Assembly (NCBI GenBank): GCA_011365025.1
Contig: RDOF01000011.1
Span: forward strand, 1-64,000
Length of the DNA: 64,000 nucleotides
Direction: 5' to 3'
Source of the DNA: Candidatus Thorarchaeota archaeon
Lineage (GTDB): Archaea > Asgardarchaeota > Thorarchaeia > Thorarchaeales > Thorarchaeaceae
Part shown: positions 1-64,000 of the stretch, in pieces
Layout: every line of letters begins with the position of its first letter
Numbering within the stretch: position 1 is the stretch's first letter
Notes under the pieces: generated by a model
What the model was told of the DNA's origin: nothing
Database searches by the model: none
Seen by the model: only the letters and a program-made list of their open reading frames with translations
Translations under genes and position numbers: made by a program

Positions 1-219
1 GTAAGTCATCCACACACCGTCGAGTACTTACTCAAGAACTGGGTCACACGGATGAGTGTCTTTCCAACATTACATGGTCCTTGGGTCATAGTTCCCAAGT
101 CCTCAATCCCCGGCGTTGCATCTGGAAATATCCCTTCAGGTCACGAAGTTGAAACATTGCTATTGCATGACTATTCAAGCATAAAGGAGACTGCTGAAAT
201 TGGAGCGAGTGCCACTTGA
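1..219 (+). CDS. C-terminal end of an unrecognised protein (partial)
   Basis: An open frame runs from base 1 to a TGA at 217-219, giving the last 72 residues of a protein that begins outside the window. It contains a mix of hydrophobic and charged residues with several prolines and no motif I recognise. It overlaps the start of the next gene by 20 bases, which is typical of co-transcribed genes, so it probably belongs to the same operon as the RecA-like and FEN1-like genes that follow. Its function cannot be told from this fragment. Confidence 0.5.
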   Translation, partial: VSHPHTVEYLLKNWVTRMSVFPTLHGPWVIVPKSSIPGVASGNIPSGHEVETLLLHDYSSIKETAEIGASAT

Positions 220-922
220 CGAATTAGAGGATGCACAAGGCCAGAGACTCAGACTCCGGTCTAGCCAATTAAGTCTGCTGCTTGATGGTAGGATAATGCA
301 AGGCCAAATCAGTCTACTACATGGACCTGATCGAGCTCCTCTCTCCTTCCTCTCTCATTTGGTGGCAATTGACTCATTGGTGGGGGATAATACGGGGCTT
401 GCAGTATTCATAGATTCAGGTAGCAATTACAGCCCTGTGCTCGCCAGGCGTTTTTGTGGCGCACGTCATGACTCAAGCAAAATCCTAAGTCGCTTGGTTG
501 TTGCGAAGGTTCTAAGTCTAATTGACCTCGAAGAAACTGCAAAGAATATAGAATTGCTCGATAGAGTCAATCTGGTTGTCCTAGATAGCCTGACCGGTGT
601 GCTGAATCTCACCGGTGCGCCTGGGAGCAAACGCAGGCAACGGTCTCTTTTCCAGACACTAGAGGTTTTGAGAAACCTGGTTAACGAGTTCGACCTACAC
701 CTCCTAATGACGGATCATTCATCTAGGAATTGGTCCTCAGGACGGCCTACTCCCATCGGAGGAAACGTATTGGCACATGCTGTTGATTCTGTATTTCGAA
801 TCGACAAACTGGATACTGCTAAGGATGTGATTCGGATTCTTGTTGAGAGAAGCCCCGTGGTTCCATCAACAGAGAGTGTTATCGTACGAATGGGAAATAC
901 AGGTATGAGAGGAATTGGGTGA
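200..922 (+). CDS. RecA/RadB-like protein with degenerate Walker A
   Basis: 240 residues that follow the layout of the RadA/RadB branch of the RecA superfamily. The start of the core reads L-L-D-G-R-I..G-Q-I-S-L-L-H-G-P (about 27-43), as in RadB, but where the ATP-binding P-loop should read GxxGxGKT the sequence is G-P-D-R-A-P-L-S (42-49), with no Lys-Thr. A Walker-B-like strand ending in L-D-S is present at 124-130 and a RadB-like P-I-G-G-N-V-L-A-H follows near 190. The protein is therefore probably unable to hydrolyse ATP normally and may act as a mediator or structural partner in recombination. The TTG start at 200 is supported by AAGGAG at 184-189. It lies 9 bases before a FEN1-family nuclease gene. 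The fold call is from motif order only. Confidence 0.7.
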   Translation: MERVPLDELEDAQGQRLRLRSSQLSLLLDGRIMQGQISLLHGPDRAPLSFLSHLVAIDSLVGDNTGLAVFIDSGSNYSPVLARRFCGARHDSSKILSRLVVAKVLSLIDLEETAKNIELLDRVNLVVLDSLTGVLNLTGAPGSKRRQRSLFQTLEVLRNLVNEFDLHLLMTDHSSRNWSSGRPTPIGGNVLAHAVDSVFRIDKLDTAKDVIRILVERSPVVPSTESVIVRMGNTGMRGIG

Positions 923-931
923 GGGGATCCT

Positions 932-1924
932 GTGGGCGTAAAGAATTGGGCGAATCTGGTTCCGTGGAAATGGATGCAATGTAGCGAGATCTCGCCAGGT
1001 GCAATCGCTATTGATATTCCAAACTACCTAACTCGGCGCGTTACCGTTCTGAAAGCGCCGACTGATTCCGAAGGCCGAGTCCCGCTCCAGCACATTGGGA
1101 TGGGTATTGCATTGGCAAAGTCCTGTCTTAAGGCACACGTCCTTCCAATCATGATTTTTGATGGACCTCCAGAGAAACGAAAAAGGTCTCCTAACCCGGA
1201 GCTTGTGAATTCTGCTGACCAGCTGTACAAGAGGTTCTCTGTGGAAGGGGATCCATTCGATGAAGAGCTTTCGGGTATGCTTTGGCAGAGCCCTGCACTG
1301 AGAATGTATTTTTCAGCTGCTCATCTTCGTGCCATGTTCAGTTTGATGGGAGTTCCTGCAATCACGGCACCAACAGAGGCAGAAATGTTTGCTGCAGTGC
1401 TTTGTCGAAATGATATAGTGCGCTCCGTGGTGTCAAATGATTCCGATGCTCTGCTCTTTGGAAGTCCACATGTCACCAAGCAACTGCACTTCTCCAAGGG
1501 CTTGATAAATAGAGTAACACTTACCGACCTGGAGATAGTATCAGGTCTCAACCTAGAGCAACTGAGGGACTTAGCAATCCTCTGTGGTTGTGATTTTCAT
1601 AAGGCGGGCGTCAAGGGGATTGGTCCCCGAAAGGGCGCTATCCTGCTTGAGCAATATCTTTCCTTGGAACCAGTTCTGAAATCATTGGGATTAGGTGCAG
1701 AAGAGCGGGAAGACCTTATGGTGGCTCGAGAATCATTTGACGAAGCGAACTACTTGTCCACTGGAGGCATCCGACTGAATCTTAATCCTCCGCTGATTCC
1801 TTCCTTGTTAAGATTCCTGGAGCCTGTTTTCGGAGTTTCCTACGCTGAGAAACAGGTTGAGGCACTAGTGGGTCTATGGCGCAAATTTGGTTCCCATCAA
1901 GCAACACTTGAACAATGGCTTTAG
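932..1924 (+). CDS. FEN1/XPG-family structure-specific nuclease, divergent
   Basis: 330 residues, close to the usual length of archaeal flap endonuclease 1. It starts M-G-V like the family, and the metal-binding acidic residues are all visible: D28 (AIDIPN), D77 (IFDGPP), E149 and E151 (APTEAE), D170 and D172 (SNDSD) and D221 (GCDF), followed by the helix-hairpin-helix V-K-G-I-G-P-R-K. The last eight residues, QATLEQWL, fit a PCNA-interacting peptide. The region between D77 and E149 (the helical arch) has lost the usual charged family sequence, so this may be a paralogue with a different substrate rather than the replication FEN1. GTG start. It is cotranscribed with the RecA-like gene, pointing to DNA repair or recombination, and ends four bases from a convergent gene. 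Confidence 0.85.
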   Translation: MGVKNWANLVPWKWMQCSEISPGAIAIDIPNYLTRRVTVLKAPTDSEGRVPLQHIGMGIALAKSCLKAHVLPIMIFDGPPEKRKRSPNPELVNSADQLYKRFSVEGDPFDEELSGMLWQSPALRMYFSAAHLRAMFSLMGVPAITAPTEAEMFAAVLCRNDIVRSVVSNDSDALLFGSPHVTKQLHFSKGLINRVTLTDLEIVSGLNLEQLRDLAILCGCDFHKAGVKGIGPRKGAILLEQYLSLEPVLKSLGLGAEEREDLMVARESFDEANYLSTGGIRLNLNPPLIPSLLRFLEPVFGVSYAEKQVEALVGLWRKFGSHQATLEQWL

Positions 1925-1928
1925 AGTG

Positions 1929-4004
1929 TCAGTGTACCTCCCAAGGGTCTATCCAGCGCTCTTGCGGTTTCTGATACAATCGATTTAGGACCGTCAACCA
2001 ATACGTTCTACGCCGCTCCATTGTTCCGCTAACATACTCTGCATCTATGCCGTCGAGCCATTGACCCAAGAAGCCATCAATCGATGTGCCTTGCAGGTGG
2101 GGTGTTCGGATAAGAGCAATAGCTGACTTTTCATTGGAGTCAAATCTAATCTGGGCATAGGGTGATGCAACCATGCTTCTATCTATGAATTCATTCAGGT
2201 CTCTAGTGGAAGAAAATCTCGCTCCAATAATGAGCCCATTGCTTAGACCAACGTATTCTAAGGCGGGTAGATAAAGCAGTCTTGTGATTCTGTTTTTCAT
2301 CAGCTTCGGCAGTATTTCGCTTGTCGTACGAGCGGGATATTCTAACTTCTGCAAGAGCCACCGTCTAACACTCGAGTTGCCTCTGAGCACGCAGAGGACT
2401 CCAATAAGATCAATTTCCCTTGGGCTCAGGCTTAGCTTTGGCTTCACTTTTCCCGACGTTTCTCGATATAGCCAAAGCGGTGATTTCTCGGGCCGGGTTG
2501 GCTCGGTTTCTTGAAATGCTATAGACCATGCCCCTGTTTCAGTGTTAAAGAGCCCCATTCTCATCGATATTACTTCTTGCGTCGCCGTTAGCTGGATAGA
2601 CGTAGCTCTTCTGGCTCTTTCCATTCCGCTTGGGAAACTCTCGGATTTTGGCCCACTTGAGTCAACAGGCTCCAAGTGAATCGTGAGGCTTGAATGCAGA
2701 GCGTCCGCTATGGTCATTCTTTCAGCAAGTCCTTTGCTTCTCAACAAAGGTTTCCTTCTTGGACTAAAGATATAGCGATACTTCAGTCCGATAATGGTTG
2801 GATCAAGTATGTATCTCTCATGCAAAACAAGTCCTAGATTGTTAAGCGTGTAATAGGCTGCCCTGCCTTTCAATCCAGTACTCTTGATAATGTCTTTCGC
2901 AGTCGGCCTACCTGGTATTTCACTATTCGAAAGCTGGGTAAGGATCTTGCGAACTGGGTTATATGCTAAGATTCTGAGGTCTCGACGTAGTACATCCAGC
3001 AATCCTTCACCGGACCTCCAGCGCTGGATTCTATCCGAATGCCCCCTACTAATGAAGCCTCCAGTGGGGCCATCTGCCCGGATAGAAAGCACGCCCCACT
3101 CACTGGAAGGGCTGAATTGAGTTCGTACTCCAGAAATTCCAGAACCCACTCTGGCCAGGATTCCTTGCCTTAGAATAGATCTTGCGCTTGCAGGCCCGCC
3201 ATCTCCCTGCACGGCATCTGTGATTCTGCATTCCGATAATTTTGCGTGGTCATCGAAGGTTGCAAGAAGAGGTAGCCATGCATCTAGCAAGTCCCGTGCC
3301 ACTGGTTCGTTTGGGACATCATTCCTAATTGCGCCAATTGCTTCAAGCAAAACATCCCGTGTATCTCTCACTGTGATTGAAGTGGTAAGTCTAGAGAGTA
3401 CTTGTCGCAGATTATTCGATCTTACCTGCTCAATATGATATTGCCAGATTGCTGGGATCCAATGGATGTCTTGTTTCAGTAGCCGTGATAGAACAAGTAC
3501 CGTCAGCAAAGATGCAGTCAAGCTATCAAGGCCAAGAGGAATCGGCCAAAGCATCCTTTTCCGTCGTGTGTCTTTGCTCTTTTTGCCGGTAGCGGACTTT
3601 GGATGCCACATCCATTCTTCAGGGTCTGGAATGTTACCAGCAATTGCTCTTGATAGCACATAGGTGAGTGATGACTTCAATTCGGCCGCAATCGCGCTCG
3701 GAAGAAGTGACTGAATCTGTGTCTGTAGCGTTGTACCCCTTGGCGTGATTGAATCGTCCATCCCATCTATCTCATTTGCCTCCTTGAAGTACAGCAATTT
3801 GTTTAACAGGTCATCAGGGAGAGGAGTCATTGGGATTGGGTCTAGGCCATAGTGGCGCTCAAAGGCTCTAGTGTTCATTTGATTATGACTGAGGTCGTTC
3901 TCTGTTGCTTCTGAAATCAGCTGCCTGAGCAAGCTCAAATCATCGGCATCTTGACCATTTCTAAGCCAATCAATTGTAGTCTTCGCACGTTTCGCCATAG
4001 TCAT
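1929..4004 (-). CDS. Unrecognised 691-residue protein with winged-helix-like segments
   Basis: A large soluble protein that I do not recognise. The N-terminal 130 residues are helical and acidic; a basic stretch rich in Lys/Arg follows near 140-150; the middle contains G-R-P-T-A-K-D-I-I-K-S-T-G-L and a Y-Y-T-L-N-N-L-G-L run (about 375-400), which looks like the recognition helices of a winged helix; a second such region, S-P-R-E-I-D-L-I-G-V-L, lies near 535. It ends W-I-D-P-W-E-V-H. No signal peptide or membrane segment. It is convergent with the FEN1-like gene with only four bases between stops, and divergent from the HEAT-like gene. A DNA-binding role is possible but is inference. Confidence 0.75.
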   Translation of the reverse strand: MTMAKRAKTTIDWLRNGQDADDLSLLRQLISEATENDLSHNQMNTRAFERHYGLDPIPMTPLPDDLLNKLLYFKEANEIDGMDDSITPRGTTLQTQIQSLLPSAIAAELKSSLTYVLSRAIAGNIPDPEEWMWHPKSATGKKSKDTRRKRMLWPIPLGLDSLTASLLTVLVLSRLLKQDIHWIPAIWQYHIEQVRSNNLRQVLSRLTTSITVRDTRDVLLEAIGAIRNDVPNEPVARDLLDAWLPLLATFDDHAKLSECRITDAVQGDGGPASARSILRQGILARVGSGISGVRTQFSPSSEWGVLSIRADGPTGGFISRGHSDRIQRWRSGEGLLDVLRRDLRILAYNPVRKILTQLSNSEIPGRPTAKDIIKSTGLKGRAAYYTLNNLGLVLHERYILDPTIIGLKYRYIFSPRRKPLLRSKGLAERMTIADALHSSLTIHLEPVDSSGPKSESFPSGMERARRATSIQLTATQEVISMRMGLFNTETGAWSIAFQETEPTRPEKSPLWLYRETSGKVKPKLSLSPREIDLIGVLCVLRGNSSVRRWLLQKLEYPARTTSEILPKLMKNRITRLLYLPALEYVGLSNGLIIGARFSSTRDLNEFIDRSMVASPYAQIRFDSNEKSAIALIRTPHLQGTSIDGFLGQWLDGIDAEYVSGTMERRRTYWLTVLNRLYQKPQERWIDPWEVH

Positions 4005-4083
4005 TTTCTCATTGCGTTGGCTGTACTTATGGATATAGGCTAGGAATTACGACCTTATTAGGCATTCACGGGCACAACTGGGC

Positions 4084-4671
4084 ATGAGGGAAGCAAGTCT
4101 TATCCTGACAACATCAACCCCCGAAAAGGAGCCGTCCTCATCATCGCTTTCGAGAACTCCCTCTGAAAGCCTCTGGGATACCACAAAGGATGAGGGCCTT
4201 CATGTCCTTCTGAGAGAACCTGCTCTCCTTGAGCTTGCGAGAAGGAAAGAACCTGGCGTTGACATTTTCTGCGAAAGGCTGGTCAACTGCGGAGACCCTG
4301 AGTGCTGGTTCACTGCAGTCAAAGCTCTTACTGTTCTCAATACATATGATGCCGTGAATCGGTTGCTTGCAATCGCCGGGTCATCAAGCCCTCAGGATAG
4401 ACGAATTGTGATTTGCTCAGTTGCCAGGATACTCACGTCTGCCCAGCGAGAGCAGTTTCGAAGACTGGTTGGATTCTTCGCGAATCCTGGCTTGCTGGAT
4501 GTTACTGGATGGACATCAGTTGCTGTTCGAATGCTTGCCGCAGTTTGCGAAGAAAAGGGATTGAAGATAATTCCACATGGTCCCTTTCTTTTGGATGCAC
4601 CACCTCAAGAACCATCTGAAGTTGTCACATCTTTCGAGAAAAATGTGCATTCTCTTACATCAAAGGAGTAA
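4084..4671 (+). CDS. Small HEAT-repeat-like protein, unknown function
   Basis: 195 residues. After a Ser/Thr-rich N-terminus (1-32) there is a helical region with the spacing of HEAT repeats: G-D-P-E-C-W-F-T-A-V-K-A-L-T-V-L, then a second unit beginning D-A-V-N-R-L-L-A-I-A, then D-R-R-I-V-I-C-S-V-A-R-I-L. Such helical pairs usually form protein-binding surfaces. It is transcribed divergently from the 691-residue unknown over a 79-base gap and is followed by a poly-T stretch. There is no clear Shine-Dalgarno sequence before the ATG, so the transcript may be leaderless or nearly so. The HEAT assignment is by eye. Confidence 0.65.
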   Translation: MREASLILTTSTPEKEPSSSSLSRTPSESLWDTTKDEGLHVLLREPALLELARRKEPGVDIFCERLVNCGDPECWFTAVKALTVLNTYDAVNRLLAIAGSSSPQDRRIVICSVARILTSAQREQFRRLVGFFANPGLLDVTGWTSVAVRMLAAVCEEKGLKIIPHGPFLLDAPPQEPSEVVTSFEKNVHSLTSKE

Positions 4672-4689
4672 GAAAAGAATCCATTTCGC

Positions 4690-4696
4690 TTTTTTT
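4690..4696 (+). terminator. Poly-T terminator after the HEAT-like gene
   Basis: Seven consecutive T residues begin 19 bases after the TAA of the upstream gene, with AT-rich sequence after them. Archaeal RNA polymerase commonly stops at such T tracts without needing a hairpin. Confidence 0.5.
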
Positions 4697-4866
4697 ATAT
4701 CTTAAAGAATTATTTTGGTTCTTAATTATTAGGCGCAACCTCATAAGCTCCAAAATTCGACTTACAAATCCGATATCTCTCTTGATATTGCTTAGGCAAT
4801 CTGAAGAACAAATCTGCGAAGTTATTCCTCAAGCAGGTCATCATAGAGTAACGAAGATGACTCTTG

Positions 4867-4888
4867 TGTGCCAAGGGGCCTTGGCGCA
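4867..4888 (+). promoter_or_regulatory. Hairpin just before the ribosome binding site of a membrane-protein gene
   Basis: TGTGCCAAGG (4867-4876) pairs with CCTTGGCGCA (4879-4888) with one G-U pair, leaving a very short loop. It ends three bases before the GGTGAGG ribosome binding site at 4892-4898. It may influence translation of the gene at 4906 or be a protein-binding palindrome; no direct evidence for either. Confidence 0.4.
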
Positions 4889-4905
4889 GAAGGTGAGGAT
4901 TGGAA

Positions 4906-5502
4906 ATGCAGAATGAGATTGCAGCCATGTTGGTGACGAACTTCTGGTTCTCTCTCCGAGTGGCACCCATCGTTGTGGTTGTAGCCACAGCCATTAGGAC
5001 AGCTCTCTTGTTAACAGGGAAGAGGAGAGCTTTCCGAACCTGGACCCGCAATCCGCTGCTTTCTGCCGTTACCATCATCTTTGCCCCAGGCATGGTGATT
5101 AATACGGGGATTCGATACGGCGTTTGCTCTCTTTTCGGTATTGATCTCGAAGGTATCGGGGGAGGCAGCACGTATGCCGAAATCAACCTCTTCATCAAAG
5201 TGGACCGACCACCGAGAGTGTCCATCCTTGTGATTGCGCTGTTCATCAGCACACTGCTCTCGATTTTTGTCGGCTTCGCATTGATGTTTCTCCCATTTGT
5301 TCTATTGGCTGGTGCGCCGGTAGTTCTCCTATCCTGGTATGTGGCACTGGGCGTCCTCTTCAACTCCTGCATACGCGGCGGTGATGTTTCTCTTCTGAGT
5401 GCTGCCCTGAAAGGTAGACCTCGAAGCGGAGCAATTGAGCTTGTTGCAGCGATGGCAGTTCTGGTTTTGCTTTATACACTAATCCTGGGGGTGCCAGTGT
5501 GA
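4906..5502 (+). CDS. Multi-pass membrane protein, unknown function
   Basis: 198 residues with about four or five hydrophobic segments: one near 10-33 (VAPIVVVVATAIRTALLL), one around 48-70, a pair at about 106-145 (ILVIALFISTLLSIFVGFAL then LPFVLLAGAPVVLLSW), and one at the C-terminus (ELVAAMAVLVLLYTLILG). A TTG at 4900 could also start the frame, but it touches the ribosome binding site GGTGAGG (4892-4898), whereas the ATG at 4906 sits seven bases away and is preferred. No catalytic motif is visible. It lies 177 bases before the giant surface protein on the same strand and could be its partner in the membrane, which is inference. Confidence 0.7.
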   Translation: MQNEIAAMLVTNFWFSLRVAPIVVVVATAIRTALLLTGKRRAFRTWTRNPLLSAVTIIFAPGMVINTGIRYGVCSLFGIDLEGIGGGSTYAEINLFIKVDRPPRVSILVIALFISTLLSIFVGFALMFLPFVLLAGAPVVLLSWYVALGVLFNSCIRGGDVSLLSAALKGRPRSGAIELVAAMAVLVLLYTLILGVPV

Positions 5503-5679
5503 AGCAGGACTGCAAGCAGATGTCAAACAATGTCCCGGGTCGGATCCGTGTTACCTGTTTTTTCGGCAAAGACCCACCCCTACCGAAATGGTCCCCCAGA
5601 ACCTATTCCCAAAGGTCCGGCTTCCGGGACACCCTTTTCCAACTACAACAATCGAGAGGCAGGATGTGGAGCAGAAGGT

Positions 5680-8600
5680 ATGTCACACATTAGACAAATT
5701 CGCATAATTGCATTTATTCTCATCATAGCTTTGGCTGTCGTACCCCTGTTAGGGAATGAACTCGTTTCTAGGGCTGCTACTGATACTTCTCCAATGACTC
5801 CACCATTTGAGATGCTAGATGATGTTCACACTCGGGCCAGCGATCTTGGCATTCCAGTAGAGCATGGCTCATTTCTCATCGTTGAGCTGACTGGCAATTC
5901 CATCCCTTCGCGTGGTCTTGGTTGGTCCCAGATTCTCAATACCTATGGGATTCCTAACAGGGTATGTACGATAACAGAAATCGAGTTTGATCCTTCAATA
6001 TTGTCCTACTCCTCAGGCGTTCTTCTAGACGCCAGTATTGGGTCCGATGAAGGAGTTCACATTCCAAGCACGCTTATTGAGCAGCTGGTGGCAGTGGATC
6101 TTCCTACAATACTAACTGGACGGGCAGCATGGCTACTTCATTTGCTGAGGGTAAGAGGTCCGCCCTCACAGACCGCTCCTTCTTCAACCTCTCTGCTTAC
6201 CACCCCCGGATTAGAGGGAGCGGTCTTTCTCACAAGTCCAATATTCCTCACCATTGGAGCAGCGCTGACAAGCGAAAGTTCGGTTCTGCTTCCTAATGAC
6301 CCAACTCAGACAGAGCGGTCAAGACTTACTGATCTCACAGGGAGGGAATCGCAGACACACCTTGCGTCTCTGAGATACGAGTCTTGGCCTCTCGATCTTA
6401 TCTTATACTCTCCGGAAGATCCAACCCAGCTCACAGCACAAGGCGCAGGTTTGCTGGTGAACATAATTGCATACTCAAGGGCTTTGAGGGAGAATGCCAT
6501 TTCTGAGGAATTGGCTTCTCACCAAGCGACACCATCAGATACGCTCTCTGGCGGTTTTGGCTATGTACATGAACCCACAATGCAGGCAACGTACTTTTCT
6601 GTTCGAGCCATGAAATCCCTTCTAACAGCATCTGAGTGGAATTCATGGAAGATGTCAAGAAGCGCTAAAGTTCACGACATTCTTCAGTCTCTATATGTGG
6701 ACTATGGAAGCGAGTCCGCGTTCAAGACATCCGTTATAGATGGGGTTGTAAATCTTAAGACGACTGCCCAAGGTCTTTGGTTGGCTTCTGTTTTGGACCT
6801 TGCTGGATTGTTCTCTTTGTCAGAGATTGTGTCATACCTAAGCAGCAGACAGGATGTGACCGGACACTTCGGGAATCATATAACTACCACATACTACGTA
6901 GCAGAGGCTCTAAACCAGTCGGGCAGTTTAGGAAGCATAAATCCCACGAGCCTTGAAACTTGGCTTAGGAGTTGTATCATAGATGGGAGTAAGACCTCCA
7001 ACCCCGATCTTTGGGGCGCGGTTGCGGCAGACCCAGCCAGTACTTCTCCATCAAATGAGTTTGCTGCCCACTATGTCCTTGCTTTGAGGTGCTTGGGCGC
7101 TATTCACAATGATCCCTTGAAGTTGACCCAATGGATCTCAACAAGAACTTCGAACGGTGATGGCTCCTTCAATAACACTCTGAGTTTGAGCGAAGAACTT
7201 GTTATCGGAACCGCATCGGCTGTGACCACACTTGCACTGCTCGGCACGCTTACTCCAGAGAATACCTCATCCGTTCTCGGCTGGTTTGCAGATAATCAGC
7301 AGCGTTCTGGTGGTTTTGGCTTGGAGGAGAAATATGGTGATATCGTGGCAAAGACCGAAGAGAGCTACACTGTAGCAAAGGCATTGCAAGCCATGGATGA
7401 ACTTGGCAGCTCTGTTTCCTTGGGCCTTTGCAGCTATTTCGAGCTTGTGGAAACGCCAGTGGGCTTCGAAATCATGGAACCTTTGCCTACTCTTATGTGG
7501 TCGTATTGGATGTCAGTAATGGCAAGGCAGAATCATGCTCTGGGTGCAAGCATTATGGCTAGTACCTTGGATTATCCTACCTATTTCTCTCAGTGGACGC
7601 AGTATCCTTTTTGGAATAACCTGACCGCTTACACGGCTCCTGAATACGGCGTAAATCAGTATCGCATAAAGAGCGTCTGGAGCCAGCTCTTTGGAATGGC
7701 AATGTCCCAAGAGCTTGGTTTCAACCCAGGTGCCAACGTGATCTCCGATGCTGTTTCATACATAATTCAAAGCCAATATGTGCTGGGTCATTTCCGTCCC
7801 GCCCTGTTCTCAGGGACTGCGCATATGCAACACACAGTAGCTGCGGTTGAAGCACTCTATTTGATGGATTCTCTTGATTCAATTTACTATAGAGCCGCAC
7901 TTGAGTCCTCAATACTATCAGAGTACAGCTCGGGCACATGGGATATGACAGGCTGGTCTCTGCGACCTTTCGGCGGTCACCAGTCAGCCATAGACTGGCT
8001 TTGCACAAGAGCTGCGCTTCGACTCGGGCTGATTGATGCAACCATGGCTCAAGCAATTGCCTCTCAAATTGAAGGTAGAATTCAGTACGGTGATCTCTGG
8101 CTGCTTAGTTACGACGTAGCCACCCTAGCTCTGTTGAACTCGTCAGGATTCGCTGTTGACCTTGAATCTGTTGACTCGTTGCAAGTAATTGCCTCGTTGG
8201 GACCTACTCCTTTCCAAAGTGGATGGTTTAACTCGGATACTCTATATCAGCCAATCTTCTCGGCCAGTGTGCTTGATATGGTTTCAATCCTTGGTGTCCG
8301 AATCCACCTTTATGATGTGCAAGGCTCCACAATTTCAGCCTCATCTTCATCAACTGGTATGCTTGGTTCATCTCTTTCCATTGAAGTGGACATATCCTCT
8401 GCTGCATCTAGTCATGATGTGTTAGTCAATGCATTTGGCAAGTGGATGCACTTTGGCAACGTTTCTGACTCGGATATTCTCTCCTTCAGCATTCCTGATA
8501 GCATAGAATCTCTTGGGCATGAAGATGTATTCATCCAGGTAGATGATTGGGGAGTTTCCAAGTCCTTTGTGATGATTCAAATGACAATTACTGGTACCCT

Positions 8601-11600
8601 GCAGGGAGGTCTCACCATTGATAATCCTGTAGTCACAATAGGGGAGCTAGTAAATGGGTTCGCGAACTGGAATTTGGGTGGTGGTCTTGATGCAGGCTAC
8701 TGCAACGTTTCAGTGCGCCTTGGTGACCCTCCAACATACCAGCAATGGAATTATGAGTCGACCTCTCCCTTTGGATTTGAGATTCCAACATCAGATTTTG
8801 TTGGAGGGTGGTACAATCTCACCATTGTAATAACCCACGATTTCTGCGAAGCATTGGTTCTACAGCATGAAGTGCACCTTGTTTCACCAGAGCCAACATA
8901 TCTGGTGGCAACTTCTATCCTCTCTGGAATGGTTGATGGAACTCTTTTCATACCTTGGTCACTTCATCTGGTTGCAGATGGCTCTGTGATTGAAAATCAG
9001 CTTGTGGAGCTTGTTGTGGTTGATGAGGATGATGAAGTAATTCACACCGATTCTGCCTTGTCTTCATATGGTGGCAACAACTTCCTTTGGACACCTTCGC
9101 AACGTGGAAATCTAGCCTACGTTCTATTCTTCAGTGGGAATGGGTCGCTCACTCCATCCGAATTCGAAGGAGTCATTGAGGTCTACGAAGACACACAAAT
9201 GATTTGGACCGGTATCGGTCTACGAGATCAATATTCCTCTGTTTCGTTTGAAGGGCAGTTACTTACCGGTGGCGGTGTTCCTATTGCCGACGAAACCGTA
9301 CAGATAGTGGTGATATCTCCCACATCTGCTGTCGTAATGAACACCTATTTGGTGAGCAACACAGATGGCTACATTGGCTTCGATTTGGAATTGACTGAGA
9401 ATGGAAACTACTCGTTGGAATGGGCATTCGCATCATCGGGATTTTTGATAGAATCATCTGGCGCAGAAACCATCACATCGTGGTCTCCCAGCTACCTCCA
9501 TGTTGGTGGTATACCTTCCGATGCTCTGGTCGGAACGACTTGGAATATTTGGGCAGAGCTACTCGATGACTCTTCAAATCCTATTATAGGTCAGCCCGTG
9601 ACTTTGAGAGTCATTCTTCTCCCTTCCACCGTAGTTTATGAGCAGTCAGCATTTACGAATTCAAGCGGATTCGCGGTACTTCAATGGACTTCCTCTTCCG
9701 CCGGATCCTATCATTTGGAAGGGCTGTATTTCGCTATGGCGTCCAGAGGATCTGGAAATGATATCTTGTCCTTTGAGGTGCGGATTCCCATAGTACTCAC
9801 AATTAGTAATGGCGAAGACCCTTCGGTTGGGATTGGGACTTGGATTCAAGTCACTGCAACTGACCACACAAATGCTCCAGTTTCGAATCTTTATGTCACG
9901 GTGTTTGTTAGAAGCCCTAGCGGCGAAACCATCTTCTCCGACTCAGGCATCACTGTAAACGGTGCCATTTATTTCTCTTGGATTCCCTCGCTTCGCGGAC
10001 TGAACAATCTGACGGCAACATCGGGTCGACAAGGCTACTACGAGGCTGCGCTTGACGAGCAAATCGTTGGAGTATGGGAGACCCCCACAATGTTTGTGAG
10101 CAGTGATATCAGTTCAATGGCTCCGTCATCTACAATCATCACCATTATCATTCAAGACACAAGTGGCATGCCAATTAGTGGAGTCGCGATTCAGATAGAT
10201 GTCCTATTGAATACCCTCACTTTGATTGATGACACAGAAACCACAAACTCTGAGGGACTAATCACCTGTACACTCAACCTATCAGAGCCAGGCGCCTTGA
10301 CAATTTCGGTGTTGCTTCCTGCACAGGGATGGCTTCTTGAGGCCTCAAGGAATGAAGATCATACTATTCTGGGCGCCACAATCCTACACCTGACTACTCC
10401 TGGTCAACCGGTAGAGCAAGGCACTGCAATTGCCATTCTTGCTACGCTTACTGCATGGAATGGGCAACCGCTCTCTGGCGCACAGGTTTCTTTCAGAATC
10501 CTCCGGGCAAATGGTACACTGCTTGCCTCAGCTTTGAGAACAACAGGCGAGAATGGGATTTGCACAATGGCATTTGACTTTGATACCGTTGGTGATTTCA
10601 TAATCAATGTGACGTACACAGGACAACAGCTTAACGCGTCCGCCTCAGGAACTGCACCTCAACGAGTCTACGTTACACCATCCTTTGAGATAACACATAG
10701 CCCCTCATGTCTGCTTGGTGAAAGCCTTCAGATTCAGTTGGGATTGCTGGATGCATTTGGGAACAGGATTTCCGGTCGCACACTTCTTGTAGAAATAACT
10801 GTGAATTCTGTTCTGGTATTTGAGGCACAAATTCAAACAGACACAGAGCTTGTTTCGATTGGTTGGAGTCCATTGCAGAGAGGGCAGGCTTCAATCGAGA
10901 TCTTGCATGCCGGCGATGTATACTACTACACGAATATGACTCAGTCCTTTGTTTCAGTCCTGGAACATGTAACCGGAACCCTGGTCCTATTACCTAGTGT
11001 CGTGGACTTGTTTGACTCAGCAGTTCTTTCCTATACGCTCACAGCCTCGGATTTGGAAGGTGTTTCAATTACCCTAGAGGTTCTTGGAGTAGACCTTGTG
11101 CCATTATGGTCCACGACCATAACAACAAACGTTTCCGGAATGGCTGATGCAGTTTACACTGCCAGCCACGCACATGGTATCCTGATGGTTCGAGCTCGGG
11201 TTAATCCTGACCAATACCTGATTGGAGGCGATGTGCAGCGGCAGCTCAATGTCAATACGGAATGTGATGTGGCATTGTCCATGGAGCCTGAGCCCCCCTG
11301 CGCAGGTGAAACCGTGAACATTACGGTTCATATTCTTGATGAACTGGGTCAGCCATTGAGTGGTTTCAGTGTAACCATTTCCCTATTTGACCCGATGGGC
11401 GAGCAAGTGAAACTTGGCACTTTTACGAAATCAGTGACAGTCCAAGTGGTAAATGGACAGGTGCGAGTGCCTTTCACTCCTGCTATGACAGGCCTCTATA
11501 CAATTGGTGCGACATCCACTGGCGCAGTTTCAGTTCATGCTTTCACCGTGAGCGAGCTTCGTACTGTGTACTCTCCCACAGCTATTGTCATGCTTCTATC

Positions 11601-13518
11601 GCAGACGGAGATTGAAGTAGGCGACATGATTACTATCGACCTGCTTCTTGTTGACTATGCAGGAGCTCCGATGGTTGGCCGAAACGTGACTATTCAGTTG
11701 GATGGACCAGGATCCGCAGTTATTGGGCCTGTAGAACTCACAACCAATAATTCGGGACATGCTGCTTTCACTACGGCAATCGGATTGGAGGGTATTTGGG
11801 TGTTTGAGGCCGTGTTCAGTGGCCTTGGAGTCTACTTGCCAGCTACTACATCCGAGGTAATGAATGTTAGATATGGCACAATAATTGAATCAGCAATTGT
11901 CAATGGCTTGGCTATTGCTGGTCAGTCAAGTATAGCTTTGACAGTACTTCTTGCCGATAGTGGAGGAACGCCTCTTGAAGGCTTTACAATCCACTACGCA
12001 GCGTATCATGATCTCTATGGGCTCTTGGATGACGGAACCATCATACAACAAGGACAGGATCCAATGCTCTTGGAGCTGAATCTGGATAGAATGGGGAATT
12101 ACACCATTCTGCTAACCTTCGATGGAACGACACATTATCATCCATCTATGGGGGCCGAGTCAGTTCAGGTGTTAGGAACGACGGCTGTTTCATTCAATGG
12201 GCCTTCGTCAATCGATCGCGCAGACAGCGCATCAATTGTTATCTCTTTTCTTGATGAAACTTCAAGTACTCTAGCACTAAGTCAGCTGATTATGGCTGTG
12301 GAACTAATTGGCCCAGAGGGTTCAATAGACCTTGATACAAGGATTTCTTATTCAACATATCAATTGCAGTTGGTACTTGATGGGCTTCCAATCGGCCAAT
12401 ATCAAATCAGTGTGGAAGTCAGTGACTCGTCAGTACGAATTGGAACTTCAGCTTCGCATCAGTTTGAGATAACGTCCCAAACATCTATCGTTATTACAGA
12501 GGAGCATCTATCTGGTATTCTTAGTCACCAGCACTCTCTCCTGTTTGTCCTTGAGGATTCCTTGCATGAACTGATTTCATCACAGGTGGTCTATGTCAGC
12601 ATCTACAATCCAGAAGGACGTGAAATCTACGGTAGCCCCCTGACTGAGAGGACGGCTATGCAAACTACAGCCATTGGGACGGAGGTGAAATGGAGTCCAT
12701 CATTGGTCGGTGAGTACACAATTGTTCTTTCATTCGATGGTGCCGACTACCTCAATCTGTCCAGATATGAGCGAGAACTTCTTGTAAGGTACCTAAGTAT
12801 AATTGATGTGTCTATCGCGGAGCAAGTGCAGTATGGAGACAACGTTGCAGTTTCGATATCGCTCACAGGAGGGATTACGAAGCTGCAAAATATGCCGGTA
12901 ACCATTCTTGTAACCCTAAATGGTGAAACCCAGCAACAATTTACTGTAACTACAGGTAGTTTCGGACGTGCAGATTTTGGTATAACAGGTCTCTTTTCGG
13001 GAAATCACACTATTGCCGTCATATTCGACGGGACTACCATTTATGCGCCTGTGAGTGTTATCGAATATGTCATTGTGGAACCCGCCGTCATTCTTGACCT
13101 TAGGAAGACTGGACCTCTCTACGTAGGATCCGATTGTTCGGTCAACCTAACAGTGTCCATCATGGGCGTAAGTAACGAGTGGGAAGGAACTCTAGATATT
13201 GGCATTCTCTCTCCAAGCGGGATACTATTAGGTTCTTCGTCATTTGCCATTTCCCGGTATTCATCAAGAATCCTAGAATTCAATGCACTGGAGGCTGGCT
13301 CTTACTACATCAACTGCACCGCTAGTGGACTTCCAGTTGTAGGAACTGAAAACCATCTCCTTCCATTCACTGTGGATTCTGCTCCTCTGATTATGGAGCT
13401 TGATGCAGGAACTGCTCCTGTGGTAGGTGGAGTTAGTATACTCGTCATAATTGGTGTCGTCTTTTGGCGGCGACTTGATGGACTTCTTGGTGTCTTGCCA
13501 ACTGATTGGACTGGGTGA
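5680..13518 (+). CDS. Giant cell-surface protein: alpha/alpha toroid plus tandem Ig-like domains
   Basis: 2612 residues. The frame is open from 5530, but the ATG at 5680 puts a clear signal peptide at the N-terminus (residues 8-24, IRIIAFILIIALAVVPLL). Residues about 35-280 look like an alpha/beta domain. About 290-830 holds helical repeats with G-H-F-G, G-S-F-N, G-G-F-G and G-H-F-R turns followed by T-Y-Y-V-A-E-A-L-like helices, as in prenyltransferase/squalene-cyclase toroids (also the fold of the alpha-2-macroglobulin thioester domain, but no CGEQ thioester is seen). About 970-2570 consists of some sixteen beta-sandwich repeats of roughly 95 residues with the N-x-x-G...F/W-T-P/S pattern of Big_1/Ig-like domains. 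A transmembrane helix lies at about 2576-2595, followed by basic residues. It should stand outside the cell, anchored at its C-terminus; binding or adhesion is a guess. Confidence 0.85.
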   Translation: MSHIRQIRIIAFILIIALAVVPLLGNELVSRAATDTSPMTPPFEMLDDVHTRASDLGIPVEHGSFLIVELTGNSIPSRGLGWSQILNTYGIPNRVCTITEIEFDPSILSYSSGVLLDASIGSDEGVHIPSTLIEQLVAVDLPTILTGRAAWLLHLLRVRGPPSQTAPSSTSLLTTPGLEGAVFLTSPIFLTIGAALTSESSVLLPNDPTQTERSRLTDLTGRESQTHLASLRYESWPLDLILYSPEDPTQLTAQGAGLLVNIIAYSRALRENAISEELASHQATPSDTLSGGFGYVHEPTMQATYFSVRAMKSLLTASEWNSWKMSRSAKVHDILQSLYVDYGSESAFKTSVIDGVVNLKTTAQGLWLASVLDLAGLFSLSEIVSYLSSRQDVTGHFGNHITTTYYVAEALNQSGSLGSINPTSLETWLRSCIIDGSKTSNPDLWGAVAADPASTSPSNEFAAHYVLALRCLGAIHNDPLKLTQWISTRTSNGDGSFNNTLSLSEELVIGTASAVTTLALLGTLTPENTSSVLGWFADNQQRSGGFGLEEKYGDIVAKTEESYTVAKALQAMDELGSSVSLGLCSYFELVETPVGFEIMEPLPTLMWSYWMSVMARQNHALGASIMASTLDYPTYFSQWTQYPFWNNLTAYTAPEYGVNQYRIKSVWSQLFGMAMSQELGFNPGANVISDAVSYIIQSQYVLGHFRPALFSGTAHMQHTVAAVEALYLMDSLDSIYYRAALESSILSEYSSGTWDMTGWSLRPFGGHQSAIDWLCTRAALRLGLIDATMAQAIASQIEGRIQYGDLWLLSYDVATLALLNSSGFAVDLESVDSLQVIASLGPTPFQSGWFNSDTLYQPIFSASVLDMVSILGVRIHLYDVQGSTISASSSSTGMLGSSLSIEVDISSAASSHDVLVNAFGKWMHFGNVSDSDILSFSIPDSIESLGHEDVFIQVDDWGVSKSFVMIQMTITGTLQGGLTIDNPVVTIGELVNGFANWNLGGGLDAGYCNVSVRLGDPPTYQQWNYESTSPFGFEIPTSDFVGGWYNLTIVITHDFCEALVLQHEVHLVSPEPTYLVATSILSGMVDGTLFIPWSLHLVADGSVIENQLVELVVVDEDDEVIHTDSALSSYGGNNFLWTPSQRGNLAYVLFFSGNGSLTPSEFEGVIEVYEDTQMIWTGIGLRDQYSSVSFEGQLLTGGGVPIADETVQIVVISPTSAVVMNTYLVSNTDGYIGFDLELTENGNYSLEWAFASSGFLIESSGAETITSWSPSYLHVGGIPSDALVGTTWNIWAELLDDSSNPIIGQPVTLRVILLPSTVVYEQSAFTNSSGFAVLQWTSSSAGSYHLEGLYFAMASRGSGNDILSFEVRIPIVLTISNGEDPSVGIGTWIQVTATDHTNAPVSNLYVTVFVRSPSGETIFSDSGITVNGAIYFSWIPSLRGLNNLTATSGRQGYYEAALDEQIVGVWETPTMFVSSDISSMAPSSTIITIIIQDTSGMPISGVAIQIDVLLNTLTLIDDTETTNSEGLITCTLNLSEPGALTISVLLPAQGWLLEASRNEDHTILGATILHLTTPGQPVEQGTAIAILATLTAWNGQPLSGAQVSFRILRANGTLLASALRTTGENGICTMAFDFDTVGDFIINVTYTGQQLNASASGTAPQRVYVTPSFEITHSPSCLLGESLQIQLGLLDAFGNRISGRTLLVEITVNSVLVFEAQIQTDTELVSIGWSPLQRGQASIEILHAGDVYYYTNMTQSFVSVLEHVTGTLVLLPSVVDLFDSAVLSYTLTASDLEGVSITLEVLGVDLVPLWSTTITTNVSGMADAVYTASHAHGILMVRARVNPDQYLIGGDVQRQLNVNTECDVALSMEPEPPCAGETVNITVHILDELGQPLSGFSVTISLFDPMGEQVKLGTFTKSVTVQVVNGQVRVPFTPAMTGLYTIGATSTGAVSVHAFTVSELRTVYSPTAIVMLLSQTEIEVGDMITIDLLLVDYAGAPMVGRNVTIQLDGPGSAVIGPVELTTNNSGHAAFTTAIGLEGIWVFEAVFSGLGVYLPATTSEVMNVRYGTIIESAIVNGLAIAGQSSIALTVLLADSGGTPLEGFTIHYAAYHDLYGLLDDGTIIQQGQDPMLLELNLDRMGNYTILLTFDGTTHYHPSMGAESVQVLGTTAVSFNGPSSIDRADSASIVISFLDETSSTLALSQLIMAVELIGPEGSIDLDTRISYSTYQLQLVLDGLPIGQYQISVEVSDSSVRIGTSASHQFEITSQTSIVITEEHLSGILSHQHSLLFVLEDSLHELISSQVVYVSIYNPEGREIYGSPLTERTAMQTTAIGTEVKWSPSLVGEYTIVLSFDGADYLNLSRYERELLVRYLSIIDVSIAEQVQYGDNVAVSISLTGGITKLQNMPVTILVTLNGETQQQFTVTTGSFGRADFGITGLFSGNHTIAVIFDGTTIYAPVSVIEYVIVEPAVILDLRKTGPLYVGSDCSVNLTVSIMGVSNEWEGTLDIGILSPSGILLGSSSFAISRYSSRILEFNALEAGSYYINCTASGLPVVGTENHLLPFTVDSAPLIMELDAGTAPVVGGVSILVIIGVVFWRRLDGLLGVLPTDWTG

Positions 13519-13863
13519 ATGCAGAGATTCTTAGAAGACCGCTGAATTTGCGATTCCAAATACAGAGTGTGTGTTACTCAAATCCAAATTCAAGCTGTTG
13601 TACGGCAATCACAGAGCGGAGTCAGCAGATTCAGTTACTTCTGCAAAGCATAACTCCCCCAACACTCAACACCCCTCCTTACCCCAAGACAACTACTGTT
13701 GAGCTCCGCTCAAATCCTTTTTTCTGCATCCACCTCAGGAGTCGATGCTGAATACCCTTCCAGTAGTGGAAAAAGAATCGCCTTGGCCAAAGAAACGCCA
13801 AGGCAAAATGGAGGCCTGCGTTCTCATCGTATCAAGTCGCGCAAGTTTGTTTTGTGGCTCGGA
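13519..13863. other. Intergenic region between convergent genes
   Basis: 345 bases between the giant surface protein gene and rubrerythrin, which converge. It holds a T6 tract at 13718-13723 that could end the giant gene's transcript, and the hairpin terminator of rubrerythrin. No convincing coding sequence is seen; the long frame on the plus strand here continues antisense through rubrerythrin and is a shadow. Confidence 0.5.
13770..13804 (-). terminator. Hairpin plus T-tract terminator of rubrerythrin
   Basis: GCCTTGGC (13780-13787) and GCCAAGGC (13797-13804) form a perfect 8-bp stem with a 9-base loop. Read on the minus strand the stem is followed by GATTCTTTTT, ending at 13770. It lies about 60 bases after the rubrerythrin stop and looks like an intrinsic terminator. 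Confidence 0.6.
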
Positions 13864-14445
13864 TTACATGAAAACATGCGGGAAGAAATAGCCTTTTGGA
13901 TGATCACAAGCCGGACACTTCTCTGGCGGATGTTCTCCCTCATGGATGAAACCACAGTTCGAGCATCTCCATTTGATTTTGCCCTTCTTCTTGAGAATTG
14001 TTCCATCTGCGACTTGCTCAGCAAGTGCAAGATATCTCTCATGATGCCATGTTTCAGCGTGTGCAATCTTTCTCCAGACCTGTGCGATTTTCGTGAAGCC
14101 TTCCTTCTCTGCGATATCTGCATAACCGGGATACATATCAGAAAATTCGAACTTCTCTCCTGCAGCTGCAGATCTCAGATTCTCTTCAGTCGTGCCGACA
14201 TGACCTGTAGGAAAACTCCATTCAACTTTAATCTCAGGAGTACATCCTCCCTCATCCATGAACTTGAAGAATCGTGCTGCATGTTCTACCTCTTCTCTTG
14301 ACGTTTCTTCAAACACCTTGGCGATATACTGGTAGCCATCATTCTTTGCAGCCTTTGCATATCGTTCATATCGATTTCTTGCTTGAGATTCGCCTGCGAA
14401 AGAAGTCAACAAATTCTTCTCGGTTTTGGTTCCCTTGAGATTCAT
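13864..14445 (-). CDS. rbr: Rubrerythrin
   Basis: 193 residues, the classic length. The N-terminal ferritin-like four-helix bundle carries the di-iron ligand motifs (E-S-Q-A-R-N-R-Y from about 19, E-E-V-E-H-A near 52, and H-A-E-T-W-H-H-E in the last helix), and the C-terminus is a rubredoxin-like domain with C-S-N-C and C-P-A-C holding one iron. Rubrerythrins reduce hydrogen peroxide to water in anaerobes, taking electrons through the rubredoxin domain. Ribosome binding site GGAGGA lies ten bases before the ATG. It is followed by a hairpin terminator and preceded, 159 bases away on the same strand, by the flavodiiron protein, giving an oxygen-defence pair. Cytoplasmic. Confidence 0.95.
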   Translation of the reverse strand: MNLKGTKTEKNLLTSFAGESQARNRYERYAKAAKNDGYQYIAKVFEETSREEVEHAARFFKFMDEGGCTPEIKVEWSFPTGHVGTTEENLRSAAAGEKFEFSDMYPGYADIAEKEGFTKIAQVWRKIAHAETWHHERYLALAEQVADGTILKKKGKIKWRCSNCGFIHEGEHPPEKCPACDHPKGYFFPHVFM

Positions 14446-14604
14446 TTTCTTTGTCCTCCGTCATTCAGGAACTTGCAGTCTATACCACTGCAAAACCTCA
14501 GTGAATAACTAACAGGTCAAATCCATGGCTCACTAAAAAGGTTGCTTTTAGGCACAAGGATTCCTTTCCAGAATCGCAACAGCTCAAAGGAACTCGAAGT
14601 GATG

Positions 14605-15789
14605 CTACTTCACAATCTTGGCTATGCTCTTGGCAAGTTGCTGAATCTCTTCCTTCTCCTGTTCCGTTGGTCTTGCTCTACACCTGATTACCGGTTCTAG
14701 AATCTCAAACTTGCCGTCTTCAAGATACTTCTGGAGCTTACGAACTCCACCCCCTCCCCAACCATAGGTGCCAAATAGGCCAATAGGTCTCTTTTGAAAC
14801 CTCTTGCCTTCCATCTCATTGGCAAAAGCCCAGATCTTTGGGAAGGGAAATGCATCATATGTGGGGGTGCCAAGCACAATCACTCCAGCTCTGACAGAGT
14901 CGGTGATTACTTTGTCTATGCTGGTGTAGGAGATATTGTGAATCTTCACCTCAACTCCAAGGTCCTGTAGCTCCTTCTTCAATGTGTGTGCGAGGCGCAA
15001 GTTGAATCCGTACATCGACCCAAAGATAATTGTCACGTACTTCTCGAGCACGTCGCTAGTATACTTGCTGTAGTGTTCAATGACCCACATGGGATCTTTT
15101 CTGTAAATCGGACCGTGACTTGGTGCGATAAATTTGATGCCAACCCGCAGGTCCTTTACCTTCTCAATCGCACGTTGTACGAATTTGAAGTAGGAAGTGA
15201 TGATGGTTGACAAATACCTTCTGCTCTCCGTCTCTACCATATTCATGTCGATTTCGTCATCGAAGTGTTTTCCGTTCAATGCACCGTAGGAACCAAAGGC
15301 ATCACATGAGAATAGGACTTCATCTTCTATTGCATAGGTCGCCATTGTTTCAGGCCAGTGGACAAACTGAATGTGAACGAACTTCAGTGTCTTCATTCCC
15401 AAAGACAACTCCTCAAGGTCCTCCACTGTTTTGATTGGGAGATTCGTATCATAGAAAGACTCCTCCATTGCAGCTGCTTTCGATGTGAGCACTATGGTTG
15501 CGTTCTTTGCGAGTTCTGCAAGTTTCGGAAGTGCACCTGTGTGGTCTGGCTCCATATGGTTTAGGATGATGTAGTCAATCCTCTCAGGGTCAACCAGCTC
15601 TCTAATGTTGTTAAGCCACTCATCCGCAAAGAGCCCTTTGACAGTTTCAACAACGGCGATTTTCTCATCAACAATAAGGTACGAGTTGTATGACACCCCA
15701 AAAGGTAGTGGCCATAAGTTCTCGAACAATTCAGTATGATGGTCGTCAACGCCTATGTAGTATATCCCTTTGGTTATCTCTCGATGCAT
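14605..15789 (-). CDS. fprA: Flavodiiron protein (A-type flavoprotein, O2/NO reductase)
   Basis: 394 residues. The N-terminal two thirds is a metallo-beta-lactamase-like domain with the diiron ligand motif H-M-E-P-D-H (about 78-83), a further D in F-S-C-D-A-F and H in A-P-S-H-G-P. The C-terminal 150 residues are a flavodoxin domain (I-I-F-G-S-M-Y-G-F, then V-L-G-T-P-T-Y-D and F-G-T-Y-G-W-G-G-G-G) that binds FMN. These proteins reduce oxygen to water or nitric oxide to nitrous oxide. There is no fused rubredoxin, so electrons probably come from a separate rubredoxin or from F420H2, as in methanogens; which one cannot be told here. Ribosome binding site AAGGAGACC precedes the ATG. Paired with rubrerythrin downstream. 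Confidence 0.95.
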   Translation of the reverse strand: MHREITKGIYYIGVDDHHTELFENLWPLPFGVSYNSYLIVDEKIAVVETVKGLFADEWLNNIRELVDPERIDYIILNHMEPDHTGALPKLAELAKNATIVLTSKAAAMEESFYDTNLPIKTVEDLEELSLGMKTLKFVHIQFVHWPETMATYAIEDEVLFSCDAFGSYGALNGKHFDDEIDMNMVETESRRYLSTIITSYFKFVQRAIEKVKDLRVGIKFIAPSHGPIYRKDPMWVIEHYSKYTSDVLEKYVTIIFGSMYGFNLRLAHTLKKELQDLGVEVKIHNISYTSIDKVITDSVRAGVIVLGTPTYDAFPFPKIWAFANEMEGKRFQKRPIGLFGTYGWGGGGVRKLQKYLEDGKFEILEPVIRCRARPTEQEKEEIQQLAKSIAKIVK

Positions 15790-15836
15790 CTGTCTTTGGT
15801 CTCCTTCGTTTCTAGCACCTCTCTAGCTCTTCTAGT

Positions 15837-15846
15837 CCAATATAAG
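15837..15846 (-). promoter_or_regulatory. TATA-box candidate for the flavodiiron protein gene
   Basis: On the minus strand the sequence reads CTTATATTGG, centred about 52 bases before the ATG. With the usual archaeal spacing this would start the transcript about 27 bases before the gene, enough to include the AAGGAG ribosome binding site. Confidence 0.35.
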
Positions 15847-16183
15847 ACCTATCATTTGTGAACTATAGTTTAGTTTCCCCGTCTCCCATCCCTGATTCAT
15901 TCGACGTCTATCCCTGCGGACGCCTCGAAATTGCCTTGCCAAATCCCAGATGAGAATCACCGTCTAATACATGAATGTGAAGTATTTCGCCAAGTAGACT
16001 AGTTCTGCGCTTATCACAACCAGTCTAAAGGAAGGGATACAGCAAACTGCTGATATAACCCAGAAGGCGAAGACAATATAGGAACGGTACGGTCATTCCA
16101 CACTTGTGCTTCTTCTCTTTGCCAGATTATACATTATGAAGCGTACAAAGTACCACAGGTTCACAAGGAGGATAAACATCAGT
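15847..16183. other. Intergenic region with no recognisable gene
   Basis: About 340 bases between the divergent flavodiiron and transcarbamylase-like genes. I see stop codons in all frames at ordinary density, no RNA gene and no long repeat. The AAGGAGG at 16165-16171 belongs to the possible short gene that follows. Confidence 0.4.
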
Positions 16184-16294
16184 ATGGAATTAATAGACAG
16201 AGAGAACCGACTCTTCTCTATTAACTCAAATGCATATCAGTCTAGTTTTAGATGGTGGGGAAGGTTTTTCTGGAAATATCTAGCAGCATTATGA
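16184..16294 (+). CDS. Possible short leader peptide before a transcarbamylase-like gene
   Basis: A 36-codon frame starts at an ATG 12 bases after a strong ribosome binding site (AAGGAGG, 16165-16171) and stops 13 bases before the ATG of the downstream gene. The C-terminal part is rich in Trp, Phe and Arg (R-W-W-G-R-F-F-W-K-Y). The inverted repeat TTAATAGA (16190-16197) / TCTATTAA (16217-16224), with an inner AGAG/CTCT stem, lies in its first half. It could be a regulatory leader peptide or a chance frame; the only evidence is the ribosome binding site and its placement. Confidence 0.25.
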   Translation: MELIDRENRLFSINSNAYQSSFRWWGRFFWKYLAAL

Positions 16295-16307
16295 CTTGTG
16301 AACCACA

Positions 16308-17354
16308 ATGGTGAAGACCGAGACTTTCAGGGGTCGAGATTTCATAACACTTCTCGATTACACGAAGGAAGAGATTGAGACCATTCTTGATGTTGCTTTG
16401 GACCTCAAGCGTAAGTTTGCAACTGGCGAGCCTCACAAGCTACTTGATGCAAAGACCCTATTCATGATATTCTACAACCAGTCGCTCAGAACCCGTAATT
16501 CGTTTGAAGCCGGTATGACGCAGCTGGGCGGCCATGCACATTTCCTGGATCCAGGCAAAATATACGCGCCTGCACTGGAGGGTGATGAGAAAGCCTATTC
16601 CACCGAACGCGTTTCTGATGTAGCACGCGTTCTAGCTCGAATGGGGCACGGAATCGCTATCCGGTGTTACGGCGATCCAGTAGGCTGGATTTACGGCCGG
16701 GCGAACGAGATCATCAGGAACTTCGCCCACTGGAGCCACATTCCCATAATAAACATGGAAGATGATGTCTATCATCCATGCCAGGGATTAGCTGATATCA
16801 TGACTGTGAAGGAGAAGTTCGGAACCTTCAAGGGTGTTAAGTTTGTGATGAGCTGGGCCTACAGTCCATCTGTGCACAAACCGCTTGCTGTTCCACAGAG
16901 TGCCATCATTGCCGCCACGAAGATGGGATGTGATACAGTCCTTGCTCATCCCAAGGGCATGGAGCTCGATGACAAAATACTGGAGCAGTGTCGGGTCATG
17001 GCTGAGGAGAATGAATCAAGCTTTGAGATAATGTACGATATGGAAGAAGCCTTCGAGGGTGCCCATGTTGTGTATCCAAAGGCATGGACATGCAAGGAGT
17101 TCATTCCTCCATTCAATAGTAAGCCAGAACTTGAGAAGTCACAGGCGGTGTTCGACAAGAACAAGCACTGGATCTGTGATGATGACAAAATGAAGATTGC
17201 AGGGCCAAAGGCAGCATACATGCACTGCCTGCCTTGCGATCGTGGATTTGAGGTCACGAATTCAGTGATTGACGGGCCCCAGTCCATTGCATTTGACCAG
17301 GCTGAAAACAGGCTCCATGGTCAAAAGGCTGTCATGGCACTTACTATGCGATAA
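16308..17354 (+). CDS. Knotted transcarbamylase (YgeW/AOTCase-like)
   Basis: 348 residues of the aspartate/ornithine carbamoyltransferase superfamily. The carbamoyl-phosphate loop is S-L-R-T-R (59-63) in place of STRTR, the H-P-C-Q motif is present near 157, and H-C-L-P appears near the end. The segment W-A-Y-S-P-S...K-P-L-A-V-P-Q-S is like YgeW and N-acetylornithine carbamoyltransferases, which have a knotted C-terminal domain, rather than classical ornithine carbamoyltransferase with its D-x-x-x-S-M-G loop. The substrate is therefore uncertain: the reaction should be carbamoyl transfer to some amine, or the reverse phosphorolysis of a ureido compound. A paralogue lies at 29986. A hairpin terminator follows directly. 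No ribosome binding site is evident before the ATG. Confidence 0.85.
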   Translation: MVKTETFRGRDFITLLDYTKEEIETILDVALDLKRKFATGEPHKLLDAKTLFMIFYNQSLRTRNSFEAGMTQLGGHAHFLDPGKIYAPALEGDEKAYSTERVSDVARVLARMGHGIAIRCYGDPVGWIYGRANEIIRNFAHWSHIPIINMEDDVYHPCQGLADIMTVKEKFGTFKGVKFVMSWAYSPSVHKPLAVPQSAIIAATKMGCDTVLAHPKGMELDDKILEQCRVMAEENESSFEIMYDMEEAFEGAHVVYPKAWTCKEFIPPFNSKPELEKSQAVFDKNKHWICDDDKMKIAGPKAAYMHCLPCDRGFEVTNSVIDGPQSIAFDQAENRLHGQKAVMALTMR

Positions 17355-17362
17355 AGTATCAG

Positions 17363-17400
17363 TGGGTAGGCTCCTTGTTCTACCCATTCACCACTTTTTT
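17363..17400 (+). terminator. Hairpin plus T6 terminator of the transcarbamylase-like gene
   Basis: TGGGTAG (17363-17369) pairs with CTACCCA (17380-17386), followed after eight bases by TTTTTT (17395-17400). It begins nine bases after the stop codon. The same GGGTAG/CTACCC stem recurs after both tandem binding-protein genes near 54.3 and 56.3 kb. Confidence 0.65.
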
Positions 17401-17405
17401 GATGC

Positions 17406-18371
17406 TCAGCCGAATGTGATATCTATTTCATTCATTAACGGTCTGAGCCCTTTGAAAAGGAGCATAATTGCCAAAAGTATCATAATCGCACCTGCAACGC
17501 CTGTGCTGATTGTGGCGCTCCAAGCAACAATCTCTTCGTTCAGATTAATGCCGAGGCGAGCCAGCACAAATGAGGAGAAACCAAACAGGCTGCCACACAT
17601 TGAGAAGAACGCTGGGACGCGTCTCGACACACTGATGTTCATGAACTTCAGGTCTAGCTCAATTGGCTTCTTTTGAATTGTAACTTGAGTGGATTCGACT
17701 CCCAGTTTTGAAATTTGACCATCCGCCTGAACAAGCTGAAACTCCACATCCAAATCGTACTCGCCTTCTCTTAGGGGCAGTACCTTAAACTCGGCTCGTG
17801 TTTCATAGGCAAATTCAGATACCTTCATGTCACGATATGCCGGTGAGATATTGCAGCCAGCACACACAGGGATGACTCTAACATGGCCTGTTGTTGGTAG
17901 TTTGTAGACAGTATCTGATTCATGAACCGAGGCTCCTTCGGGAGCTTGCACCTTGAACTCGGGCCTGTGCAGTGTTACAAATAGGTCAAACTCCTCTTCC
18001 AAACACATGCGTTCCCAGTACGTCAAAGATGCTTTCCTTTCTATGATTCTTGCTTCTGCAGACCCCGCTCTGACATCAACCACTGGGCCCGCATATTCCT
18101 CTTCAGGTGTAAAGCTAGGCTTCCCCATCATCTCCCTCTTCTCAATATCAGAAATCGATGGTTTGTACGAGAGCGTTTCATCAAGAGGCCATGATTCATC
18201 AACGGCTTCGTGGTCCATAGGTCTGGACGATGATGTATCCCTTGATGGCATGGACAGCGTCTTAGATTTCGGGGGCGTGGTTCCTGATGCTTCTTTCTTT
18301 GTTTTTGCTAAGGAATACAGTAGCACAAGAACTGAAAAGCCAGCTATAATCAGAGCGAAGATGTCAAGCAT
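17406..18371 (-). CDS. Membrane protein with central beta-rich domain, unknown
   Basis: 321 residues from the ATG at 18371, which has ACAGGT seven bases upstream; a TTG at 18389 would add six residues. One transmembrane helix lies at about 3-22 (IFALIIAGFSVLVLLYSLA), then a Ser/Pro-rich acidic linker to about 95, a beta-rich domain from about 95 to 250 with a C-A-G-C pair, and two C-terminal transmembrane helices (about 255-275 and 285-310). The topology suggests an extracellular or cytoplasmic sandwich domain held between membrane segments. I do not recognise the family. It converges with the transcarbamylase-like gene. Confidence 0.65.
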   Translation of the reverse strand: MLDIFALIIAGFSVLVLLYSLAKTKKEASGTTPPKSKTLSMPSRDTSSSRPMDHEAVDESWPLDETLSYKPSISDIEKREMMGKPSFTPEEEYAGPVVDVRAGSAEARIIERKASLTYWERMCLEEEFDLFVTLHRPEFKVQAPEGASVHESDTVYKLPTTGHVRVIPVCAGCNISPAYRDMKVSEFAYETRAEFKVLPLREGEYDLDVEFQLVQADGQISKLGVESTQVTIQKKPIELDLKFMNISVSRRVPAFFSMCGSLFGFSSFVLARLGINLNEEIVAWSATISTGVAGAIMILLAIMLLFKGLRPLMNEIDITFG

Positions 18372-18484
18372 TTCGAATACCTGTTTCAAAATTCATTATC
18401 GGTAATAAAGCCCTTTCTCCCGCATAGACCTCACAAGTATGAATAAATGCTGGAAATGTGAATCGGAGTTGAGGCAAAGAATTA

Positions 18485-19084
18485 ATGACGGGCCAAATGG
18501 AGCTGATGGTGAAGTACCTAGTGCATCTTCAGTTCTATTCCGAAGAGGAAGGTATCCTATTTAGTAGAGATAAGAAGGTCCGCATTCCATTGCCTGAGGC
18601 TAGGTCTGTAATACTGGCTTTTGAGGATGACTTGAAGCGTCATCTTCATCTAATTGAAACCGGGGCCTATTCTCAGTATCTGGAGAAAGTTGCTGAAGTA
18701 TTGCCCATTAGATCCACCGAGGTAGAATGGGAATTTCAAAAGAATATTCGTGAGCTTGGTGAGAGCGGGCTTTCCGCTGAACTTGCTACAAATTTCCTGG
18801 TAGGTCCAATACGGTCAACCCTTCAAAGCAGGGAGTTCGAGGTATTTATCGACCGCTTGAAACGCGAGGTCCGAAGAAGGCTTACTGGCCCCTTACAGGA
18901 AACGACTCTAGATGGATTACTCGCCGAGTTGTATTCAACAAACGACGAGTCCATTTCTATCCTATACAACTTGGTCTTTCTGAGATTGCTCATCACAATC
19001 TATGGCGACTCGGCTATTCTTGAAACGGTTGAATCTCTAATATCACGTTACAGTGAAGAAGTTGCTACGAAGCTGACCTCTTAA
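18485..19084 (+). CDS. Unrecognised helical protein
   Basis: 199 residues, soluble, predicted mainly helical with many Glu, Arg and Leu residues (for example R-L-K-R-E-V-R-R-R-L near 123-132). No membrane segment, cysteine pair or catalytic motif is seen. It starts at an ATG 113 bases from the divergent membrane protein gene. The base composition and codon use look like its neighbours, so it is probably a real gene of the lineage, but nothing in the sequence or the context points to a function. Confidence 0.6.
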   Translation: MTGQMELMVKYLVHLQFYSEEEGILFSRDKKVRIPLPEARSVILAFEDDLKRHLHLIETGAYSQYLEKVAEVLPIRSTEVEWEFQKNIRELGESGLSAELATNFLVGPIRSTLQSREFEVFIDRLKREVRRRLTGPLQETTLDGLLAELYSTNDESISILYNLVFLRLLITIYGDSAILETVESLISRYSEEVATKLTS

Positions 19085-19114
19085 TGCCAGCGGTTCTTGG
19101 TGGGTGCTGCGCAG

Positions 19115-19384
19115 CTACAGTGGTATCTCTTCCAATTCGAACGTCGTGAATGCCCTGTACATGAAGAACATCGAAACGCCAATGAAAAAGAGCATGATCA
19201 CGAATGAGGCTATGACAAATGGACCTGTGTATTGATTAAGAACGAAATAGGCGTAATGCCAATTAGCATCCATCATGAGTGAAATCATTTCAAGACATAC
19301 AGTCATAGCAAAAATCGACAACACTGCCCCTGCAAGGTAAACTATTCTTCTGAGCCAAATGCTTGTCATTATCTCGGTCTCCAT
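19115..19384 (-). CDS. Two-helix membrane protein, stand-alone copy of the neighbour's C-terminal module
   Basis: 89 residues with two transmembrane helices (about 12-36 and 52-76). The whole protein lines up with the last 90 residues of the larger membrane protein encoded just upstream (19564-20439): both read W-x-x-R-x-x-Y-L, then a helix, then A-N...Y-F-V, a second helix ending S-M-x-F...A-F, and an acidic tail. It therefore looks like a partial duplication. Function unknown. Both genes are on the minus strand, separated by about 180 bases. Confidence 0.65.
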   Translation of the reverse strand: METEIMTSIWLRRIVYLAGAVLSIFAMTVCLEMISLMMDANWHYAYFVLNQYTGPFVIASFVIMLFFIGVSMFFMYRAFTTFELEEIPL

Positions 19385-19563
19385 TTAAGCTTTCAAGTTT
19401 TCTGATATAGCTTCGCTTTCCCGCTGACAACCCCCCCGACTATTGCTGCTTTTATCAGCTTTGTGTTTCCGTGATATTCTATCGCGCATTTTATACTGAA
19501 ATCACAGTACACCATCTCATATCAATCTCCGTAGGGCCTTGACCTATATTCGAAATGTGGTGA

Positions 19564-20439
19564 TTATCTGTGCATATCCATCTGCATTTGCTCTGTTGTA
19601 TCAAATGCTTTGATGATGAAGTACATTGAGAAGGAGAGAAAGACCATGATCGAGATGACTGTGACTAGAAACCATCTGCTGGTGAACTCTGTGAATACAA
19701 AGTAGGGTACATTTGCATCGCTCCAATTAATCAAGCCCGAGAATACACCAATAACCTCAATGGATCCTGCCATCGCAACAATCATCAGAATCGAGAGAGT
19801 GAGGTATGCGCCTCTCTTCGCCCATGTGCTCTTCTGCAAGGCTGTCTTCAATACTTCCTCCTTGACGACCTTTACTGGCTTTGAACCTGCACTTGCTGTT
19901 TTGATTAGCTTCCTATCATGAATATTGCTTAGTCTCACGGTGAAGAAGCTCTTAACTGACCGCTTGGTAATATCATCTCTCCTAGTCAACAGCTTGTCCA
20001 TCAGAGCAAAAGTGATTATGAACATAAAGAGGCCTACCCATAATGGTGGATAGATTGTGACCAAGAAGGGGATGTAGAAGTATGTGACATTATAGGCGGC
20101 TAGTCCAATTCTAAGGGCAAGTATTAACGAGAGCCACATGGTGTTTGGCCCAGCTGGTTGGTTTCTGGTAATAAGATAATATGACCCCGCCAGCATACAG
20201 AAGAGTGCAAATCCCACAATGTTCATAATCGACCAAGGCAACCAGAGATTGTTGAACAAGAAGAGCTGTGTAATTGGATTGAATTCGACCTCTATTCCGT
20301 ATATGGCGGTGGCAGCAAGAGTATATGCTACGTCAATAACTCCTATTGGCAATAGCGCCAGAACCAAGTATCTAATCCAAGGCGTACGCCACCACGTCGT
20401 GATGAGTTCCTGAGTCGATATTGATTCGAAACGCTTCAT
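19564..20439 (-). CDS. Polytopic membrane protein, unknown function
   Basis: 291 residues with about seven transmembrane helices in two groups. The N-terminal part has D-V-A-Y-T-L...E-V-E-F-N-P, similar to the D...T...E-x-N-P pattern seen in small membrane proteins of the DUF5658 kind, followed by three helices; a basic cytoplasmic linker (about 150-205) leads to a two-helix C-terminal module that is repeated as a separate gene at 19115. The gene lies between an unknown helical protein and the binding protein of an ABC transporter, with its own start 200 bases after the transporter gene's stop, so co-transcription is unlikely because of the terminator between them. Confidence 0.65.
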   Translation of the reverse strand: MKRFESISTQELITTWWRTPWIRYLVLALLPIGVIDVAYTLAATAIYGIEVEFNPITQLFLFNNLWLPWSIMNIVGFALFCMLAGSYYLITRNQPAGPNTMWLSLILALRIGLAAYNVTYFYIPFLVTIYPPLWVGLFMFIITFALMDKLLTRRDDITKRSVKSFFTVRLSNIHDRKLIKTASAGSKPVKVVKEEVLKTALQKSTWAKRGAYLTLSILMIVAMAGSIEVIGVFSGLINWSDANVPYFVFTEFTSRWFLVTVISIMVFLSFSMYFIIKAFDTTEQMQMDMHR

Positions 20440-20568
20440 TATTCTTCACAATCAAATATCCCTCTTCTGGGAGTACCATATAACCATTGGTTTCTGAGTA
20501 AAGCTGTATTGCACACCTTAATTGTGCAAGGAAAAATCGCTTTCTACAAGCCTGCTGAGCTATTTGTG

Positions 20569-20606
20569 AAAAATAAAAGGAGTGGCAGAGGGTTGCGACC
20601 CTCTGC
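20569..20606 (-). terminator. Hairpin plus T-rich terminator of the first binding-protein gene
   Basis: GCAGAGGGT (20585-20593) and ACCCTCTGC (20598-20606) form a perfect 9-bp stem with a four-base loop. On the minus strand it is followed by CACTCC and then TTTTATTTTT (20578-20569). It lies 31 bases after the stop of the binding-protein gene. Confidence 0.7.
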
Positions 20607-20637
20607 ACTTATTCTAAAATCTATTCTACTAGACCAA

Positions 20638-22563
20638 CTATGTTGTTGGGTAGACCTTGTGTAGGTGATACCAGTAGTAGGTACCATACATTGGGTTCCA
20701 GGTCAGACCGTTGCCTTGCATCCATGTCCTCCAGACTCTGAACTCAGAGGGCTGGTACATGTAGATACTTGGTTGTTCGTAGGCGATGATCTCTTGTAGC
20801 TGGTTGTAGATTGCCTGCCTCGCCAATGGATCAGTTTCGCCCTTACCCTGTGCAATCAAGTCATCCGCCGTAGCGTTCTCGAAACCACTCGCGAGCATGA
20901 ATGTGCCCTGAGAGTGCACGAATGGGAAGGCGTAGTTGTCCGGATCAGCGTAGTCAGGAGCCCAACCAATGAGCCATATTGGCAGCTCATGGTTGTCCAT
21001 CTTCAAGAGCATGTTTGCCCACTCAAGGGCATTGACCCTTAGCTCAACACCAGGTTCACCATTAGTCATGGTAGCAGTGATTCCCTCCAAGTTCGTGTCC
21101 TCATGGGCCATAACCTTGGCCAGACCGTCCTTCAATAGGAGTGAGCCCTGCTCACGAATGACGTTACCTGAGTTGTAGTACAAGTCAATGTACCCGTCTA
21201 GATCATTGATGACATCTACAAAACCTGGTTCTTCCATAGCCTGGTTCCAAAACTCCACAGCTGCCGCTATGTCATACTCCTCATTCCAATATGAGGAGTT
21301 CTGACCGAACATGCCCTGCGGGATAAAGCCCTTGGCTTGGAAGCCCCATCCTCTAACGATAGCATCGATAGCTGACTGGTAGTCGAACATGTAGGCAAAG
21401 CACTTCCTCAGACCCCAATAGGCGAATGGGCTGGTAATCTCTGTCGGCGCCGATGTCCCACGGGTTATGTTCATGTCGTGGAACATGAAGGTGAAGGCCA
21501 TCAGCGTGTAGCTGAATCCTCCGGTATTGACATGGATATTCGCGTCGCTTGAGCCCAAGGTGACATTGTCCCAGATCTCATCAGCGTTGGTCGTTGGCCA
21601 ATATACATTGTCCGCCAAACCGGTTCTGAGATTGAGCAGTCTGCCAGTTGTGTCCTCATTGGTCTTATACCAAACTTCCTTGATCGAGCCTGCGTAGCTG
21701 GGTGGAGCAATACCTGCCTCAGTGGCATCAGCTCTCCAGTAGTCCTCAAAGAGAACCATGTGGATGTACTCATTTGGTCTCCACTCGTCCAACATATATG
21801 GACCAGTACCACAGGTGTGGGTCTCCATCCATGTGGATTGCCACTCACCATAGTCGTTTCCGTAGTGCTCTGTCCAGTCACCACCAACGGGGACTGAGTC
21901 ATTGCATGGGTTGGATAGTACGTAGGTTGGGCTCATGAAAGCACCAACACGATAGGTCATTGCCGCAATGAATGGGGCGAATGCCTCTTCCAGATTGAAC
22001 TGAATCTTGTAGGTATCAAGGACGACAATCGCACCGGAGTTTTCAACCCAGTCATCAAATGCGTCCTGGAACACCGCTGAACCAGTACCGTTGTCGTAGG
22101 CAGCTGCCTCAACAACCAGACCACCCTTAAGTGCTTCAATGATCATCCAAACTGGACCTGCAAGGCGGAAAGCCTTGACAGCCCGCTCGACGTTCCATTT
22201 GACAACACTAGCGTTGAATGGCGTTCCGTCATGGAAGATGACATTCTGGCGCAGGGTGATGTTGTACTGCTTATTATCCTCTGATATGACTGGCATAGAT
22301 GCCGCCAGCAGAGGTATGCTCGGTTCTGTACTAGCTGACCCAAACGGATAGTAGTATAACGTTTCATAGATATTTTCTTGTAGTCCGCCACCAAAGTTCT
22401 CGTAATTGACATGCGGGTCCATGCTTAGTGGATTGCCAATAGTTTCCACAACAAAGAAGTCCTCAGGAGTCTGAGTCGGTTGTGATAGGAAAATAAAGGC
22501 AACACCAGCACCTGCAATCACAATCACGATAACAATGACTGCGTACATCTGGTTTCTTTCCAT
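20638..22563 (-). CDS. dppA: ABC transporter substrate-binding protein, SBP_bac_5 (Dpp/Opp) family
   Basis: 641 residues. An N-terminal transmembrane helix (about 7-26) anchors the protein in the membrane, in place of a lipoprotein signal. The fold is in the normal order: N-L-D-type opening S-M-D-P-H (about 47-51), then L-R-Q-N-V-I-F-H-D-G-T-P-F near 102-114, the middle domain with tryptophan-rich strands, and the closing part with A-P-D-Y-A-D-P-D-N and a Y-N-Q-L-Q-E-I helix. It should catch peptides or similar solutes outside the cell for the permease encoded divergently at 22875-27481. GGAGG lies before the ATG but inside a strong inverted repeat (see 22568-22658). Followed by a hairpin terminator. 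The substrate cannot be told. Confidence 0.9.
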   Translation of the reverse strand: MERNQMYAVIVIVIVIAGAGVAFIFLSQPTQTPEDFFVVETIGNPLSMDPHVNYENFGGGLQENIYETLYYYPFGSASTEPSIPLLAASMPVISEDNKQYNITLRQNVIFHDGTPFNASVVKWNVERAVKAFRLAGPVWMIIEALKGGLVVEAAAYDNGTGSAVFQDAFDDWVENSGAIVVLDTYKIQFNLEEAFAPFIAAMTYRVGAFMSPTYVLSNPCNDSVPVGGDWTEHYGNDYGEWQSTWMETHTCGTGPYMLDEWRPNEYIHMVLFEDYWRADATEAGIAPPSYAGSIKEVWYKTNEDTTGRLLNLRTGLADNVYWPTTNADEIWDNVTLGSSDANIHVNTGGFSYTLMAFTFMFHDMNITRGTSAPTEITSPFAYWGLRKCFAYMFDYQSAIDAIVRGWGFQAKGFIPQGMFGQNSSYWNEEYDIAAAVEFWNQAMEEPGFVDVINDLDGYIDLYYNSGNVIREQGSLLLKDGLAKVMAHEDTNLEGITATMTNGEPGVELRVNALEWANMLLKMDNHELPIWLIGWAPDYADPDNYAFPFVHSQGTFMLASGFENATADDLIAQGKGETDPLARQAIYNQLQEIIAYEQPSIYMYQPSEFRVWRTWMQGNGLTWNPMYGTYYWYHLHKVYPTT

Positions 22564-22567
22564 TGGA

Positions 22568-22658
22568 AATTAATTCCTCCTTCTTGCAAGAAGTAATGTC
22601 AGAGACAAGGAATCTTCCTGCCATGCAGCACAGGAATTGTGCTGCAGAGGAATTAATT
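22568..22658 (-). promoter_or_regulatory. Nested inverted repeats covering the ribosome binding site of the binding-protein gene
   Basis: The arms 22568-22579 (AATTAATTCCTC) and 22647-22658 (GAGGAATTAATT) are perfectly complementary over 12 bp. Directly inside the outer arm is a 9-bp hairpin, TGCAGCACA/TGTGCTGCA (22624-22646), and directly inside the other arm is the palindrome CTTCTTGCAAGAAG (22580-22593). On the minus-strand RNA this would give a three-way junction in which the Shine-Dalgarno GGAGG (22580-22576) is partly paired. The alternative is a DNA operator near the transcription start. Confidence 0.55.
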
Positions 22659-22672
22659 GGAATATATCTCGT

Positions 22673-22682
22673 CTAATATAAC
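22673..22682 (-). promoter_or_regulatory. TATA-box candidate for the binding-protein gene
   Basis: The minus strand reads GTTATATTAG here, with a second AT-rich GATATATT at 22661-22668. With archaeal spacing the first would start transcription near 22650 and the second near 22640. Which is used decides whether the full outer repeat arm is in the RNA. Confidence 0.35.
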
Positions 22683-22874
22683 TTACGGGCGACTCATCGT
22701 GTATTAAGGTACACAACAAAGCAGAAATACTCACATTCGCGACTGCAGGTCTTCGCGGCCTCGAATGATCCCAAGGAATTTATTCTTTAATCCAAAGCCT
22801 TAAATGAACTTCAAATGTGTTGCGCCCTTTGAAATCATGCTGGCTTCTCCCTCTTTGCCTTGGAGTATGTGTGA

Positions 22875-23915
22875 GTGAAGTGGTCGACCATGAGACTGAG
22901 AGACTTTGTAATTAGGCGAATCTTTTTGTCGATTCCTGTAATAATCGGAGTCTTAGCCATAACATTCGTTCTTGCCTATGTGGTTGGAAATCCTCTTGCA
23001 TTGTATGTGGACGAGAGGACTAATCCCGCCACATATGCTGCGATCAGACTAGAACACGGACTTGATGAACCAATATACGTTCAATTTTTCCTTTATTTGA
23101 GGAACTTATTCTCTGGTGATTGGGGATATTCCAATACTTCCAGAATGGAGGTAATTCCCACACTTCAGAGGTACTTTCCGGCAACAATTGAACTAGCCGT
23201 TGTTTCAATGATTATTGCAGTGATAGTTGGAATTCCATTGGGCATTCTTTCTGCAACGAACAAGGACCGTGGGGCTGACCACGTAACACGAGTGATTGCC
23301 CTCGCCGGGGTATCAATGCCCATTTTCTGGTTTGCTCTTATGCTAAAGTACCTGTTTTATTACCAGTTCTTTGTATGGGGATTGCCCTTCCTGCCTGAGG
23401 GAGGCAGGTACTCCTACACATACATCCGTTACTATCCGATTACTAACTTCGTCTTGGTGGATTCCCTTCTGACTGGAAACTTGGTTCTATTCTTTGATGC
23501 TCTGATTCACTTTGTTATGCCTGCGATATGTCTAGGGTACATCTCTCTGGCCATTATTACAAGAATGATGCGCTCAAGTATGCTTGAGGTTCTTAAGGAG
23601 GATTACATAACGCTTGCACGTTCTAAAGGTTTGACGGAGAGAGTTGTTATATACAAACACGCTCTCAGGAATGCAATGATTCCAACGGTCACAGTCATTG
23701 GCCTTGCTTTTGGAGGGCTCATTACAGGAGCTGTTCTCACTGAAACAATATTTAGCTGGCCCGGACTAGGTCGTTGGGCAGTTGCAGCCATCCTTACATC
23801 AGATATACCCAGCATTAATGCATTCGTTATTCTGGTGGCAATAATATTTGTCACAGCCAATCTAATTGTTGACATAATTTATGCCACACTGGACCCAAGA
23901 ATACGCTACGGATGA
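22875..23915 (+). CDS. dppB: ABC transporter permease, DppB/OppB type
   Basis: 346 residues. It starts with the family's R-L-R-D-F-V-I-R-R-I and first transmembrane helix, has six helices in all, and carries the cytoplasmic coupling segment Y-I-T-L-A-R-S-K-G-L near 252-261 (the EAA loop that touches the ATPases) and ends D-P-R-I-R-Y-G. The GTG start is supported by GGAG nine bases upstream; an ATG five codons later is possible. First gene of an operon dppB-dppC-dppD-dppF that reads away from the binding protein. It forms one half of the membrane channel for peptides or similar solutes. No clear promoter beyond an AT-rich TTTATTCTTTAA around 22780. Confidence 0.92.
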   Translation: MKWSTMRLRDFVIRRIFLSIPVIIGVLAITFVLAYVVGNPLALYVDERTNPATYAAIRLEHGLDEPIYVQFFLYLRNLFSGDWGYSNTSRMEVIPTLQRYFPATIELAVVSMIIAVIVGIPLGILSATNKDRGADHVTRVIALAGVSMPIFWFALMLKYLFYYQFFVWGLPFLPEGGRYSYTYIRYYPITNFVLVDSLLTGNLVLFFDALIHFVMPAICLGYISLAIITRMMRSSMLEVLKEDYITLARSKGLTERVVIYKHALRNAMIPTVTVIGLAFGGLITGAVLTETIFSWPGLGRWAVAAILTSDIPSINAFVILVAIIFVTANLIVDIIYATLDPRIRYG

Positions 23916-23926
23916 GGTGTTGAAAA

Positions 23927-25210
23927 GTGGAAGAACTAATTGATACTCAGGCGGAAGTTGTCGTTGAGAAAGCACCTCAGATGGTGCGGGTCTTGGGCAT
24001 CTTCCAGGCCATCGTGGGTCTGGTAGGAATTGCAGCTGGTGTGTTGCTCCTAGCACCTCTTGTTGAACCTATGATTGCAGGCACTGTCAATCTAGGAATT
24101 GTTGGCGGCACGCTTGTTCTAAACACTATTCCAATGGTATTCCTGGGTTACTGGTTGTTCAGCATTGGAAAATCAGTCTACAGAGTGTTTGCCCATGACT
24201 TCCCCTGGATTATTTACTCCAACTTCATATACATCGGATTGCTTTTCTTAATAGGTGGCTTGTTACCATGGTTGGCAATCTTAAGTGTCATTGCCATGCT
24301 GCTTCTTTTCATTCCTAGTGCGAGGTCCTACTGGTGGAGGCTCTTCAGGGAAGATATGGGTCCAAGGATGAAGGAGCTAAGGTATAGTCTTTACCTGATT
24401 AGAAGAAGCCCGTTAGTTGTAGCAGGACTGGCGATTATGGCTGGCTATGTTGTCATCGCTTTGACTGTGCATCTTTGGGCTCCCTATGGTCCTACTGAGA
24501 GAATCTGGACCGAAACTCTGGAGGCCCCCAGTGCAGACCATATCTGGGGAACTGACCAGAATGGTGGCGATATATTCAGCATGGTCATGTGGGCGACTCG
24601 AATTGACCTGCGCATTGCTCTAGCAGTGGTTGCAGTGGCCCTTATCGCCGGTACATTGATTGGTGCCGCGGCAGGCTATTTTGGTGGAGCCGTCGATGAG
24701 GTTGTAATGCGCATCACCGACGTATTCTTTGCCTTTCCTGGTCTAATCCTTGCAATGGCTATTGTTTCTGCTCTCGGTGAGAGAAATCTCGATAATATTG
24801 CCATTGCACTCATGGTGGTATGGTGGCCTACGTATGCACGTCTTGTTAGGGGTCAAGTGCTAATCGAACGAGAGCGATTGTATGTTGAGGCTGCAAGGTC
24901 TGTTGGCTCGTCAGATTTTAGGATTCTAATAACACACATCCTGCCTAATACAGTGCAGCCAGTCATTGTGCAAGCTACTTTGGATTTAGGAGGTGTTCTT
25001 CTAACGGCAGCTGGTCTCAGCTTCATTGGTTTTGGCGCAGAAGCTGGAACTGCAGAATGGGGTCTGATGATAGCTACGGGACAGGATCACTTTACCCTCT
25101 ACTGGCTGGTCTTCTATCCCGGAATCGCCATATTGCTCTGTGCACTTGCATTCAATCTAGTTGGCGATGGGGTGAGAGATATCCTAGATCCCAAACTTAG
25201 GCGGCGATGA
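23927..25210 (+). CDS. dppC: ABC transporter permease, DppC type, with extra N-terminal membrane domain
   Basis: 427 residues against about 300 for a normal DppC. The usual permease starts near residue 155 (R-R-S-P-L-V-V-A-G-L-A), contains H-I-W-G-T-D-Q-N-G-G-D-I-F near 205, the EAA coupling segment Y-V-E-A-A-R-S-V-G near 320 and ends L-D-P-K-L-R-R-R. Residues 20-140 form four extra transmembrane helices, absent from bacterial relatives. The second transporter at 51.6-54.2 kb also has a DppC with an N-terminal membrane extension, longer and different in sequence. GTG start, with GAGGTG upstream, eleven bases after dppB. The extra domain could anchor or gate the complex; this is inference. Confidence 0.92.
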   Translation: MEELIDTQAEVVVEKAPQMVRVLGIFQAIVGLVGIAAGVLLLAPLVEPMIAGTVNLGIVGGTLVLNTIPMVFLGYWLFSIGKSVYRVFAHDFPWIIYSNFIYIGLLFLIGGLLPWLAILSVIAMLLLFIPSARSYWWRLFREDMGPRMKELRYSLYLIRRSPLVVAGLAIMAGYVVIALTVHLWAPYGPTERIWTETLEAPSADHIWGTDQNGGDIFSMVMWATRIDLRIALAVVAVALIAGTLIGAAAGYFGGAVDEVVMRITDVFFAFPGLILAMAIVSALGERNLDNIAIALMVVWWPTYARLVRGQVLIERERLYVEAARSVGSSDFRILITHILPNTVQPVIVQATLDLGGVLLTAAGLSFIGFGAEAGTAEWGLMIATGQDHFTLYWLVFYPGIAILLCALAFNLVGDGVRDILDPKLRRR

Positions 25211-25229
25211 TAACAGGAGACTTGATACC

Positions 25230-26456
25230 ATGACAGAATCAAAGAACCAAACCCAAGAATCCCATGATGAACCCATACTACTTGACCCAGATGTGATCCT
25301 TGATGTTCGAGGCGTGAAGACCTCCTTTTACACCTATGAAGGTGTCGTGAAAGCACTTGATGGAGTCACTGTCCAGCTGAAGAAAGGTCAGACCCTTGCA
25401 TTCGTGGGTGAAACAGGATGTGGCAAGAGCGTGACGGCGAAATCCATAATGCGTCTTGTAGATTCTCCAGGAGTAATTGAAGCCGGTGAAATTGTTTTCA
25501 GAGACCGCACACGAGACAAGGAAGAGGTCATCACTGATTTGCTGAAACTGGGCGAGGAAGAGATGCGCCACATCAGGGGGAATCGTATTTCAATTGTCTT
25601 TCAAGATCCTGCAACATATCCCAATCCAGTCTTCCGGGTCGGAGACCAAATTGCTGAGGTGATCGCTCTTCACCAAGATCTTTCTCTGGATGCGCTCTTG
25701 ATGAAAATCGGCAGCTTGGAAGCAACTCTAGCAGAGAATCCACAAGCTCCGAATGCAGACGAAATCAGGCAGAAAATCAACGAATACCGGAGTCAGCTTG
25801 ATGAATCGCCTCTGCCGCTACCAACTGAAGACGATAAGAAGAAGGCGGCCAAGAAGAAAGCGGTAGAAATGCTCAGAATGGTTCGGATGCCTTCACCAGA
25901 GGAAATAGCCAATCAGTATCCTCATGAGCTTTCTGGAGGTATGAGGCAGAGAGCACTAATTGCCATGTCTCTGTCCTGCAATCCTCAAATTCTCATCTGT
26001 GATGAGGCTACGACCGCTCTGGATGTCACAGTTCAGGCTCAGGTCCTGAATCTGCTGAATGATCTCAAGTCAGAGTTTGACTCCTCAATCATCATTATCA
26101 CTCACGACTTAGGAGTCGTAGCAGAAACCTGCACGCATGTTGCAGTCATGTACGCGGGAGTCGTTGTGGAATACGCATCAACGGATGAGCTTTTTTCAGA
26201 TCCCATACATCCCTACACATCGGGCCTCCTTCGGGCAATACCGAAACTCACTGAGAAAAAGGACCGGCTTCTGCAAATTAGGGGCACAGTACCCAATTTA
26301 ATCACACCACCTACTGGATGCAGATTCCATCCAAGATGCGAATTCGCGACAAGCATGTGCGCAGATGAGCGGCCTCCGAGAGAGGAAATAAAACCCGGTC
26401 ACTGGGTTGAGTGTTTCCATCCGCAAGGTTCGTTGAAGGGAAGGGGTGAACTATAG
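25230..26456 (+). CDS. dppD: ABC transporter ATPase, DppD type, with helical insertion
   Basis: 408 residues against about 330 usually. Walker A G-E-T-G-C-G-K-S at 60-67, Q-loop F-Q-D-P near 123, signature L-S-G-G-M near 232, Walker B L-I-C-D-E-A and H-loop I-T-H-D are all intact, so it should be an active ATPase. Between the Q-loop and the signature there is an added charged helical segment of about 65 residues (about 145-212, rich in Glu, Lys and Ala). The C-terminal peptide-transporter tail has the cysteine cluster C-R-F-H-P-R-C...C...C, which binds an iron-sulfur cluster in some DppD proteins. AGGAGA precedes the ATG. It overlaps dppF by one base (TAGTG). Confidence 0.92.
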   Translation: MTESKNQTQESHDEPILLDPDVILDVRGVKTSFYTYEGVVKALDGVTVQLKKGQTLAFVGETGCGKSVTAKSIMRLVDSPGVIEAGEIVFRDRTRDKEEVITDLLKLGEEEMRHIRGNRISIVFQDPATYPNPVFRVGDQIAEVIALHQDLSLDALLMKIGSLEATLAENPQAPNADEIRQKINEYRSQLDESPLPLPTEDDKKKAAKKKAVEMLRMVRMPSPEEIANQYPHELSGGMRQRALIAMSLSCNPQILICDEATTALDVTVQAQVLNLLNDLKSEFDSSIIIITHDLGVVAETCTHVAVMYAGVVVEYASTDELFSDPIHPYTSGLLRAIPKLTEKKDRLLQIRGTVPNLITPPTGCRFHPRCEFATSMCADERPPREEIKPGHWVECFHPQGSLKGRGEL

Positions 26457-27481
26457 TGGACGACAGCGTACCTTTGGTGCAAGTAAAGAACTTGAAGAAG
26501 TACTTCCCATTAACTGGCGGAGTTTTCCGCAAAGTACTTGGGTATGTTAGAGCAGTTGACGATATTACGTTCGACATTTACAAGGGTGAAACCCTTGGTC
26601 TTGTTGGGGAATCAGGTTGCGGGAAGACAACTACGGGTAGGACTCTACTGAGGCTCATCCCACCCACATCTGGCACCATGATCTTTGAGGGACAGGACAT
26701 CAGCGAACTGAAGTCGAAGGAAATGAGGTTCCTCCGACGTAATATGGGAATTGTATTTCAAGACCCAATGGCTTCACTTGACCCGCGGGTCACAGTCAAG
26801 AATGCAGTCGGTGAACCATTGCTTGTAAATGGTATTGCTCGAGGTTATGGGCTGAGGCAGAGAGTCATTGAACTACTTGAAAAAGTCGGCCTCAATGAAG
26901 ATCATCTCAACAGATTTCCACACGAGTTTAGCGGAGGGCAGAGACAGCGCATATGTATTGCCCGAGCTCTTGCGTTGAATCCTAAACTTGTCGTGATGGA
27001 CGAGCCTACATCTAGCACTGATGTGTCAGTCCAAGCGCAGACACTCAATCTCATGAAAGACCTACAGGAGGAATTCGATCTAACATACTTGTTTATCTCC
27101 CATAACTTGAGTGTTGTCAAGCACATGAGTGATAGAGTTGCTGTGATGTACTTGGGAAAAATATTGGAAATGACACCAGGCGATATATTCCAAGACGCAA
27201 TGCATCCTTACTCAGCGGCGCTTGTGTCAGCAGTTCCTGTACCGAATCCTGAATATCGGGGTCGAACTCAGATTCTAGCTGGCGAGGTACCGAGTCCAAT
27301 AAATCCTCCAACAGGATGCAGATTCCATCCCAGATGCAGATTTGCTAAGGCAGTTTGCAAGGAAGAAATTCCTGAACTACGTGATATGGGCGATGGTCAC
27401 CTGGTAGCTTGTCACTTCGCTGGAGAGTTGGATCTGGACTACAAGGAGCAGGTCGAAGCTCAGGAAGCTTCACTTGCTTGA
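26456..27481 (+). CDS. dppF: ABC transporter ATPase, DppF type
   Basis: 341 residues. Walker A G-E-S-G-C-G-K-T, Q-loop F-Q-D-P, signature F-S-G-G-Q, Walker B V-V-M-D-E-P and H-loop I-S-H-N are present. Note that the D-loop neighbourhood reads S-S-T-D-V-S, slightly off the usual S-A-L-D-V-S, and the residue after the H-loop histidine is Asn rather than Asp. The C-terminal oligopeptide tail with C-R-F-H-P-R-C and a later C is present. It pairs with DppD to power import. GTG start overlapping the stop of dppD, so translation is coupled. Two small membrane protein genes follow in the same direction. Confidence 0.92.
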   Translation: MDDSVPLVQVKNLKKYFPLTGGVFRKVLGYVRAVDDITFDIYKGETLGLVGESGCGKTTTGRTLLRLIPPTSGTMIFEGQDISELKSKEMRFLRRNMGIVFQDPMASLDPRVTVKNAVGEPLLVNGIARGYGLRQRVIELLEKVGLNEDHLNRFPHEFSGGQRQRICIARALALNPKLVVMDEPTSSTDVSVQAQTLNLMKDLQEEFDLTYLFISHNLSVVKHMSDRVAVMYLGKILEMTPGDIFQDAMHPYSAALVSAVPVPNPEYRGRTQILAGEVPSPINPPTGCRFHPRCRFAKAVCKEEIPELRDMGDGHLVACHFAGELDLDYKEQVEAQEASLA

Positions 27482-27514
27482 GTATGCTGAAACGAGCGAC
27501 TATGAAATGTAATT

Positions 27515-27751
27515 ATGAACTGGTTGGTCAATTGGCAAGAAGTGGATGTGAAACAAATGGAGGATGACGAGAAGCGGGAAGAGATCAACTGGTTTGAGTA
27601 CGGAGACCATGAAACCAGCAGGCATCCTCCTCTTGACAGAACAGACTATCTTGCGATTTTCATTGCATCTCTCCAGACCATCTTTCTTCCCTTCATTATC
27701 TTCGCTGTAGTTCTTGTATCTATAGGGATGCTCTTCGCCATCATGCCCTAA
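27515..27751 (+). CDS. Small single-helix membrane protein downstream of dppF
   Basis: 78 residues: an acidic, tryptophan-containing N-terminal half followed by one transmembrane helix at about 46-76 and almost no tail. The ATG lies 34 bases after dppF and the stop lies next to the next small gene, so it is probably in the transporter operon and could be a small accessory subunit. No ribosome binding site is evident. I do not recognise a family. Confidence 0.55.
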   Translation: MNWLVNWQEVDVKQMEDDEKREEINWFEYGDHETSRHPPLDRTDYLAIFIASLQTIFLPFIIFAVVLVSIGMLFAIMP

Positions 27752-27766
27752 TTGGAGTGGGAAGAG

Positions 27767-28105
27767 ATGTGGAAGTCCGAGACTCTGATGGGACTGGCCA
27801 TAGCTACCTTCGCAATATTCGTAATGGTTTTTGCAGGGCTTTTGGTATCTTTCATCATTCAAGCATCTGTGCTTGGGTACGTGGTAGGATTCCTCTCCTT
27901 CCTGGCGACCGGCATGTTCTTGATGTTAGGAGGTTGCTTGTTTGCAAGACAGCCACTTGATGACAATGCAAAATACAATGATGATGGAAGCCCCACTCCA
28001 TCTTGGCAAAGAGCCATTTTTGGCCTTCGACTAATCATTGCAAGTATCTTTCTCTTTTTGTATGGTTTGCTGCTCTCTTTCATCAGTCTTTTCCTCGGCA
28101 TTTAG
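27767..28105 (+). CDS. Small multi-pass membrane protein at the end of the dpp operon
   Basis: 112 residues from the ATG at 27767, which has GGAG nine bases upstream; a TTG at 27752 directly after the previous stop is also possible. Three hydrophobic segments are seen (about 8-32, 36-57 and 84-108), with a short polar loop N-A-K-Y-N-D-D-G-S between the second and third. Placement after dppBCDF and a one-helix protein suggests an accessory role in that transporter, but no family is recognised. Confidence 0.6.
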   Translation: MWKSETLMGLAIATFAIFVMVFAGLLVSFIIQASVLGYVVGFLSFLATGMFLMLGGCLFARQPLDDNAKYNDDGSPTPSWQRAIFGLRLIIASIFLFLYGLLLSFISLFLGI

Positions 28106-28243
28106 GAAGAAAGTATCGTGTCCTCCATTAAGTTAGTTCTATTTCGTTCCTTGCAGCATCAGCATGTGATTAACAAGTAGGAGGACTTCTGTGAAGAGCC
28201 TGTAACTCCATTCTGCCTATGTTTCAACTGAGGTATCATCTAT

Positions 28244-29011
28244 CTACGCTGTGATGTCATTTCTTCTCATCTTCACCATATTACCTATACGTTTGACCAG
28301 GAAATAGGTGACACCTGCAATGAGAGGGACACTGCTAATGAATAGAACCAGGGCGAGGGGGAAAGAAATGCTCGCCAACGGAAGAAACACCTGCTCAAGG
28401 AAAAAGGTGAGTAGGGTGGCCAATAGTAGGGCGACAAAGTCTGGGAGAATATCACCCCAAGGTGCAATAAGCAGCGACATTGCACCGATAACAAGAAGTG
28501 TTATCTCCCAGCGTCTGATTCGATTAGTGGATATTTTAGTATAGGCGAAGTCTCCCACGCTGAGTTCTGAGATGTCATGTTCATGAAGAAAAGAAAGAAG
28601 ATCATATGACACTTCCACATCACCTGGGCTTCGTACAATGAACACTGCCGCCACAATAGTCACCATGGATGCACCTACAAGAATGAAGCTCTGGAACATC
28701 ACAAATACAAGGAGAACTGGAAGCGATCCCATTACAATCCCAATTGCTATTGTTCCAAGAAACGTGTTTTCCCCAATAAAATCCCCCAGGGATCCCTCCC
28801 CCTTCGAGTAGTCTCCATGCACAATATTCTTCATTATCCACCTATGTGATGCGCATTGGGTGTACTTCTTGCGGCCGCTAATATCCACGGAGTCAACATC
28901 GAATTCTCTTTGGAAGCAAGCAACGAGAGCGTCGAATCCTCTGACTCTTTTCTCCCAGATGTAAGCCGTGACCAAGGCTAGTACTCCGAATAGTGCCAGA
29001 GCCATCGTCAT
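28244..29011 (-). CDS. Membrane protein, unknown function
   Basis: 255 residues from the ATG at 29011, seven bases after the stop of the upstream gene; the frame is open further upstream but that would overlap the neighbour by about 100 bases. One transmembrane helix at the N-terminus (MALALFGVLALVTAYIW), a soluble part (about 20-80), two helices at about 90-135, a soluble part with S-P-G-D-V-E-V-S-Y, and three helices near 175-245. Probably cotranscribed with the soluble protein upstream (29019-29885). No family recognised. Confidence 0.65.
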   Translation of the reverse strand: MTMALALFGVLALVTAYIWEKRVRGFDALVACFQREFDVDSVDISGRKKYTQCASHRWIMKNIVHGDYSKGEGSLGDFIGENTFLGTIAIGIVMGSLPVLLVFVMFQSFILVGASMVTIVAAVFIVRSPGDVEVSYDLLSFLHEHDISELSVGDFAYTKISTNRIRRWEITLLVIGAMSLLIAPWGDILPDFVALLLATLLTFFLEQVFLPLASISFPLALVLFISSVPLIAGVTYFLVKRIGNMVKMRRNDITA

Positions 29012-29018
29012 ATACACT

Positions 29019-29885
29019 CTACTCAGTGCCCCCCAACAACTTGTGAAGTGACCAAAACCAAATGTCACCCAGTAATGACGCAAAATAACTGCGCTCCTCA
29101 TCAAAGGTGGAAGCAATTAGGAGATGAACTTCTCCTTTCAGCTTCGCGGGTTTCCGTTTTTCTATTTCAAGCGTAACCTGTTCTCCAGGAATGGTCAGAT
29201 GAACTCCGTGATTGTGGAATTCCTTAGCTGGCGCCGAAAAATCATAATCGAGATTCTGCATGGGGAGCGGATGAATTCGTATACCTGAATTTGAGAGTTC
29301 AGCAGTGACTTCGATATGAAAGAATTGATAGTTTGGAATGAGCTTTCTGGTTTCTGGTATGCCAAACTTCCGGCTTGCTATCATGCTTTGCTCTATGAAT
29401 CCGCAGAAGTCGCCACCATCACCACTTATAGATATCCCCAAGGGCTCTGACTTGAAGACCATCTTACTGGATCCAGTCTTCCATCTTTTTACGGATTTGG
29501 GATTGGATGCTGATTCTTCTTTCTGATCCCAGTAGCAATAGGGGATGGTTGACATAGCCAGCATTTTGTCCTTGTCCCACTGTTTTTTTTCCATAATTTT
29601 CCACAAGGATTCATTAAACACATAGAGCGACATGATAACTGGCTGAATCTCAATTGCGCTTCTTTCCAAGAAGCCTGTCATTCCGTACTGAGCGGAAATC
29701 TGGTTTACCAAATCATCCATCTGCCTATGACTAAGAACAACACACTCCTCATTCCGAAACAGATTTTCTTGACTGGAAGAGAATTGAATATTCAGATCAT
29801 ACTTCTGAGTAATCTCTTCATATGTTGCTTCTGGCTTGCCAACTATCATCTGAGAACAAGATTGAACCGCTTCAGCTTCTCTCAA
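29019..29885 (-). CDS. Unrecognised soluble protein
   Basis: 288 residues from a TTG at 29885, or 276 from an ATG at 29849; neither has a clear ribosome binding site. The protein has no signal peptide or membrane segment, and its C-terminal half (about 140-270) looks beta-rich with a few aromatic residues. Two cysteines occur in D-F-C-G-F and P-Y-C-Y-W. It is followed after seven bases by a membrane protein gene on the same strand, so the two probably act together, and it is divergent from the second transcarbamylase-like gene. Function unknown. Confidence 0.6.
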   Translation of the reverse strand: MREAEAVQSCSQMIVGKPEATYEEITQKYDLNIQFSSSQENLFRNEECVVLSHRQMDDLVNQISAQYGMTGFLERSAIEIQPVIMSLYVFNESLWKIMEKKQWDKDKMLAMSTIPYCYWDQKEESASNPKSVKRWKTGSSKMVFKSEPLGISISGDGGDFCGFIEQSMIASRKFGIPETRKLIPNYQFFHIEVTAELSNSGIRIHPLPMQNLDYDFSAPAKEFHNHGVHLTIPGEQVTLEIEKRKPAKLKGEVHLLIASTFDEERSYFASLLGDIWFWSLHKLLGGTE

Positions 29886-29985
29886 AACCCTTTCGTTAAC
29901 GTCATAGCGGCTCCTGCGAAGCCCCGCACCAAACTCCCGATAGACCTAAAACTAAGTCTTATTCTCACCACTGGTCGTGATTACC

Positions 29986-31017
29986 ATGTCTAGTCTACAC
30001 GGGAAAGACCTTTTGTGCACGCAAGATTGGACAGTAGAGGAGCTTGAGAAAACTCTTGAGCTTGCTTTTGAAATGAAGGCAAATCGATATGACCATCCTT
30101 TGAACAATTGCCTTGATAGACGTACATTCTTCATGTTCTTTTACAATCCGTCTGTTCGAACAAGGCAGTCCTTTGAAGCTGCCGCCACCGAGCTTGGAGG
30201 GCATGCTCAGTTTCTTGAACCAAAATCAATGAGGCTCAAGTCCGCGAAGTCAGCCGGTGAAACTATTCAAGATGCTGCAGAAGTAATGAGCCGCTATGCA
30301 GTTGGAATAGGCATCAGAGTGCTCGAGACCGCCATTGACTATTATGGTCAAGGTCACGAAATGCTTGAGGAGTACGCGAAGTACTCAAGCATTCCAATAA
30401 TCAGCATGGCTCATGACCGTTTTCACCCATGCCAGGGATTAGCTGATGTAATGGGTTATCGAATGCACGGTGGAAAGAATCTCAAGGGCAAGAAGTTGGT
30501 TCAGATCTGGGGCAAGGGTGCGTTAGTGCGTTCTTGGTGCTCTGTTCAGGAAAGCATTCTAATTAATACGCGGCTAGGAATGGATGTCACTCTGGCCTAT
30601 CCTAAAGGCTACGACCTCGATCCTGAGGTCTACAAATGGTGCGAAGAGAATGCGGCCGAGTCAGGGGGCAACTTCGAGATCGTACATGACCAAGAGGAAG
30701 CATATCGCGACGCGGACTTTGTATATTCGCGAAATTGGATGACTGCTGGGTTTTATGGTGACATGGGCAGAATTGGGGTCGATGCTGCAAAAGCGAAAGA
30801 AATCGACATAGCAGCTAAACATGATGATTGGATGACCACTGCGGACTGGATGTCAACCACAAACAATGCTTACTTCACTCATTGTGGGCCAGTAGATCGA
30901 AATGCTGAGGTCACCGATGAAGTCTGCGACGGCTCCAGATCCATTGTATACGATGTGGCTGAAAATCGGCTTCACGTTCAGAAAGCAATTATGGCACTAA
31001 CAATGGGCAAGATGTAA
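29986..31017 (+). CDS. Knotted transcarbamylase homologue (AOTCase-like), second copy
   Basis: 343 residues from the ATG at 29986 (a GTG three codons earlier is also possible). The carbamoyl-phosphate loop reads S-V-R-T-R (56-60), H-P-C-Q-G is present near 144, and the second catalytic motif reads H-C-G-P-V-D-R-N where most members have H-C-L-P. The last residues A-E-N-R-L-H-V-Q-K-A-I-M-A-L-T-M match both N-acetylornithine carbamoyltransferases and the paralogue at 16308. The two copies differ in the region that reads out the substrate amine, so they probably have different substrates. A role in arginine or ureido-compound metabolism is likely but the direction is open. A strong hairpin follows. 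Confidence 0.85.
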   Translation: MSSLHGKDLLCTQDWTVEELEKTLELAFEMKANRYDHPLNNCLDRRTFFMFFYNPSVRTRQSFEAAATELGGHAQFLEPKSMRLKSAKSAGETIQDAAEVMSRYAVGIGIRVLETAIDYYGQGHEMLEEYAKYSSIPIISMAHDRFHPCQGLADVMGYRMHGGKNLKGKKLVQIWGKGALVRSWCSVQESILINTRLGMDVTLAYPKGYDLDPEVYKWCEENAAESGGNFEIVHDQEEAYRDADFVYSRNWMTAGFYGDMGRIGVDAAKAKEIDIAAKHDDWMTTADWMSTTNNAYFTHCGPVDRNAEVTDEVCDGSRSIVYDVAENRLHVQKAIMALTMGKM

Positions 31018-31041
31018 TCTGGGAACATGAAATGGTGGTGG

Positions 31042-31083
31042 GTGTACTGGAGGCGATTCAAAATGCCGCCTCCTACTGTACAC
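31042..31083 (+). terminator. Long hairpin after the second transcarbamylase-like gene
   Basis: GTGTAC (31042-31047) plus GGAGGCG (31049-31055) pair with CGCCTCC (31067-31073) plus GTACAC (31078-31083), giving 13 base pairs with a small internal bulge. It lies 25 bases after the stop. There is no T tract after it, so it may stabilise the 3' end rather than terminate. Confidence 0.45.
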
Positions 31084-31338
31084 CGCAGGAAGATCCAGTA
31101 CCTCAACATCCGAGTCCTTGAGTAGAAACCAGATGTTCAATCATCCATTGAGAATCCGAATCCATCCAAGAATTGAATTCGGATGAAGATGCCCAGACAT
31201 GCGCCAACGCTGCCTGAGTACCCGATACTACTCAGTTTTCCATACTCCAAGAAATATAAGGAATCTATTATCAGCGCATTTTTCCTCAGAATTGGGTAGC
31301 TTGAAAAGGAATAGACGAAACGAGGGCATGACCCTAAT
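31084..31338. other. Leader region of the GNAT gene
   Basis: About 255 bases with no convincing gene. It contains the inverted repeat ATCCGAAT (31154-31161) / ATTCGGAT (31177-31184). Nothing else stands out apart from AT-rich stretches that could hold the promoter. Confidence 0.35.
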
Positions 31339-32214
31339 ATGACCAGCGACTCCATTCTGAAACTCTCATCTGACAGAATTGTCGATTTAGTTAGAGTATA
31401 TAATTCAGGAAGGAGTAGGTGTCCCAATTTTATGCCTGTCACTGCACAGGAAATTAAAACAATGATTCAGAGCAATCTCCTGGCTCCGGAGCAAACCTTT
31501 CTGGCACTGGGAGGCCCTCGACCAATAGCGACTGCTCGATGGGGTTGGAGTGATGATGGATGGGCTTACATTACCGATCTCAGTTGTGTGCCAGGCTTGT
31601 GGTCTCCAGTTGAGATGCTTGTCGAGCATGTCTTGGTGACCGCGCGCGATGGTGGATTCGGAGAACTGAGAACCTGGGTACCGTCATGCTATCTCAAGTT
31701 GGCAGAAATCCTAACAGAATTCACATTTGAGCCTCGTAGGGTGCGCCTTCAAATGCAGTTGTCTTTGCCTGCAGATTTTGAAACAAATGGACAAAACTCC
31801 CAGAAAGCCCTTAGATGGAAGCCTGAGCTCAGAAACAGCAGTTATGAGCCCGGTCACAGGCTATTTCGTCCTTTGGAATTGTATGAAGCCAGAGACCACT
31901 CCGAATTGAATTGGGAACCAAGATGCTACATTAGGGGGAGCAGTGGGATCCCACTACTAATTGGATTTAGAGCAAAGAACGAGAGAACAAAGGGATGGAT
32001 TAGCCTAAACGAGGATATGAGTAAGCGGACTATGCCTTTCATTTCCTGCAAAATGGTTTCAGGAATTCTTGATTCGCTCTACCTAGACGGTGTCAGAGAG
32101 GTTGGTTGTGAGGTTGATGCCACGCGAGAGCTGCAGCCCGCCTTTGCAGATAATGGCTTTGAAAGCCTTCTGACCCTCTACGAGATGGAACTCACAATGG
32201 TCTACAATACCTAG
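31339..32214 (+). CDS. GNAT-fold acetyltransferase-like protein
   Basis: 291 residues. The first 150 residues follow a GNAT domain: P-V-T-A-Q-E-I at about 35, the strand pair P-I-A-T-A-R-W-G-W...A-Y-I-T-D-L-S-C-V-P-G-L, a helix H-V-L-V-T-A-R-D-G-G-F, and a final F-T-F-E-P-R-R strand as in the usual G-F-x-x-x-R ending. The acetyl-CoA pyrophosphate loop (Q/RxxGxG/A) is not clear, so catalysis is uncertain. The second half (160-290) resembles a second, weaker GNAT-like half ending D-N-G-F-E-S-L-L-T-L-Y-E-M-E. A tandem GNAT is therefore possible. No target can be named. Convergent with an orphan transporter ATPase. Confidence 0.6.
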   Translation: MTSDSILKLSSDRIVDLVRVYNSGRSRCPNFMPVTAQEIKTMIQSNLLAPEQTFLALGGPRPIATARWGWSDDGWAYITDLSCVPGLWSPVEMLVEHVLVTARDGGFGELRTWVPSCYLKLAEILTEFTFEPRRVRLQMQLSLPADFETNGQNSQKALRWKPELRNSSYEPGHRLFRPLELYEARDHSELNWEPRCYIRGSSGIPLLIGFRAKNERTKGWISLNEDMSKRTMPFISCKMVSGILDSLYLDGVREVGCEVDATRELQPAFADNGFESLLTLYEMELTMVYNT

Positions 32215-32249
32215 GGACCAAAACGGCCTTGCGGAGATGTACTAGGAAA

Positions 32250-32276
32250 GATGTATATACCTGCAAAATATACATC
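32250..32276. terminator. Inverted repeat between convergent genes
   Basis: GATGTATAT (32250-32258) and ATATACATC (32268-32276) are perfectly complementary with a nine-base spacer. It lies 36 bases after the GNAT gene and may act as a terminator or a protein-binding site. AT-rich and without an adjacent T tract. Confidence 0.35.
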
Positions 32277-32419
32277 AAGCCATCAGCCTATGGCCGGGAG
32301 AACAAGTAGAAAGTAGTAAGCTACTCAAACCTGAGTTGGATGCAGACTTTGAAGCTTACGCGAAACCTTGCACATTCAAGGACCCTGTGGTGCTTGGGCT
32401 AAGTGCAGGGTACCACCCC

Positions 32420-32443
32420 GTGAGCGTCGCTGATGGCGCTCAC
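32420..32443 (-). terminator. Hairpin directly after an orphan ATPase gene
   Basis: GTGAGCG (32420-32426) pairs with CGCTCAC (32437-32443) with a ten-base loop, starting seven bases after the ATPase stop codon on the minus strand. There is no T tract, so termination is only a possibility. The stretch 32277-32419 holds no other feature I can see. Confidence 0.35.
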
Positions 32444-32449
32444 ACTCTT

Positions 32450-33538
32450 TCATTCCTCAATCTCTCCCCATCGATGGCAGCGAACCCAATGACGCGCCTC
32501 CACTTCTCTGTAGTCGGGGACCTCAGTCTTGCAGATATCAATGCAGTAGTCACACCTGGGATGGAATGCACATCCTGAGGGAACATCTGCCATGTCCGGC
32601 GGTTCTCCTCTTACACCCCGTAATTTCGGTCTCTTGCCTCCCACCTTCATTTGCATCATAGCAATTGTTGGAAAGCTGCCCATCAGCCCCTTAGTGTAAG
32701 GGTGGCTTGGTTTGTGGAACATCTGAACTGCGTCCCCGTACTCGACAATTCGGCCTGCGTACATCACCGCCACTCTGTCAGAAATCTCAGCAATAACACC
32801 AGCGTCATGGCTAATCATAATGAGCGACACATCAAACTCATCTCTTATCATGCCAAGAACATCCATGATTTGCCGCTGAATGGTGACATCCAGTGCACTT
32901 GTTGGCTCATCGGCAACCACAAGGTACGGTCCTGAGATGAGTGCCATGGCAATCAGTATTCTCTGTGATTCGCCTCCTGAGAAAGAGCCCGGGTCAAGCA
33001 CGTATCGAAAACCGGCATCGGCAAGCTTGACAAGGCCAAGATATTGAAGCACCTTCTTCTTCAATTCCAGTAGCCTAACATCCTCATCATGAATCGTGAT
33101 TGGCTCGGCAGTCTGGTGCCCTACACTGTACTGCGGATTAAGTGCATGCCCAAGTCCTTGGGGAATCATACTAATCTCTTTACCGCGCACTTGGACGAGT
33201 TCGTCTTCAGGCAGTTTCGTTAAATCCCGTCCCCTGAATGTGACCTTTCCCTGAACACCAGGCCGTTCTATGGCTGGGATTTGCTCGCCTGCTTTGAACT
33301 GCTTCAACAATGTCGGGTCGTTTGAAGCGCCGGCTGAAAACCTAGCGACACGTTCGAAGAGCCCCATGATGGCCAGAGCAAGAGAGCTCTTTCCGCAACC
33401 ACTCTCGCCAAGTATGCCTACCGCTTCTCCCTCGCGCACCTCCAGCGATACGTCATCAACAGCACGAATAAGGCCCTTTGTTGTGGGATAGTATGCACGC
33501 AGATGCTCAACCTCGAGCAGGATGTCGCCTTTAGCCAT
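32450..33538 (-). CDS. Orphan Dpp/Opp-type ABC ATPase
   Basis: 362 residues from the ATG at 33538 (a GTG at 33565 would add nine). Walker A G-E-S-G-C-G-K-S, signature F-S-G-G-E, Walker B V-V-A-D-E-P and H-loop I-S-H-D are intact, and the oligopeptide-transporter C-terminal tail with C-A-F-H-P-R-C...C...C is present. After Walker A there is a family-specific insertion R-F-S-A-G-A-S-N-D-P... of about 45 residues, also found in the ATPase at 37761. No permease or binding protein lies beside it, so it must either serve a permease elsewhere or one of the two complete transporters in this window. Divergent from the DUF362 genes. Confidence 0.88.
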   Translation of the reverse strand: MAKGDILLEVEHLRAYYPTTKGLIRAVDDVSLEVREGEAVGILGESGCGKSSLALAIMGLFERVARFSAGASNDPTLLKQFKAGEQIPAIERPGVQGKVTFRGRDLTKLPEDELVQVRGKEISMIPQGLGHALNPQYSVGHQTAEPITIHDEDVRLLELKKKVLQYLGLVKLADAGFRYVLDPGSFSGGESQRILIAMALISGPYLVVADEPTSALDVTIQRQIMDVLGMIRDEFDVSLIMISHDAGVIAEISDRVAVMYAGRIVEYGDAVQMFHKPSHPYTKGLMGSFPTIAMMQMKVGGKRPKLRGVRGEPPDMADVPSGCAFHPRCDYCIDICKTEVPDYREVEARHWVRCHRWGEIEE

Positions 33539-33701
33539 CAGATTCACGCATTTTGGGTTTAGCACTTGAGTAATAAACAGTTTTGAATGAGCAGCGGTGA
33601 GTACAATTTCATTTCAAGGCAGCAACACCACTTGCTTCTAGTGCATAGGGGAAGGCAGGCTAACGCAAACCATTAAGTCAAGGCGTATATTCCTGCAACC
33701 T

Positions 33702-34823
33702 ATGTCGAAACCGAGAGTCTTCTTTAGTGATAGAGCTGCCAGCTCTGATTACAACATGCTGGATAAGCTGGAGCATGTATTTCGCAAGATGGGTTTGAAT
33801 AAATTAATCAAGAAAGATGAGAAAGTAATGATCAAAACCCACTTCGGTCTTTATGGAAATACAAACCACATCAGACCTGCATATGTTAGGAAGATGGTCG
33901 ATCTTGTGAGAGCAGCAGGAGGTTTTCCCTTTGTTGCAGATACAGCTTCCCTAGCATATGGCTCGGGTAGACCATATGGAGGTCGAACAACTGCTCCGGA
34001 ATATCTGATGCGAGCCGCTCTAAATGGTTTTACACAGGGCGTCCTTGGAGCCCCTATTGTGATCGCCGATGGGTATTGGGGCGTTGATACATATTCTGTT
34101 CCTATCGAGGGACAATACCTGAAATCTGTGCCAGTCGCTGGAGCCATTCTTGATTGTGACAAGGTGATTCTATTGTCCCATGCCAAGTTCCACCATATCG
34201 GAATAGCTGCGACATTGAAGAACATGGGGGTGGGTATGGTGGGGAAACAGGGAAAAGCCGCTGTTCACTGCCCTGACGGGCTCCAAGTCAATGCAGAAAA
34301 TTGCCTAGGAGCCGTATGCTCCAAATGCATCTCTGTGTGCCCTAAGAGGTGCATCGAGGTTTCAGACACGGTGAAAATAAACTTGGACATATGCGTAGCC
34401 TGTGGACATTGTGCTTCGGTTTGCAGGGCTACTAAAGCCAATGCAATTGCAATGCCCTGGTCCGGTGAGAATATGGCTCAACGAATTGTTGAGAACTCTC
34501 TCGGTGTGATGGAATCGGTAGGCTCTGAACGTTTCTTCTTCATCAATCTCGCAATTGATATATCGGACCATTGCGACTGCATATGTGTGGGCGCACCTCT
34601 GATGATGCATGATGTTGGAATCTTTGGTTCAAGAGACCCTGTTGCTGTGGACCATGCAACGCTTCAAGAAATGAAGAAACAGCCCCTGAATCCTGAATCA
34701 TCAGAAAGGGGCGCCTTTGAAGCGTTGGTGAAGAGATCCGAAGTTCTGTTTAACCATGCAGCCAAAATGGGAATTGGGTCAAGTGATTATGAACTTGTGA
34801 AACTGTCTAAGAAGCGACGATAG
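33702..34823 (+). CDS. DUF362 protein with two 4Fe-4S ferredoxin motifs
   Basis: 373 residues. The N-terminal and C-terminal parts belong to the DUF362 family (K-T-H-F-G, G-G-R-T-T-A-P-E-Y, D-C-D-K-V-I-L-L-S-H-A-K and the late G-S-R-D-P-V-A-V-D). Inserted near 205-250 is a bacterial-type ferredoxin domain: C-x4-C-x2-C-x3-C-P followed by C-x2-C-G-x-C-x3-C, with the spacing of two [4Fe-4S] clusters. These proteins are widespread in anaerobes and archaea and are thought to be iron-sulfur redox proteins, but no reaction is established. It stands next to a close paralogue in the same direction, 48 bases apart. Confidence 0.9.
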   Translation: MSKPRVFFSDRAASSDYNMLDKLEHVFRKMGLNKLIKKDEKVMIKTHFGLYGNTNHIRPAYVRKMVDLVRAAGGFPFVADTASLAYGSGRPYGGRTTAPEYLMRAALNGFTQGVLGAPIVIADGYWGVDTYSVPIEGQYLKSVPVAGAILDCDKVILLSHAKFHHIGIAATLKNMGVGMVGKQGKAAVHCPDGLQVNAENCLGAVCSKCISVCPKRCIEVSDTVKINLDICVACGHCASVCRATKANAIAMPWSGENMAQRIVENSLGVMESVGSERFFFINLAIDISDHCDCICVGAPLMMHDVGIFGSRDPVAVDHATLQEMKKQPLNPESSERGAFEALVKRSEVLFNHAAKMGIGSSDYELVKLSKKRR

Positions 34824-34871
34824 CTAAGCGTTATTTAGGGCTTGGTTTGCTGCTTACTAGGTTCGATATCA

Positions 34872-36065
34872 ATGACATCAACGGTCTATTTTACTGATAG
34901 GAATGCTCAGTCATACTACAATATGTTAGACAAGCTAGAGCACGTGTTCAATTCATTGGGGCTCAGCGAAGCCATAAAACCTGGTGACAAGGTCATGGTC
35001 AAGACACACTTTGGCCAATGGGGTAACACAAACTATCTTCGTCCTGCCTATGCCCGAAAAATAGTTGACCTCGTGAATGCCACAGGAGGCATTCCCTTTG
35101 TGGCAGAAACCTGTGGCTTAGGCTATGGCGCAGGGGGCGCATACGGTGGCCGCACTACTGCCCCCGAGTATCTCGCAATGGCCGCTCTGAACGGATATAC
35201 CGAGGCAACAGTTGGAGCCCCTATAATAATGGCTGATGGCTATTGGGGCACCGATACATATGATATTGCTATTGAGGGTGACCACTTGAAAAGCGTAGAT
35301 GTAGCTAGTGCCCTCTTAGACTGCGACATAGTCATCGTTCTCACGCATGCAAAGGGCCACGGCTTATCAGGCCTTGGCGGGACAATTAAGAACTTGGGCA
35401 TAGGCCTTGTGGGGAAGCGTGGAAAAGCGGCGATGCACTTCATGGGCGATATTAGGATTGATGGAGAAAAGTGCCTCGGCGCTGAGTGTTCAAAGTGCCT
35501 GAAAGTCTGTCCTGTGCGATGCATAACCATGAATGAGAAGGCAGAGGTTGATGCCTCCAAATGTATAAGCTGCGGCCATTGTAGCAGTGTATGCGATAGG
35601 GTCAAGGCAAAGGCAATTGCGATCTCCTGGCGGCCCAATCATACTCAGGCTCCGATATTCGTAGAGAACGCTTTTGGTGTTGTGAAATCAATTGGTCCTA
35701 ACAGGTTCTATTACATCAACCTTGCAATTGACATAAGCGACAAGTGCGATTGCTGGAATGTGGGCGCCCCTCTTCTTGTGCACGACATTGGAATCTTTGG
35801 ATCAAGAGACCCCTTGGCAGTAGACGAAGCAACCTTGCAGGCAATAAAGGACGCTCCTGCAAACCCCGATTCCATGATTGTTGACATTGAATGTGGAGTC
35901 TGCAAATTCGCCTCTGCTCATGCCTGCAAGGATCCAGAAACCGGAGCGGTAATAGAACTGGCTGAAAGGCAGTTCTCTCACGCTGAGAAGATAGGCTTAG
36001 GCAGTCGGAAATATGAACTTGTGACCCTTACCCGAGATCCACCAAGGCGCGAAGGACCGCACTAG
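34872..36065 (+). CDS. DUF362 protein with two 4Fe-4S motifs, paralogue of the preceding gene
   Basis: 397 residues from the ATG at 34872; a TTG at 34842 would add ten residues that do not match the paralogue, so the ATG is preferred. It is clearly homologous along its length to the gene at 33702 (for example Y-N-M-L-D-K-L-E-H-V-F, then the ferredoxin insertion C-x4-C-x2-C and C-I-S-C-G-H-C). It differs by a short cysteine-containing insertion near the C-terminus (E-C-G-V-C-K-F-A-S-A-H-A-C), which could bind another metal. The pair is a tandem duplication. A DinB-like gene follows 16 bases later and is probably in the same transcript. Confidence 0.9.
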   Translation: MTSTVYFTDRNAQSYYNMLDKLEHVFNSLGLSEAIKPGDKVMVKTHFGQWGNTNYLRPAYARKIVDLVNATGGIPFVAETCGLGYGAGGAYGGRTTAPEYLAMAALNGYTEATVGAPIIMADGYWGTDTYDIAIEGDHLKSVDVASALLDCDIVIVLTHAKGHGLSGLGGTIKNLGIGLVGKRGKAAMHFMGDIRIDGEKCLGAECSKCLKVCPVRCITMNEKAEVDASKCISCGHCSSVCDRVKAKAIAISWRPNHTQAPIFVENAFGVVKSIGPNRFYYINLAIDISDKCDCWNVGAPLLVHDIGIFGSRDPLAVDEATLQAIKDAPANPDSMIVDIECGVCKFASAHACKDPETGAVIELAERQFSHAEKIGLGSRKYELVTLTRDPPRREGPH

Positions 36066-36081
36066 GGGAGTGAGTTGACAG

Positions 36082-36588
36082 ATGGACTGGTTCAGACAGG
36101 CACTTGTCGGGGCACATAGAAATCAAAGAGCACACATGTTCTTCGTCCTTCAGAATCTGACGGAAGATGAACTGAAGAAGGAAATGACTACCGAGGACTA
36201 TTCGCGTTCAATAATTGGCATTGTGATGCATATTGGCACTGCAGAGACATATTGGTTTCACAAAGCAAAGGAGTCAATAGGTCCACCAGTGATTGTTGAC
36301 ACCGTGGAGGAGGCATTTGCACGAATTAGGGAAAACACTGCCAGAATCGAGGAGAAGGTTTTGGAATGCCCCAAAAATCAGCTTCGAATTATTCCACCCA
36401 CAAAGGAATCTGGCCCCTCAATTGCATGGGCTGTCCTTCGTACTGCGCAGCATGGCATTTACCATTCCGGTCAAATCGCGAAGATTCGGAGGATTATTGG
36501 TGCATCTGAATTAGGTCCCGACATCGAAGATACTTGGAGCACGGCAGCTGATTCCTTGATTCAAATCATCAAGAAGATCACCGATTAG
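36082..36588 (+). CDS. DinB/YfiT-like putative metal-dependent protein
   Basis: 168 residues with the four-helix pattern of the DinB superfamily. The three metal-binding histidines can be placed: one in V-M-H-I-G-T-A-E-T-Y-W at about 50, and two in T-A-Q-H-G-I-Y-H-S-G-Q-I-A-K-I-R (the H-x3-H pair) at about 131 and 135. Members include thiol transferases such as bacillithiol-S-transferases and maleylpyruvate isomerase-like enzymes, and many have no known function. It lies just after two DUF362 iron-sulfur proteins and may share their transcript. Cytoplasmic. The substrate cannot be inferred. Confidence 0.8.
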   Translation: MDWFRQALVGAHRNQRAHMFFVLQNLTEDELKKEMTTEDYSRSIIGIVMHIGTAETYWFHKAKESIGPPVIVDTVEEAFARIRENTARIEEKVLECPKNQLRIIPPTKESGPSIAWAVLRTAQHGIYHSGQIAKIRRIIGASELGPDIEDTWSTAADSLIQIIKKITD

Positions 36589-36641
36589 AGCCTCAGTACT
36601 GTATCAACTCGAGTTGGGAACCTCAACTTGGATATCTGCGA

Positions 36642-36667
36642 TTTCCTAAAAAGGTACAGCTAGGAAA
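36642..36667 (+). promoter_or_regulatory. Inverted repeat around a TATA-like sequence before the 7TM-longin gene
   Basis: TTTCCTA (36642-36648) and TAGGAAA (36661-36667) are perfectly complementary around AAAAGGTACAGC. The sequence CCTAAAAAGG could serve as a TATA box. A further perfect palindrome CAACTCGAGTTG lies at 36605-36616. Together they look like an operator region, by inference. Confidence 0.35.
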
Positions 36668-36753
36668 CTTAAGACGCTTTCAACGAGCCAACATAGGAGG
36701 TACTGCCACTGCCGAATTTTCCAATTGGTGATCCCATACGAGAGCTTTCTCTT

Positions 36754-37758
36754 ATGCTCGATGGTGGCGTGCTCTTCTACGCAGGTCTTCTTGGGGGTAT
36801 GCTTCTCTATCAGTGGCATCGAGAGGAATTACGGCGGTATAGTGACATCAAGTTCGCTTGGGCCATCTTTATGTTTGGCATGGTCGCCAATAGGGGGTTC
36901 TTTGTCCTTGCTGATTTCTACTTCGTAGCAGACCCAATAAACACGCTTCTAATCAAGGCGGGATACATAGGTCTCATCTCTGCGTTAACTGCATTCTTCT
37001 TCGCAGTAGAACTCATTCTTCCCTACAGAACACATCAGTGCTTCACAATACTTGGCGCAGCACACATAGGATTCGCGGCAATCATTCCGGGTGACTTACT
37101 TGAAGCAGTAGCTATTTCGATAGCAATAGTCACTCTAGTCTGCGTCATGCTTTTCATGAGTCATGTTATCAAGCACACAGCTGGAGATGTTCAGAGAAGT
37201 GTAAATATCGTTGTTATTGGTTTTATCATGGGCTATATCGGCTTCATCCTGGCAAGTGACATGTCCTTCAGCAATTTTGGTGTGACCGGGTATGTGATAG
37301 GGCAGACTCTTCTCATTGTAGGTCTGACTTCCTTCGGAATTGGGATTATTATTTCGCCAGCTCTGGATGAGCTTGACTGGCGAACTCAGCTTGTCGAGTT
37401 GTATATCATCCAATCTGGTGGGTTATTAGTTTTTCATCATGAGTTTGAAGAGAATCCGAATATTGACCAAGCATTGACAGCTGCTGGCATTTCAGGAATC
37501 CAGTCTATGTTCAAGGAAATAACAAGCAGTGACTCTGGCTTGAACGTCGTATCGATTGGGGAATATGACATTCTATTCGCCCATGGTCGATCCTTCAGTT
37601 CGGTCCTAATTGCGAAGAAGCCGTATCAAGTTCTTGTTTCTAAGGTTGAGGAGTTCACTGAAAGGTTTGAGGGTGTATTTGGATCAATGATTGATACCTT
37701 TGAAGGGAGCTTGCGCGAGTTTAGCTCTGCCAACGAAATAGTGCTTACAGTCTTCTAG
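36754..37758 (+). CDS. Seven-helix membrane protein with C-terminal longin/roadblock-like domain
   Basis: 334 residues. Residues 1-210 contain seven hydrophobic helices in the manner of 7TM sensors. Residues about 215-334 form a soluble alpha/beta domain that opens L-V-E-L-Y-I-I-Q-S-G-G-L-L-V-F and continues with A-L-T-A-A-G-I-S-G-I-Q-S-M-F and I-G-E-Y-D-I-L-F-A-H-G, which is the strand-strand-helix order of longin/roadblock-like domains. Asgard archaea have many such domains, often linked to small GTPases. The ATG at 36754 has no ribosome binding site; a strong AGGAGG at 36695-36700 stands eight bases before a CTG (36709) in the same frame, which would add 15 residues. Function is likely signalling at the membrane, which is inference. 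Confidence 0.75.
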   Translation: MLDGGVLFYAGLLGGMLLYQWHREELRRYSDIKFAWAIFMFGMVANRGFFVLADFYFVADPINTLLIKAGYIGLISALTAFFFAVELILPYRTHQCFTILGAAHIGFAAIIPGDLLEAVAISIAIVTLVCVMLFMSHVIKHTAGDVQRSVNIVVIGFIMGYIGFILASDMSFSNFGVTGYVIGQTLLIVGLTSFGIGIIISPALDELDWRTQLVELYIIQSGGLLVFHHEFEENPNIDQALTAAGISGIQSMFKEITSSDSGLNVVSIGEYDILFAHGRSFSSVLIAKKPYQVLVSKVEEFTERFEGVFGSMIDTFEGSLREFSSANEIVLTVF

Positions 37759-37760
37759 AA

Positions 37761-38915
37761 TCACCACTCAGGCAATTCTTCATATCTGTGACAGAAAATC
37801 CAGTAGTTCTCCTCGATTTCACGATACTCGGGAACCTCCATTCTGCAGATTTCTTTCGCAAATTCGCATCTTGTGTGAAAGGGACAACCGGGCGGCGGCC
37901 TACTCAAATCGGGCGGTTCCCCTGGAATTCCCCTTATTCTCATGCCTTTCTCCCTTATTTTGCGAATTATTTCCATGGAAGGATTGCTCATTACGAATGC
38001 TCTTGTGAAGGGATGTCCCGGAGAGAGAAGTACTCTCTTCACATCCCCGAATTCCATTATCCTGCCAGAGGACATCACTGCAACTCGATCGCTTGTTTCA
38101 GCAATCAAACCTTGATCATTGCTTATGAGCAGCATTGACAGGTGTAATTCTTCTCTAACCAATTGAATCGCACGCAATATTCTGTGTTGCACGCCAACGT
38201 CAACTGCCGTTGTAGGTTCATCCGCAATCAGCAATACCGGATTTGTGATCAAGGCCATTGCCATCAATATGCGCTGGTCCTCGCCCATGCTGAACTGCGA
38301 AGGCTTCATTAACTGACGAAGGTCAGTATCGGCAATCTCCACAAGATCCAGTGTTTCAAGCACTCTTCTTGCAACAAAGCGTTCTGTCATGATTTTGTCT
38401 TCATCATGAACCCAAAGGGGTTCCCCTGTCTGGTCCGCAATCTGTGTGTATGGATTGAGCGATTTGTGTGTGCCCTGTGGAACGTAAGTTATTTCGTTGC
38501 CACGTATCTTCCGGTACTCATCTTCATCCAACGCTAGGATGTTCTGCCCCTTGTACCATATCTCACCTGAAACTCCGGGTAGCTCTGATCCTACTTCCTC
38601 TCGGGATAATCCCTTCTTCTTTGCTGCATCCTTCAACTCCCAGAGCCTCCTGTTCTCAGGGTCACTGGATGCTGAGGCATAGAATCTTGAAACCCTATCA
38701 AAGATTCCCATGATTGCCAAAGCTACTGAGGTCTTTCCAGACCCCGACTCCCCAAAGAGCCCAACAGCCTCTCCCTTTTTGATATCGAAAGAAACATCAT
38801 TAACAGCCTTCACGAGGCCCTGTGCCGAAGTATAGTAGGCTCTGAGATTCTTTACACGCAGGATTGTTTCATTACTGGCCTCGGGCATGTGCTGCACAAC
38901 ATCAATACCTCTCAT
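37761..38915 (-). CDS. Orphan Dpp/Opp-type ABC ATPase with altered active site
   Basis: 384 residues, related to the orphan ATPase at 32450 by the same insertion after Walker A (S-R-F-Y-A-S-A-S-S-D-P). Walker A G-E-S-G-S-G-K-T (55-62) and Walker B L-I-A-D-E-P are intact, but the signature LSGGQ has become F-S-M-G-E (208-212) and the H-loop histidine is replaced by asparagine (I-S-N-D, residue 266). This suggests one weak or dead ATP site, as in asymmetric ABC pairs, so it may partner with the intact ATPase at 32450. The C-terminal tail with C-P-F-H-T-R-C...C...C is kept. The start overlaps the upstream acyltransferase stop (ATGA), so they are cotranscribed. Confidence 0.88.
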   Translation of the reverse strand: MRGIDVVQHMPEASNETILRVKNLRAYYTSAQGLVKAVNDVSFDIKKGEAVGLFGESGSGKTSVALAIMGIFDRVSRFYASASSDPENRRLWELKDAAKKKGLSREEVGSELPGVSGEIWYKGQNILALDEDEYRKIRGNEITYVPQGTHKSLNPYTQIADQTGEPLWVHDEDKIMTERFVARRVLETLDLVEIADTDLRQLMKPSQFSMGEDQRILMAMALITNPVLLIADEPTTAVDVGVQHRILRAIQLVREELHLSMLLISNDQGLIAETSDRVAVMSSGRIMEFGDVKRVLLSPGHPFTRAFVMSNPSMEIIRKIREKGMRIRGIPGEPPDLSRPPPGCPFHTRCEFAKEICRMEVPEYREIEENYWIFCHRYEELPEW

Positions 38916-40030
38916 ATACCCTGCGAAAAGAGCATTCTATTCGTGCTATCATGTTCGGGCGATTGTTTCAAGCGTTGTTCAAGCATGAACCACACTATTC
39001 CGCCTGCGAAGGAAATAGCTAAGTTTACACCAAAATACACAAAATAAGCGACCGCGTCAAGCCCGAATCCTTCGGCACTGTAGGATGGCCAGAAGAAACA
39101 CACTATAGAGAAATAGAATATCTGGAATAGAAGGATATGATATGTCGAACGACTCACCAACCGAACAAAGCCTGCAATCCTGCCTGATGCATTTCGCGGG
39201 AGCATGTCCATCCCCAGAAGAAAGAGTAACGCAGAGTACGGATATACAAAGGCGGTATAATCTCCGGCCAGAAAGGGAATGCGTAAGCCAATGAAGAGCC
39301 ACGCTCCGATGTAAATCGCACTGATTGGCCCGAGCACCCATATCGCAGTATTTCTCTTGTCCTCGATTCTATGACCCCTTGAGAACCAGATGCCTATGCC
39401 AACGGCAAATAGGTGTGTGAGAATGTTCATTCTGAAAAAGACAGGAATGAAACTAAACGACTCAAGTTCTGGCCAGAGGATGTTCATAAACTGGGTTACA
39501 AAGACATGCATGGACAAATCCACTAATAGGCAAATTGCCACTGTCAGCCTTGGCCACCTGATAAAAGACCAGTAGATAAGAGGAAGAACGAAAATCGAAG
39601 TAAGAATAACTGGTACGAACCAATTCCCAGGGCCTCTGAATGGGAGTACTCCTAAGAGATTGGACCACTGAAATTCAAGATCGCCCAGAGCATAACCCAA
39701 CAGAGTCGAAGCAAGAAAGAGACCCAAAAGGGGCAAAATGAACCTCTTTGTCTTTTTTTCAAAGTAAAGGCGGGAGTATAGTTCTCTTAGACCAACTTGG
39801 CCAGACCACTGAAATGAATGACCAAGATTGAATCCCATTATGATGAGGAACAAGGGTATGGAAATCCGTTCCCAAAATGGTGCAAGGATACTCCATTTCA
39901 CGCCCCACGGAAGTGAATGATCCAGTATGACCAAGAATATTGCCAAAGCTTTCATGGCATCAACCTGGAAGAAGAATGGTCTCTCAATGGGTTCAAATGC
40001 TTCATCTTCCGGCAAGACTATGTCTGTCAA
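38912..40030 (-). CDS. Membrane acyltransferase, acyltransferase-3 family
   Basis: 372 residues with about ten transmembrane helices. The N-terminus reads F-F-Q-V-D-A-M-K-A-L-A-I-F-L-V-I-L-D-H-S, the family opening with the catalytic histidine in helix one, followed by P-L-F-L-I-I-M-G-F. Such enzymes (OafA, NolX/ExoZ-like) move acyl groups onto sugars or glycans at the membrane. TTG start without a clear ribosome binding site. The gene ends with an ATGA overlap onto the altered transporter ATPase, an unusual partner; the pairing may mean only shared expression. Divergent from an MFS carrier. Confidence 0.82.
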   Translation of the reverse strand: MTDIVLPEDEAFEPIERPFFFQVDAMKALAIFLVILDHSLPWGVKWSILAPFWERISIPLFLIIMGFNLGHSFQWSGQVGLRELYSRLYFEKKTKRFILPLLGLFLASTLLGYALGDLEFQWSNLLGVLPFRGPGNWFVPVILTSIFVLPLIYWSFIRWPRLTVAICLLVDLSMHVFVTQFMNILWPELESFSFIPVFFRMNILTHLFAVGIGIWFSRGHRIEDKRNTAIWVLGPISAIYIGAWLFIGLRIPFLAGDYTAFVYPYSALLFLLGMDMLPRNASGRIAGFVRLVSRSTYHILLFQIFYFSIVCFFWPSYSAEGFGLDAVAYFVYFGVNLAISFAGGIVWFMLEQRLKQSPEHDSTNRMLFSQGI

Positions 40031-40100
40031 CTACAACACAGGTCTCTGTCATTTCAATCGCAAATAATACTATTTCCCAGTCCACAAGCATTAATACTCC

Positions 40101-40108
40101 AATATATG
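40101..40108 (+). promoter_or_regulatory. TATA-box candidate for the MFS gene
   Basis: AATATATG is centred about 37 bases before the ATG at 40141, so transcription would start about ten bases before the gene. This fits the short-leader transcripts common in archaea. Confidence 0.4.
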
Positions 40109-40140
40109 CCCCGATGAAGCACTAAGGGGCAAAGAGCTGA

Positions 40141-41364
40141 ATGGGACTAAGAGATAAAGCAACGGTTTCTGTTTACATCGCCTACGCTTTGCAATCAGCA
40201 GCTCTTGCAATGAGCTGGCAATTCGTCTCACTCTTTGTAAAACACGAACTTGGCGCTCCGGATTTCCTCACAATAACAGCGATTTGGGCTGCTCCTGCCT
40301 TCATCAACATAGTTGCTGTCAACTTTTGGGGGGCGTTCTCGGATAGAGTAGGTGAGAGGAAGCCCTTCATGATTGTCGGCTTCTTCGGCTATGCCTTGAC
40401 ATTCTCTTTGTATTCCATGGTTTATTCGAGCGTGCAATATCTTGTTGTAGCCGTGCTAGGTGCAGTTATCTCTTCGGCGGCGCTTCCTGCGGGGCAAGCC
40501 CTTCTTACAACAGATGTGGATAATAAGGGTGAGCGTTTGGGATATTTCATCTCTGCCCAATCTGCCGGGTGGTTCTTTGGGGCGTTAGCCAGCGGGCTTC
40601 TGTACGACGTCATTGGGATGTTCTCTCTCTACCGTATCGCTGCCCTGTTCTGTGTCGCTGCATTAATCAGCTGCGCCATTTTTGTTAGAGACATTCCGGT
40701 TGTTGTTGACAGAGAGATGCCTGACACAAGACTATCTGCGATAATTCGTGAACCAGGTATGATTCGCCTCATCGGAGCTGTTGGACTCAGCCAAATAGGA
40801 ATGAACGCTGTAAGCTTCATGATGTCCATAATGATTGTCGATGAGCTCGGAGGACAAGCATACTACGTAGGATTTGCCAATTCAGCTGCAACTCTGATAG
40901 CTGTGGTCATTACAGGATACATTGGTCGTGTCATTGATAGAAGAGGACCTGCAAAAATCCTAAGCATTGCGATGTTGTCCTACGCAGTCTTTGCCTTCGG
41001 TTTTGCAATTGTTAACAATCCGGTTGCCGCAGCTGTAATGTGGGCGCTTCCCATTTATCCCCTCTCATCAACAGCCGCCTTTTCCCTTGGAGCAGTCCTT
41101 TCAGGGAAACGCGAACGTGGCCGTGCAATGTCTCTGGTAAGTGGTGCGCAAAATACTGGTTCTGCATTTGGACCAATTGTCGGTGGTCTCTTTGCTCAGT
41201 ACGTCTTTGGAAGCGTACAGCCAATTTCCTGGATTAACATGGCATTCAATATAGTCGCTTTCATAATAGCGCTCACACTAATCGGTCTGGTTTCATCAAG
41301 AAGAGCACCCCGAAAAAGGAACGAAGAAAATGACGAAATTGCCGTTGGCGTTTCCGAGGCATAG
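40141..41364 (+). CDS. Major facilitator superfamily transporter
   Basis: 407 residues with twelve transmembrane helices in two halves. The loop between helices 2 and 3 reads G-A-F-S-D-R-V-G-E-R-K-P, the MFS signature (GxxxDRxGRR), repeated in weaker form as G-R-V-I-D-R-R-G-P in the second half. It ends in a charged cytoplasmic tail. Substrate unknown; related carriers export drugs or move sugars and metabolites. An Ntn-hydrolase gene follows 36 bases later in the same direction and may be cotranscribed. Confidence 0.88.
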   Translation: MGLRDKATVSVYIAYALQSAALAMSWQFVSLFVKHELGAPDFLTITAIWAAPAFINIVAVNFWGAFSDRVGERKPFMIVGFFGYALTFSLYSMVYSSVQYLVVAVLGAVISSAALPAGQALLTTDVDNKGERLGYFISAQSAGWFFGALASGLLYDVIGMFSLYRIAALFCVAALISCAIFVRDIPVVVDREMPDTRLSAIIREPGMIRLIGAVGLSQIGMNAVSFMMSIMIVDELGGQAYYVGFANSAATLIAVVITGYIGRVIDRRGPAKILSIAMLSYAVFAFGFAIVNNPVAAAVMWALPIYPLSSTAAFSLGAVLSGKRERGRAMSLVSGAQNTGSAFGPIVGGLFAQYVFGSVQPISWINMAFNIVAFIIALTLIGLVSSRRAPRKRNEENDEIAVGVSEA

Positions 41365-41400
41365 TGAGCTTGATAAGTGGCCGCCATTAGGACTGTCGGT

Positions 41401-42246
41401 ATGAGTTGTGCCTGTACCCTTGCCGCAAAGCGTGTTGGCTGGAGGTATTTCCTACTAAAGAATAGGGACCTTACGTATCCTGACTTCCAAGACCGGCTAG
41501 TCTTTGATGAACAAATCTTTGCAGTGAAAGGAGTACATATCGGAGCTGGAGTAGATATTGGTGTTTCAATTGGGCTGAATCGAAAAGGTCTTGCCGGATG
41601 CTCCGCAACTGTGCTTGCCAATGAAAACCTTCCGTATGATATTCTCCTTGAGAGGATTCTTCGTGAGTGCACCACAATTGACGACGCTTTTCTACTCGTT
41701 CAGAATGACCTTGAAGTTGGCCATACGTATCAATGGTGCAACTTTGTCTTGGCGACATTGGAGGGTGTCGCAGCCATTGAAATCGGGGAGGGCACGTGCG
41801 ATTTGGAGAAGAACTCTGACGCTATTTCAAGGACAAATCATCATCTACGATTGGCCACAACCGATCAGGTCAAGGCAGCGAGCTCGGAGGAACGTGAAGC
41901 AGCTGGACCTCTATACACCAGCCAGGCAAGAAGGCAGAGGGCATCCAAAATGCTGAATTTGGCCAAGACACTTGGTGACATGATTGAGATTCTGAGTAGT
42001 CACAGTGATAGCAGAGGATTTGACTCCATCTGTCGTCACTGGAGTAGTGATCCGTCAAACCAGTATCTTGGTGAAACATCTTACGGTTATATTTTGGAGG
42101 TTGAAGGAGCCAAGGATTCATCAAATCTTGACATGCGGATTCACGTTTCCAAGGGCAATCCGTGTTCGAGCACTTTCAAGGAAGTTCTGATTGATTTTGA
42201 TAGCACCGGTTTCAAGAAAGAAGGCGTTGTATCTGAATTCCCGTAG
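41401..42246 (+). CDS. Ntn-hydrolase, C45/penicillin V acylase-like
   Basis: 281 residues from the ATG at 41401; a GTG at 41377 would add eight. The protein opens M-S-C-A-C-T-L-A-A-K and then Y-F-L-L-K-N-R-D-L, which matches the N-terminal nucleophile family C45 (isopenicillin-N acyltransferase and acid-ceramidase-like), where the cysteine becomes the N-terminal nucleophile after removal of a short leader. Later parts fit too: I-G-L-N-R-K-G-L-A, the helix D-D-A-F-L-L-V and the R-T-N-H-H motif. It should cleave an amide bond in a small molecule or peptide. Which of the two early cysteines is the nucleophile is open. Confidence 0.75.
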   Translation: MSCACTLAAKRVGWRYFLLKNRDLTYPDFQDRLVFDEQIFAVKGVHIGAGVDIGVSIGLNRKGLAGCSATVLANENLPYDILLERILRECTTIDDAFLLVQNDLEVGHTYQWCNFVLATLEGVAAIEIGEGTCDLEKNSDAISRTNHHLRLATTDQVKAASSEEREAAGPLYTSQARRQRASKMLNLAKTLGDMIEILSSHSDSRGFDSICRHWSSDPSNQYLGETSYGYILEVEGAKDSSNLDMRIHVSKGNPCSSTFKEVLIDFDSTGFKKEGVVSEFP

Positions 42247-42593
42247 GTCGAATCTTAGCATCAACAAGTGTATCTAAGAATTCTCCTACTGCACCTTATC
42301 CCCCTTGTGGCGGGCCTTGATGGTTTACTGAATGACTTCCTCATTTGTCATGCGGTTAGTGGGCAATTCAGTGCCTTTTCGGGGAGTCATTGACTACCGA
42401 ATTCAGCTATTCTGAAACGGCTGCATTGATGAGCCCAGGCCAAGCCATATAGGCCGATGAACGAGTTCCTCTCGCGACTTGCGAGTGACTCCCTTTTTCT
42501 TCAAACAACTTCCACAAATCGGTGCGTATATGAGGAGGAATACGAAACCAGTTCAAAGCCAGCTAAGGAAACGAACGATTAGCCGTGATTAGC
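42247..42593. other. Intergenic region before the aldolase gene
   Basis: About 345 bases between two genes on the plus strand. Apart from the hairpin at 42471-42498 there is an AGGAGGAA at 42532-42540 that is not followed by a convincing frame. No RNA gene or repeat is recognised. Confidence 0.35.
42471..42498 (+). terminator. Weak hairpin plus T5
   Basis: CTCGC (42471-42475) and GCGAG (42481-42485) form a short stem, followed by TGACTCCC and TTTTT (42494-42498). It lies 225 bases after the Ntn-hydrolase stop, so its link to that gene is uncertain. Confidence 0.3.
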
Positions 42594-43493
42594 ATGGAAT
42601 TAGCAAAAGCATTATGTGGCGTTTCAGTTACCACCGTTACACCCTTTTCACCTGACCTGATGAATATTGACACTGAGGCGATTCCAAGAAATCTCTCCTT
42701 CCTTGAGAGAGAAGGAATTGGCATGGTTGTTCCTGCGGGTAACACTGGGGAGTTCTATTCGCTCTCGGAAAGGGAGTGGGCCCAAGTGGTTGAAGCCACA
42801 GTCAATGCAGTCGGAGGAAAAATGGTTGTTATGGCGGGCGTAGGGCAATCTATCAGTACCGCAATAGACATGATTCGCCAAGCCAAATCCTTTGGGGTTG
42901 ACGGTGTCATGGTCATGTACCCTCAACACGTATTCAGCTCCGAGGAAGGAATTCTGCGATACTACAGACAAATAATGGATTCTGTGACTGATGTTGACGT
43001 TGTGCTTTACAAGAAGGGACCTCTTCTTTCTGATGCAGTACTCGGAAAGCTAATTGGACACAAGAGGTTCGTGGGTGTGAAATACGCGCATGGTCGCATT
43101 GTTGATTTCGCGCAAGCAGTGCAGACACTCGGCCACTCCATAATTTGGTCTTGTGGAACTGCTGAGCGTTTTGCTCCTTTCTTCTGGCTGGCCGGGGCCA
43201 AGGGATTCACCTCAGGACTGGGCAACTTCGCCCCGTCGCTATCTCTTGGAATGATGGCGGCCCTAATCGAGGGTAACTACCAAGAAGCCATGCGCTATCA
43301 AGAAATGGCTTCTCCACTGGAGTTCTTGCGCGAGGGCAGGGATAAGGCGAACAATGTGCCAGTGATCAAATCGATGATGGACCACATTGGCCTTACAGGT
43401 GGCTCATGTAGACCGCCCTTGCACGACCTAAATGATGAAGAAATGAATGCGGCAAAGGCGGCAATTGAAAGCTGGGATTTAGGAAGACCCTGA
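42594..43493 (+). CDS. DHDPS/NAL-family lyase, closest to 5-dehydro-4-deoxyglucarate dehydratase
   Basis: 299 residues from the ATG at 42594; a GTG at 42585 would add three. A class I aldolase (beta/alpha)8 barrel. The substrate carboxylate motif reads G-N-T-G-E-F (normally GTTGE), a tyrosine sits in V-V-L-Y-K-K-G-P and the Schiff-base lysine in G-V-K-Y-A. The spellings N-T-G-E-F-Y-S-L-S and the run that follows are nearer to 5-dehydro-4-deoxyglucarate dehydratase than to DapA. It should cleave or dehydrate a 2-keto acid via pyruvate-like imine chemistry. Sugar-acid breakdown is possible, but no other pathway gene lies nearby. Confidence 0.85.
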   Translation: MELAKALCGVSVTTVTPFSPDLMNIDTEAIPRNLSFLEREGIGMVVPAGNTGEFYSLSEREWAQVVEATVNAVGGKMVVMAGVGQSISTAIDMIRQAKSFGVDGVMVMYPQHVFSSEEGILRYYRQIMDSVTDVDVVLYKKGPLLSDAVLGKLIGHKRFVGVKYAHGRIVDFAQAVQTLGHSIIWSCGTAERFAPFFWLAGAKGFTSGLGNFAPSLSLGMMAALIEGNYQEAMRYQEMASPLEFLREGRDKANNVPVIKSMMDHIGLTGGSCRPPLHDLNDEEMNAAKAAIESWDLGRP

Positions 43494-43497
43494 TACC

Positions 43498-43953
43498 CTA
43501 ATCAAGATTCAATTCATCCAGCTCAACGACTTGCCCACAATTGGGGCAAACGAAGGCTGACGGCCCCATCCAGTCTAATGCCTGCTTGAAGCTGATTATT
43601 TCTCCGCACTCAGGACAATTCGGTTCCGGCACAGTGCCATCTGATAGGCATTTCGTCAATGAATGAAATTCCAAATCATAGTGCTGCTCATAGGACCTTG
43701 ATTCAAGCCGAGAGTGGACGCGCATGCGTTTCTTCTGTGAATATTCAGGTATAACAACGAGTATGACTCCAATGATACAGAAGTAGGTTATTGTTTCTAG
43801 GAATAGGAGCATAGTAATATCAAAATCGCTCATTCCAATTGACCGGCGGAGCAATACGCTTACAACCATCCACAGGATCAATCCCACAAGAACCAGCCAC
43901 ATTGATTTTCCGTAGTAGCCAGCTTTGGAATACATTGGCCATACACGCTCCAA
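43498..43953 (-). CDS. Membrane protein with C-terminal zinc ribbon
   Basis: 151 residues. Two transmembrane helices (about 17-37 and 47-68) are followed by a basic stretch and a zinc-ribbon, C-P-E-C (about 112-115) with C-P-N-C-G (about 136-139). TTG start at 43953, or the ATG at 43935. The gene just upstream at 43996 has the same plan, so they are a tandem pair. Such ribbons usually hold protein or nucleic-acid contacts on the cytoplasmic side. The stop lies four bases from the convergent aldolase gene. Family unknown. Confidence 0.7.
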   Translation of the reverse strand: MERVWPMYSKAGYYGKSMWLVLVGLILWMVVSVLLRRSIGMSDFDITMLLFLETITYFCIIGVILVVIPEYSQKKRMRVHSRLESRSYEQHYDLEFHSLTKCLSDGTVPEPNCPECGEIISFKQALDWMGPSAFVCPNCGQVVELDELNLD

Positions 43954-43995
43954 ACCTAGTTTGACAATTTCCTTCGTCGCCGTTTCCTTGTCGAT

Positions 43996-44436
43996 TCAAT
44001 ATGGATTGTCCTCTGATATCCTCACACTAATGTGATTTCCGCAACTTGAGCAGACCAGACTCATAGGGCCGCTCCAATCAGATCTATGAAGATCCAAAGC
44101 AGCTTGGCAATAGGGGCAGTATGTTGGTATAATGTACACTGCGCCAAGACTTCTTGGTTCGCCGAATCCTTCGTCTGCAAGTATTTGTGCCTCATATGTG
44201 CGCGCTATTGAGCTTTCCAGCTCTGATCTTCTTCTTGTCGAAATTCGAATGGCGAACGCAAGAATCGCTGTAAAGACAAGGATGAAGGCTCCAACGGAAA
44301 CAAAGATCGGTATCATGATTGGGAACACGTATTCTCCGATGCCCAGCCAACTTAGGAGTAGGATTATGAAGACCATGGGTGCGATGAAAGAAATTACTAA
44401 GATACCTCCAACATAACAAGTGCTTGTCTGGCTCAC
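43996..44436 (-). CDS. Membrane protein with C-terminal zinc ribbon, second of a pair
   Basis: 146 residues. Two transmembrane helices (about 8-31 and 36-63), a basic stop-transfer segment I-S-T-R-R-R, a helix, then a zinc ribbon with C-P-Y-C near 107-110 and C-S-S-C-G near 132-135. GTG start with GGGAGA nine bases upstream. The domain order and size match the neighbour at 43498, with low sequence similarity outside the ribbon, suggesting an old duplication. It lies about 30 bases after an amidohydrolase gene on the same strand, so it could be in that transcript. Function unknown. Confidence 0.7.
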   Translation of the reverse strand: MSQTSTCYVGGILVISFIAPMVFIILLLSWLGIGEYVFPIMIPIFVSVGAFILVFTAILAFAIRISTRRRSELESSIARTYEAQILADEGFGEPRSLGAVYIIPTYCPYCQAALDLHRSDWSGPMSLVCSSCGNHISVRISEDNPY

Positions 44437-44469
44437 TGATCTCCCAACCTTCCTTCAATGTTCGACCAT

Positions 44470-45660
44470 CTAGTTGTCAATTGAAACTTCCTTGCCGTTA
44501 ATGAAGACCTGTTCAACTTTGCTGTAGAAGTCAAAGGGGTCTCCCGACCAGACAACAATGTCTGCATCTTTTCCAGGTTGAAGCGACCCCACATTCTTGT
44601 CGATTCCGAGAATTTCAGCCGGGTTAATTGTCACGCACTTCAATGCCTCGTCTCTACTCATTCCGTGCTTCACAACATACATAGGAAGGAGCGGGAAGTG
44701 GTACATAGGCGTAAGCGAGTCTGTTTGTAGTGCAACCTTCACACCCGCATTGTGAAGCTTTACGGCGGTCTCGAAGCTTCGTTCACGAGTTTCTGGCTTT
44801 GATACCCAGTACATTGTAGGGCCCACAACAGCAGGGATCTTCTTCTCAGCGATGTAGTCTGCAATTTTGTGCCCCTCAGTACAATGAATGAGGACAACCT
44901 TGAGTTTGAATTCATCGGCAATGCGGATGACTGTGGCTATATCATCGGCTCTGTGTGCGTGTGCATGAATTGGTATCTCACGCTTCAGCACCTTTGCGAC
45001 TGTTTCCATCCCTAGGTCTCTCTTGGGCGGCTTAGGAAGTGCCTCGCCCTTGTCTTTTGCCACCTTCACTTGAGTTCCAAAATCCTTCCACTCCTGCATA
45101 TAGTTCTGACCATCGGTAAGGGCTTTTCTAAGAAGTGCGGCTACTCCCATTCTGGTCGAAGGTGCGCGCTTCTGATCTCCATGGATCCTCTTTGGGTTCT
45201 CACCAAAGGCGACCTTTAGGCCTGATGGAGATAGAACTATCATCTCGTCCACAACTTGGCTACCTGTCGGTTTAATTACCAACGCCTCGCCTGAGATGAC
45301 GTTTCCTGAACCTGGACCCGTGTTAATACAAGTCACACCTCCCTTGATTACTTCCTTTAGGGATGGCTCATTTGGATTGAAGCTATCAATACCTCTCATT
45401 TCAGGTGTAATTGGAGTTGTCATCTCATTTCCATCTTCTCCAGCCCACCCAATCGACCCATCAAATAGCCCCTGATGCGCATGAGCGTCTATGAATCCGG
45501 GCACAACGTATTTTCCTTGGGCATCTATGACCTCGGCATCCTTGGGCACTTTCACATTCTTTCCAACGGAGTGTATTTTCCTTTCGTCGAATAGAATTGC
45601 TCCACCTTCGACCAATCCTTTTACAGGGCATAGAATTGTCGCATTCACAATTGCTTTCAT
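44470..45660 (-). CDS. Amidohydrolase, imidazolonepropionase/prolidase-like
   Basis: 396 residues from the ATG at 45660, six bases after a GGAGGT ribosome binding site; a GTG one codon earlier is also possible. Metal-dependent amidohydrolase barrel: H-A-H (about 61-63) after G-F-I-D-A, H-A-H in I-P-I-H-A-H-A-H-R-A, H in V-L-I-H-C-T-E-G-H, and D in L-Q-T-D-S. The N- and C-terminal beta-sandwich halves (V-V-P-G-F-I-D and L-Q-P-G-K-D-A-D-I-V-V-W) are typical of cytosolic imidazolonepropionase-like hydrolases. Substrate could be a cyclic amide, dipeptide or imine. Located 73 bases after the citrate-synthase-like gene on the same strand. Confidence 0.85.
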   Translation of the reverse strand: MKAIVNATILCPVKGLVEGGAILFDERKIHSVGKNVKVPKDAEVIDAQGKYVVPGFIDAHAHQGLFDGSIGWAGEDGNEMTTPITPEMRGIDSFNPNEPSLKEVIKGGVTCINTGPGSGNVISGEALVIKPTGSQVVDEMIVLSPSGLKVAFGENPKRIHGDQKRAPSTRMGVAALLRKALTDGQNYMQEWKDFGTQVKVAKDKGEALPKPPKRDLGMETVAKVLKREIPIHAHAHRADDIATVIRIADEFKLKVVLIHCTEGHKIADYIAEKKIPAVVGPTMYWVSKPETRERSFETAVKLHNAGVKVALQTDSLTPMYHFPLLPMYVVKHGMSRDEALKCVTINPAEILGIDKNVGSLQPGKDADIVVWSGDPFDFYSKVEQVFINGKEVSIDN

Positions 45661-45733
45661 CACACTACCTCCCAGTGCTGTACATCGGTTTAGAGGTCAT
45701 CGCGCATATAAGAATCCGCGCATATGCGGACAC

Positions 45734-46786
45734 TTACTTGCTCAGCTCCATGATATGTGCGGCCCATCCTGCTGACCTTGCCACTGCGAATAGCTCAGTG
45801 TTCATAAAATACGGATATCCAAATGTGACATAGACAGCGGCATTGTAGAGATCCACGTTCGGATAAACAACCTTGCCCTTGTTCCGCAGCATTATCTCTG
45901 GTCCTACCTTCGAAACCTCCTCTATTCGTTTCGCCAGTGCGGAACCTTCATTATCCTGAGCCCTTCTCCTAAGGATTTCCTCTAGGACTCTCGCTCTTGG
46001 GTCAATGGTCCTGTATATTCTGTGGCCGAGTCCATAGATTAGCTCCCCCTGCTGAAGCCTCGTGGTTAAATATGCCTCCGTGTTCACGGCAGGATCCATT
46101 TCCATTAGCATCTTAAACGATTGCTCTCCGGCTCCGTGGTGGAGCGGGCTAATGTGTGTATCAAGAGCAGCAACCAGCGAATCGGAAAGCGACAATCCAT
46201 TTCCGATACATTCCCTCAGTTTTGACAGCGAAGGATTGTCCGGATCGTCCATGTGGAGTATAAAACACGAGTTCAGGTCTCTAGCTTCATCGGGCGGCAG
46301 CTCCTTCCAACTAATCATCCAATGGAAATTGTGCAAGTGTCCTAGGTCACTTCTGGGTTGGATTATCTTTTCTCCTTGCATCTTCCGCCATTCTGATGCA
46401 AGCACAAGAGGCGCCCAGGTTACATACAGTAGTACTTGCTGGAGAACATCTAGGCCAAAAAGATCAGCATAATTGTCAACTCTCCCAGCCAGCACTCTGA
46501 GACCCAGCATTCTAGTCCTATCGATACCATTGGTAGTTCTTGTATGCTTCTGTCCTGAAGATGACACTGTGTTATCAATGATCTTCGGAATCTCTGAGCT
46601 TGCTAGTTCTCTTAATTCCATCAATCTTCTCCGAAAAGTCATGCCTTCTTGGTTGCGCGGGAGATGCCCCTTGAGCAAAAGAAAAAGCACGTTCTCGAAG
46701 CTTTGATTTTTAGCGAGGTCAGTTACATCATGTCCTCTGAATGTGAGAATTCCCGCTTTTACATCAATTTGGCTTATTCGCTTCAA
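45734..46786 (-). CDS. Citrate-synthase-like protein, divergent and short at the C-terminus
   Basis: 350 residues from a TTG start, with no better start in frame. Three catalytic residues of citrate synthase are present: H216 (S-P-L-H-H-G), H255 (G-H-R-I-Y) and D312 (P-N-V-D-L-Y). However, the oxaloacetate-binding histidine motif L-H-x-D-H is replaced by L-H-M-D-D (177-181), the glycine-rich G-P-L-H-G-G-A is altered, and the protein ends at G-W-A-A-H-I-M-E-L without the usual tail containing R-P and Y-x-G that reaches into the partner subunit. It may use a different keto acid or have lost activity. It is cotranscribed with a small membrane protein upstream and perhaps the amidohydrolase downstream. 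Confidence 0.8.
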   Translation of the reverse strand: MKRISQIDVKAGILTFRGHDVTDLAKNQSFENVLFLLLKGHLPRNQEGMTFRRRLMELRELASSEIPKIIDNTVSSSGQKHTRTTNGIDRTRMLGLRVLAGRVDNYADLFGLDVLQQVLLYVTWAPLVLASEWRKMQGEKIIQPRSDLGHLHNFHWMISWKELPPDEARDLNSCFILHMDDPDNPSLSKLRECIGNGLSLSDSLVAALDTHISPLHHGAGEQSFKMLMEMDPAVNTEAYLTTRLQQGELIYGLGHRIYRTIDPRARVLEEILRRRAQDNEGSALAKRIEEVSKVGPEIMLRNKGKVVYPNVDLYNAAVYVTFGYPYFMNTELFAVARSAGWAAHIMELSK

Positions 46787-46820
46787 GAGATGCTCGTGCT
46801 CCGTAAAGTGGATTCCGGAT

Positions 46821-47183
46821 TTATTTCTCGGTTACCGTGGCAACAAGATCGATTATTGGACCATAAACAAAACCTGCTAATAGGGCAGGGAAGTCGCGAA
46901 ATTCAGTAGAGAGGAATATTGCTGATGACACGAGAATTCCAAAAAGCAATCCCCTAAGAACTGAATTTACAAGATTCTTCTCTTGTTCGCTTTTGATTAT
47001 CATCATGTCGCCCGCGAAACCAATTAGCAATCCCATTATTACGCGATTGTACCACATTCCAATCAAGAAGATAATATTGCCTTCTATACCCCCAGAAATT
47101 CTTGTTCCAACACCAATGATGCAAAAACCACCCAGAATTGCACCCATCATGGTAGCTATGGCTATTCGTCTGTAGTCTGGCAT
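46821..47183 (-). CDS. Small membrane protein, unknown
   Basis: 120 residues with four hydrophobic segments (about 8-27, 35-60, 76-93 and 98-115) separated by short loops, glycine-rich like small channel or transporter subunits. It begins M-P-D-Y-R-R-I. The stop lies 34 bases before the citrate-synthase-like gene on the same strand, so cotranscription is likely. No family recognised. Confidence 0.6.
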   Translation of the reverse strand: MPDYRRIAIATMMGAILGGFCIIGVGTRISGGIEGNIIFLIGMWYNRVIMGLLIGFAGDMMIIKSEQEKNLVNSVLRGLLFGILVSSAIFLSTEFRDFPALLAGFVYGPIIDLVATVTEK

Positions 47184-47244
47184 TCTAACCTCACCTTAGA
47201 TGAATGCAATACTGAGCCATGATATAATAGTATGCTAGCATTTG

Positions 47245-47275
47245 GAAAGAAAAGGGATGGACCCCATCGGGGCCC
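47245..47275 (-). terminator. Hairpin plus T-rich terminator of GAPDH
   Basis: CCCC (47262-47265) and GGGG (47269-47272), extended by flanking GG/CC with one mismatch, form a GC-rich hairpin. On the minus strand it is followed by ATCCCTTTTCTTT. It starts six bases after the GAPDH stop. Confidence 0.45.
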
Positions 47276-47280
47276 TTCAA

Positions 47281-48285
47281 CTACATCTTTTTCGCAACTA
47301 TTGAACAGAGGTCTGCGAGTCTGTTTGCATATCCCCATTCGTTGTCGTACCATCCCAAGACCTTGACCATGTTTCCCACGACTGCCGTGGTAAGCGAATC
47401 AAAGTTGCAGGAGTGGGCATCCTCGATGAAGTCGGAAGAAACCAGCGGTTCATCGATATATGCAAGATACCCCTTCAATGGGCCCTGTTCTGATGCCTTC
47501 TTAAAAGCGGAGTTCACACCAGCAACATCAGCAGTCTTCTCTACGATGACATTCAGGTCGACAACAGATACATCCATTACTGGTACCCTTAGAGCCATAC
47601 CATCAAGTTTTCCATCCGCCTTTGGGTATACCAAACCGATTGCACTGGCCGCTCCTGTGCTTGTGGGTACGATATTCCAGCAGGCAGCCCTGGCCCTTCT
47701 AAGGTCCTTGTGAGGGCCGTCGAGCATTATCTGGTCATTTGTTACTGCATGGATTGTCGTCATTAGTCCCCTTACAAGTCCAAAGTTCTCATCAATGACC
47801 TTGACCATTGGGGCCAGGCAGTTCGTCGTACAAGATGCGTTTGAAATCACATGATGCTTGTCAGGAACATAGGCGTCATCGTTGACGCCAGGCACGACTG
47901 TAAGCATCTCCCCTTTTCCCGGCGCACTCAAGAGCACTTTGCTCGCCCCGGCCTTGATGTGCTTCTCTGCATCCTCTTTCTTTCTGAAGAAACCTGTGCA
48001 TTCAATGGCGATATCTACGTCCAGATCTTTCCAAGGCAGGTTTGCGGGGTCTCTGTCAGCAAATACCTTCATCTCTTTTCCGTTGATCTTCACAGAGTCC
48101 TTGCCAGCTTCGACACTTCCTTCAAACTTGCCCATTACTGTGTCATATTTCATCAGATGGGCTAGTGTTTCAACATCCATGAGATCGTTCAGCGCAACGA
48201 CCTCGAATTCCTTTTTTGGGAGCGCAGCTCGCAAGAAGCCGCGTCCTATTCGTCCAAATCCGTTTATGGCAACACGTACTGTCAT
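47281..48285 (-). CDS. gap: Glyceraldehyde-3-phosphate dehydrogenase, bacterial/eukaryotic type
   Basis: 334 residues of the class I type, unlike the class II enzyme of most archaea. N-I-N-G-F-G-R-I-G-R binds NAD; L-N-D-L near 32-35 with Asp suggests NAD preference; the catalytic cysteine is C152 in S-N-A-S-C-T-T-N-C and the partner histidine is near 179 (T-T-I-H-A); W-Y-D-N-E-W-G-Y closes the domain. It oxidises glyceraldehyde 3-phosphate to 1,3-bisphosphoglycerate or runs backwards in gluconeogenesis. Ribosome binding site GGAGAGGTG precedes the ATG. It stands as a single gene between an MFS carrier and a small membrane protein, with its own terminator. The type points to acquisition from bacteria. 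Confidence 0.95.
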   Translation of the reverse strand: MTVRVAINGFGRIGRGFLRAALPKKEFEVVALNDLMDVETLAHLMKYDTVMGKFEGSVEAGKDSVKINGKEMKVFADRDPANLPWKDLDVDIAIECTGFFRKKEDAEKHIKAGASKVLLSAPGKGEMLTVVPGVNDDAYVPDKHHVISNASCTTNCLAPMVKVIDENFGLVRGLMTTIHAVTNDQIMLDGPHKDLRRARAACWNIVPTSTGAASAIGLVYPKADGKLDGMALRVPVMDVSVVDLNVIVEKTADVAGVNSAFKKASEQGPLKGYLAYIDEPLVSSDFIEDAHSCNFDSLTTAVVGNMVKVLGWYDNEWGYANRLADLCSIVAKKM

Positions 48286-48336
48286 GAGGATGCACCTCTC
48301 CTGGTTATATCTCAGTCGTGATGATTCTATGCTACG

Positions 48337-49587
48337 CTATAATTCTTGCGCATCATCTGGTTTCATTTCGCTGTCTCTTTGGGTTAACGCTTGTTCATAC
48401 TGTCGCATTCCATGCACGTAGATTGGAATCAGGAAAAAGCCTGACAAACCCACAAGAACGAATGGGACGACCGGATTAACAAAATCCCACAGAATCCCTC
48501 CTACCAGAGGAGCAGAGAATCTAGCAAGCCCCATTGCCGCCTCGAACATGCCAAAGCCCTCTTCAGCTCGACCTTCATAGGCTGTTCCCAACACTGAAGA
48601 CATTACCGTGTAGGCCATTACTCCTGTTATACTGCTGAATGTGAACAGAGTCGAGATAAGAAGCAATCCTTGGCCTGCCACTGGGAAAAGGACTGGCACA
48701 AATGCCAAGGTCAGTGTACTAGAGGACCCTGCAATGACGGCTCCAGATACTACAATGATTTTGTTACGCTTATCCGCAAACTTCCCAAGCGGGGCGCCAA
48801 GAACTCCCGAAATAAGCCCAGCTGGCAGGTAGACGAGAGCTAAGGGGATGATGTCCAAATCGGGGTAGTTGAATAGTATAAATATCTCGACAAATGGTGA
48901 CAGCAGTGAAGCAATGAATGTGTCAAGTGCTGCAGCAACTACTAATGCAAGAATCCCAATTCCAATTGCACCAGCAGTTTTTCCCTCGAGAGCTGCTTTC
49001 TTGGCCAAGACAAGCTGTGGGCGATTAGTAACAGCCGCGACGCCCCCAACCAAATTCGCAAAAGCGAAGAATAGAAATGCACTCTCAAGTCCGATTGTGT
49101 ATGCAATCCAAAGTCCAAGGAATGCGCCAACAACGGCTCCAGTGGCATTGTAGGATTCTCTCTTTCCGAAAGCTTCGGCTCTATTTTTCCGGTTGACCCT
49201 TTCAGATATTTCCGCATCGCTACCAACATTGTATAGCGCAGCCCCCATACCCCAAACTAGTCCACTCGAAATTAGGATAAGAATACTGCTATGCAAAATC
49301 GAAACTGCCATTCCAACAAAGGCTGATGCCCTGACGATTGCTCCAAATGCAATTGCCTCTCTCCGCTTTCCCTGTTTGGTTATCTTACCGGCAATTGGAG
49401 AGATCAATACTAATCCAAGCATGAGCATTGAGAAGACAAGTGCGACCTCTGTTGCTGAAGCCTGCATATTGCCATATGCTACAATTGGAATCAGAAATCC
49501 AACTAGAAAGAAGCCAAAGCTGCAGAAGAGCGCCGAATGATAGACTGGCCTGAGTGACTTCCAGTCACTATTGGTCGTATCCTGCAT
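48337..49587 (-). CDS. Major facilitator superfamily transporter
   Basis: 416 residues from the ATG at 49587, preceded by GAGAGAA; the frame is open up to 49662, where it would overlap dppF. Twelve transmembrane helices. The first half has A-G-K-I-T-K-Q-G-K-R-R-E-A in the position of the MFS loop motif, and the second half has G-K-F-A-D-K-R-N-K. Glu, Arg and Lys near E-I-S-E-R-V-N-R-K-N-R in the central loop. Substrate unknown. It lies 59 bases after the second peptide-transporter operon on the same strand and may be read from it. GAPDH follows. Confidence 0.85.
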   Translation of the reverse strand: MQDTTNSDWKSLRPVYHSALFCSFGFFLVGFLIPIVAYGNMQASATEVALVFSMLMLGLVLISPIAGKITKQGKRREAIAFGAIVRASAFVGMAVSILHSSILILISSGLVWGMGAALYNVGSDAEISERVNRKNRAEAFGKRESYNATGAVVGAFLGLWIAYTIGLESAFLFFAFANLVGGVAAVTNRPQLVLAKKAALEGKTAGAIGIGILALVVAAALDTFIASLLSPFVEIFILFNYPDLDIIPLALVYLPAGLISGVLGAPLGKFADKRNKIIVVSGAVIAGSSSTLTLAFVPVLFPVAGQGLLLISTLFTFSSITGVMAYTVMSSVLGTAYEGRAEEGFGMFEAAMGLARFSAPLVGGILWDFVNPVVPFVLVGLSGFFLIPIYVHGMRQYEQALTQRDSEMKPDDAQEL

Positions 49588-49646
49588 TTCTCTCAGCTCG
49601 ATTCGCAGCCCCTCATAGCCCTTTGAGCAGGATTCGCGCCACGAGG

Positions 49647-50633
49647 CTAGGACAACCAGCAAGCCACGAAATGCTCTGGAGCTACCTCCCGCAGGACCGG
49701 TTCACCTTCTTGGCATCCTACTCCATATTCCTGGCAACGGGGCTTGAATCTGCAGCCTTCTGGCAAATCGATAGGCGTGGGTGTTTCTCCTGGAAGGTAT
49801 ATTCTCTCACGCTTAATGGTTGGGTCTGGAACAGGTATATTGGAAACAAGTGCTTTCGTATAAGGATGAATTGGATTCTGAATTACTATCTCCATTGGGC
49901 CCATTTCCGCAATGCGCCCAAGATACATGACAATCATATAGTCCCCAATATACCTGGCTTGGGCCAAGTCATGAGTTATGAAGATGTAGGTGAGCCCATA
50001 TTCCTTCTGGAGTTCATCCATGAGGTTCATAATCTCAGTCCTTATACTCGCGTCCAACATTGATACAGGCTCGTCTGCAATCATGAGCTCCGGTTTGAGA
50101 ATTAGGGATCTTGCAATTGCAATCCGTTGAAGCTGGCCTCCTGAGAGTTCATGAGTATACCTTGTCGCAAAATCCTCTGCCGGTATCAACCGTACATCAG
50201 TCAATGCACGAAGCACGCGTTCTCTGAGTTCGTCCTCGTCATCCACGAGATGATGGATGAGAAGTGCCTCTCCTACAAGGGTTTCGACAGGAAGTCTTGG
50301 GTCCAGCACTTCAAATGGATTCTGAAATATCATCTGCATTTTGAGTCGAGCATTTCTCAGCTCTTCCCTAGTCATTTCGTAAATATTCTGACCATGAAAC
50401 TCTGCTCTGCCTTCGTTCGGTTCGATTAGCCTGAGAATCGTTCTGGCCAGTGTTGTCTTTCCACAACCACTCTCTCCAACTATGCAAACTGAGCCTCCCT
50501 TAGGAACTTCAAAGGATACGTCGTCGACTGCCTTAACCCATCTCTTCTCTTCAAAAAAGGAGAATATTCCAGAGCGAACTGGGAACCATTTCCTGAGATG
50601 CTCCACCTTCAATATCGGTTCTGCCTGCGTCAT
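49647..50633 (-). CDS. dppF: ABC transporter ATPase, DppF/OppF type (second transporter)
   Basis: 328 residues. The ATG at 50633 overlaps the dppD stop (ATGA), which fixes the start; an upstream start in the same frame is disfavoured. Walker A G-E-S-G-C-G-K-T, Q-loop F-Q-N-P, signature L-S-G-G-Q, Walker B M-I-A-D-E-P and H-loop I-T-H-D are intact. The C-terminal tail has C-R-F-K-P-R-C and two later cysteines. Last transporter gene of the operon that begins with two binding proteins at 58.1 kb. It powers import together with DppD (50630-51607). Confidence 0.92.
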   Translation of the reverse strand: MTQAEPILKVEHLRKWFPVRSGIFSFFEEKRWVKAVDDVSFEVPKGGSVCIVGESGCGKTTLARTILRLIEPNEGRAEFHGQNIYEMTREELRNARLKMQMIFQNPFEVLDPRLPVETLVGEALLIHHLVDDEDELRERVLRALTDVRLIPAEDFATRYTHELSGGQLQRIAIARSLILKPELMIADEPVSMLDASIRTEIMNLMDELQKEYGLTYIFITHDLAQARYIGDYMIVMYLGRIAEMGPMEIVIQNPIHPYTKALVSNIPVPDPTIKRERIYLPGETPTPIDLPEGCRFKPRCQEYGVGCQEGEPVLREVAPEHFVACWLS

Positions 50634-51607
50634 GTTAATGCCTCCAAATTCAGGGTGCGGGCAAAGTGGCACCTAGCCAGATGTCCAGCTTCTATCTCTT
50701 CGAACGCGGGAAATTCCTTTGCGCATATGTCCTGAGCGTAAGGGCACCTAGGATGGAATCTGCAACCTGGTGGCGGATTCAGGAGATTCGGCGGCGAACC
50801 TGGAATGAACTCAAGCCGCCTCTTCTCGCCCTCAATACTTGGGAAGGCTCCGATGAGTTTGAAGGTGTACGGGTGTAGCGATTTCTTGAACACCTCTTCA
50901 GCTGTGCCCAACTCAACAAGGGAGCCTGCGTACATGATTCCCACTTTGTGGCAGTTCTCTGCCACAACAGAGAGATCGTGTGTTATGAACAACACTGCAA
51001 GTTCGTACTTCTCTTGTAGCTTTCGTAGCAAATCGAGGATTTTGTTTTGAACCACCACATCTAAGGCTGTTACGGGTTCATCAGCAATGATGAGCTTTGG
51101 CTCACACGCTAGCGCCTGTGCAATAATCGCTCGCTGAAGCATTCCTCCGCTAAACTCATGGGGGTAGTCACGCATTCGCTTTGGTTCCAAGCCAACCTCA
51201 TCAAAAAGGTCTGCCACTTTGGCTGTCGCCTGCTCAAGAGAGACCTCTTCCTTTTCCATCATTACCTCAGTTATCTGGTCTCCAATTCTGAGAACCGGAT
51301 TGAATGCATTCATTGCGTATTGAAACACAATCGACGCGCTTCGCCATCTCAGAGCTCTCATTTCAGGCTCGGGAAGCTTAAGCAGATCCATTCCATCGAG
51401 GCGAATTTCTCCTCCAACTATTTTCGCGTTTCTGGCAAGGATTCGCATTATGCTATAGGCTGTAGTTGTTTTGCCGCATCCGCTTTCTCCAGCGAGTCCT
51501 AGTGTTTCTTTCCTGTCAATGTCAAAGGAAACATTCTCGACGGCCCTTACCGGTTTACCGCCGAGGTAGTAGTGTGTAGTTAAATCATCAACTTCCAGCA
51601 CTGCCAT
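50630..51607 (-). CDS. dppD: ABC transporter ATPase, DppD type (second transporter)
   Basis: 325 residues, the normal size and without the helical insertion seen in the first operon. Walker A G-E-S-G-C-G-K-T, signature F-S-G-G-M, Walker B I-I-A-D-E-P and H-loop I-T-H-D are present; the Q-loop reads F-Q-Y-A rather than F-Q-D-P, a mild change. The tail C-R-F-H-P-R-C-P-Y...C...C fits an iron-sulfur site proposed for DppD proteins. The ATG lies three bases after the DppC stop, and its own stop overlaps the next ATPase start, so the operon is translationally coupled. Confidence 0.92.
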   Translation of the reverse strand: MAVLEVDDLTTHYYLGGKPVRAVENVSFDIDRKETLGLAGESGCGKTTTAYSIMRILARNAKIVGGEIRLDGMDLLKLPEPEMRALRWRSASIVFQYAMNAFNPVLRIGDQITEVMMEKEEVSLEQATAKVADLFDEVGLEPKRMRDYPHEFSGGMLQRAIIAQALACEPKLIIADEPVTALDVVVQNKILDLLRKLQEKYELAVLFITHDLSVVAENCHKVGIMYAGSLVELGTAEEVFKKSLHPYTFKLIGAFPSIEGEKRRLEFIPGSPPNLLNPPPGCRFHPRCPYAQDICAKEFPAFEEIEAGHLARCHFARTLNLEALT

Positions 51608-51610
51608 GGT

Positions 51611-53158
51611 CTATCCGCTCCTTCCTCGAAGTCTTGGATTGACAACCCTGTCTGCTGCATGACTGATGAATGCGAAGCCAAGCGTCGTCAGCATTATCAT
51701 CAATCCTGGTGGAATAATCCACCACCAGCGCCCGTTCGAAAGCGCAGCTTTCTTCTCAGCCCAATGAAGAATTATTCCCCAGCTGGGTTGTCCATGGATT
51801 TCAGTAAAGCCGAGGAATGCAATGCCAGCCTCGCTGAGGATTGCTCCAACGATTCCTAATACGACATTCGCAAGTATCAGGGGAAGTGTGTTGGGTAGTA
51901 TATGCTTTGAGAGAATGTACATATCTGAGGCACCAATCGCATGGGCGGCTTCAGTAAGGGGCCGTTCGCGTAATGACAGGGCTTCAGAGCGGACCATCCT
52001 AGCTGTTCCTGTCCAGCTGAGAATCGCGATGACTATAATGATGTTTTGAAGACCTTGCCCGAATAATACCAAGAAAATCAGCATCAGGGGTAGGGTTGGA
52101 AGGCAGAGAAAGACATCAGTGATTCTCATCAGGATACTGTCAGGAAGACCTCCGTAATACCCTGCAAAAAGGCCAACGAAGGTGCCTAGAAATACTGCCA
52201 TTACACTTGCAGTGAATCCGACTATCAGGGAGATTTGGGTCCCCCAAATCACCCGACTAAAAATGTCTCCCCCCTGATGGTTAGTTCCAAGAAGGTGCTC
52301 CCAACTTGGCGGAAGGTACCAGATATCTTGGTTGTTTATGTCTATGTATGACCAGTGGTATGGAGCAATGACGGGAGCTAGAATTCCAATGAGTACAATC
52401 GCGGCAATGAGAAAGAAGCCAACAAGGCCCATCCGGTCCTTATAGAATTGCATCCAGAAGGTTGAGATGCTCCGTCTCATGCCCCAGACCATTTTCAGTG
52501 CTCGCGGCAAAAGAATGAAGAGTGGGATGATGATGAAACAAGCCGAAACTGCTATCCATCCAAAACCAAGTGATGCGAGGACTCTACCAACCGAGTTCAT
52601 CATAATATTGGGGAGTACATCCACTCCTACCACATCTACAGTAAGGAATGATTCAAGAAGTGTCCAAAGTACAACAACTCCGGAAATCCCTGCACGATAG
52701 AGCAGAAGTTGAAAATCGGACCAAGTATCTGATCGCCTAGGAGTCAGGAAGAAGAACATAAAAGCTGCTATAAAGGCGGACGCAAGGTTCACTGTAAGTA
52801 GTAGCAGGTAGACAATGGCTACTTTCAGCAACCGTGTTGCAACCCTTCCAGGCCGTTTCTCATAGAGTGGTTTTCCAAGAACACCAATCCATAGCACTAA
52901 AACAAAGACGATCAAACCTATGATTCTAACCGACAGGCTTGTAACAAGTCCTGCAGCATAATCCAAGCCAGAGATGTCCCCCACGATGAAATTAGTCATT
53001 AAAGACATTGCTGCATCGACTACGATGACCAGCACAATGCACATTAGAATCGCTCCGCCATTTGAAACCAACTTCGCATGGAACGGCACCTCGTGAACCT
53101 CTCGAGCGGCGAACTCTGGATACTCTTTTTCGTCAAATGATTGTAAGTTGTCTGACAT
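51611..53158 (-). CDS. dppC: ABC transporter permease, DppC type, with about 230 extra N-terminal residues
   Basis: 515 residues against about 300 usually. The standard permease begins near 240 (F-Y-K-D-R-M-G-L-V-G-F-F-L), with H-L-L-G-T-N-H-Q-G-G-D-I-F near 290, the coupling segment L-T-E-A-A-H-A-I-G-A near 408 and the ending N-P-R-L-R-G-R. Residues 30-230 add about five transmembrane helices with cytoplasmic loops. The first transporter's DppC also carries extra N-terminal helices, but only four and of different sequence. GAGGCC serves as ribosome binding site before the ATG, 11 bases after DppB. The added domain may help anchor the C-terminally tethered binding proteins; this is inference. 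Confidence 0.92.
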   Translation of the reverse strand: MSDNLQSFDEKEYPEFAAREVHEVPFHAKLVSNGGAILMCIVLVIVVDAAMSLMTNFIVGDISGLDYAAGLVTSLSVRIIGLIVFVLVLWIGVLGKPLYEKRPGRVATRLLKVAIVYLLLLTVNLASAFIAAFMFFFLTPRRSDTWSDFQLLLYRAGISGVVVLWTLLESFLTVDVVGVDVLPNIMMNSVGRVLASLGFGWIAVSACFIIIPLFILLPRALKMVWGMRRSISTFWMQFYKDRMGLVGFFLIAAIVLIGILAPVIAPYHWSYIDINNQDIWYLPPSWEHLLGTNHQGGDIFSRVIWGTQISLIVGFTASVMAVFLGTFVGLFAGYYGGLPDSILMRITDVFLCLPTLPLMLIFLVLFGQGLQNIIIVIAILSWTGTARMVRSEALSLRERPLTEAAHAIGASDMYILSKHILPNTLPLILANVVLGIVGAILSEAGIAFLGFTEIHGQPSWGIILHWAEKKAALSNGRWWWIIPPGLMIMLTTLGFAFISHAADRVVNPRLRGRSG

Positions 53159-53169
53159 TCTTTGGCCTC

Positions 53170-54162
53170 CTAGTATCGAATTCTTGGATCAAGGTAGAGA
53201 TACAATAGATCCGCAACGAAATTCGAAGCCACTGTTATCGTTGCAAGGAATAGGAATATTCCTTGGAGCACAGGGTAGTCATTTGCAAGTACGGCGTCAT
53301 AGGTAAGAAGACCTAAACCTTCCCAGCTAAAAACATACTCCGTTATCATTGCGCCGCTGATAAGATATGGCAGGTTCACTGCAATTACACTGACCATGGG
53401 GAGCATGGCGTTACGCATTGCATGCCGATACAGCATTGTGCGTTCTTTCAACCCTTTCGCCTCAGCAGCAAGCATGTAGTCCTGAGTGAAAACGTCCAGG
53501 ACCGAATCCCGCATGATGAGATAAAACCCTCCTATGAATGAGAGAGTAAGTACGATACAGGGTCCTATCATATGCCAACCATAGTCGAGGATGTAGATCA
53601 GCAGATTAGGATGAATATACCCTCTTGTTATGGTTCCAGCTATTGGTATGAGATTGAATTGAAATCCTAGGAACAGAATCATTAGCAGCCCTATCCAAAA
53701 GACCGGTATTGAATATGTCACCAAGAAAAACACGGTGGAACCGGTATCAGTTTTGGTTCCTCTTCGAGCTGCCGCAATTACTCCGAATACCATTCCGATG
53801 ATTATAGAGAAGATCAGGGCACCTCCCATTAGCACGAATGTGTTTGTGAAGCGCCGGTCAAAAATGGCATCCAATACATCCAAGCCATCCTGATCAAATG
53901 ACTCACCAAACTCGCCACGAAAGAGATTCAAGAGATAGAGCCCATACTGAACAAGTAGAGGTTCATCAAGCCCAAAGGTTTCACGAATCCTAATGACTGT
54001 GTCAGGAGGCATATTTTCCCCGATTAGGGCGGCTGCTGGGTCTCCAGGCATTACTCTAAAAATGAAGAAATTGAGAGTCACGATAAGAAACCAAATCAGG
54101 ATTGTTTGTCCCAAGCGCTGCAGGATGTATCGCTTTGTTCCAATGGACTTCCTCACCGACAT
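53170..54162 (-). CDS. dppB: ABC transporter permease, DppB type (second transporter)
   Basis: 330 residues. R-Y-I-L-Q-R-L-G-Q-T-I-L-I-W opens the first helix; R-V-M-P-G-D-P-A-A and F-G-L-D-E-P-L-L-V-Q-Y-G-L-Y-L follow as in DppB; the coupling segment Y-M-L-A-A-E-A-K-G-L sits near 230 and the end is Y-L-Y-L-D-P-R-I-R-Y. Six transmembrane helices. It lies 132 bases after the second binding-protein gene, across a hairpin terminator, so permease genes are probably made at a lower level than the binding proteins by read-through. Confidence 0.93.
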   Translation of the reverse strand: MSVRKSIGTKRYILQRLGQTILIWFLIVTLNFFIFRVMPGDPAAALIGENMPPDTVIRIRETFGLDEPLLVQYGLYLLNLFRGEFGESFDQDGLDVLDAIFDRRFTNTFVLMGGALIFSIIIGMVFGVIAAARRGTKTDTGSTVFFLVTYSIPVFWIGLLMILFLGFQFNLIPIAGTITRGYIHPNLLIYILDYGWHMIGPCIVLTLSFIGGFYLIMRDSVLDVFTQDYMLAAEAKGLKERTMLYRHAMRNAMLPMVSVIAVNLPYLISGAMITEYVFSWEGLGLLTYDAVLANDYPVLQGIFLFLATITVASNFVADLLYLYLDPRIRY

Positions 54163-54251
54163 TCATCGTCATCTCCGAATAATATTGTCCATTATTTCGT
54201 GCTAAACTGCAATTTAAAGGGTATCGAACTACGCTTCTTGCATGCACTAAC

Positions 54252-54284
54252 AAAAAAAGTAGGAGGGGGTAGCTATTCTACCCC
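54252..54284 (-). terminator. Hairpin plus T7 between binding protein and permease genes
   Basis: GGGGTAG (54266-54272) pairs with CTACCCC (54278-54284) with a five-base loop. On the minus strand the stem is followed by a short TCCTAC and seven T residues (54258-54252). It begins ten bases after the stop of the binding-protein gene and could act as an attenuator for the downstream permease and ATPase genes. Confidence 0.7.
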
Positions 54285-54294
54285 TTTCATTGTA

Positions 54295-56052
54295 CTATTT
54301 CTTCTTCATCACAAAGTAGGTAATTACAATGCCAATCACAAGAGCTCCAGCGCCAATTGCTGCTATCAGTATGAGATCAGGTGCTGCACCAGGCGGTGCT
54401 GCGCCTGGGAACTCCCTGATGCCGTCATTGTCAACATCAACATAGCCTGCAGCGTCAAGAATGTCATTTGCCGTATCTACATCGTATTCGTAGAAGACTC
54501 CCTCAGGGCTGTAGAAGCTTGGGAAGTACTCTGCGGGAATGCTGCTATTGGTTGCTGTACCAAAGCCTAGCCTGCCAATGTTGATTAGAGTCTGCCTGTT
54601 GATTGCGTAGGCTATAGCCCTTCTAACATTGACGTCATCAAGACCAGGAACGGTCATGTTGAAGCCGACAACGTAATCCCATTGTGAGGTGACTCCAGTG
54701 ACCAGGTCAAGCTCTGGGGCATTTAGCACAGTGCTGACATACGGCCCAAAGACCTCATAGCGTTCAGTGTCCGCTGTGCCCTGCCTCATGGCAAGGATCC
54801 TAGCATCCTGACCTCTAACAACGTCGATTCTAACGGTCTCGATGTTTGGCAGTTGCCCAACATATGGATTGTCTGGACCCCACCAGTCATCATTTCTGAC
54901 GACTGTCGTGTACTCAGTGGCAACTCTGTCGCTGAAGACGTACGGCCCCGATCCGATATGATAGTCTGGGTCTGATGGGTCATTCCACCTTTCGTCATCT
55001 GCAGCGACACCGTCATGGGTGTGCTCAGGAAGGATGTACAGCTCTCCAACTGTTTGTAGTGCAAAGGCAAAAGGCTGGTCAAAGTTCATGACGAGGGTAT
55101 TTCCATCGATTTCGGTGTCGGTCATATGCTGCATCAGTGCCCAACCAAGTGCATCTTCTGGTGCATTCTTGTAGTAGTGCATTGTGAAGTTGACATCGTT
55201 AACGGTCAGTGGATTACCATCATGCCATTGAACGCCACTCCTAATGGTGAAGTTTAGCTGAAGCCCATTTGAGGCCGCAGAAAATGATTCCGCCAGCCAA
55301 GGAATGGGATCCAGGTTATTGTCGTAGGAGATTAGGGTGTCGTACACAAGCATGTCATACCAATGTGACCTCTCGCTTCTGTAGAACATCGGATTTAGCT
55401 CACCAATGTCTGAAGGATATGCCATTACGAAGGTGTAGTCACCACTCGTGTAGGTTGTGTCATACATGAAGATCATAGTCTGCGGATTATGTGATGTGAA
55501 GACGCCACCTGGCTTAAGCGTGTAGTTAGTCCATTCCGCTCTGATTGCATGGGTGTCATCTGATAGGAATAGGGGAATATAGGGTATATTCTCTCTAATA
55601 ACTCGCTGTGCCGTTGCTGCGGCCGTGGCCATTGTTGCTGGCGTAGCCGCTAGGAACGCATCAAGGGCCGCGTCAACAGTCGCATTATCCAAACCGTAGC
55701 AGTTGTCACCCCAGTCAATTATGTTCTCGGAATGACAGCGCCACCAGATATGATCTGGGACACTACCATAGCCGTGGCTCATCTCATATACAGCGAATGT
55801 CCTCGGCTCTTGGTAGAGGCCTTCATACATTGGATCGTCGTCCTTTATGACGACGTCAAAATTAATGCCTATATCATCAAGTAGGGTTCTTAGACCCGTG
55901 CCGGTGTCCACTGAAATGTCATCCCAAGAAAGCACCCAACACTCATACGAGAGTTCAGGGGTAACATCAAGGGTTGCCACCGCAGGTACCGCGGCATATG
56001 GGAGGACTAAGAAGACTGCTAGAAACAGGCATGTTAGGTGTTTCTTTTTCAC
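54295..56052 (-). CDS. Substrate-binding protein of SBP_bac_5 family in circularly permuted order, C-terminal anchor
   Basis: 585 residues. Signal peptide 1-27; residues about 33-185 match the part that normally ends SBP_bac_5 proteins: a helix and strand L-R-T-L-L-D-D-I-G-I-N-F-D-V-V, then Y-G-L-D-N-A-T-V-D-A-A-L and A-Q-R-V-I-R-E-N-I-P-Y-I-P-L-F. Residues about 203-550 then match the usual beginning and middle: M-A-Y-P-S-D-I-G-E-L-N-P-M-F, F-T-I-R-S-G-V-Q-W-H-D-G-N-P-L-T, and finally D-V-R-R-A-I-A-Y-A-I-N-R and A-N-D-I-L-D-A-A-G-Y, after which a normal protein would continue into the part found here at the front. It ends with a Pro/Ala linker and one transmembrane helix (about 558-580) plus K-K-K. 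GTG start after GGAGGAG. It should deliver peptides or similar to DppBCDF downstream. Confidence 0.85.
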   Translation of the reverse strand: MKKKHLTCLFLAVFLVLPYAAVPAVATLDVTPELSYECWVLSWDDISVDTGTGLRTLLDDIGINFDVVIKDDDPMYEGLYQEPRTFAVYEMSHGYGSVPDHIWWRCHSENIIDWGDNCYGLDNATVDAALDAFLAATPATMATAAATAQRVIRENIPYIPLFLSDDTHAIRAEWTNYTLKPGGVFTSHNPQTMIFMYDTTYTSGDYTFVMAYPSDIGELNPMFYRSERSHWYDMLVYDTLISYDNNLDPIPWLAESFSAASNGLQLNFTIRSGVQWHDGNPLTVNDVNFTMHYYKNAPEDALGWALMQHMTDTEIDGNTLVMNFDQPFAFALQTVGELYILPEHTHDGVAADDERWNDPSDPDYHIGSGPYVFSDRVATEYTTVVRNDDWWGPDNPYVGQLPNIETVRIDVVRGQDARILAMRQGTADTERYEVFGPYVSTVLNAPELDLVTGVTSQWDYVVGFNMTVPGLDDVNVRRAIAYAINRQTLINIGRLGFGTATNSSIPAEYFPSFYSPEGVFYEYDVDTANDILDAAGYVDVDNDGIREFPGAAPPGAAPDLILIAAIGAGALVIGIVITYFVMKKK

Positions 56053-56236
56053 AGTAGATCTCTCCTCCTGCGATTATTAGGAGATACATACCTCCTAAAC
56101 GCAGAAAACAGATACAACAGTACTGTTAGCTCCTAATGAAGGCTCCGTTCCTTATAGGCATTTCATTTTGAGTAAGTCAGTATTGATTAAATCTTGGCTG
56201 GTTGCCGAACCAGAGCTCGGCAATTGCCGTTAATAC
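56053..56236 (-). repeat. Duplicated 5' region of the first tandem binding-protein gene
   Basis: This stretch matches 58131-58313 closely: the ribosome binding site GGAGGAGAGATCTACT, a leader with ACATACCTCCTAAACGCAG, GGCTCCGTTCC and the TTGCCG element (plus-strand spellings). It shows that the promoter and leader were copied along with the gene. A TATA-like ATTTAATC sits near 56189 on the minus strand. The part 56237-56343 is not shared and has an inverted repeat at 56234-56256. Confidence 0.75.
56202..56229 (-). promoter_or_regulatory. TTGCCG/CGGCAA operator-like element
   Basis: TTGCCGA (56202-56208) pairs with TCGGCAA (56217-56223), and CGGCAATTGCCG (56218-56229) is a perfect palindrome that reuses the second half. 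The same arrangement, base for base, occurs before the other tandem gene at 58279-58306. On the minus strand it lies just upstream of the TATA-like sequence, where archaeal regulators often bind. Confidence 0.55.
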
Positions 56237-56256
56237 TATGAATTCGAATCATAGTA
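56234..56256. promoter_or_regulatory. Inverted repeat in the region between the tandem binding-protein genes
   Basis: TACTATGA (56234-56241) and TCATAGTA (56249-56256) are perfectly complementary around ATTCGAA. It lies next to the TTGCCG element but is absent from the other copy. It could be a second operator or a 3'-end structure of the upstream gene's transcript. Confidence 0.35.
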
Positions 56257-56343
56257 ACATTGTCCAACATAAAAACCAGACCGTAGAGTGAAGCGTATCG
56301 AACTGCCCTTGATGCATTCCGATTTTCAAGTGAGAATGGGAAA

Positions 56344-56360
56344 GGGTAGTATGACTACCC
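56344..56360 (-). terminator. Hairpin after the upstream tandem binding-protein gene
   Basis: GGGTAGT (56344-56350) pairs with ACTACCC (56354-56360) around a three-base loop, 12 bases after the stop. Only TTT follows it on the minus strand, so it would be a weaker terminator than its counterpart at 54252-54284. Confidence 0.45.
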
Positions 56361-56372
56361 CCTTCAATTGAA

Positions 56373-58130
56373 CTACTTTTTCTTCATTAGGAAGTAGGTT
56401 ATGACTACACCTATAACGAGAGCTCCGGCGCCAATGGTAGCTATTAAGAGGAGGTCGGGTGCAACTCCCGGAGGCGCTGCCCCTGGAAACTCCCTGATGC
56501 CGTCATTGTCAACATCAATATAGCCAGCTGCATCGAGAATGCTGTTCGCAATGGTCACATTGTACTCGTAGAAGACTCCTTCTGAGCTGTAATAGGATGG
56601 GAAGAACTCGTGCGGAATGGTGCTGTTTATAGCTGTACCAAAGCCCAATCGGCCGATGTTAATAAGGGTCTCTCGGTCCATGGCATAACACATGGCTCTC
56701 CTGACATCAAGATCATTTAGACCGGGGACAGTCATGTTGAAGCCGACCACGTAGTACCACTGAGAGGTGACTCCGGTGACTAGGTCGAGCTCTGGCGCGT
56801 CAAGCACGGTGCTGACGTATGGTCCAAAGACTTCGTAACGCTCAGTGTCAGCCGTACCTTGCCTCATGGCGAGGATACGAGCGTCCTGAGATCTGATGAC
56901 ATCGATTCTGACTGTTTCAATGTTTGGCAGTTGGCCCACATACGGATTGTCCGGACCCCACCAGTCATCATTTCTGACCACTGTGGTGTACTCCATAGCC
57001 ACTCTGTCGCTAAAGATGTACGGCCCTGAACCAATATGGTTGTCTGGGTCTGAGGGGTCGTTCCACCGTTCGTCATCTGCAGCAATACCAGTATGGGTGT
57101 GCTCAGGAAGAATGTACAGCTCTCCAAGGTAGTTAAGGGCGAATGCAGATGGCTGATTCAAATTCACTACTATGGTATTGCCAACTATTTCAGTGCTTTC
57201 CAAGGTCTGCATAAATGTCCAATAGATTGCGTCCTCAGGAGCGTTCTTGTAGTAGTGCAGTGTGAAGTTGACATCGTTAACGGTCAGTGGATTCCCATCA
57301 TGCCAAAGGGCACCACTCCGAATGGTGAAATTCAACTGAAGCCCATCGTCAGCCACATCGAATGATTCTGCAAGCCATGGGATTGGATTCAGATTATTGT
57401 CGTAGGAGATTAGAGAGTCATACACAAGCATGTCATACCAATGCGATCTCTCACTCCTATAGAACATCGGGTTCAGCTCCCCTATGTCTGAAGGATATGC
57501 CATGACGAACGAGTACTCTCCACCCGTATATGTTGCGTCCTCCATGTAGATCATGGTTTGGGGATTGATTGATGTGAACACGCCGCCAGGTTTCAGGGTG
57601 TAGTTTGTCCATTCGGCCCTGATTGCGTGGGTGTCATCAGAGAGAAACAGTGGTATATACGGGATGTTTTCCATTAGCACACTTTGAACCGTAGCAGACC
57701 TCTCATCAATATTGGCCGGAGTGGCTGCTAAGAAATCATCCAACGCTTGGTCCACGGTTGCATTATCGAGCCCATAGCAGTTGAAGCCCCAATTGACAAT
57801 ATTGTCAGAGTGCGCAGACTCCCAGACATGACTTGGCACACTACCATAGCCATGGCTCATCTCGTATACAGCGAAAGCCCTCGGCTCTTGGTAGATGCCT
57901 TCGTACATTGGATCGTCGTCCTTCATGACGACGTCAAAATTAATACCTATGTCATCTAGTAGAGTTCTTAGGCCCGTGCCGGTGTCCACTGAAATGTCAT
58001 CCCAGGACAGTACCCAGCACTCATACGAGAGTTCAGGGGTAACATCAAGGGTTGCCACTGCGGGCATTGCGGCGTATGGGAGGACTAAGAAGACTGCTAG
58101 AAACAGGCATGTTAGGTGTTTCTTTTTCAC
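56373..58130 (-). CDS. Substrate-binding protein of SBP_bac_5 family in circularly permuted order, tandem paralogue
   Basis: 585 residues from the GTG at 58130, the same length as the neighbour; the frame is open further upstream, but the ribosome binding site GGAGGAG and the exact match to the neighbour's start fix the GTG. The domain order is the same permuted one: signal peptide 1-27, the normally C-terminal segment (about 33-185), then the normally N-terminal and middle parts (about 203-550), then a linker and one transmembrane helix. Differences from the neighbour cluster in the middle of the protein (for example A-L-W-H-D-G for V-Q-W-H-D-G, and Y-W-T-F-M-Q-T-L for G-W-A-L-M-Q-H-M), so the two may prefer different ligands for the same permease. 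Confidence 0.85.
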   Translation of the reverse strand: MKKKHLTCLFLAVFLVLPYAAMPAVATLDVTPELSYECWVLSWDDISVDTGTGLRTLLDDIGINFDVVMKDDDPMYEGIYQEPRAFAVYEMSHGYGSVPSHVWESAHSDNIVNWGFNCYGLDNATVDQALDDFLAATPANIDERSATVQSVLMENIPYIPLFLSDDTHAIRAEWTNYTLKPGGVFTSINPQTMIYMEDATYTGGEYSFVMAYPSDIGELNPMFYRSERSHWYDMLVYDSLISYDNNLNPIPWLAESFDVADDGLQLNFTIRSGALWHDGNPLTVNDVNFTLHYYKNAPEDAIYWTFMQTLESTEIVGNTIVVNLNQPSAFALNYLGELYILPEHTHTGIAADDERWNDPSDPDNHIGSGPYIFSDRVAMEYTTVVRNDDWWGPDNPYVGQLPNIETVRIDVIRSQDARILAMRQGTADTERYEVFGPYVSTVLDAPELDLVTGVTSQWYYVVGFNMTVPGLNDLDVRRAMCYAMDRETLINIGRLGFGTAINSTIPHEFFPSYYSSEGVFYEYNVTIANSILDAAGYIDVDNDGIREFPGAAPPGVAPDLLLIATIGAGALVIGVVITYFLMKKK

Positions 58131-58313
58131 AGTAGATCTCTCCTCCTTTGTTAATGGGAAATACATACCTCCTAAACGCAGAAAACAGATACAACAGTAG
58201 TCTTAGCTCCTAATGAAGGCTCCGTTCCTCGCAGGCATTTCATCTTGAGCAAGTTGATATCGACTATATCTGGGCTTGTTGCCGAACCAGAGCTCGGCAA
58301 TTGCCGTTAATAC
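58131..58313 (-). repeat. Duplicated 5' region of the second tandem binding-protein gene
   Basis: Close copy of 56053-56236. The leader hairpin TTAGGAG/CTCCTAA that can form in the other copy is not conserved here. A TATA-like GATATAG sits near 58267 on the minus strand. The far end of this repeat lies inside the 3' end of the next gene (58264-59031). Confidence 0.75.
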
Positions 58314-59031
58314 TACAAATGCGTGTAAGGCCCGAGGCGTTCTTCAAGGCCGCAGAAAGCGAGGCGGCTCCGGGACTTTCGAGATGGAGATCTCTCTCTT
58401 CGCTGGATTCATTGTCAATGAATACCGCCGACACGGTACCAACATATACTCTCTCTCCCAGGGTGAAGTCCTTCACCATGACCGAGTTTGGAACATTCAT
58501 CACTATTGAAGTCGCCAGCAGTAATCCGTGGTCAGGCTGCCTCCTCTCCATTACAGCCGCATCTTTTCTTAGGCCGCCTGGCGTACGAGGCAGAAGCACA
58601 CCAGCTGCGGCTCTTCTGTCTGCTTGAATCCTGCGAACCTCTGGTTCCAATTCGGCCAGCCTTTCTTGGGCATCTAGCCGTTTCTGAACCAGATTCTGTA
58701 TTAGTTGCAGAAGACCATCTGAATCGGAGGCCTCCTCTTTGAGACCATCGCCTTTGGTGGCAGCAATGGATGCATAATTCGGCCTCCAAAGAAGCAAGTC
58801 TTCATTGGACTCCAGTTCAGGAATCGCGAGCGACTCATCAACCACGGAGGCATTAGACCCTTGTCCCTCCGAGGTTATCCACTCCACGATTCTGAAGGGC
58901 CTCCAGTAAAAGCTCGATATTCTAAGCTCCTCAATTGGTTCCTTCTTCAAAATGCCCTTTGTTCTGATTTTCCCTTCCAGGAACAATGCGATTTTTCCCT
59001 GTCCGATTGTAATTCCTTCAAGGTAGGCCAT
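58264..59031 (-). CDS. Unrecognised protein with central coiled coil
   Basis: 255 residues. The first 55 residues look like beta strands (I-T-I-G-Q-G-K-I-A-L-F-L-E-G-K-I); an acidic linker follows; about 108-150 form a charged helix or coiled coil (L-V-Q-K-R-L-D-A-Q-E-R-L-A-E-L); the remainder is beta-rich (L-G-E-R-V-Y-V-G-T-V-S-A-V-F-I). AAGGA precedes the ATG. The last 15 or so residues are encoded by the duplicated promoter region of the binding-protein gene, so the natural C-terminus may be accidental. No family recognised. Divergent from the M20 dipeptidase. Confidence 0.65.
   Translation of the reverse strand: MAYLEGITIGQGKIALFLEGKIRTKGILKKEPIEELRISSFYWRPFRIVEWITSEGQGSNASVVDESLAIPELESNEDLLLWRPNYASIAATKGDGLKEEASDSDGLLQLIQNLVQKRLDAQERLAELEPEVRRIQADRRAAAGVLLPRTPGGLRKDAAVMERRQPDHGLLLATSIVMNVPNSVMVKDFTLGERVYVGTVSAVFIDNESSEERDLHLESPGAASLSAALKNASGLTRICSINGNCRALVRQQAQI
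58279..58306 (-). promoter_or_regulatory. TTGCCG/CGGCAA operator-like element, second copy
   Basis: TTGCCGA (58279-58285), TCGGCAA (58294-58300) and TTGCCG (58301-58306) repeat the element found at 56202-56229. Here it also encodes the last residues of the upstream gene, which may therefore have been extended into a regulatory region. Confidence 0.55.
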
Positions 59032-59095
59032 GTACGATCATTCCTTCGCTTGGTCTTGGGAATCAGGCAACAGATAAGGTGTTCGCAAATAGTAT

Positions 59096-59103
59096 GATAT
59101 ATC
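59096..59103 (+). promoter_or_regulatory. TATA-box candidate for the M20 peptidase gene
   Basis: GATATATC is centred about 40 bases before the ATG at 59140, so the transcript would begin roughly 14 bases before the gene. No ribosome binding site is seen, which fits a short-leader transcript. Confidence 0.45.
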
Positions 59104-59139
59104 ACCTTCCTCCCACGCATGGCTGTCGTGGTTTAGATA

Positions 59140-60477
59140 ATGGAAGAAGTGATTCATTTCCTGGAAACGACTACTGATGAAGCCATCAAAACACTTGACA
59201 GAATCTGCCGAATTCCAACGGTTGCGGCCAAGAATCAGGGATTGGAAGAAACGGCTGATTTCCTAATGCGGCTTCTGGATAGCATTGGCGTGAAACCCGG
59301 TTTGCATCAAACCTCTGGTGCTCCTGTTGTTACTGGACTCCTAGATGTAGGAGCTGAGAAGACGCTTCTTTTTTACGACCATTACGATGTTCAGCCTGCT
59401 GAACCTCTTGAGCTCTGGGAGACCCCACCTTTCGAGCCTAATATCCGAGATGGCCGACTATATGCAAGAGGCGTTGCTGATAACAAGGGAGATACAATAT
59501 CCCGCATCTGGACAGTAAAGGCATTTCAGGAGACCGGCACAGAACTACCGGTGAACATCAAGTTTGTCATCGAAGGAGAAGAGGAGATTGGCAGCATTAA
59601 TCTCCCCGATTACACCGCAAAGAACAAGGACTTCCTCAAGGCAGATGGAGGAATTTGGGAGTTCGGTGGCGAAGGCTATGATGGCGTGCAAGAAGCATGG
59701 TTAGGACTCAAGGGGATTTTCTACGTCCAATTGGAGGTTGAACTGCTCTCGCGAAATGTGCATTCAAGTCTTGGGTGCGCGTTGCCTTCTGCCCCGCATG
59801 TCCTTTCTTGGGCGTTGAGCTCCTTGAAGGATAGGAATCACAGAGTTCTCATTGATGGATTCTACGATGGCATAAAGCCGTTGACTAATGCAGAGTGGGC
59901 GGCAATAGACCTGATAGACCTTCATGAGGATGATATGAAGGAGAGCTACTCTGTAAGCGAATTCTTGAATGGAATGACTGGTAAGGAATTGAAAGAAGCC
60001 TACTACAATGCACCAACGTGTACCATTTGTGGTCTCACTAGCGGCTATCAAGGCGAAGGCTCGATGACAGTACTTCCTGCAAAAGCTTCTGCGAAGGTTG
60101 ACTTTCGACTTGTAGAGGGAATGAATCCAGAGGACATAAGGAGCAAACTACGGTTTCATCTGGACCGCCATGGCTTTCCTGGCGTGAAGTTTGCATGGTA
60201 TGAAGGATATCCTGCGGCAAAGACGCCGGTGGACCATCCTTTTGTTGACGTGGTTAGACGTGCAAACGCCAAGGTCTTCGGAGATCTTAACGTTCATGTA
60301 ACGAGTCCCGGCTCTGGACCACTCTATCTCTTCAAGGACCATGTACCAATGGTGTCCATCGGTGTGAGCGATTTCAACTCAAAGGGACATTCTCCGAATG
60401 AGAGTATCAAACTCGACAACTTTGAGAAAGGGATGAAGCGCTTGACCTATGTTATCGACGAAATGGGCAGGTCATAG
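59140..60477 (+). CDS. M20-family dipeptidase (carnosinase/CNDP-like)
   Basis: 445 residues. Zinc ligands and catalytic residues can be placed: H in Y-D-H-Y-D-V-Q-P with the following Asp, D in G-V-A-D-N-K-G-D, the catalytic Glu pair in E-G-E-E-E-I-G-S, and H in S-K-G-H-S-P-N-E near the end. Residues about 185-330 form the lid domain (with G-L-T-S-G-Y-Q-G-E-G). These enzymes cut dipeptides or N-acyl amino acids in the cytoplasm. Next to a peptide importer and near other hydrolases it would complete peptide use. Convergent with a DUF4139 gene with 51 bases between stops. Confidence 0.93.
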   Translation: MEEVIHFLETTTDEAIKTLDRICRIPTVAAKNQGLEETADFLMRLLDSIGVKPGLHQTSGAPVVTGLLDVGAEKTLLFYDHYDVQPAEPLELWETPPFEPNIRDGRLYARGVADNKGDTISRIWTVKAFQETGTELPVNIKFVIEGEEEIGSINLPDYTAKNKDFLKADGGIWEFGGEGYDGVQEAWLGLKGIFYVQLEVELLSRNVHSSLGCALPSAPHVLSWALSSLKDRNHRVLIDGFYDGIKPLTNAEWAAIDLIDLHEDDMKESYSVSEFLNGMTGKELKEAYYNAPTCTICGLTSGYQGEGSMTVLPAKASAKVDFRLVEGMNPEDIRSKLRFHLDRHGFPGVKFAWYEGYPAAKTPVDHPFVDVVRRANAKVFGDLNVHVTSPGSGPLYLFKDHVPMVSIGVSDFNSKGHSPNESIKLDNFEKGMKRLTYVIDEMGRS

Positions 60478-60528
60478 GAGTGCATCCTACGGCTGCCCTT
60501 CTTGCTGTTCGCCACAATGCGAGGCGTT

Positions 60529-62118
60529 CTATGGAAGCGGTGGGGAGATTGTAACATCCTTTTCCCAGGAAACCTCGAACTCGTACTCAACCTCCACCTT
60601 CTTCTGTGGTTCGATTGCTAATTCCCATTCAATGACTCCGAGTTCCATTTTCTTGTAGGAAATTGCTGGAGGTTTGAGTTCCACTTTGATCTTCTCAGAG
60701 TTGGAGTGCGGAATCCTATCAACAACACGGACATTCACAGGCTTCTTGGCGTAGCTAGATAATTCCAACCTATACTTGTAGCCCCGTTTTCGCTTTCCGC
60801 CAACCAAGCCTGCCTTCTCAGTATCCTTCTCAACCAGCTTCTTCTCGGCCTTGACATCATAGGCAATTCTGGTACCAAGCCTGAACTTCTCCCTCGGGGC
60901 TATAAGATGAACGGAGGTCTCGCCCAAAAAATCGCCAGCAGCAAACACCTTCACGCTGCCAGGAAGTATAACGGAATCCCCGTTTGTAATCTCGTCCTGC
61001 GCAACAACTTCTGGCATGGCATAGGCATTCCAATAGTAAAGGCGTCTGGAATCAAAGGCCTCCTCTGTGAGAGTTACTGGCTGAGGTTCTTCACCAGAAA
61101 AGAGCGTTATCTTGCCAGGTACTTCGTAGATGACGGTCCCACTTAGGGTTTCGGAGGCTGTGGCGTAGGACTGCTCCATGATTGGTTCCGGTTCATAGGC
61201 ATCTTCAGCCATCTCGAAGGCCTCAGGCTCTTCATCGCGGTCGTATGCCCTGGCATCAGCCATCCCTTCAATTCCGGTTCCGAATGCTCCGGTGGTCGGA
61301 TATGCCGACATAATATCAACGTAGAAAGGACTTGATTTTACGGCTTCAACAGGCCTTGCAGAAGATGTCGAAACGACCAGGCCTACATCTTTCCAATCTT
61401 CAAGGGTTTGATTTGAAACCATTGCAATCCTCTTCACTGCTGATTTCTCATCGCCAATATCGACATCATAGGTGGGGGTCCAACCGGCGCCTCCGAGTTG
61501 GTAGGTCACATCCAGTTCAATCTTCGTGCTTTCCTTGACATCCAAAAGAACCTTCACTAGGGTGGTTGTTTCAACCCTTCTTTCGCCTCGCACGCGGCTA
61601 ATGTTGTTCTGAACAGCTTGTATCTCTGAGTTAACTCCATCAATCTCCTCCTGAAGGGCTCTGAGCTTCTTCTTTGCATCCAGTGCAATCTTGGAGGAAG
61701 CGCCGTCCATCTCCTCCAGCTGCTCCAACGATGATTCCCCTGCTGCAAACCATTTCCCAAATTCACCAGAAAACTGCCCTAGAATTGCGTTCAGGCTTGT
61801 AAGCCTAGACTGCTGATATTCGATTTTATCTTCAACTTGGCCCCTCTGTTTCTCAAGCTCCTCCAGCTTTGCAAGGAGTTCCTTTAGGTTTCCTTCAGGT
61901 TCAAAGGTAGCTGATTTTGTGGACACATCAATTCCCTTCAGTAACGCAGCTCCTCTGCCTTTAACTCTGAAACTATCGTTCTGTGCGTATTGTGATATTC
62001 CATCGATGAGAACTGTCTGCTCTCCCGCCACGAGCTCTGTCGACCCAATTCGTGTGACTCTTGCGCCGTCTCGGAACACTGTTACGTTGGCAATCTTGGT
62101 CTTCATTTCTTTGGACAT
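60529..62118 (-). CDS. DUF4139 (MuiA-like) protein
   Basis: 529 residues in the order of the DUF4140/DUF4139 family: an N-terminal beta domain (V-F-R-D-G-A-R-V-T-R near 14-23), a long coiled coil (about 75-180), then a beta-rich DUF4139 domain (Y-Q-L-G-G-A-G-W-T-P-T-Y-D-V near 205-220) ending with I-S-P-P-L-P. An acidic low-complexity stretch (about 285-320) interrupts the domain. No signal peptide, so it should be cytoplasmic. The family was first described as a mucoidy inhibitor in bacteria, and its biochemical role is not known. GGAGG precedes the ATG. The homologous gene upstream is only 12 bases away, so the two are cotranscribed and may form a heteromer. Confidence 0.85.
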   Translation of the reverse strand: MSKEMKTKIANVTVFRDGARVTRIGSTELVAGEQTVLIDGISQYAQNDSFRVKGRGAALLKGIDVSTKSATFEPEGNLKELLAKLEELEKQRGQVEDKIEYQQSRLTSLNAILGQFSGEFGKWFAAGESSLEQLEEMDGASSKIALDAKKKLRALQEEIDGVNSEIQAVQNNISRVRGERRVETTTLVKVLLDVKESTKIELDVTYQLGGAGWTPTYDVDIGDEKSAVKRIAMVSNQTLEDWKDVGLVVSTSSARPVEAVKSSPFYVDIMSAYPTTGAFGTGIEGMADARAYDRDEEPEAFEMAEDAYEPEPIMEQSYATASETLSGTVIYEVPGKITLFSGEEPQPVTLTEEAFDSRRLYYWNAYAMPEVVAQDEITNGDSVILPGSVKVFAAGDFLGETSVHLIAPREKFRLGTRIAYDVKAEKKLVEKDTEKAGLVGGKRKRGYKYRLELSSYAKKPVNVRVVDRIPHSNSEKIKVELKPPAISYKKMELGVIEWELAIEPQKKVEVEYEFEVSWEKDVTISPPLP

Positions 62119-62130
62119 TCTGTTTGCCTC

Positions 62131-63705
62131 CTACGGAAGTGGTGGTGAAATCACTGTGTTGCGGTCCCATTGGACTTCGTATTCGTATTCAATCTGCTTC
62201 TTGGCCTTAGGTTCCAAATCAAATAGCCATTCCATTACGCCCAGTTCATGCTTCTCTGCCCCAATCTTCTCCCAATCAATCTTGACTTCTATGGAGGGGT
62301 TCAAGCTATGGGGTATCCTGTCCACAACATGCATTTTCGCCGACCTCTTTGAAAAGCTCTCAATTTCCAACCGATACTTGTATGACCTGCGGAGCTTGGC
62401 CCGGGTGATTCCTGCTTTCTCCGCCTCGCGGTCTACCATTTTCTTGGTTGCCTTCAAGTCATAGGCCGTTCTTGTGCCCAGTTTGAATTTCTCCCTGGGC
62501 GAAACTAAATCAACGGTAGTCTTCCCAATGAAATCCCCTTCCGAATAAACAGCTGCTTTCCCAGGAAGGAGTACTGTATCAGCGTTTGTTATTTCATCCT
62601 GCGCCACAACTTCTGACATTCCATCAGTGTACCAGTAGTGGATTGTTGTTGACTCGAAGTCCTCCTCGATCAGTGTCACAGGATGACGTTCATTGTCAAA
62701 GGGAATAGTCACTGGCTTTGGAAGCTCATAGACAGATATGCCCGATACCGATTCTGAGGCTTCTGCGAATTCTTCTTCCATCTCAGGCGGCGGAGGCGGT
62801 GCCCCTGGTGCCATTGATGGTACGGCCATAGGCTTTGCAGCTTCTTTTACCATCCTGCCCATACTCCTACTCCTTTCCGCACGTACAGGTCGTGGGACAT
62901 AAACTGAGATGATGAATGGTGAGCCCTCGATTGCCTGAACTGGTTGAGCAGTGGCAGTTGAAACAACTAACTTGACCTTATTCCACGCTTCTCTTGTTCT
63001 ATTCGATATCATAGCGATCCTTCTGACAATAGCCTTTCCGGGCGGCACATCAATGTCATAAGTCGGGCTCCAATTTGCACTTCCAACTTGGTAGGTAATA
63101 TCAAGCTCAAGAGCGGCTTTCTGCTTGGCTTCCACCGAGATCTCCACTTCATAGTAGGTTTCTGTTCGTCGCGTTCCCTCAATTTTGCCAATGTTCTGCC
63201 TGGTGGCCTGAAGCTGCTCCTCAATCTCTTCGAGCTTCTCCTGAAGCTTTCGCAGCTTCGTCTTGGCATTCGCATGCATTTTCTCTGTCTTGGCATCGAG
63301 CGCTGAGAGCTGCTCCATGTTGGCTTCCTTCGCCGCATAGAGCATGCCGAAGTGCCCTGAAAAATCTGCCATAACTCCTCCAATTACCTCGAGCTTGTTC
63401 TGCTCCAATTCAATCTCATCGTTTACACCCTTGTGCTCGCGTTCTAGCTTCTTGAGCTCCTCGTAAAGCGGTTTGAGGTCATCTTTGGGTTCAAAGACGC
63501 GATGGGTTCTTCTCACATCAATCTTGGAAAGAGTTGCTGGTCCTCTTCCTTTTACTCGGAAGCTGTCCTCCTGTGCATAACTTGTTATCCCAGTAACAAC
63601 AACTCTCTGTGGACCCGTGTCCAGGCTTGTCTTTCCGGATCGTGTGACTCTGGCTCCATCACGAAAGACAGCAACTGCTGTGATGTCGGTTTTCATCTCA
63701 TTCAA
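62131..63705 (-). CDS. DUF4139 (MuiA-like) protein, tandem paralogue
   Basis: 524 residues with the same plan as the next gene: V-F-R-D-G-A-R-V-T-R at about 13-22, a coiled coil (about 72-190), the DUF4139 domain with Y-Q-V-G-S-A-N-W-S-P-T-Y-D-I, and the ending I-S-P-P-L-P. The variable stretch here is Pro-rich (A-P-G-A-P-P-P-P-P-E-M-E-E-E) rather than acidic. TTG start at 63705 with GGGAG nine bases upstream; an ATG three codons later is possible. The conserved coiled coil and shared ends suggest that the pair arose by duplication and works as a complex. No function can be assigned. Confidence 0.85.
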   Translation of the reverse strand: MNEMKTDITAVAVFRDGARVTRSGKTSLDTGPQRVVVTGITSYAQEDSFRVKGRGPATLSKIDVRRTHRVFEPKDDLKPLYEELKKLEREHKGVNDEIELEQNKLEVIGGVMADFSGHFGMLYAAKEANMEQLSALDAKTEKMHANAKTKLRKLQEKLEEIEEQLQATRQNIGKIEGTRRTETYYEVEISVEAKQKAALELDITYQVGSANWSPTYDIDVPPGKAIVRRIAMISNRTREAWNKVKLVVSTATAQPVQAIEGSPFIISVYVPRPVRAERSRSMGRMVKEAAKPMAVPSMAPGAPPPPPEMEEEFAEASESVSGISVYELPKPVTIPFDNERHPVTLIEEDFESTTIHYWYTDGMSEVVAQDEITNADTVLLPGKAAVYSEGDFIGKTTVDLVSPREKFKLGTRTAYDLKATKKMVDREAEKAGITRAKLRRSYKYRLEIESFSKRSAKMHVVDRIPHSLNPSIEVKIDWEKIGAEKHELGVMEWLFDLEPKAKKQIEYEYEVQWDRNTVISPPLP

Positions 63706-63766
63706 GGAATATCTCCCACGTCAGCGGGCACATTTTCCCATTTATCCTTTGAGTAGCTTGTGGGCA

Positions 63767-64000
63767 CTATTGGCCCTTTGACTGGACTCTGGATGGTGAG
63801 CCGGCAAGTATTGCGAAGATAATGAGTACTATGAAACTCAGGAACATAAAGACCCACTTCATCCACGTTGCGAAGCTTGCAAGCGCAATTATCAGTTCAG
63901 AGAGGTTTGGAAAGGCCGCAATTTGCGATGCTATGAGCACATTCTCAAGGTAGTCAAAAGCCGCTCCAATTATGGGGAGAAAGAATAGGATTTTCCCTGG
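63767..64000 (-). CDS. C-terminal part of a membrane protein (partial)
   Basis: An open frame on the minus strand enters from the right edge and stops at a TAG (63767-63769), giving the last 77 residues. It contains two or three hydrophobic helices (I-L-F-F-L-P-I-I-G-A, L-I-I-A-L-A-S-F-A, and F-M-F-L-S-F-I-V-L-I-I-F-A-I-L-A) with the pattern A-F-D-Y-L-E-N near the first. The stop lies 61 bases before the DUF4139 pair on the same strand. The rest of the gene is outside the window, so no family is assigned. Confidence 0.6.
   Translation of the reverse strand, partial: PGKILFFLPIIGAAFDYLENVLIASQIAAFPNLSELIIALASFATWMKWVFMFLSFIVLIIFAILAGSPSRVQSKGQ

What the first reader, a model, noticed from the sequence alone, without database searches (positions are those of the whole stretch)
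54295..58130. Two tandem binding proteins look like circular permutants of the SBP_bac_5 fold
Seen: in both 585-residue proteins the segment resembling the last ~160 residues of DppA/OppA (I-G-I-N-F-D-V-V strand, D-N-A-T-V-D helix, E-N-I-P-Y-I-P-L-F) comes directly after the signal peptide, and the segment resembling the start of DppA (S-D-I-G-E-L-N-P, W-H-D-G-N-P-L-T) follows it. The proteins end just after A-A-G-Y...D-N-D-G-I-R-E, where normal family members would go on into the part that is here at the front. Known: normal Dpp/Opp binding proteins, including the one at 20638 in this window, have the opposite order. Inference: the permutation could arise from fusion of two tandem genes with loss of the outer pieces, and it moves the ends so that a C-terminal membrane anchor leaves from a different face of the protein.
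Basis: partly seen in the sequence, partly recalled or inferred. Interest (0 to 1): 0.88.

Follow-up and report, generated by a model that had tools for sequence, protein, structure and literature searches.

The report
Chain-order-swapped peptide-binding proteins in Asgard archaea
Two nutrient-catching proteins in this Asgard archaeal operon have the front and back parts of their chain swapped; related genomes carry this gene in either order, and other genes of the family in a third order, so chain order seems to have been rewired repeatedly in one protein family.

Summary
Confirmed, and larger than reported. Both proteins (54295-56052, 56373-58130, minus strand) are SBP_bac_5 (family 5, Dpp/Opp) binding proteins in circularly permuted order: signal peptide, B (normally the last ~165 residues), A (normally the first ~345), short linker, membrane helix. 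The two nearest normal-order relatives are 69-71% identical in A and in B. The same Dpp operon carries a normal-order protein in 7 class-mate genomes and a permuted one in the window, G018 and G040. A profile of B alone matches solved family-5 proteins only in their C-terminal part.

New: this order ('cp1') occurs in Asgard and Thermoproteota, does not form one clade (AU p 5e-7), and the three orders need about 10 changes on a rooted tree of 68 chosen rows. In this operon the normal order looks like a reversion. A second permutant ('cp2') was found in 20 of 20 Asgard loci checked. Precedent: TpMglB-2, another family. Function beyond peptide-type import is inferred.

The parts
58047..58130 (-). 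SBP copy 1 (P0002): signal peptide, GTG start at 58130
   Evidence: (helix 7-32 in the 597-residue model); cleavage site not computed
57516..58046 (-). SBP copy 1, segment B: counterpart of the C-terminal ~165-175 residues of family-5 SBPs, directly after the signal peptide
56481..57515 (-). SBP copy 1, segment A: counterpart of the N-terminal ~345 residues of family-5 SBPs
56373..56480 (-). SBP copy 1, short linker and C-terminal membrane helix, with the stop codon
   Evidence: (helix 572-596)
55969..56052 (-). SBP copy 2 (P0001): signal peptide
55438..55968 (-). SBP copy 2, segment B
54403..55437 (-). SBP copy 2, segment A
54295..54402 (-). SBP copy 2, linker and C-terminal membrane helix, with the stop codon
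54217..58323 (-). 2.04-kb tandem duplication (58323-56291 and 56246-54217, 79.7% identical) that doubled the permuted gene with the last codons of the upstream gene
53170..54162 (-). DppB-type permease of the same operon
   Evidence: BPD_transp_1; synteny
51611..53158 (-). DppC-type permease with N-terminal extension (515 aa)
50630..51607 (-). DppD-type ATPase
49647..50672 (-). DppF-type ATPase
58264..59031 (-). U255, protein of unknown family directly upstream of the SBP in both kinds of operon (27-38% identity)
59140..60477 (+). M20-family peptidase, frequent neighbour

Best explanation
Both genes encode membrane-tethered substrate-binding proteins of a Dpp/Opp-type ABC importer whose chain is circularly permuted at one loop (between the helix ending AAGY..DGIREFPG and the strand starting about ELSFxLWVLSWD). 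The chain still folds into the normal two-lobe clam (supported by homology and model). Lobe I becomes the inserted, continuous part and lobe II the split one, so the membrane helix leaves from lobe II through a linker of about 10 residues instead of from lobe I (inferred). The protein should still bind a peptide-like ligand and hand it to the same DppBCDF transporter, because the same operon works with normal-order proteins in relatives (inferred). The swap probably arises by tandem duplication of the segments and loss of the outer pieces (inferred). In this family it has happened repeatedly at the same point, and in this operon the normal order of class-mates is probably a return from the permuted state (the least certain step).
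Against: No structure or transport experiment. No coordinates were superposed; the structure aligner works in chain order. Each model rests on 28 rows. Direction rests on distant outgroups, on one branch of 90/88, on two operons whose order is inferred from position, and on parsimony; a gains-only history (15 events) is not excluded. Inside the Thor group the A-only and B-only trees differ in detail, and neither separates the two orders cleanly. No A-B-A-B or B-A-B intermediate was seen. Ligand unknown.
Confidence: 0.9

Rival explanations
1. A separate N-terminal domain of another kind fused to a complete normal SBP.
For: Pfam annotates only the A part; the N-terminal ~200 residues carry no Pfam match of their own.
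Against: A matches only about the first two thirds of solved SBPs; B matches the missing C-terminal part; normal-order relatives have both parts at 69-71% identity.
Confidence: 0.02
2. Assembly or gene-calling artefact.
For: No genome is held for the window, so the record could not be checked against its own assembly.
Against: Two intact copies in the window; the same order in other genomes (L029, L030; L087) and in 30 of 122 proteins from several sources.
Confidence: 0.01
3. Permutation happened many times in one direction only (normal to permuted), always at the same loop, never back.
For: The fold could single out this loop; the P0129 group is a late event inside a normal-order clade. With gains only, 15 events suffice (11-16 in 200 bootstraps).
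Against: More events than the reversible history (15 against 10); permuted lineages branch first in the 52-row clade; rooted on distant permuted operons, the DppB+DppC tree puts normal-order operons inside permuted ones.
Confidence: 0.35
4. One old permuted gene and one old normal gene coexist, and gene conversion makes their halves look alike, so that few permutations are needed.
For: The B-A linkers of P0129 and P0081 look somewhat alike; different orders coexist in one genome (G040: cp1, cp2).
Against: In P0129 the signal peptide and the long tail also match P0160 at 85 and 88% although they adjoin different segments; orthologous operons hold one order or the other at the same place.
Confidence: 0.12

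Closest known systems
SBP_bac_5 / family 5 (cluster C) substrate-binding proteins: DppA, OppA, AppA, NikA/NikZ
   Same: Same Pfam family, same modelled fold, same operon partners (DppB, DppC, DppD, DppF).
   Different: Chain order B-A instead of A-B; both ends in lobe II (inferred). Of 99 solved sequences matched, the 60 listed have their best stretch at residue 208 or later of P0002, i.e. in A only.
TpMglB-2 (Tp0684), proposed 'Type Ic / Cluster Bc' (PMC4990184; passages incl. part of the abstract seen)
   Same: A natural, lipid-tethered binding protein with circularly permuted topology that still binds its ligand.
   Different: Cluster B sugar-binding family, rearranged N lobe; its permuted part is only 13% identical to the counterpart in EcMglB; no normal-order orthologue in the same operon is mentioned in the passages seen.
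Permutation by duplication (saposin/swaposin, DNA methyltransferases; PMC3320104, passages seen)
   Same: Proposed route: tandem fusion, then loss of the outer parts.
   Different: Here both orders occupy the same operon in related genomes, a signal peptide and a membrane helix stay at the two ends, and the change recurs and probably reverses.

Membership tests
SBP_bac_5 / family-5 substrate-binding proteins | Pfam PF00496 above its gathering score | tested here: met
   199.2 and 202.5 bits against cut-off 32.4; profile 2-288 of 368 only
SBP_bac_5 / family-5 substrate-binding proteins | All parts of the two-lobe fold present | tested here: met
   B profile matches the C-terminal part of solved members; secondary structure agreement; pTM 0.81
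SBP_bac_5 / family-5 substrate-binding proteins | Usual chain order A then B | tested here: not met
   homology still places it in the family, the order is the departure
SBP_bac_5 / family-5 substrate-binding proteins | Encoded with Dpp/Opp-type permeases and ATPases | tested here: met
SBP_bac_5 / family-5 substrate-binding proteins | Binds peptide, nickel complex or another ligand in the cleft | not testable with these tools
   no binding data
Circular permutant | Both segments homologous to one single-chain relative, in swapped order | tested here: met
   P0002 against P0021: A 242/341, B 105/151 identical
Circular permutant | Same three-dimensional fold | tested here: inconclusive
   models agree in secondary structure, but no superposition that allows permutation could be run
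Type Ic / Cluster Bc binding proteins (TpMglB-2) | Belongs to the cluster B sugar-binding family | tested here: not met
   SBP_bac_5 is the only family that reaches its cut-off in the Pfam scan of P0001 and P0002

The most novel reading that the evidence does not exclude
Chain order in archaeal family-5 binding proteins is an evolutionarily labile trait: the same gene in the same operon has been permuted and permuted back, at one loop; a second breakpoint (cp2) has founded a large Asgard family; and single genomes carry two chain orders of one fold side by side. Each order tethers the clam to the membrane at another point, a natural experiment on whether the anchor point matters for docking to one and the same transporter.
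Probability: 0.6. Interest if true: 0.87.

Novelty: new variant of a known kind. Interest (0 to 1): 0.8.

Why it matters
Natural circular permutations are mostly described as single old events between distant proteins (recalled). Here both orders survive in relatives that are 69-90% identical per segment, and in orthologous operons with the same transporter, so the route of the rearrangement, its reversibility and its effect on function can be tested directly. [quoted passage not shown]

Tried and rejected
Own genome of the window: not held. One genome-contig scan was allowed; with P0002 it gave 2 loci, one of them a Devosia locus with 25% identity over A only. Intermediates of duplication (A-B-A-B, B-A-B): none among the 306 proteins classified, but the protein search excludes chains longer than 1.75 times the query, so this absence is weak. 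A first idea that the ~760-residue proteins were B-A-B intermediates was wrong: they are A-B or B-A plus a repeat-containing tail. One clade of all permuted rows was tested and rejected; also rejected are g1+g2 (p 0.011) and g2+g3 (p 7.5e-51). Whether the Thor permuted rows form one clade is open (p 0.52; the Thor normal-order rows form one with only 72/35 support; a quick tree of 90 rows put P0020 beside P0001/P0002). That the four permuted 760-type rows are one clade is not rejected (p 0.11), though the tree splits them; P0129, P0133 and P0135 share an identical B-A linker. DNA at the starts of A and B in the window was looked at for shared motifs and nothing was concluded. In one search a 336-aa open frame at the edge of L147 was labelled normal order by the rule; it is cut by the end of the fetched stretch and is not counted. 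One G413 match that spans both segments (42-520) was not fetched or classified. Ten paper searches (71 and 72 show only the best 12 of 452 and 15 of 42) listed no paper that names a permuted Dpp/Opp/family-5 binding protein in its title or the start of its abstract. Papers on Asgard transporters (PMC7997004) and archaeal fusions (PMC11237513) hold no word beginning 'permut' in the main text; PMC3281007 has no 'periplasmic' or 'binding protein'.
Full report
WHAT IS THERE. Two adjacent genes on the minus strand, 56373-58130 (P0002) and 54295-56052 (P0001), each encode 585 residues from a GTG start. The proteins are 84% identical and lie in a 2.04-kb tandem duplication, 58323-56291 and 56246-54217, 79.7% identical in DNA, which also copied the last codons of the upstream gene U255. 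Downstream lie DppB-, DppC-, DppD- and DppF-type genes; upstream lie U255 and an M20 peptidase.

THE ORDER IS SWAPPED. Pfam SBP_bac_5 matches only residues 249-551 (P0001) and 261-565 (P0002, 597-residue numbering), profile positions 2-288 of 368. The best PDB matches cover residues ~220-565 of P0002 against ~7-370 of the chains; for 4oet the same search shows a weak second stretch, residues 46-173 against 331-457, just where a permuted chain would continue (1.8 bits, not significant alone). A profile of B segments from eight permuted proteins settles it: of 15 PDB chains listed at E up to 1, 13 are family-5 SBPs, each matched in its C-terminal part (best 1xoc 359-506, E 1.4e-8; its A part was 36-357); the other two are chance-level matches to aspartate carbamoyltransferase. 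BLAST with the two segments against 122 proteins gave 30 in order B-A, 91 in order A-B and 1 (P0003) without a match at 1e-5 (one protein is counted under two ids). P0021, in normal order, is identical to P0002 at 242/341 positions in A and 105/151 in B; P0020 at 234/341 and 107/151.

SAME OPERON, BOTH ORDERS. In the class of Asgard genomes reached from L001 (a Thorarchaeota contig), 14 of 47 genomes have a match to P0002 at 1e-50. Regions were fetched for the 14 and compared (with L022 for G035). U255 - SBP - DppB - DppC - DppD - DppF is kept as far as contigs reach in 13 of them. U255 is seen in 11 (the contigs of G009 and G025 do not reach it), and the M20 peptidase lies beside U255 in 9 of these 11 (not within the fetched stretch in G030 and G040; in two pieces in G033). 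The SBP is in normal order in G001, G022, G025, G028, G030, G031 and G033, and by position next to U255 or DppB also in G021, G026 and G035, where a contig end cuts it. It is permuted in G018 and G040, and by position in G009. G007, the fourteenth, has a normal-order copy with none of these neighbours in the fetched 20 kb. Outside the class, G111 and G113 have U255 - permuted SBP - DppB-C-D-F.

HOW WIDE. Searches with P0002, P0081 and the protein of L092 returned 227, 969 and 4992 matches, of which the best 120 each were seen. Of 306 proteins classified with profiles of A and B (297 from these lists and the window, 9 from loci), 235 are A-B, 62 B-A (cp1), 6 A2-B-A1 (cp2), 2 A-B with A in two pieces (one is P0003) and 1 (L089) showed A only, because its open frame begins inside B. 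This sample is biased by the queries. By source names, cp1 includes Baldrarchaeia (P0179), Thermoprotei (P0186), Thermoproteota (P0190) and Desulfurococcaceae (P0208). In the phylum of G342, 16 of 29 genomes match P0195 at 1e-40 with 33 matches; 20 were fetched: G342 and G404 are cp1, 18 are normal. cp2 breaks after the motif NPNYWR or its like, at about A185. With the cp2 protein P0238, 60 of 227 Asgard genomes match at 1e-20, not all necessarily cp2. The 20 loci fetched, from 20 genomes, all have the cp2 order (19 by rule, L132 with a slightly longer A1 match). Against the PDB (60 of 103 sequences shown, best stretch only), P0238 matches the later part of chains with its front or the early part with its end. 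G040 holds cp1 and cp2; G001 holds normal order and cp2.

RECURRENCE AND DIRECTION. In a careful tree of 49 rows chosen from 182, well supported branches force at least three changes of order, and one clade of all permuted rows is rejected (p-AU 4.5e-56). In a careful tree of 68 rows chosen from 303, rooted on three bacterial-type normal-order proteins, three permuted lineages branch off first in a 52-row clade, with 100/97 or better support. The ancestor of that clade is permuted by parsimony; the whole tree needs 10 changes if order may revert (8-12 in 200 bootstraps), 15 if it may not (11-16). Ten of its rows are long, and deep placements such as P0231 are unsure. Within the 52 rows, one side for all normal-order rows is rejected (p-AU 5.5e-7). 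Trees from A alone and B alone each recover the 52-row clade, the Thor group and the 760-residue group with both orders inside; inside the Thor group they differ (A puts P0020 and P0021 with the permuted rows, B puts the permuted P0025 with the normal ones). The clearest late event is P0129 (permuted) against P0160 (normal): signal peptide 34/40, A 312/345, B 130/151, tail 177/201 identical. A tree of DppB+DppC from 17 operons needs one change of order; rooted on four distant permuted operons it places the normal-order operons inside the permuted ones (90/88). In it two rows are under 40% filled, one is very long, and the order of L031 and L022 is inferred from position. So in this operon the permuted order is probably the older state and the normal order of class-mates a reversion. 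This direction is the least certain step.

HOW IT WORKS. By the OppA domain scheme (recalled: lobe I holds both chain ends, lobe II is the insert) the break lies in lobe II. Permutation makes lobe I the continuous insert and puts both ends, hence the signal peptide and the membrane helix, on lobe II. The linker is short (AAPPGVAPD in P0002; SGAVTTPPAGVD in normal-order P0021), so the anchor point should matter for geometry. In E. coli DppABCDF both lobes of DppA contact the scoop motif of DppB (PMC12136057, passages seen), so either tether could serve if the docking faces are kept. The ligand is not known; a peptide-type ligand is inferred from the operon and the M20 peptidase next door.

ORIGIN. 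Permutation by duplication (tandem fusion, loss of outer parts) is one of two main models (PMC3320104, passages seen). The duplication in the window shows that this gene does duplicate in tandem, but both copies are already permuted and no intermediate was seen.

KNOWN BEFORE. Natural permutation of a binding protein is known for TpMglB-2 (PMC4990184, passages seen), a cluster B sugar-binding protein. None of ten paper searches (listings with titles and starts of abstracts seen) listed a permuted family-5 protein; the library holds open-licence papers only.

Noticed in passing
L129-L148 (20 Asgard genomes), L107:2387-6433: A second circular permutant (cp2: A185-335, B, A1-185) of family-5 SBPs is common in Asgard, with several matches in many genomes; one is a 1349-aa ORF with a long repeat-containing C-terminal part (L107; the repeats were judged by eye).
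   Followed up: partly
P0129, P0131, P0133, P0135: Permuted members inside a family of ~760-residue SBPs with a repeat-containing tail (Ig-like by eye, not searched) before the membrane helix; no organism is named in the search output.
   Followed up: partly
P0231 (535 aa): A distant B-A protein that ends without a C-terminal membrane helix (by eye); organism not named, possibly a soluble permuted SBP outside archaea.
   Followed up: no
window 58264-59031: U255, without a significant Pfam match (best E 0.069), lies next to the Dpp SBP in 11 of 11 class-mate operons whose contig reaches it; its last codons were duplicated between the two SBP genes.
   Followed up: partly
window 60529-62118 and 62131-63705: A tandem pair of paralogues (47% identical) that also lies beside the M20 peptidase in six class-mate loci.
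   Followed up: no
window 51611-53158: The DppC-type permease has an N-terminal extension of about 230 residues before the OppC_N match.
   Followed up: no
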